DNA of 21,598 nt, from the IMG/VR virus record IMGVR_UViG_3300036853_000023, positions 1 to 21,598 of that record. One strand, written 5' to 3'. The notes under the pieces were generated by a model. That model worked only from the letters and a program-made list of their open reading frames with translations. It was not told where the DNA came from and did no database searches. Each line of letters starts with the position of its first letter. The first letter of the stretch is position 1. This DNA is from a virus. A program made the position numbers and the translations under genes. This document shows, one piece after another, positions 1 to 21,598 of this stretch.

Positions 1-182
1 CTGAGCAGAAGCAGAACCTCCGCATCCGTCTCGAGGCCATCGCCGAACACGACGGCTACCCGACCATCGAGAAAGAGCTCGCCGCGATCGTGCGCGAGCT
101 GCTCGAGGCGATGCCGGCGACGGGCGATCACGCCGCGGGCGTGCGGCGACTCGTCAACAAGGCGCAAGGCCCGCAGTCGTGA
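1..182 (+). CDS. 5'-truncated protein of unknown function
   Basis: An open frame enters from the left edge, with its first whole codon at position 3, and ends at TGA 180-182. The 59 visible residues are mostly charged and helical (for example KELAAIVRELLEAMPA) and end in KAQGPQS. No family was recognised and the start lies outside the window. Codon use matches the genes that follow. The stop overlaps the GTG start of the next gene (GTGA), so the two are probably translated together. Confidence 0.6.
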   Translation, partial: EQKQNLRIRLEAIAEHDGYPTIEKELAAIVRELLEAMPATGDHAAGVRRLVNKAQGPQS

Positions 183-337
183 TCCCGCGACGGATCGGGG
201 CGGCGGTCGTGGTGCTCTTCGTGTTCGCGCTCGGCGTCCTGGTGGGGCGGCATTCCGTCATCTACCAGATCCAATCGCAAGTCACGGCGATCAACGCCGA
301 GCTCGCGAAGCTCGATCTCCTGTGCGTGTCGCGATGA
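179..337 (+). CDS. Small single-span membrane protein, possible lysis accessory
   Basis: This 52-residue protein starts at GTG 179, overlapping the upstream stop by four bases. An N-terminal basic pair (R4, R5) precedes a strong hydrophobic span at about residues 7-23 (AAVVVLFVFALGVLVG). A polar, helix-prone tail with heptad-like spacing follows (residues 28-48). Basic residues before the span suggest N-in, C-out topology. Single-span proteins with helical tails near a phage endolysin are often inner-membrane spanins or pinholin-like proteins, and a peptidase lies about 1 kb downstream. No family motif was recognised, so the lysis role is inferred from context. The stop overlaps the next ATG (ATGA at 334-337). 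Confidence 0.6.
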   Translation: MIPRRIGAAVVVLFVFALGVLVGRHSVIYQIQSQVTAINAELAKLDLLCVSR

Positions 338-462
338 AGGACGACGCGCTCGCCCTCGCGATGGTGGCCGAGCTCGAGGCGCGGCGCGACCTTTGGCGCG
401 CGCTCGCCGAGGCGGTGGCGGCGCTCGTCGCGCTCGCGAAGCAGACGGCGGGGCGATCGTGA
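334..462 (+). CDS. Small helical peptide of unknown function
   Basis: A 42-residue frame starts at ATG 334, inside the ATGA junction with the gene before. It ends at TGA 460-462, which overlaps the GTG start of the next gene. The sequence is one long predicted amphipathic helix rich in Ala, Leu and Glu, with a moderately hydrophobic C-terminal half (AEAVAALVALAKQ). No family was recognised. The main support is that it fits exactly between two coupled neighbours; its frame could otherwise be chance. Confidence 0.45.
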   Translation: MKDDALALAMVAELEARRDLWRALAEAVAALVALAKQTAGRS

Positions 463-803
463 GGCCGCTTGTCGAGCTCGAGCCGCAATTCGTGATCTAC
501 GTGGGCGACCGCATCCGCAGCCACGTCGCCACCTTCGCCGAGGCGCAGGGGATCTATTTCCTGTGTCCGGTGCACGCGGCGCCCGGGTATGCGGGGCCGA
601 ACGCCGGCCACATCGTCGAGGTCTCGTTCGCGGGTCGCGGCGTGGCCGACGATCAAGGCTCGCACGACATCGACGGCCGTCCGTCACGCTGGAGCGCGTC
701 GGGCTCCAGCTACGCCGACCTCACGCTGCAGCCGTCGATCGACATCAGTCGCGGCGGGTCGTGCACGTGGCACGGGTTCGTGACGGCCGGCATCGTCACG
801 TAA
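459..803 (+). CDS. DUF6527-type phage protein
   Basis: The protein has 114 residues from GTG 459, chosen because it forms the GTGA overlap used by its neighbours. The C-terminal half carries the pattern known from the DUF6527 family: a W/S-rich turn, then LTLQPSI (about 88-94), then a Cys-x-Trp-His-Gly-Phe cluster (C102-F107) followed by a short Gly-Ile-Val end. An earlier C36-P-V-H39 pair could complete a metal site with C102 and H105. The family is common in phage late regions and its function there is not established; related domains have been reported in bacterial ubiquitin-like (Bub) operons. The assignment rests on motif recall rather than a profile search. Confidence 0.75.
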   Translation: MRPLVELEPQFVIYVGDRIRSHVATFAEAQGIYFLCPVHAAPGYAGPNAGHIVEVSFAGRGVADDQGSHDIDGRPSRWSASGSSYADLTLQPSIDISRGGSCTWHGFVTAGIVT

Positions 804-813
804 GGGGGCCGGG

Positions 814-1134
814 ATGGACCTGAACCGCGCGCTCGCCGAGTGGTCGCTGCAGGCCTTCGCCTACGGCGTCCTCGGGCTGGTGCTGCTCGTGCTCCTGGTC
901 ACGTGGCTGTGGCCCGACGCCAGCGTGCGGCAGGATCTCCTCGCGTGTTTCGAGGAGCCGGGCCTCGAGGCGTCGGTCGTCGAGCTCGCGATGCGCCTGC
1001 ACCGCGCGCCGCCCGATCTCTACCCCGCGCTCTACGCGCTCGAGGCAAACGGCACGCTCGAGAGCCGGTTCGAAGACGGCGCCCCGCCGCGCCGGCGCCT
1101 GTATCGACGGCGGACCGCATGCGCGGGAAGCTGA
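814..1134 (+). CDS. Membrane-anchored winged-helix protein
   Basis: This 106-residue protein starts at ATG 814 after a G-rich stretch that can serve as a ribosome binding site. Residues 14-33 form a strong membrane span (AFAYGVLGLVLLVLLVTWLW). Residues 38-99 look like a PadR/MarR-type winged helix: a helix with LLACFEE, a second with VVELAMRL, the motif LYPALYALEANGTLESR, which resembles a recognition helix plus wing strand, and a basic RRRLYRRR end. PadR-like domains bind DNA or act as dimerisation modules. A membrane anchor in front of one is unusual. It lies just before an HTH gene and the peptidase gene, with 16 bases of overlap with the former. Its role is unknown; lysis timing control is speculation. 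Confidence 0.65.
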   Translation: MDLNRALAEWSLQAFAYGVLGLVLLVLLVTWLWPDASVRQDLLACFEEPGLEASVVELAMRLHRAPPDLYPALYALEANGTLESRFEDGAPPRRRLYRRRTACAGS

Positions 1135-1346
1135 CGCCGGCCGACGCGCGCATCATCTGGCACCTGGCGCGCGATCGACAGATGCGGCAATGGGAGATTG
1201 CCGCGCAACTCGGGCTCTCCCAAAGCACGGTATCCCTGGTGCTCAATCGGAGGCGACATGCTGAAAGTGAAGGACACCGTTCGCCCGAAGGCGCTCGTGA
1301 TCGTGGCCGCGGCGGTGAACGCGGCGATCGAGATGGGCCTGTTTAA
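1119..1346 (+). CDS. Small helix-turn-helix protein
   Basis: The 75-residue frame starts at ATG 1119, overlapping the previous gene by 16 bases. Residues 6-46 form a compact HTH: LTPADARIIWHLARDR, then WEIAAQLGLSQSTVSLVLN, with the A-x-x-x-G-(x)3-S-T-V-S pattern of sigma-70 region 4 or Hin-recombinase-like helices. The HTH ends at residue 46, where the ATG of the peptidase gene (1258) begins. The remaining residues are Arg/Gly/Glu-rich and read the peptidase gene out of frame. A DNA-binding role is likely; the target is unknown. The tail is probably non-functional overhang, though it is predicted to be translated. Confidence 0.6.
   Translation: MRGKLTPADARIIWHLARDRQMRQWEIAAQLGLSQSTVSLVLNRRRHAESEGHRSPEGARDRGRGGERGDRDGPV
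1249..1253 (+). promoter_or_regulatory. Shine-Dalgarno that sets the peptidase start
   Basis: GGAGG sits four bases before ATG 1258. The same frame is open from ATG 1198, but only the 1258 start has a ribosome binding site, and it gives a protein of the usual length for phage M15 endolysins. Confidence 0.65.
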
Positions 1347-1641
1347 AACCCTACACGGGGACCTCTTCATCACGAGCGCGCAGGACTCGACCCATATGTC
1401 GGGCTCGGCCCACTACGTCGGGCTCGCCGTCGATTTCCGGACGAAGAACTTCCCGAGCGACGACGCGAAGGAGGAGTTCAAGATGCGGATGGCGCAGCGG
1501 CTCGGCGCCCGTTACGACCTCGTGCTCGAGGATCTCGGCGGCCCGAATGAGCACTTGCACGTCGAGCTCGACCCCAAGCGCGCCACGCCCGACGAGATCC
1601 TGCGCGTCCACGCCCGGGCTGAGGAGGCGCCCGTCTCGTGA
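1258..1641 (+). CDS. M15-type zinc peptidase, likely endolysin
   Basis: This 127-residue protein matches the M15 D-Ala-D-Ala carboxypeptidase / L-Ala-D-Glu endopeptidase fold used by T5-type endolysins, which are of similar size. The metal-site pattern is visible: S-A-H52-(x)6-D59 (SAHYVGLAVDF) supplies two zinc ligands, and E98-H-L-H101 supplies the catalytic Glu and third ligand, with the E-x-x-H spacing seen in VanX/VanY-type enzymes. It should cut the peptide stems of peptidoglycan at host lysis. No signal peptide is evident, so a holin or similar is needed for release; the 52-aa membrane protein upstream is a candidate partner. GGAGG supports the 1258 start. The stop overlaps the next gene (GTGA). 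Confidence 0.85.
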   Translation: MLKVKDTVRPKALVIVAAAVNAAIEMGLFKTLHGDLFITSAQDSTHMSGSAHYVGLAVDFRTKNFPSDDAKEEFKMRMAQRLGARYDLVLEDLGGPNEHLHVELDPKRATPDEILRVHARAEEAPVS

Positions 1642-1850
1642 ACGGCTGGCGCCGGGCGGATCGCCCCGCGAGCTCGACGACCGTGCACGTGCTCCCGATT
1701 GACGACACGCGCGACCACGTCGAGACGCCGCAGTGCTGGTGCCGGCCGCGGGTCGAGCGCGTCGAGACCTATCTCGGCGGGTGGGGCACCGTCATCACGC
1801 ATCACTCGGCCGACGGGCGCGAGCTGCAGGAACCGGCGCGGGTGCAATGA
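1638..1850 (+). CDS. Small conserved phage protein with CWC motif
   Basis: The protein has 70 residues and starts at GTG 1638 in a GTGA overlap with the peptidase gene. The pattern V-x-P-x-x-D-x-x-x-H, then C33-W-C35-x-P, then HHSADGRE (55-62) is one I associate with small phage proteins of unknown function encoded near lysis or packaging genes. H27, C33, C35 and H55/H56 could bind a metal. There is no membrane segment. Its stop overlaps the next ATG (ATGA at 1847-1850). Confidence 0.65.
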   Translation: MNGWRRADRPASSTTVHVLPIDDTRDHVETPQCWCRPRVERVETYLGGWGTVITHHSADGRELQEPARVQ

Positions 1851-2092
1851 CCGAGGTCCTCATCGCGCCCGTGTGTAGCTGCTGCAAGTTCCCGCTCGGC
1901 GTGCCGCGCCTGGTGAATTGGGTGGACCGCGAGGGGAATTGGATCGGCACCGCGCTCGAGCTCGCGTATCTCGAGAGCGAAGTCGACGCCGGCCAGCGGC
2001 ACGCGCGCCTCTTCCCGCAGACCCCGACGAACCCGCATCGGCTGATGCGGTTCGAGACGCTCACGTTCGAGCGCGACCTCGAGCTCGCGTGA
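1847..2092 (+). CDS. Small Cys-rich protein of unknown function
   Basis: An 81-residue frame starts at ATG 1847 and is coupled on both sides by four-base overlaps. Near the N-terminus it has a compact cysteine cluster (C-S-C-C, residues 9-12), followed by a mixed region and an acidic-aromatic end (RFETLTFERDLELA). The cluster could be a half zinc knuckle, but no second Cys/His pair is clear. No family was recognised. Base composition and coupling support it as a real gene. Confidence 0.55.
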   Translation: MTEVLIAPVCSCCKFPLGVPRLVNWVDREGNWIGTALELAYLESEVDAGQRHARLFPQTPTNPHRLMRFETLTFERDLELA

Positions 2093-2298
2093 GCGCGCAG
2101 CGTCCGACGCGCGCCGAGCGGCTGCGCGACCATCGCCGCGAGTTCCTCGCCGACGACTGTCTGCTCGAGCTCCTCGGCACGTTCGACCGGGAGCTCGCCC
2201 TCGCGCACGCGCGGCGCCTCTTTCCGGGCTCGAGCTACTTCGCGCTCAAGCGCGCCTATGCGTTCGGCGGGGCGATCGAGGAGGTCTGGCCGCGGTGA
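2089..2298 (+). CDS. Small helical protein, candidate terminase small subunit
   Basis: The protein has 69 residues from GTG 2089 (GTGA overlap) and ends in the GTGA overlap with the terminase large subunit gene. It is basic at the N-terminus (RPTRAERLRDHRREF) and otherwise helical (LLELLGTFDRELALAHARRLF). No canonical HTH is seen. Position directly before terL is where a terminase small subunit normally sits, but this is shorter than typical small subunits and no family was recognised. The role is therefore inferred from position only; it could equally be an unrelated small phage protein. Confidence 0.5.
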   Translation: MSAQRPTRAERLRDHRREFLADDCLLELLGTFDRELALAHARRLFPGSSYFALKRAYAFGGAIEEVWPR

Positions 2299-3848
2299 AC
2301 AAGGCGGAGCGCGCCGAGGCCCGGCGCGTGTGGGAGAAGCTCCGGCGGTGGAAGGAGCATCCGGCCGCCTTCGCGCGCGAAGAGCTCGGGTTCGAGCCGG
2401 ACCCGTGGCAGGAGGAGGTGCTCGAGGCCTTCCCCCATCACAACCGGCTGATCATGAAGGCGTGCAAGGGGCCCGGGAAAACAGCCGTCGAGGCCATCCT
2501 CGCGCTGAACTTCCTCGCCACGCGCCCCCACTGCCGCATCGGCGGGATCTCGATCACCGATGCGAACCTGAAGTCGGCGCTCTGGCCCGAGCTCGCGCTC
2601 TGGCTCAATAAGTCCGCGTTCCTGCGCAACACCTACGTCTGGACCAAGACCGCCGTCGTCCACCGCTCGCACCCGGGGACCTGGTGGATGCAGGCGCGCT
2701 CGTGGCCCAAGCGCGCCGACGCGCAGCAGCAGGCCGACGCCCTCGCCGGGCTCCACGCCGACTACGCGATGTGGGTCTGCGACGAAGTCGGCGGCTATCC
2801 CCAAGCGGTTATGACGACGTGCGAGGCCGTCCTCGCCTCGGGCATCGAGACCAAGGTGCTTGCCGGCGGCAACCCGACGCACACGACCGGGCCGCTCTAC
2901 CGCGCGTGCACGGCCGACCGCGCGCTCTGGTTCATCAAGACGATCACCGGCGACCCCGACGATCCGGCGGCGTGGGTGCATTCGCCGCGCGTCAAGTTCC
3001 GCCGCTCGGCCGCGGGGCTGACGCCGCTCGAGCACAACCGCCAGCAGATCAAGAGCTACGGGCGCGACAACCCGTGGGTGAAGGTGAACGTCCTCGGCGA
3101 GTTCCCGCCGGCGTCGATCAATGCGCTCCTCGGCGTCGACGAAGTCGAGGCGGCGATGGCGCGCAAGCTCCGGAGCGACAGCTTCCGCCATATGCAGAAG
3201 CGGCTCGGCGTCGACGTCGCGCGCTTTGGTGACGATCGCTCGGTCATCTTCCCGCGGCAGGGGCTCGCCGCGTTCCGCCCGGTCATCATGCGCAACGCGC
3301 GGACGACGGACATTGCCGCGCGCGTCCTGCTCGCGGAGCACGACTGGGCGCCCGATGGCGACATCCTCACGCTGGTCGACGATACCGGCCACTGGGGGCA
3401 CGGCGTGATCGATAACCTGCGCACGGCCGGGCGCGCGGCGATCGGGATCAACTACGCCGGCAAGGCGCTCGACCCGCGGTTCAAGAACCGGCGCGCCGAG
3501 TTCTACGTCAAGGGCGCCGCGGCCATCCGCGGCGGGGCGGCGCTCCCGAACCTGCCCGAGATGGTCGCCGAGCTCACCGAGCAGACCTATACGTTCACCG
3601 CCGGGCAGTTCATGCTCGAGGAGAAGCAGCAGTTCAAGGATCGCCTGGGCTTTTCGCCGGACCTGAGCGACGCGTATATGCAGACCTACGCGTTCCCCGA
3701 GCTCCCGAGCCGGGCGCATGCGATCCTCACGCGCAGCGGCGGGAACGTAGGGAAGGCGCTGGTCGATCGGCCCGAGGGGCTCGACAGCGATATCGTGAGC
3801 GAGACGCTGCGCATCCTGCGCGAATACGATCCCACGCTCATCTACTGA
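2295..3848 (+). CDS. terL: Terminase large subunit
   Basis: This is the 517-residue ATPase-nuclease motor that packages phage DNA through the portal. The Walker A motif is KACKGPGKT (55-63). Walker B plus catalytic Glu is YAMWVCDEVGG (157-167; D163, E164). The coupling motif is GGNPT (191-195). The C-terminal RNase H-like nuclease has its three acidic positions: D307 in LGVDVARFGDD, D362 in LVDDTGHWGHG, and D459 in SPDLSDAYM. Length is normal. The GTG start at 2295 overlaps the preceding stop. All catalytic residues are present, so the protein should be active. The packaging strategy (cos, pac or terminal repeats) cannot be read from this sequence alone. Confidence 0.95.
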   Translation: MNKAERAEARRVWEKLRRWKEHPAAFAREELGFEPDPWQEEVLEAFPHHNRLIMKACKGPGKTAVEAILALNFLATRPHCRIGGISITDANLKSALWPELALWLNKSAFLRNTYVWTKTAVVHRSHPGTWWMQARSWPKRADAQQQADALAGLHADYAMWVCDEVGGYPQAVMTTCEAVLASGIETKVLAGGNPTHTTGPLYRACTADRALWFIKTITGDPDDPAAWVHSPRVKFRRSAAGLTPLEHNRQQIKSYGRDNPWVKVNVLGEFPPASINALLGVDEVEAAMARKLRSDSFRHMQKRLGVDVARFGDDRSVIFPRQGLAAFRPVIMRNARTTDIAARVLLAEHDWAPDGDILTLVDDTGHWGHGVIDNLRTAGRAAIGINYAGKALDPRFKNRRAEFYVKGAAAIRGGAALPNLPEMVAELTEQTYTFTAGQFMLEEKQQFKDRLGFSPDLSDAYMQTYAFPELPSRAHAILTRSGGNVGKALVDRPEGLDSDIVSETLRILREYDPTLIY

Positions 3849-3859
3849 TCGGAGGTCCT

Positions 3860-4003
3860 ATGCTCCCCGCGTTGTCCGGCCGTCGGCGCACCCGCGCGCT
3901 CCGAGCCGTCGCCTCGGCGCAGATCACCACGAACGCCGCGTTCGAGGCCTTCCTCACGCGCGGGTTCTGGGGCCGGATGCTCTGGCTGTTCTTCGGCCGA
4001 TGA
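3860..4003 (+). CDS. Small basic peptide of unknown function
   Basis: A 47-residue frame starts at ATG 3860 behind GGAGGT at 3851-3856, a strong ribosome binding site with short spacing. It ends at TGA 4001-4003, overlapping the next ATG. The N-terminal half is very basic (GRRRTRALR) and the C-terminus is aromatic and hydrophobic (GFWGRMLWLFFGR). It may bind nucleic acid or a membrane surface, but no family was recognised. The ribosome binding site and ATGA coupling argue that it is translated. Confidence 0.6.
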   Translation: MLPALSGRRRTRALRAVASAQITTNAAFEAFLTRGFWGRMLWLFFGR

Positions 4004-4563
4004 CGGTCCGCGACGCCGGCGAGGCCGACCTCGCGCGCGTGTTCGAGATGGGCGTGTCGTTCCTGGTGTCGGCGCCCGACTACGCCGCGGTCGTGCAGTG
4101 GACGCCGGAGAAGGTCGAGGAGCTGACGCGCTGGCTGACGCTCGTCGAGACAAACCGCGTCTTCGTGCTCGAGGGTGCCGACGGGGCGATCGTCGGGATG
4201 CTGGCGATCGCGCTGACGCCGAATCTGTGGGGCGACGGCAGCATCGCCGAGGAGGTCGCCTGGTGGGTGGAGCCGGGGCACCGCGGCGGGGCCGGACTCA
4301 AGCTATTGGGGGCCGGCGAAGAATGGGCACGACAGCAAGGGGCGCTCGTGCTTAGAATGGTCGCGCCTCGAGGTTCGCAGATTGGCACGGTCTATGAGCG
4401 CAGGGGTTATGTTCCGCTCGAGTCCATCTACGTGCTGAGGCTGCAGAATGGGCCTGTCCTTCCTCGGCATCGGCAAAAAGAAGCAAGCCCAAGCCCCGCC
4501 CCCGCTGGCGCCGCCGCCGATTCCGTCGGTGCTCGGGACGACGGCGGAGAGCCGGGCGACTGA
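4000..4563 (+). CDS. GNAT-family N-acetyltransferase
   Basis: The frame gives 187 residues, of which the first ~149 form a GNAT acetyltransferase. The acetyl-CoA binding motif A is VEPGHRGGAGLKLL (90-103), preceded by the strand SIAEEVAWWV, and motif B is YERRGYVPLESIYVLRL (132-148). Such genes occur in phage packaging and head modules; the substrate (a host factor, a virion protein or a small molecule) is unknown. The start at 4000 is in an ATGA overlap. The fold ends at about LRLQN (150), exactly where the next gene's ATG (4448) lies. The last ~37 residues, Pro/Ala/Glu-rich, read that gene out of frame and are probably overhang rather than a functional domain. Confidence 0.85.
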   Translation: MTVRDAGEADLARVFEMGVSFLVSAPDYAAVVQWTPEKVEELTRWLTLVETNRVFVLEGADGAIVGMLAIALTPNLWGDGSIAEEVAWWVEPGHRGGAGLKLLGAGEEWARQQGALVLRMVAPRGSQIGTVYERRGYVPLESIYVLRLQNGPVLPRHRQKEASPSPAPAGAAADSVGARDDGGEPGD

Positions 4564-4717
4564 CGCCGGCTACTTGGCGGTCAACGCCGCGCGCCGGGCG
4601 CGCTCGATCGCCGCGGCCAGTGCGCAGATGCCGAGCGCCTCCCGTCCCGCCGGCGGGACGCCCCCGGTCGCCAACGCCAACGTCCGTCGGCTCCGCGCCG
4701 GCCTAGGGGTCTACTGA
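4448..4717 (+). CDS. Small proline-rich protein preceding the portal
   Basis: This 89-residue protein starts at ATG 4448, inside the tail of the acetyltransferase frame, and ends at TGA 4715-4717, sharing one base with the portal ATG. Its N-terminus (MGLSFLGIGKKK) resembles the short starts of small phage proteins placed before head-tail connectors. It is followed by a Pro/Ala run (about 16-27) and a basic, helix-prone C-terminal half (AVNAARRARSIAAASAQ). A virion or assembly role is likely from position, but no family was recognised. Choosing this frame over the overlapping tail of the upstream gene rests on the end of the GNAT fold and the tight TGATG junction. Confidence 0.65.
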   Translation: MGLSFLGIGKKKQAQAPPPLAPPPIPSVLGTTAESRATDAGYLAVNAARRARSIAAASAQMPSASRPAGGTPPVANANVRRLRAGLGVY

Positions 4718-6459
4718 TGGCCGTCGTCGCGCGCTACTCGAGCTATGACGACCGGCGGCCGAAGCGGGATCAGTTCGAGAAGCTCCTCGGGCGCCTGAAG
4801 AACGAGCGCTCGACGTTCGACAGCCATTGGCGCGACCTGGCCGATTTCATCCGCCCGCGGCGCGCACGCTTCACCGTCAGCGACCGCAACAAGGGCGACA
4901 AGCGCAATCAGAACATCATCAATTCGACGGCGACCTTCGCGTCGCGCACGCTGTCGTCGGGCCTGCACTCGGGCCTGACGTCGCCGGCGCGGCCGTGGTT
5001 CAAGCTGTCGACGCCGGACCCCGACCTCGCCAAGTTCGGGCCGGTGAAGGAGTGGCTCCACGACGTCACGCAGCGGATGATCAACGTCTTTCTGACGACG
5101 AACCTGTATCAGACGCTCCCGACCGTCTACGGCGACCTCGGGAACTTCGGCACGGGGGCGATGGCCATGCTCCCCGATTCGAAGGATCTCTTCCGCACCT
5201 GGCAATACCCGATCGGCTCCTACTGGATCGGCACCGACGAGCGAGGCAACGCCGGGACCTTCATCCGCGAATACGAGCTCACGGTGCGGCAGATCGTGCG
5301 CGAGTTCCTGCGCATGCCGGGCACGCGGATGATCGATTGGGAGAACGCGTCGACGACGCTCCGGAACCTCTGGGACCAGGGCGACTACGAGGCGGCCGTG
5401 CGCGTGACGTGGGTCGTCACGCCGAACGAAGACGCCGACCCGCGCAAGCCGCTGGCGAAGTTCCTCCCCTGGGCCTCGTGCTGGTATGAGACCGGCGAAG
5501 ACCGCGACAACCGCTTTCTCCGCGAGAGCGGGTTTCGGACGTTCCCCGTCTTCGCGCCGCGGTGGGAAGTGACCGACGGCGACACCTACGGGACCGACTG
5601 CCCCGGGATGACGGCGCTCGGCGACGTGCGGCAACTGCAGGGCGAAGAGCGCGCCAAGGGCCGCGGCATTCAGAAGATGGTCGACCCCGCGCTCGTCGGG
5701 CCCGCCAACTTGCAGGGGCAAAAGACGTCGCTCATCTCGGGCGATGTGACCTACGTCGACGCGCGCGAAGGGATGCAGGGGCTCCGCCCGATTCACGAAG
5801 TGACCATGAGCCTCTCGGAGCTCCGGCTCGATATGGAGGCGGTCGAAGCGCGGATCCAGCGCGCGTATTTCGAGGACCTGTTCTTGATGCTGGCGCGCGC
5901 CGACATGGGCCAACCGATCACGGCCGAAGAGGTGCGCGAGCGGCGCGAAGAGAAGCTCCTCGCCCTGGGGCCCGTGCTCGAGCACGCCAACGACGAGCTC
6001 CTCGAGCCGGCGATCGATCGCGCCTACGCGATGATGGAGGAGCGCGGGCTCATCCCGCCGCCGCCCGACGAGCTCGACGGCGTCGAGCTGAAGGTCGAAT
6101 ACCTCTCGATCCTGGCGCAGGCGCAAAAGCAAGTGGCGCTCGCCGGGACCGACCGCTTCCTCGGCGCGGCCGTGCCGCTCATGCAGTCGTTCCCCGAGAT
6201 CCGCCACAAGATCGACCCGTTCGAAGTCGTCGACGAGCTCGCCGAAGTGACCGGCGTGAACCCGCGCTTCATCATCGCGAACGACGAGGCCAAAGCCGCG
6301 GCCGAACAAGAAGCGCAGCAGCGCGCGCAGATGGCGCAAGCCGCGCAGGCGCAGGCGACCGCGCGCGCGGCCAAGGATGCCAGCGCCGCCAAAACGAGCG
6401 ACGGGACCTCGCTCCTCGACACGATCGCCAGCGCCGCCCAAAACGGGGCCGCGGCGTGA
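4717..6459 (+). CDS. Portal (head-to-tail connector) protein
   Basis: This 580-residue protein belongs to the podovirus head-to-tail connecting protein family. The N-terminal region shows its typical features: R-x-x-FD-x-HW-x-x-LA-x-FI-x-PR (about 32-49), a NIINSTATFASRTLSSGLHSG-like segment (about 66-86), SPARPWFKL (88-96), and YGDLGNFGTGAM (138-149). The middle carries the clip, wing and stem parts. The C-terminal ~60 residues are Ala/Gln-rich helix (EAQQRAQMAQAAQAQATA). Twelve copies should form the channel for DNA entry and the seat for the adaptor. Length is normal. The start is fixed by the TGATG junction, and the end overlaps the next gene by GTGA. Confidence 0.93.
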   Translation: MAVVARYSSYDDRRPKRDQFEKLLGRLKNERSTFDSHWRDLADFIRPRRARFTVSDRNKGDKRNQNIINSTATFASRTLSSGLHSGLTSPARPWFKLSTPDPDLAKFGPVKEWLHDVTQRMINVFLTTNLYQTLPTVYGDLGNFGTGAMAMLPDSKDLFRTWQYPIGSYWIGTDERGNAGTFIREYELTVRQIVREFLRMPGTRMIDWENASTTLRNLWDQGDYEAAVRVTWVVTPNEDADPRKPLAKFLPWASCWYETGEDRDNRFLRESGFRTFPVFAPRWEVTDGDTYGTDCPGMTALGDVRQLQGEERAKGRGIQKMVDPALVGPANLQGQKTSLISGDVTYVDAREGMQGLRPIHEVTMSLSELRLDMEAVEARIQRAYFEDLFLMLARADMGQPITAEEVRERREEKLLALGPVLEHANDELLEPAIDRAYAMMEERGLIPPPPDELDGVELKVEYLSILAQAQKQVALAGTDRFLGAAVPLMQSFPEIRHKIDPFEVVDELAEVTGVNPRFIIANDEAKAAAEQEAQQRAQMAQAAQAQATARAAKDASAAKTSDGTSLLDTIASAAQNGAAA

Positions 6460-7166
6460 CCGGGATCGAGCCGCCGCGGACGGTCATCATCCACGGGATC
6501 CGCATCACGAAAGAGCTCGTGTCGCCGCGCGCGGGGCGGAGCTACGCGGACCTCTGGGGCCTGACCCGCTGCAATCAGAAATATTGGGGCGGGCGCCTGA
6601 CGGACTGGACCGAGTGGTTCGATATGCACCCGCTCGAGAGCTCGGGCGAGTGGCTCGGCATCCGCGCGCGCCGGCCGGAGGCGTGGGCCTGGTATGCCGA
6701 GCAGGAAAAGGGCCGGCCGATCTGGATGGCGGCGCACCATCCGCAGATCGCGGCGTCGCAGCGCTTCCCGCTCGAGGCCCTGCAGCAGCATTTCCCCGTG
6801 GTGCAGGACCTCGCGATCGGCGTCGAGCCGTGCCGGCAATTTACCTGCATGCTCGATTACGTGATCGCGTTTGCGATCTACCGCGGCTACCGCCGGATCG
6901 TCCTCAACGGCATCGGGTTCGCGACCGACGCCGGGCATCAGTTCGTGCACCGCGGGATCCTCTACTGGATCGGCTTCGCGCGCGGGCTCGGCGTCGAGGT
7001 GCTCGTCGACGCGCCGAGCGTCTACCGCATGCCCGAGCAGCTTTACGGGTATGAGCGCTTCGGGTTCGACGAGCTCCGCCAGATTCGCCGCGCACTGACC
7101 GAGGCGCAGATCGCCGCGCGACGTCGTGGTCGGCCGGCGCCGGGCCGCTCGAGGCTCGCTTACTGA
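6456..7166 (+). CDS. Conserved phage protein with Rossmann-like features, unknown role
   Basis: The protein has 236 residues from GTG 6456 (GTGA overlap with the portal stop). Motifs resemble a family I have seen in phage head modules: DLWGLTRCN (32-40), DWTEWFDMHPL (50-60), GRPIWMA (86-92), FTCMLDYVIAFAIYRGYRRIVLNGIGF (129-155) and YGYE (197-200). The pattern of helix followed by GYRRIVLNGIG is typical of the late beta strand in Rossmann-like, nucleotide-sugar-type folds. No catalytic residues can be assigned and no function is known. The gene after it has a parallel motif and is joined by a TGATG junction, so they probably act together. Position between portal and Bbp19-like protein suggests a head or virion-associated role. 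Confidence 0.7.
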   Translation: MTGIEPPRTVIIHGIRITKELVSPRAGRSYADLWGLTRCNQKYWGGRLTDWTEWFDMHPLESSGEWLGIRARRPEAWAWYAEQEKGRPIWMAAHHPQIAASQRFPLEALQQHFPVVQDLAIGVEPCRQFTCMLDYVIAFAIYRGYRRIVLNGIGFATDAGHQFVHRGILYWIGFARGLGVEVLVDAPSVYRMPEQLYGYERFGFDELRQIRRALTEAQIAARRRGRPAPGRSRLAY

Positions 7167-7900
7167 TGGCCGTCGCAACGACCGACCGGGGCCGTCCGCT
7201 CTCGCGCCGGCGGGCCGAGCTCCCGAACCTCGAGGCGCTCGAGATCGTGCGTCCGCGCCTCGAGGGCCGCCGCGTGTGCGTCATGGGCTCGGCGCCGCTC
7301 CTCGAGACCGCCGGCGACCTGGCGCCCGACGAGCGGCTGATCACGGTGAACGGCTCGCTCTCGAGCGCGCCCGACGTCGTGCCCGACGTGCACGTGATCA
7401 ACGCCCGGTGTCGGCCCCACATCACGTGGAACCGGCAGCGCGTCGCGCTCAATGCGGCGATGGTCGAGCAGTCGCGCGGCCGGCACGTCGGCGTGCTGGC
7501 GCTCCTGCCGATTGAAGACGGCGCCGAGCTCGCGACCGCGACCCTCCTCGGCGCGCAGGGGACGACGTGGGACCGGATTGTCGCGATCGTGCGCTCGACA
7601 AAGGACGCGCTCGCCTACACGACCGGCGCGCTCGACAAGGAGGCCGATCGGCACCTGTCGCTCTCGGCGGGCCTGACGGCGGTCTGCCTGGCGCTCTGGG
7701 CGGGCGCGGCGCGCATCCGGACCGAGGGGTTCTCGTTCGATGCCGGCTACGCCTACCTGCCCGAGGACGCCGTGCCGGTCAACGCGCGCGGCCACCTGCG
7801 CGGCGACAAGACGGCGATCGCCAAGCTGACGGTCCGCTACCCCGGCCGGATCGTCGGCGATCTCTTCACGCGCCGGCGCGAGCAGAGGCCGCGGATATGA
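7166..7900 (+). CDS. Rossmann-like protein resembling DUF115/GT42-type folds
   Basis: This 244-residue protein starts at ATG 7166, sharing one base with the upstream stop. The motif VCVMGSAPLL (37-46) followed by LITVNGSLSSAPDVVPDVHVIN (58-79) resembles the GNGPSL-then-VN signature of the DUF115 and GT42 sialyltransferase-like superfamily. LSAGLTAVCLALWAGAARIRTEGFSF (166-191) fits the S-(T/A)-G-x-x-(A) helix and strand of the same fold. These are family resemblances recognised by eye. A glycosyltransferase, nucleotide-binding or purely structural role is possible and none is shown. The substrate is unknown. It shares the helix-strand motif with its neighbour and ends in an ATGA overlap with the Bbp19-like gene. 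Confidence 0.65.
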   Translation: MAVATTDRGRPLSRRRAELPNLEALEIVRPRLEGRRVCVMGSAPLLETAGDLAPDERLITVNGSLSSAPDVVPDVHVINARCRPHITWNRQRVALNAAMVEQSRGRHVGVLALLPIEDGAELATATLLGAQGTTWDRIVAIVRSTKDALAYTTGALDKEADRHLSLSAGLTAVCLALWAGAARIRTEGFSFDAGYAYLPEDAVPVNARGHLRGDKTAIAKLTVRYPGRIVGDLFTRRREQRPRI

Positions 7901-8271
7901 GTCGGGCGAAGACGAACGCGGCAGACCCGCGACAGGTGTGGCTCGCCGAGAAGCTCGAGGAGCGACGCCTCGGGCGGTGGGTCGGGTCGATGGGCGCCGT
8001 CATGGGCGACCCGGACGGACGCGCCTTCGTGTGGGCGGTCATCCGCAAGGCTGGCGTCTACGAGACGCCGTTTGACCCGCACGGCTCGATCCAGTCGTGG
8101 AAGATTGGCCGCGGCGACCTGGGGCGCGAGCTCCTCGCTGAGGTCCTGAAGCATTACCCCGCCGAGTATCTCCTCATGGAGAAGGAGTCGCGGGACGTCG
8201 AAGCGCTCGAGCGGGCGCAGATCGAGGCGTCACGCCAGAAGCGCGACGCCGGCAACGTGGCCGAGGAGTAG
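7897..8271 (+). CDS. Bbp19-like phage protein
   Basis: The protein has 124 residues from ATG 7897 (ATGA overlap). The region 31-98 matches the Bbp19-like phage domain: DPDGRAFVWAVIRKAGVYETPFDP (38-61), then a segment like WKIGRGDLGRELLAEVL (68-84), then YPAEYLLMEKES (87-98). The family is named after a gene in the capsid block of Bordetella phage BPP-1 and lies between portal and scaffold there, as here. Its molecular job is not established; a head assembly role is inferred from position. The C-terminal tail is charged and helical. Confidence 0.8.
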   Translation: MSRAKTNAADPRQVWLAEKLEERRLGRWVGSMGAVMGDPDGRAFVWAVIRKAGVYETPFDPHGSIQSWKIGRGDLGRELLAEVLKHYPAEYLLMEKESRDVEALERAQIEASRQKRDAGNVAEE

Positions 8272-8274
8272 ACG

Positions 8275-8994
8275 ATGGCAGGCAAAGCAGCAGCCGCGGA
8301 CGCCGCAGCAACCAGCGCAGGCGCCGACGACAAGGGAGAGGCCCCGAAGACCGACGACAAAGCCAAGGCCGACGCGGGCGCGAAGGCGGGCGAACACGCG
8401 GACGAGGGGGCGAAGGGCGACGGCGACGGGAAGGGCGCCGGCGCCGACGAGGGCAAAGGCGGCAAGGCCGCCGCGGACACGGGCGACAAGGGGAAGGCGG
8501 ACGCAGGCGCGGCCGGCGCCCCGGAGAAGTATGCGCTCACGGTCCCCGACGGCGGGCATCTCGACAAGACGGACCTCCCGCGCATCGAAAAGCTCGCGCG
8601 CGAGGCCAACTGGACGAACGAGGAAACGCAGGCCTACGTCGACGAGCTCAACGCGTCGATGCAGGCGACGAGCGCGGAGCTCCTCGCGTCCCTGAAGGCC
8701 GATCCCGATCTCGGGGGCGACAAGCTGGCGGAGACGCAGCGACTCGCCAAACTCGCGATCGAGAAGCTCCGGCCCGAAGGGCACACGCGGCGCGACGGGT
8801 TTCTGCGGCTTCTCAACCGGGGCGGCTATATCAATCACCCCGAGGTCGTCGCGGTCTTCGCGGACCTTGGGAAACTGTTCGACGAAGACGGGCACGTGCA
8901 CGGCTCAAGCGCCCGGCAGGGCAAAGCGACGACGGTGTCGAAGATGTATGACCATCCGACGAGCGTCGCCGCCGACAAGGCCGGCGGAGCCTAA
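8275..8994 (+). CDS. Capsid assembly scaffold protein
   Basis: The protein has 239 residues. The first ~80 are low-complexity Ala/Lys/Asp/Gly repeats (runs like KADAGAKAGEHADEGAKG). The conserved part, about 83-220, begins PEKYALTVPDGG and continues through helices (DLPRIEKLAREANWTNEETQAYVDELN, KLAETQRLAKLAIEKLRPEG) to HPEVVAVFADLGKLFDEDG, the layout of podovirus scaffold proteins. It lies directly before the major capsid gene. Scaffolds guide procapsid assembly and leave before or during packaging. The start at 8275 follows GAGGAG about 6 bases upstream, at the end of the Bbp19-like gene. The long disordered N-terminus is charge-balanced and may be exaggerated by GC drift. Confidence 0.85.
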   Translation: MAGKAAAADAAATSAGADDKGEAPKTDDKAKADAGAKAGEHADEGAKGDGDGKGAGADEGKGGKAAADTGDKGKADAGAAGAPEKYALTVPDGGHLDKTDLPRIEKLAREANWTNEETQAYVDELNASMQATSAELLASLKADPDLGGDKLAETQRLAKLAIEKLRPEGHTRRDGFLRLLNRGGYINHPEVVAVFADLGKLFDEDGHVHGSSARQGKATTVSKMYDHPTSVAADKAGGA

Positions 8995-9016
8995 GCGCGC
9001 GCGTCTCATTCCGATC

Positions 9017-9020
9017 GGAG
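9017..9020 (+). promoter_or_regulatory. Shine-Dalgarno that sets the capsid protein start
   Basis: CGGAG ends at 9020, eight bases before ATG 9029. In-frame ATGs at 9122, 9146 and 9149 would fit better with the usual N-terminus of the family, but none has a visible ribosome binding site. Confidence 0.6.
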
Positions 9021-9028
9021 TTACTGCA

Positions 9029-10156
9029 ATGTTCACGCATCCCGCGCGTCGGCTCTCTTGGGGCGCCGTCGCACTCGTTACGCTCGTCGCCGTCCTGATT
9101 GGGAAGGCGGTCGAGCTCCTCATGCCCCACGCGGCCGACGCGCCGATGATGGGGCTCACGCTGTCGACCGGCGCGCTCACCCTGATCGATTGGGCCAAGC
9201 GCGTCGACCCCGACGGCAAGATCCCCGACATCGTCGAGCTCCTCGAACAGACGAACGAGATGCTCGCCGACATGCTGTGGAAGGAAGGCAACCTCCCGAC
9301 CGGCCACCGCACCACGGTCCGGACCGGACTCCCGTCCGTCTTCTGGCGCCTGCTCAATCAGGGCGTCACGCCGTCGAAGAGCACGACCGCGCAGATCGAC
9401 GAAGGCACGGGGATGCTTGAGGCCTGGTCGGAGGTCGACGTCGACCTCGCCATGCTGAACGGCAACGTCTCGAGTTTCCGGCTGTCGGAAGCGAAGGCGT
9501 TCCTCGAGGCGATGAATCAGGAAATGCAGTCGACGATCATCTACGGGAACGCGGGGCTTGCGCCGGAGGAGTTCACCGGGCTTGCCGTCCGCTACTCGGA
9601 CCTGACCGCCGAGAGCGCCGATAACATCATCCTCGGCGGCGGCGACGACGGGCATACCGATCTCACGTCGATCTGGCTCGTGGCCTGGGGCGAGGAGACC
9701 GTCTGCGGCATCTTCCCGAAGGGCAGCAAGGCCGGGCTCCAGCACAACGACTACGGCGAGGTGACCGTCGAAGTGACGGCCGGCGTCGCTGGCTCGCGCA
9801 TGCGCGCCTTTCAGGAGCGCTATCAGTGGAAGGGCGGGATCGCGGTGAAGGACTGGCGCTATGTGGTCCGGATCCCGAACATCGACGTCTCGGAGCTCTC
9901 GGGCACGTCGAACCCGGCCGACCTCATCGACCTGATGGAGCACGCGATCGAGCTCCTGCCGAACCGTCTCGGAAAGCCGGTCTTCTACATGAACCGGACG
10001 ATCCGCCGGCACCTGCGCCGACAGGTGCGGGAATCGGTCGGCAACGGCGGCGGGATCACGTTCGAGAACTTCGCCGGGCGCCGGACGATGTTCTTCTCGG
10101 AGGTCCCGGTGCGGACCGTCGACGCGATCCTCAACACGGAGAGCCTCGTCGCGTAG
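9029..10156 (+). CDS. Major capsid protein, BPP-1 (Bbp17) type
   Basis: The protein has 375 residues. From about residue 50 it follows the BPP-1-like major capsid family: TLIDWAKRVDPDGK (51-64), ELLEQTNEMLADMLW, GNLPTGHRTTVRTGLPS (87-103), EAWSEVDVDLAMLNGN, AFLEAMNQEM, YGNAGLAPEEFTGLA, WGEETVCGIFPKGSKAGLQH, YQWKGGIAVKDWRYVVRI, and FYMNRTIRRHLRRQ. BPP-1 capsid protein has an HK97-like fold with altered strand topology. The chosen start, supported by a ribosome binding site, adds ~45 residues absent from family members I recall, including a hydrophobic stretch (11-25). Starts at 9146/9149 would remove it. Packaged shell subunit; acts with scaffold upstream and cement protein downstream. Confidence 0.92.
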   Translation: MFTHPARRLSWGAVALVTLVAVLIGKAVELLMPHAADAPMMGLTLSTGALTLIDWAKRVDPDGKIPDIVELLEQTNEMLADMLWKEGNLPTGHRTTVRTGLPSVFWRLLNQGVTPSKSTTAQIDEGTGMLEAWSEVDVDLAMLNGNVSSFRLSEAKAFLEAMNQEMQSTIIYGNAGLAPEEFTGLAVRYSDLTAESADNIILGGGDDGHTDLTSIWLVAWGEETVCGIFPKGSKAGLQHNDYGEVTVEVTAGVAGSRMRAFQERYQWKGGIAVKDWRYVVRIPNIDVSELSGTSNPADLIDLMEHAIELLPNRLGKPVFYMNRTIRRHLRRQVRESVGNGGGITFENFAGRRTMFFSEVPVRTVDAILNTESLVA

Positions 10157-10185
10157 GCGCCGAGCATTTCAGGAGGACATTCGCG

Positions 10186-10644
10186 ATGATTCTCGACGCT
10201 CTAACGCAACTCTCGGACGCGCAGGCCGTCACGTCGGCCGACGCGTATTCGACCAACACGATCGACCTCGGGGCGACGACGCCCGTCCGCCAGATCGGCG
10301 ACGGGGAGCCACTGGCGCTCGTCGTGTCGGTCGACGTGGCGGCGGCCGGCGACGGCACGCCGGCAAGCTTCACCGACACGTTCGACTTCATCTTGGTCGA
10401 GTCGGCGAACGCGAACCTCTCGTCGCATACAGAGGTCATCAAGCGACGCGTCCCCGGTGCGCAACTCACCGCCGGCGCCGTCGTCATCATCCCGATCCCG
10501 CCGGGCAAGCCGACGAAGCGGTATATCGGGGCGCGCTACGAGCTCGGCACCGACGACACGATCACGGTGTCGGCCTTCATTGCGCCCATGTCCTTCGTGC
10601 AGGTCATGGCGAAGGCCTACGCCAAGGGCTACGTGATCGACTAG
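10186..10644 (+). CDS. Capsid cement protein, Bbp16 type
   Basis: This 152-residue protein starts at ATG 10186 behind AGGAGG (10171-10176). It opens MILDALTQLSDAQAVT, with STNTIDLGA, GEPLALVVSVDVAAAG, a beta-rich middle, LTAGAVVIIPIPPGKPTKRYIGARYELG and a C-terminal KAYAKGYVID. This matches the Bbp16 family, the jelly-roll cement protein that sits on the BPP-1 shell as its gene neighbour. It should stabilise the expanded capsid at capsomer contacts. Length is typical. A GC-rich hairpin follows directly after the stop, so the capsid-cement transcript may be partly insulated from downstream genes. Confidence 0.88.
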   Translation: MILDALTQLSDAQAVTSADAYSTNTIDLGATTPVRQIGDGEPLALVVSVDVAAAGDGTPASFTDTFDFILVESANANLSSHTEVIKRRVPGAQLTAGAVVIIPIPPGKPTKRYIGARYELGTDDTITVSAFIAPMSFVQVMAKAYAKGYVID

Positions 10645-10653
10645 GCCGGACCT

Positions 10654-10682
10654 CGCCGGCGGGGCCTCTCGTCCCGCCGGCG
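10654..10682 (+). terminator. GC-rich hairpin after the cement gene
   Basis: CGCCGGCGGG (10654-10663) pairs perfectly with CCCGCCGGCG (10673-10682) around a 9-base loop, ten base pairs all G-C. It sits 10 bases past the cement gene stop. There is no clean T-run after it, only a weak ATTCGCCGTTT, so a classic intrinsic terminator is not certain; attenuator, RNA processing signal or mRNA-stabilising stem are alternatives. Confidence 0.5.
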
Positions 10683-10712
10683 GGATTCGCCGTTTCCCCG
10701 CAGGAGAGAGAC

Positions 10713-11279
10713 ATGGCAAAGAAAACCCTCTCGAGGGCTCCGGACGCAGCGCCCGCACCGAGCCGCCCCTCGAGTCCGCCGAAGACGCCGGCGCCGACCG
10801 CGGCGCGCCCGAGCGGCCATCCGCGCGCCCGCGGCGCCAGTAAGCCCGCCGTCCCGGTGCCGCCGGCGCCGCGCCCCGAGGCGCGCCCCGCGGCGACGTC
10901 CAGCGCGCGTGAGCGCGGCGGACGCCCGCATCAAGCCGACAGCGCGCCGGCCGCGCGCGTCGATCGCCTGGCCGCCCCGTCGACCGCGACCGCGCCGACG
11001 CGGCCCGTCCGGCACAAGGTCAAGGCGACGAAGATGGGCTACATCTACCACGAGCGCCGGCGCGTGGGTGACGTGTTCATGGTGCACGGCAAAGACTTCA
11101 ATCCGTCATGGATGACCATCGTCGACGGCTCGACGCCGCTGCGGAAAACGACCGGGAAGCAGGAGCTCCGGCGGCTGCACGACGAGATCCTCTCGGCCAA
11201 GCGCGCCGAGCGGCTCACGGCCGACGAGCATCCCGAGATCCCGACGGGCACCGAGAACCCGCTCGGGGCTGAGGAATAA
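10713..11279 (+). CDS. Small head/tail structural protein with disordered N-terminus
   Basis: The protein has 188 residues behind GGAGAGAG (about 10702-10709). The first ~97 residues are Pro/Ala/Arg-rich and probably disordered (SRPSSPPKTPAPTAARPSG). Residues 101-157 are compact: KVKATKMGYIYHERRRVGDVFMVHG then FNPSWMTIVDG. This matches short phage proteins of the form KV(R/K)A-x-x-x-G-(Y/F)-(Y/H)-x-x-RRR-x-G-(E/D)-(E/V)-F with an SxxWM end, placed after the cement gene and of unknown job. Family members I recall are mostly the compact part alone, so the N-terminal half is an added extension. The C-terminus is acidic. Its stop (TAA 11277-11279) is the left end of an inverted repeat. Confidence 0.7.
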   Translation: MAKKTLSRAPDAAPAPSRPSSPPKTPAPTAARPSGHPRARGASKPAVPVPPAPRPEARPAATSSARERGGRPHQADSAPAARVDRLAAPSTATAPTRPVRHKVKATKMGYIYHERRRVGDVFMVHGKDFNPSWMTIVDGSTPLRKTTGKQELRRLHDEILSAKRAERLTADEHPEIPTGTENPLGAEE

Positions 11280-11293
11280 CAATCCCATTGTTA
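11277..11293. repeat. Perfect AT-rich inverted repeat (possible operator or hairpin)
   Basis: TAACAAT-CCC-ATTGTTA is a perfect 7-bp inverted repeat with a 3-base centre. It begins on the stop codon of the preceding gene and is AT-rich in a GC-rich surround. It lies 38 bases before the ATG of the 1184-aa gene. A second small stem, CCGGC(11306-11310)/GCCGG(11316-11320), follows. Function is unknown; an operator, a translation-control hairpin or a chance feature of the stop codon are all possible. Confidence 0.7.
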
Positions 11294-11330
11294 GCGGGTA
11301 AGAATCCGGCGCCTGGCCGGCGAGGGAGCG

Positions 11331-14300
11331 ATGGCGAAGACGATCCAACTGACGTTCTACATCACGCTCACCGATCAGGCGCAGGTCACCGCGCTCCAAG
11401 CGCAATACCCGAACGGCGTCTCGCGCGGGCCGCTCCCCGCGGCGACCGAGTTCTCGGCGCCGTATCAGGCCGAGGGCGATCCGATCACGTATCCCAACAC
11501 GCGGACCGGCTGGCTCCCCGAGGGCGCCGCCGGCGTCTTCCCGCTCGACCGCGCGTTCTTCACCATCAATGACGGCTTTTGGGGGCATCTCTTCGGCCGC
11601 GACCAGAAATACGCCTGGATCGGGCAGTTCGTCTATCAGGCTGCGACGACGCAGGAGGTCGACGGGACGAGCGGCATCACCGCGCCGGGGCCGCTGCGGG
11701 AGGTCGCCTTCGCGCAAGGCTTCGAAGACACGCCGATCGGCTCCTCGAACGGACCCGAAGGGCAGAGCAGCCATAGCGCGGTGCTCTCGCGCGACGCCTC
11801 GCGCACGGTCGACGGGCTCGGGTTCGCGCTGCGCGGCGACTCCGTGGGCGCGCAAGTCTCGTGGTCGGCCTTCGGGGGCACGCCGACCTCGCGCGGGTGG
11901 GAGCGCTTCTACTTCCGCATCCGCACCTTGCCGCAGTCGGGCGAGTGTGTGATCTGGCGGACGCGGTGGGCGGCGGGGAACTGGGGCTTTCAGCTCGTGA
12001 TCGACACGAGCGGCGCGATCATCCTGCGCAACGTCGGGAGCGGCGGCGCCTACTTCCCGGTGACGGGCTCGGGCTTCATGGGCTCGAGCGAGCCGGTCGA
12101 CCTCGGCGTGTGGCATTGCCTTGATATCGTCTACTCAAACGGCGTCAACGCGACGCTCGGGAACATCCAAAGCGCGGACGTCTGGATCGACCATGAGCTC
12201 GCCTTCGCGGTCGACGGCTACCTGCATCAAGAGGGCGCCGTCACACGGCTGTGCGGGAGCTCGCTGCTCGGGCTCGACACCATCGGCTCGAGCGGGAACG
12301 CCGAGGTCGACCTCGACGATCACGTCGGGTTCATCCTGCCGTTGCCGAGCCTGGCGTCGAACGTCGGCCGCAACGTGTATTGGACCGAGGCGATCAATCC
12401 GGGGCTCGATTGGATCAACGGGCATCACCTGGCGCGCGTCGACGCGCACGTCTTCGACGCGACGCACTCGGCGAACTGGACGGGCAACGTCCGCACGCTG
12501 CGGCAAGTCGGCGCGGCGCAGCAGGCCGAGGACGCGCTGACGTCGTCGACGAGTGGCGCGCTCATCGCGGCCAACACCTACGGCCGGCTCGTCGCGCAGC
12601 AGGACCGCTCGCTCGGCTGGCAAGCGCTCTTCGTGCATGTGCTGATGCGCCGGGCGACGGCGGGGACGCCGCAACTCGGCTACAGCTACACCGAGACCGA
12701 GGGCGGCTCGGCAACGACGGTGATGGCGAACGTCGGGACGCCGTCGGCGACGAACAATTGGAATTCGACGGCGGCGCGGCCGACGGGGCTCACGACGCCC
12801 AAGGCCCTATGGGACCTGATGCTCCGCTTCACTAAGGCGGCCGACACCAACGCGACGCAAGTCGCCAGCCTCTATGGGTCGCTCCTCCTCGTGGGCACGT
12901 TCGATCAATGCGACATCGCGCCCGACCCGGAGAACCCCGACGCCGACCGCCCCGTGCTGGCCGGCTCGATCGCCTACGGCATCCACAACGCGCCGTATCC
13001 GCGGACGCCGTTTGTCCGGACCGAGGTCCCGCCCGACGCGCCGGTGTGGGTGAAGGCCGGCACCTACACGGGCAACAGCCTCGGGCAGGACGTCATCGCG
13101 AAGATCCCGGCCCACTTCTGGTGGATCCGGCGCACCGATAGCAATACGGGCGCCGTGCGCTGGTGGTCGTCGATGACGGGCGCCAAGTGGGCGGTCGCCG
13201 GCGACACGCGCGGCGGGATGAACTACGCCACCGAGGACCCGGAATACATCAGCGCCGGCGGCGACACGGACCCCGAGAGCCGATCGCTCCTGCGGGTCGG
13301 CGGCGCGAACGCGGCCGAAAACGTCTCGGCGGCGACCTACCAATACCTCGCCATCGGCGATCCGGGCATGCGCTTTCTGCTCAACGCCGCGTGTCGCCAT
13401 AACAACGCGGTGACGTCGTTCGACAATGCGCTCATCGACGCCGGGTTTACCCCGGAGTGGGCGTTTGCCGTGACGGAGTTTCACGCCGGCGGCGGGTTCC
13501 TCTGGGCCAAGGGCCCGGGGCATCCGACGAACAGCGGGCACCGGCTCGACTCGGCGACCGAGCAAACGACCTTCGGGGCGTTCCTCGCCGGCGTCTTCCG
13601 CACGCTCAACACGCTGCACCCGTCGGGCGCGACGTCGCTCCCCTTCTCGCTCTGGCGCAACCGCGACGGCGCCGACTACGACGGGCTCGGGCTCACCGAA
13701 CCGGTGGTCGTGCAGATCTCAAGCTACGTCGGCGACGGCGCCGCGTCGCGCACGCTGCAGCTCCCGCGCACGTCGGGGAAGCGCCCGCTCTGGGCGATCG
13801 TCGTGCCCATTACGGGCAACCTCGCCGCGGTGCGCGACCCGTCGCACACGAGCAATACCTCGAGCACGCCGGCGAGCGGCTCGTCGACGATCACGACAGG
13901 GATCACGGCCGGGGCCGTCGACTCGATTACCGTCGGCTCGACGCTCAACGCCAACGGCGTCGCGCACTCCTACCTCGTGGTGATGGCGGCCGACGCGACC
14001 GCCGGCAATAACGGGTGGGGCACGAACGGCGAAGTCTTGTATGACCCGGTGCCGGCGCCTGGCGACGAGTGGCCGGACGGCTACACGCAGGACGAGCTCG
14101 ACGACCTCGAGAATCCGCCGACCGACGAGGGCGGCGACGTCGATAGCTTCGACGACGGGCCCGACCTGGCCGACGATCTCGCCGACACGGTCTGCGTCCC
14201 CTTCACGCTGCGCGCGTGCAACCTGGCGCTTGGGCGCATTGGCGTGTCGGACATCCTGCAGGCGGCGACCGACCTCACGGCGCCGACGTCGCGCGAGCAT

Positions 14301-14885
14301 ACGCTCCTCGCGCAGTTCTTCGAGCCGACGCTGCGGCGCGTGCTGCGCGATTTCCCCTGGCCGCATGCGACGCGCTACGCGACGCCGGCGCGGATCGACG
14401 GGTCGATCTCCGATCCCGTCAATGCCGATTGGGTCTACGCCTGGCGGCAACCGACGGGCGCGCTCTTCATCCGCCGGATCATCCGCCCCGAGCTCGGGCG
14501 CAAGTTCGACCAGAACCCGCCACCCTTCCGTGCGGCCGTCGACTCGATCGGGCCGCTCCTCTACACGACCGACGAGGGCGTGCAGACCGACTCGAACGGG
14601 GATCCCTTCATCGAGATCGAATACACCGTTCGGCCCAACTGCGGCGCGCGGGCGGGGGGCGATCAGGCCTTCGTGTCGTGCTTCGCGTGGGCGCTAGCCG
14701 GGGAGCTCGCCGGGCCGCTGGCGCGCGACAAGGACACGATCGAGCGCTGCGCCAAGAACTACGCGCTCGAGCGGAACACGGCATCGACGACGGCGTCGAA
14801 GGAGCGGCAGAACGAGCGGCCGGGCGACGCGCCGTGGCTCATCGACCGCGGGCTCCCGGGCGACGGGAACGGGTGGAGCCGGTAG
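11331..14885 (+). CDS. Virion protein fused to a gp11-like head-tail adaptor
   Basis: This is one uninterrupted frame of 1184 residues behind CGAGGGAG (11321-11328). Residues ~125-340 look like a concanavalin/LamG-type beta-sandwich (GFEDTPIG, WERFYFRIRTLP, FQLVIDTSGAIILRN, LGVWHCLDIVY, ADVWIDHELAF). Residues ~640-900 hold a further beta-rich region ending in a DUF7483-like unit (SYVGDGAASRTLQLPR, STLNANGVAHSYLVVMA). An acidic linker follows (~909-957, DDLENPP...DEGGD). Residues ~960-1184 match the T7 gp11-type tail tubular A adaptor: CNLALGRIGVSDILQA, EHTLLAQFFEPTLRRVLRDFPWPHATRYA, DWVYAWRQPTGALFIRRI. T7 gp11 is about 196 residues and stands alone. No in-frame start with a ribosome binding site precedes the adaptor part. 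The adaptor should sit under the portal; the N-terminal region may be a tail appendage. Confidence 0.8.
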   Translation: MAKTIQLTFYITLTDQAQVTALQAQYPNGVSRGPLPAATEFSAPYQAEGDPITYPNTRTGWLPEGAAGVFPLDRAFFTINDGFWGHLFGRDQKYAWIGQFVYQAATTQEVDGTSGITAPGPLREVAFAQGFEDTPIGSSNGPEGQSSHSAVLSRDASRTVDGLGFALRGDSVGAQVSWSAFGGTPTSRGWERFYFRIRTLPQSGECVIWRTRWAAGNWGFQLVIDTSGAIILRNVGSGGAYFPVTGSGFMGSSEPVDLGVWHCLDIVYSNGVNATLGNIQSADVWIDHELAFAVDGYLHQEGAVTRLCGSSLLGLDTIGSSGNAEVDLDDHVGFILPLPSLASNVGRNVYWTEAINPGLDWINGHHLARVDAHVFDATHSANWTGNVRTLRQVGAAQQAEDALTSSTSGALIAANTYGRLVAQQDRSLGWQALFVHVLMRRATAGTPQLGYSYTETEGGSATTVMANVGTPSATNNWNSTAARPTGLTTPKALWDLMLRFTKAADTNATQVASLYGSLLLVGTFDQCDIAPDPENPDADRPVLAGSIAYGIHNAPYPRTPFVRTEVPPDAPVWVKAGTYTGNSLGQDVIAKIPAHFWWIRRTDSNTGAVRWWSSMTGAKWAVAGDTRGGMNYATEDPEYISAGGDTDPESRSLLRVGGANAAENVSAATYQYLAIGDPGMRFLLNAACRHNNAVTSFDNALIDAGFTPEWAFAVTEFHAGGGFLWAKGPGHPTNSGHRLDSATEQTTFGAFLAGVFRTLNTLHPSGATSLPFSLWRNRDGADYDGLGLTEPVVVQISSYVGDGAASRTLQLPRTSGKRPLWAIVVPITGNLAAVRDPSHTSNTSSTPASGSSTITTGITAGAVDSITVGSTLNANGVAHSYLVVMAADATAGNNGWGTNGEVLYDPVPAPGDEWPDGYTQDELDDLENPPTDEGGDVDSFDDGPDLADDLADTVCVPFTLRACNLALGRIGVSDILQAATDLTAPTSREHTLLAQFFEPTLRRVLRDFPWPHATRYATPARIDGSISDPVNADWVYAWRQPTGALFIRRIIRPELGRKFDQNPPPFRAAVDSIGPLLYTTDEGVQTDSNGDPFIEIEYTVRPNCGARAGGDQAFVSCFAWALAGELAGPLARDKDTIERCAKNYALERNTASTTASKERQNERPGDAPWLIDRGLPGDGNGWSR

Positions 14886-14886
14886 G

Positions 14887-16383
14887 GTGAGCGTTCCGTA
14901 TTACGCGCCCGTCGTCGACCCGAACCGGTTCGTGACGCCGCCGTGGCGCGGCTTCTTCGATCGGCTCGACGCGGCACTCAGCGGCGCCGGCGGGGGCAGC
15001 GGCTCGACCGGGATCGTCGAAGTCAACCACGGACCGGACCGCGAGATCGACCCGCTCGCCGAGGTCATGATGTTCGCGCCGACGCTCCCGCCCGGACCGC
15101 CGGCCACGGCGCCCGTCGTCGCGTTCCCGCTGCCGGAGGTCGCCGAGCCGGTCGACATCGGGGCCGAGCTCGCGTCGCTCCTCGGGCCGCGGCCGGTGCT
15201 GCAAACCTACACGCCGAATTCGGTGCTTTTCGCCGGCGCGACGCGGCTCCCGACCGAAGACGCGCGCCTGACGTGGGACGCGACGAACGGCGTCCTCGGC
15301 GTGCTGTCGCACTCGCTCCTGAACGAAGCCGTGACGGGCAACTATCCGGCCGCCGCGGCGTCGGAACTGGCCGTCAAGAACAGCCTCAGCGGCGGCAATA
15401 CGCTGGCGCTGCGCAACACGCACGCCGGCGGGTTCTCGGCGATCACGATGCGGACCGACGACGGGCACGAAGTGCTCGCGATCGGGCATGGCAATGCCAG
15501 CGTGGGGACGGCGATCTTCGCGGACGCGAACTACATCCAAAGCTGGTCGGGCGTCGACACGGCGGCCAACCCGAAGCGCTTTTTTATCTCGATGGACGGC
15601 AACTACGGGTCCACCGGGTCGGGCGTGCGCTTCTACATCCGTCAGTCGTTCGAGACCAACGGCGACGTCAAGTTCTGGCAGCTCATCCCGTCGACGTCGA
15701 CGCAGCAGGAGCTCCTCTGGCTGGACGCGGTCAACAACCGCGTGCTCGTCGGCTACAACAACGGCAACGGGCCCGCGGCGATCTTGCACGTGGTCGGCGG
15801 CCAACCGATCTTCGACATCTTCGGGAGCCTCTCGTCGGGGCTGATTACGCGGTCGGCGGGCGGCACCGTGGCCTCGCCGTCGCAGACTGCCGGCCCGACG
15901 ACGGTCTTCCAGATCGCCGGGCGCGGCTACAACGACGCCGGCGCCTACACGGGCAACCTGATTGCGATCAACGGCGTGGCGGTCGTCGCGCCGACGACGA
16001 CGAACACGGAGAGCCGGCTCGATATCCGCGTCGTGCCGGCGAGCAGCGCGACGCTGACGACGGCGATGCAGGTGTTCGGGACGTCGCTGCTCGTGAACAC
16101 GGGCCTCCTGCAGTTCTCGACGCAGACCTCGGCGGCGGTGGCCCTGAAGCGCTCGAGCGCTGTCTTGCAGTGCCGGCTCGCCGACGACTCGGCGTTCGCG
16201 CAGTTCTCGGCGCTCGAGTTCATGAGCAACCGCGCCAACTTTTTGATGCGGACCGCGGTCGCGTGGACCAACGGCGCCGGGGCGGGGGCGGGAACGATCG
16301 GCAACGCACCGGCGGCCGGCAACCCGACGAAGTGGATCCCGGTCGACGACAACGGGACGACCCGCTACATTCCGGCCTGGTGA
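14887..16383 (+). CDS. Tail fibre or appendage protein
   Basis: This 498-residue protein starts at GTG 14887, one base after the upstream stop. The N-terminus (VDPNRFVTPPWRGFFDRLDAALS, about 10-32) resembles the short anchoring segment found in podovirus fibre-like proteins. The middle is beta-rich, with Gly, Ala, Asn and Thr. The C-terminus KWIPVDDNGTTRYIPAW is the typical end of phage fibre/appendage proteins, including the YIP motif. A receptor-binding or fibre role is likely, and it lies between adaptor and nozzle genes. No enzymatic depolymerase motif was recognised. The host receptor is unknown. Confidence 0.75.
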   Translation: MSVPYYAPVVDPNRFVTPPWRGFFDRLDAALSGAGGGSGSTGIVEVNHGPDREIDPLAEVMMFAPTLPPGPPATAPVVAFPLPEVAEPVDIGAELASLLGPRPVLQTYTPNSVLFAGATRLPTEDARLTWDATNGVLGVLSHSLLNEAVTGNYPAAAASELAVKNSLSGGNTLALRNTHAGGFSAITMRTDDGHEVLAIGHGNASVGTAIFADANYIQSWSGVDTAANPKRFFISMDGNYGSTGSGVRFYIRQSFETNGDVKFWQLIPSTSTQQELLWLDAVNNRVLVGYNNGNGPAAILHVVGGQPIFDIFGSLSSGLITRSAGGTVASPSQTAGPTTVFQIAGRGYNDAGAYTGNLIAINGVAVVAPTTTNTESRLDIRVVPASSATLTTAMQVFGTSLLVNTGLLQFSTQTSAAVALKRSSAVLQCRLADDSAFAQFSALEFMSNRANFLMRTAVAWTNGAGAGAGTIGNAPAAGNPTKWIPVDDNGTTRYIPAW

Positions 16384-16391
16384 GGGACGAC

Positions 16392-16799
16392 ATGGAGCCT
16401 GTGACCTATTGGAAGCTGCGCGCGGAGATCAACGAGGCGCGCGTGCTGATGGCCGACGGCGGCCACGCGATCGAGCGCGGGCAGGCGCTCCAAGCGCAGG
16501 CGGTCCGCGCGACGGTCGAGGCCTTCGCGCGCGCCGGCATTGCAGGATTCCGGCCCGATCAGCCGGTTCGGTTCGACGACGTCGCCTGTTCGGTCATCTT
16601 CGAAGGAGCGCCCGATGCCCCGCACCCCCAAACGCCTCTACGGCCCGGCCCAAGTGGCAACGGGACCGGCCACGATCTACACCGTCCCGTCGTTGACGAA
16701 GACGATCATTCGGCAGATCCACATCCAGAACCCGAGCGCGTCGGCGGTGACCTACACCCTCTCGATCGGGGCGGACGCCGCCGGCACCCGGTGGTTTGA
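16392..16799 (+). CDS. Small coiled protein with out-of-frame tail
   Basis: ATG 16392 lies nine bases after the fibre stop. The first ~74 residues are coherent: TYWKLRAEINEARVLM, a helix, then GIAGFRPDQPVRFDDVACSVIFEGAP, recalling small phage proteins that have a helix plus a G-(L/I)-x-P-x-x-x-x-x-F-D-D-x-x-C-x-V segment. The frame continues 61 more residues to 16799, reading the next gene out of frame (His/Asp/Arg-rich). The conserved protein next door starts at 16615, so the tail is probably overhang. Role unknown; perhaps a fibre accessory by position. An alternative is that the true stop was lost by a small change near 16610. Confidence 0.6.
   Translation: MEPVTYWKLRAEINEARVLMADGGHAIERGQALQAQAVRATVEAFARAGIAGFRPDQPVRFDDVACSVIFEGAPDAPHPQTPLRPGPSGNGTGHDLHRPVVDEDDHSADPHPEPERVGGDLHPLDRGGRRRHPVV
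16602..16608 (+). promoter_or_regulatory. Shine-Dalgarno that sets the 16615 start
   Basis: GAAGGAG lies six bases before ATG 16615. The frame is open further upstream (ATG 16540), but the ribosome binding site and the conserved N-terminus MPRTPKRLYGPAQ both point to 16615. Confidence 0.7.
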
Positions 16800-16959
16800 C
16801 ACCTTCAGCATTCCGGCCAAGTCGGCCGGGGTGACCGACTCGGTGCGCGACCACTTTATGTATCTGGTGCTCGACGCCGCCGAGATCCTGCAGATCGCGG
16901 CGAGCGCGGGCGCGACGCTGGTCGTCACGGTCACCGGCGACGAATACACGCCCGGGTAG
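16615..16959 (+). CDS. Conserved small phage virion protein
   Basis: The protein has 114 residues. It opens PRTPKRLYGPAQVATGPATIYTVPSLTKTIIRQIHIQNPSASAVTYTLSIGADAAGTRWFD and ends TLVVTVTGDEYTPG, a pattern I recognise from small phage proteins coded near tail fibres (K-R-L-x-G-P-A-x-x, TIYTVP, IHxxNP, LSIGADAAGTR). It is beta-rich and may form a jelly-roll or fibre accessory. Its exact job is not known. It is followed three bases later by the nozzle gene. Confidence 0.75.
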   Translation: MPRTPKRLYGPAQVATGPATIYTVPSLTKTIIRQIHIQNPSASAVTYTLSIGADAAGTRWFDTFSIPAKSAGVTDSVRDHFMYLVLDAAEILQIAASAGATLVVTVTGDEYTPG

Positions 16960-16962
16960 GCG

Positions 16963-19014
16963 ATGGGCTCGAGTCTCATTCAACGCGCCTTCTCGAGCGG
17001 GGAGCTCGCGCCGTCGCTGGCCGCGCGGGCGGACCTGGCGCGCTATCTCTCCGGGCTGCGCACGTGCCGCAACTTCGTCGTGCTCGAGCACGGCGGCGCC
17101 GGCAACCGCCCGGGGACGGCGTTCGTCGTCGAGGTGAAGAGCTCGAGCGCGCACACCTACCTGATGCCGGCGGTCTTCTCGGATTCGCTGGCGTTCCTGA
17201 TCGAGCTCGGCGACACCTACTTTCGCTTCATCAAGGACGGGGCGCAGGTGGAGAGCGGCGGGAGCGCCTACGAGATCTCGACGCCCTACGTGACGGCGGA
17301 TCTTGCGGCGCTCGTGTGGGAGCAGAACGGCGACGTCCTCACGATCACGCACCCGACGTATGCCCCGCGCGAGCTCCGCCGGGTGACCGATACGAACTGG
17401 ACGCTCTCGGTCGTCACGACCGCGCCGTCGATTGCGGCGCCGACCGGGCTCACGAGCGGCGGCACGCTCGCCGGGCTGCAGCATCTCGCCTACGTCGTGA
17501 CCGCCGTCAAGGCCGAGACCTACGAGGAGAGCCTCGCGAGCTCCGCCGTCGACCTCCCCACCGTCAGCGACCCGACGCCGGCCGACCCGATCGCGATTGG
17601 GTGGTCGGCCGTCAGCGGGGCGACCGAATACCGCGTCTTCAAGGATGCGTATGGGAATGGGGTCTACGGCTACATCGGGACGTCGACGGGCCTGTCCTTC
17701 AACGACGTTGGGCTCCTCCCGGACTTCACGCAGACGCCGCCGCTCGCGCGGTCCCTCTTCGCCGGCGCCGGCGACTACCCGTCAACGGTTGGCTACTACC
17801 AGCAGCGGCGGCTCTTTGCCTCGAGCACGAACAACCCCGAGCACGTGTGGGCGTCGCGGATCGGGTTCCATGCGAACTTCTCGGTCCGCTCGCCGCTCCA
17901 GGACGATGACGCGGTGACGTTCCGGCTCGCGTCGCGCGGCGCGCAGGATGTCCGCTGGCTGATCGATCTGAAGCGGCTGCTCGTGATCACGGGCCGCGGC
18001 GAGTGGAAGATTCAGGGCGACGGCGAAGGGGGGGCGCTCATCCCGTCGGCCATCAATCCGGACCGGCAGGGCTACACCGGCGCGCGCAAGGTGCGGCCGG
18101 CCGTGCTCGGGCAGACCGTGCTCTTTGTGCAGGCGCGCGGGACGCGGGTCCGCGACCTCTCGTTCGACCAGGAGATCGGCGGCGTCGGCTCGCGCGACCT
18201 CACGGTCTATTCGCGGCACCTGTTCAAGCGCAAGACGATCGACCGGATGGCGCTCGCGCAAACGCCGGACGCGGTGCTCTGGTGCGTGCGCAGCGACGGG
18301 ACGCTCCTCGGGCTGACCTATCAGCGCGAGGCCGACGTGCTCGCCTGGCACCGGCACGACACCGGCGACGGCGACCTCTTCGAAGACGTGGCGGTCGTGC
18401 CCGAAGGCGACGAGGACGCGGTCTACGTGGTCGTGAAGCGGACGATCAATGGGGCGACGAAGCGCTATATCGAGCGGTTCGCGTCACGCGAGATCGACAG
18501 CGTGGCCGACGACGCGTGGTTCGTCGACTCCGGGCTCGAGTATGACGGGGCGGCGACGACGACCGTCTCGGGGCTGGACCATCTGATCGGCCGCACGGTG
18601 AAAGTGCTCGCCGACGGCGTCGTGCCCGACGGGACGTTCATCGTCGGCGCCGGCGGGAGCCTGACGATTCCGACGGCCGCGACGCACATCATCGTCGGGC
18701 TCGGCATCGAGGCGGACCTCGAGACGCTCGACCTCGACGTGCAGGGGAGCGAGCTCCGCGACAAACGGAAGCGGGTCGCCAACGTGACGCTCCTCGTCGA
18801 GGGGAGCCGCCGCGGGTTCTACGTCGGGCCCGACGAGGATCGGCTGTCGCGCACGCGGGCCGAGCAGTGGGAGAGTTCCGATACCATCGACGGCGCCATC
18901 GAGGCGCGGGTCGCGACCACGTGGAGCGAGTCGGGCCGCCTGTTTGTCCGACACACCGATCCGACGCCGCTCACCGTGATCGGCATCATTCCGAATGTCA
19001 GCGTAGGAGGGTAA
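16963..19014 (+). CDS. Tail nozzle (tubular protein B-like)
   Basis: This 683-residue protein has the hallmark N-terminus of the BPP-1-type tail nozzle or stabilisation family: IQRAFSSGELAPSLAARADLARYLSGLRTCRNFVVLEHGGAGNRPGT (6-53). This is followed by beta-rich repeats (YEISTPYVTADLAALVWEQNGDVLTITHP, about 101-130). Residues ~155-259 look like an inserted fibronectin/Ig-type domain (APTGLTSGGT, ATEYRVFKD). The C-terminal half continues in a long beta-propeller-like pattern. It should form the lower tail tube under the adaptor. The ATG at 16963 lies three bases after the previous stop. Its own end carries AGGAGG for the next gene. Confidence 0.87.
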   Translation: MGSSLIQRAFSSGELAPSLAARADLARYLSGLRTCRNFVVLEHGGAGNRPGTAFVVEVKSSSAHTYLMPAVFSDSLAFLIELGDTYFRFIKDGAQVESGGSAYEISTPYVTADLAALVWEQNGDVLTITHPTYAPRELRRVTDTNWTLSVVTTAPSIAAPTGLTSGGTLAGLQHLAYVVTAVKAETYEESLASSAVDLPTVSDPTPADPIAIGWSAVSGATEYRVFKDAYGNGVYGYIGTSTGLSFNDVGLLPDFTQTPPLARSLFAGAGDYPSTVGYYQQRRLFASSTNNPEHVWASRIGFHANFSVRSPLQDDDAVTFRLASRGAQDVRWLIDLKRLLVITGRGEWKIQGDGEGGALIPSAINPDRQGYTGARKVRPAVLGQTVLFVQARGTRVRDLSFDQEIGGVGSRDLTVYSRHLFKRKTIDRMALAQTPDAVLWCVRSDGTLLGLTYQREADVLAWHRHDTGDGDLFEDVAVVPEGDEDAVYVVVKRTINGATKRYIERFASREIDSVADDAWFVDSGLEYDGAATTTVSGLDHLIGRTVKVLADGVVPDGTFIVGAGGSLTIPTAATHIIVGLGIEADLETLDLDVQGSELRDKRKRVANVTLLVEGSRRGFYVGPDEDRLSRTRAEQWESSDTIDGAIEARVATTWSESGRLFVRHTDPTPLTVIGIIPNVSVGG

Positions 19015-19018
19015 CGAC

Positions 19019-19345
19019 GTGGCCGATCTGGTCTCGATGAAGATTGACCCCAAAGCGCGCGAGGCGAAATACGCCGAGACGGCGATGGCCGACCGCCCCG
19101 AGTATCCGTGGGGGCTGTGCCTGAACGTCGACGACGACGCGCTCGAGAAACTCGGGATCGCCAAGCTCCCCGGCGCCGGCGACGAGCTCACGCTGCAGGC
19201 CGTCGTCAAGGTGACGAGCTCGAGTGAGACCGACACCGCCGCCGGCAAGAACCGCTCGCTCTCCCTGCAGATCACGAGCATGGGGCTCGAGCCGAAGAAG
19301 GCCGGCAAGAACACGACGGCGAAACTCTACGGCGAGGAGAAGTAA
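19019..19345 (+). CDS. Conserved small protein, possible capsid-associated factor
   Basis: The protein has 108 residues from GTG 19019, placed behind AGGAGG (19005-19010). It opens MADLVSMKIDPKAREAKYAETAMADRPEYPWGLCLNVDDDALEKLGIAKLP, with the pattern YP-(Y/W)-GLxLxLDxxxLxKLGI common in a family of small phage proteins coded among virion genes. Some members are annotated as capsid staple proteins; that link is from memory and should be treated as tentative. The middle is beta-rich (LTLQAVVKVTSSSE). The role in this phage is unknown. Confidence 0.65.
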   Translation: MADLVSMKIDPKAREAKYAETAMADRPEYPWGLCLNVDDDALEKLGIAKLPGAGDELTLQAVVKVTSSSETDTAAGKNRSLSLQITSMGLEPKKAGKNTTAKLYGEEK

Positions 19346-19349
19346 CGCC

Positions 19350-19904
19350 GTGGCGCTCATGACCGCGCTGGCGATCGGGAGCCTGGCGCTCTCGGCGTTC
19401 GGGCAAGTGAAGGCCGGCAAAGCCGCGAAGGAGGCCGGGAAGTCCGAGCACGCCGCGGCCGACGCGCAAGCCGGGCTCCTCGACTACAACGCGCAGATCG
19501 CCGACGCGCAAGCGGCTGACGCGATCACGCGCGGGCAGGAAGAAGAGAACCGCTATCGGCAGGGCGTCCGGACGCTCATCGGCAGTCAGCGCGCCGGGTT
19601 TGCCGGGCAGGGCGTCGACATCGGCGTCGGCTCGGCGGTCGACGTGCAGGCCGATACCGCCTATCTCGGCGAGCTCGACGCGCTCACGCTGCGCACCAAC
19701 GCCGCGCGCGAAGCCTGGGGGTTCCGCACGCAAGCGACCGACCTCCGCAACCGCGCGCGGGTGACGCGGCAGACCGGCATCTTCGCCGAGCAGGGCGCCA
19801 ACGCGCAGGGGAACGCCGCCTATGTGGGCGCCGCGGCGACGGGCCTGGCCGGCACCGTCAACCTCCTCGAGCGCCGCTACGGGTTCGGCCGCACGGCCGC
19901 CTAG
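19350..19904 (+). CDS. Internal virion protein, gp14-like
   Basis: The protein has 184 residues from GTG 19350. It begins with a hydrophobic segment (ALMTALAIGSLALSAFG, 2-18), followed by helical Ala/Gln-rich sequence. The core motif is IGSQRAGFAGQGVDIGVGSAVDVQADTAYLGELDALTLRTNAAREAWGFR (77-126), characteristic of internal virion proteins in podoviruses that play the part of T7 gp14. It is probably ejected to help form the channel through the cell envelope. It lies directly before the large internal protein gene, as expected. The start is supported by GAGGAGAAG just upstream. A later start is possible but would remove the hydrophobic segment. Confidence 0.78.
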   Translation: MALMTALAIGSLALSAFGQVKAGKAAKEAGKSEHAAADAQAGLLDYNAQIADAQAADAITRGQEEENRYRQGVRTLIGSQRAGFAGQGVDIGVGSAVDVQADTAYLGELDALTLRTNAAREAWGFRTQATDLRNRARVTRQTGIFAEQGANAQGNAAYVGAAATGLAGTVNLLERRYGFGRTAA

Positions 19905-19913
19905 GAGTTCTCG

Positions 19914-21598
19914 ATGCCCACGGTTCGCACGCTTGGCGGCACGCGCGTCTCGACGCAAGCCCTTCCCGGAGAGCGGCTGTCGGGCGCGCCGACGGCGGAG
20001 TCGCTCGGCGCGGGCGCCGCGCGCGCGCGGGCCGGGGCCTGGAGCGCCGTCGGCTCGGCGGCCGGGGGCCTGGCGCAGACCTTCGGCGAGGTCGCCGACC
20101 GCGAACGCGCCAAAGCGAACGAGGTCGCGCTCCTCGAGGCGAAGAACAAGCTCGATCAGTGGGAGCTCGACACCCTCTATAAGCCCGACACCGGCGCGCT
20201 CAATCAGCACGGGAAGGGCGCCTTCGGACTCCCCGAAACGATCGACGACGCGTTCGGGAAGTTCGCCGGCGGCGTCGAGGCGTCGCTTGCGACCGACGAG
20301 CAGCGGGTCGCCTTCGGCAAGCTCCGGCAGCAGCGCGCGACCGAGATCGGGCTGAACATCCGCCGGCACGTGCAGGGCGAGATCGAGCGCTTCGACGGGC
20401 AGGAGCTCGACGCCACGCTCAAGAACGCGACCAACCTGGCCGCGGCCAATGCGCTCGACCCGCGCCGCGTCGGCACCGAGATCGCGAGCGGTGAAGACGC
20501 GATCATTCAGCACGCCAATCGCTACGGCATCGGCCCGGAGACCTACGAGGCGCAAGTCGAAGCCTTCCGGTCGGGCGCGCATATCGGCGTGATCAATAAC
20601 CTCCTGAGCGCCGGCCACGAGCGCGCGGCCGAGATTTACTACGAGGAGAAGAAGGGCGAGATCGCCGGCACGCAGCAAGACCAGGTCGCCAAAGCCATCG
20701 AAGCCGGGACGACGGCGAAGAAGGGCCGCACGGCCGCCGATGCGATCTGGAATGAACTGGGGCCCAAGGGCGACGCGGCGCCGATCGAGCTCGACAAGAT
20801 GGAAGAGCGCGCGTCGAAACTCTTCCCCGACGACGAGAAGGCGTTCGAGCAGACGCGCCGCTACCTCCGGGAGCGCAAGGCGGCGGCCGACGCGTCGCGC
20901 AAAGACCGCGACGAGCAAGTCGCCGGGACGCTCTGGAGCGCCGTCGCGCAGGGCCGCACGCTGGCACAGGTGCAGGCGACGCCGGAATACCGCAGCGCGC
21001 CCGGGCACCTGCAGGCGCAGATTTCGAACTACATCGTCGACCAAGCGGAGCAGGCGGCCAATCGCGCCTACACGCGCGGGCAGCGGGCCGAGGCCGCGCT
21101 CGACCGCGCCGAGAAGCAGAAGGAGCGCGCGAACTGGGCCGAGCTCTGGCGCCTCGAGGACCCGGCCACGCTGTCGAAGATGACCGACAACCAAGTGATC
21201 GCGCTGATGCCGACGCTCGGGATCGAGCACGTCAACCGGTTGATGACGAAGAAGCGTTCGCTCACCAAGAGCGAGGAGACGGTGCACGCGGCGACGATCG
21301 ACGAAGACCTCTTCAAGACCACGGCGCAGGCCGCCGGGTTGAACGCCTACGGCGGGAAGCAGTCCGACGCCGAGAAGGCCGACCTCGGGCAGCTCCGCAA
21401 CGCCGTCGAAAGCGCCATCGACACCGAGCAGCGCGCGACCGGGAAGATGCTGCCGCGCGAACGCAAGCAGCAGATCATGCGCGACCTCACCGATCAGCGC
21501 GTGATGCTGAACACGTGGGGCCGCGACCCGGAGAAGATCGCCGCAACCGTCGTCAACAGCGACGACCGCACGAAGGCCTACGTCCCGATTACGAAGGT
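19914..21598 (+). CDS. Large internal virion protein, 3'-truncated
   Basis: An open frame starts at ATG 19914 behind TAGGAG (19903-19908) and runs without a stop to the right edge, giving 561 residues. It is long, highly helical and rich in Glu, Lys, Arg, Ala and Gln, with segments such as FGEVADRERAKANEVALLEAKNKLDQWELD and AKLFPDDEKAFEQTRRYLRERKA-like repeats. This is the pattern of podovirus internal core proteins in the position of T7 gp15. It should act inside the capsid and in DNA ejection with the gp14-like protein. No lytic transglycosylase motif is in the visible part; one could follow in the missing C-terminus or the next gene. Confidence 0.75.
   Translation, partial: MPTVRTLGGTRVSTQALPGERLSGAPTAESLGAGAARARAGAWSAVGSAAGGLAQTFGEVADRERAKANEVALLEAKNKLDQWELDTLYKPDTGALNQHGKGAFGLPETIDDAFGKFAGGVEASLATDEQRVAFGKLRQQRATEIGLNIRRHVQGEIERFDGQELDATLKNATNLAAANALDPRRVGTEIASGEDAIIQHANRYGIGPETYEAQVEAFRSGAHIGVINNLLSAGHERAAEIYYEEKKGEIAGTQQDQVAKAIEAGTTAKKGRTAADAIWNELGPKGDAAPIELDKMEERASKLFPDDEKAFEQTRRYLRERKAAADASRKDRDEQVAGTLWSAVAQGRTLAQVQATPEYRSAPGHLQAQISNYIVDQAEQAANRAYTRGQRAEAALDRAEKQKERANWAELWRLEDPATLSKMTDNQVIALMPTLGIEHVNRLMTKKRSLTKSEETVHAATIDEDLFKTTAQAAGLNAYGGKQSDAEKADLGQLRNAVESAIDTEQRATGKMLPRERKQQIMRDLTDQRVMLNTWGRDPEKIAATVVNSDDRTKAYVPITK

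Follow-up and report, generated by a model that had tools for sequence, protein, structure and literature searches.

Among short-tailed phages there is an uncultured group, represented mainly by metagenome contigs, in which the head-tail adaptor forms the C-terminal end of a single long reading frame that starts with a string of lectin-like beta domains. We analysed a window of 21,598 nt, positions 1 to 21,598 of the IMG/VR virus record IMGVR_UViG_3300036853_000023, in which this fused gene lies at positions 11331-14885 (+). Our preferred reading, to which we give a probability of about 0.7, is that its product is the phage's only head-tail adaptor and bears a covalent N-terminal arm, tethered outside the ring and probably binding glycans. 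The open reading frame, profile matches and a structure model together delimit a lectin-like N-region, a linker and the adaptor within 1184 residues. The frame is unbroken from the ATG at 11331 to the stop at 14885, GAGGGAG at 11322-11328 (+) is its likely ribosome binding site, and GC3 is uniform over its entire length (0.89-0.96 per 100 codons).

The C-terminal domain (residues ~955-1184; 14193-14882, +) was identified as a gp11/TTPA-type adaptor. A PHROG profile search matched phrog_394 to residues 963-1173 of the fused protein (E=1e-18), and the profile of the adaptor alignment matched 8ck1_E (E=8e-38). The model of the domain combines a helix bundle with a beta dock fold and resembles 8ck1_E, the best relative of solved structure (Foldseek E=1.6e-9, TMt 0.74), and 9efk_AA (TMt 0.68). 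It aligns with epsilon15 gp11 and BPP-1 Bbp14, and it is like these two proteins and the Carin1 connector (8ck1_E) in profile, fold, gene position and C-terminal tail motif. The fused gene indeed occupies the place of a stand-alone adaptor, between the capsid/cement and nozzle genes: upstream are a major capsid protein of the epsilon15 GP7/BPP-1 type (9029-10156, +; PF20911, E=2e-126) and a Bbp16-like cement protein (10186-10644, +; PF21190, E=5e-17), and downstream is the nozzle/tail-tube gene (16963-19014, +; phrog_376, E=4e-192). The motif KERQNERPGDAPWLIDR (14799-14849, +) recurs in every intact relative, at the last adaptor copy, and is a candidate portal-embracing tail, by analogy with the adaptor of SU10, which holds the portal with a C-terminal embracing loop (PMC9509320). 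An earlier note, made from the letters of the window alone, had placed a gp11-type adaptor of ~225 residues at the C-terminus; profile, fold, position and motif agree on its identity, and only the size needs correction, to ~230 residues starting at about Cys955. What differs from the epsilon15 and BPP-1 type is that those adaptors have their own genes of ~200-220 codons, whereas here the chain has ~900 residues and a linker ahead of the adaptor, so that a definition of the adaptor as a stand-alone protein of about 200 residues does not cover this 1184-residue product.

Other features of the neighbourhood were recorded. A Gp10-like coat/decoration gene follows the nozzle gene (19019-19345; PF21628, E=7e-18), while in epsilon15 it lies just before the adaptor. 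Between adaptor and nozzle, positions 14887-16383 encode a 498-residue protein with no Pfam or PHROG matches, and three relatives (L034, L043 and L070) have no comparably sized gene at that position. A GNAT acetyltransferase gene (4000-4563) lies between terminase and portal; BPP-1 has such a gene too, bbp24, at a similar place. The related contig G002 encodes a 2462-residue protein (L158:1967-9355; phrog_9880) that is probably the large internal virion protein. A GGDEF domain was recognised in it (E=5e-17), its GGDEF letters preserved, possibly a diguanylate cyclase in a structural protein.

No phrog_394 gene besides the fused one was found in the 21.6-kb window fragment or in the 45-kb contigs G001 and G002; G002 has two adaptor domains, both within one chain. 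A separate adaptor gene elsewhere was rejected on this basis. An internal start that would yield a separate adaptor was rejected as well. Counted from the adaptor's conserved Asn, the nearest alternative starts in the window are a TTG 60 and a GTG 56 codons upstream and a GTG 9 codons downstream, the region from -55 to +8 codons has no start codon, and no junction start is conserved across relatives. The absence of a start codon with a ribosome binding site before the adaptor, reported in the earlier note, agrees with this. That note had also reasoned that the fusion would fall if a stop or frameshift appeared near 14050-14200, or an internal start was conserved in relatives; neither was seen, and the broken copies among the relatives break elsewhere, except for L058, which is shifted in several places including near the junction.

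The fusion is widespread. Searching viral contigs with single proteins and with alignments recovered relatives at 74, 54 and 36%, then 50 loci. N-region and adaptor share one ORF at 60 loci, with 46 distinct C-terminal sequences (last 150 residues), a count in which some loci overlap on one contig and a few ORFs are truncated at a contig end. Nearly all N-region loci have the adaptor in the same ORF, a result repeated with a search from the nozzle gene alone, and the in-frame fusion first noticed in the window is a conserved one. Relatives can be aligned over both halves and over the linker, with dN/dS under 1 for each part, and the fused frame is, judged from these alignments, not due to chance. 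The probability that two genes were joined artificially, in assembly or sequencing, is negligible: frame breaks do occur in some single contigs (a stop in L024; frameshifts in L037, L057 and L058), but the intact fusion is present in many diverged contigs assembled independently, and dN/dS stays below 1 across the linker. We rejected the artefact because relatives carry intact fusions; by sequence comparison, the conserved fusion is real.

We had been alerted to look for split as well as fused forms, and one split form was found. At locus L075, in a 72-kb contig, the N-region stands alone as a protein of 906 residues that ends six bases before a gene matching SU10_adaptor (PF24175, E=2.9e-7). 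The same partners, encoded apart, support a functional link between N-region and adaptor, as far as one contig can. Further along this contig (L075:10153-11507), after the SU10_adaptor gene, the frame from near position 10874 looks adaptor-like by eye. One scan of genome contigs for prophage relatives gave 17 pattern matches, none of which was confirmed, and no host is named here for that reason.

Residues 1-905 form a string of beta domains, among them a LamG/jelly-roll. Neither Pfam nor PHROGs matched the first 952 residues of the window's fused protein, and the assignment comes from the predicted structure. The AlphaFold model of the whole chain, a check proposed at the outset, shows a jelly-roll N-region together with the adaptor fold at pLDDT 78.5 and pTM 0.69 with an alignment of 37 rows (9 rows gave pLDDT 49). 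In the model, a mixed beta/alpha domain (residues 1-105; 11331-11645, +), which is well conserved, is followed by a LamG/concanavalin-type jelly-roll (residues ~118-345; 11682-12365, +), a second beta domain (residues ~355-530; 12393-12920, +) and the C-terminal half of the N-region (residues ~550-905; 12978-14045, +), its most conserved part, which includes two weakly repeated units (550-690 versus 786-905, 25% in hhalign). Foldseek matched the N-region model to LamG/laminin LG, sialidase-lectin, CBM66 and alginate-lyase jelly-rolls, and also to phage ConA-like, LamG and DUF7483 proteins. By Pfam, Laminin_G_3 (PF13385) was detected in 5 of 37 relatives (best E=4.7e-7), the window's own protein having no match, and CBM_5_12 in three of the 37. 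The beta-rich, lectin-like character first ascribed to this region is hence upheld by model and Foldseek. The DUF7483 profile suggested with it matched none of the 37 members by Pfam; that family appears solely as a Foldseek match to a DUF7483 protein.

Between the two halves lies an acidic, Pro-rich linker (residues ~906-954; 14046-14192, +), defined from its sequence and predicted with low model confidence. The earlier count of about 18 Asp/Glu in 45 residues holds up: in the window the 50 residues before the adaptor contain 19 Asp/Glu and no Lys/Arg. Among relatives the linker sequence is variable, Lys/Arg being absent in nearly all, and L061 has a Big_9/cadherin Ig domain in its place. The main rival to a tethered arm is cleavage, in which a protease would cut the exposed linker, the adaptor would assemble alone, and the N-region would serve in the virion as a protein of its own or would assist assembly. 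The length, acidity and low model confidence of the linker are compatible with such a precursor, as are the phrog_458 protease-type protein encoded in the window and the split form, where the N-region gene directly precedes an SU10-type adaptor. Yet the linker varies freely with no conserved motif and almost never contains Lys/Arg, an Ig domain can take its place, and a released arm gives no clear reason for a fusion kept across a diverse clade. We consider cleavage unlikely. The lack of sequence conservation and the Ig domain in L061 favour a spacer over a cleavage site.

The chain changes unevenly. Compared with L031, the window is 93% identical over residues 1-105, 52% in LamG, 82% and 83% in the other parts of the N-region, 80% in the linker and 62% in the adaptor (55 codons). 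The corresponding dN/dS is 0.72 for LamG and 0.15-0.25 for the linker and the remaining parts of the N-region, and below 1 in each part. This fast change of LamG would fit host or surface recognition. The arm could instead be a structural collar, or a capsid-stabilising part over the head-tail joint, that binds no glycan; jelly-roll and Ig-type domains also act as decoration, and residues 1-105 and 550-905 are more conserved than LamG. Because the fastest-changing part is the LamG domain itself, and three relatives have CBM_5_12 matches, both suggestive of surface binding, we regard this structural role as quite improbable. L031 and L032 are alike in the adaptor (89% over 55 residues) and unlike in LamG (36%), and so adaptor and N-region modules seem to recombine.

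We placed the adaptor state on a nozzle tree of 93 rows. One clade of 42 rows (SH-aLRT 98) holds all 38 fusions together with L083, in which an unrelated N-terminal part of ~700 residues is fused to the adaptor, and the stand-alone L086, L077 and L093; all 51 rows outside it have stand-alone adaptors, and the distribution requires at least 4 changes. An apparent 189-residue extension in L093/L103 looks out-of-frame before an internal ATG and was counted as stand-alone. No N-region gene was found elsewhere in L077, L093 or L086, a search of incomplete contigs run without a positive control. Twelve of the 38 fused rows have two consecutive adaptor domains. The first copies form one group (support 100) and the second copies another (99), which points to a single duplication, later spread or lost. 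A PG-rich linker ends the first copy, and an NExQQ..WIxGR-type motif ends the last copy only; since the C-terminal loop of SU10 grips the portal and the motif is kept there, the last copy is likely the portal binder. The number of 12-subunit adaptors in a podophage tail can range from one to three (PMC11784390). Small domains are inserted in the first adaptor copy of L070, L073 and L074 and in the adaptors of L077, L083, L068 and L078; they include an E1_FCCH-like domain (L073) and a CBM_5_12-like piece with a second match, to part of the nozzle profile.

The fusion of these two roles had seemed unfamiliar, which stands for this architecture, of which no description was found in the literature searched, most subscription journals lying outside its scope, and fails for adaptor fusions at large. 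The precedent is p14 of Vibrio phage VP2, an epsilon15-like podovirus, a 741-residue 'tail tubular protein' (phrog_9239) that likewise fuses an adaptor to surface-binding-type modules. There, however, the adaptor is N-terminal and is followed by three Ig domains and one Gly-rich domain, with no LamG part; a PHROG search found no phrog_9239 match in the window's fused protein. New here are the opposite order and other modules. As in our proposal, the adaptor ring in SU10 and T7 is the mounting point for host-binding appendages, long fibres docking on it in SU10; those fibres are individual trimers attached without a covalent bond, six to a ring of 12 subunits (PMC9509320), whereas here the arm is covalent. 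TTPA of KP32 and phiYeO3-12 is reported to have a dual function, with saccharide-related activity besides its structural role; the accessible text of these reports ascribes the activity to tail tubular protein A itself and mentions no long fused arm (PMC5440376, PMC7060351).

In the mechanism that we propose, the C-terminal domain would form the ring under the portal and grip the portal by its C-terminal tail, while the acidic, Pro-rich tether would keep the jelly-roll and the other beta domains, ~900 residues in all, on the outside of the ring. The arm would probably bind host-surface or environmental glycans, and would replace or supplement separately docked fibres. We infer the ring of 12, the outward display, the glycan binding and the absence of cleavage; each copy of the adaptor in the neck ring probably has a surface-gripping arm to itself. 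Twelve copies of a 100-kDa arm are a large load on the neck, which is a point against a displayed arm, and the scarcity of Pfam LamG matches, absent from the window's own protein, also speaks against our reading. Because the fused-form phage G002 also encodes a beta-helix protein (weak match, PF13229, E=3e-4) that could be a tailspike, the main receptor binder is not necessarily the arm, which may be an extra adhesin. More tentatively, and with some doubt on our part, the adaptor N-terminus in the 42-row clade could be a general socket for exchangeable fused surface-binding modules (the LamG arm in 38 rows, the unrelated ~700-residue module in L083), with a 12-fold lectin collar as the outcome; on this reading the two adaptor domains of a tandem chain would make either two rings stacked on each other or, with six chains, a single ring of 12 positions, the last domain alone gripping the portal.

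A 'hypothetical protein' of 1000-1600 residues annotated at this position may be the adaptor. The adaptor is usually regarded as a small, conserved joint. In this diverse clade the joint would itself bear a large surface-binding arm, and it is doubled in some members; the clade would offer a natural test of the links between ring symmetry, appendage number and portal gripping.
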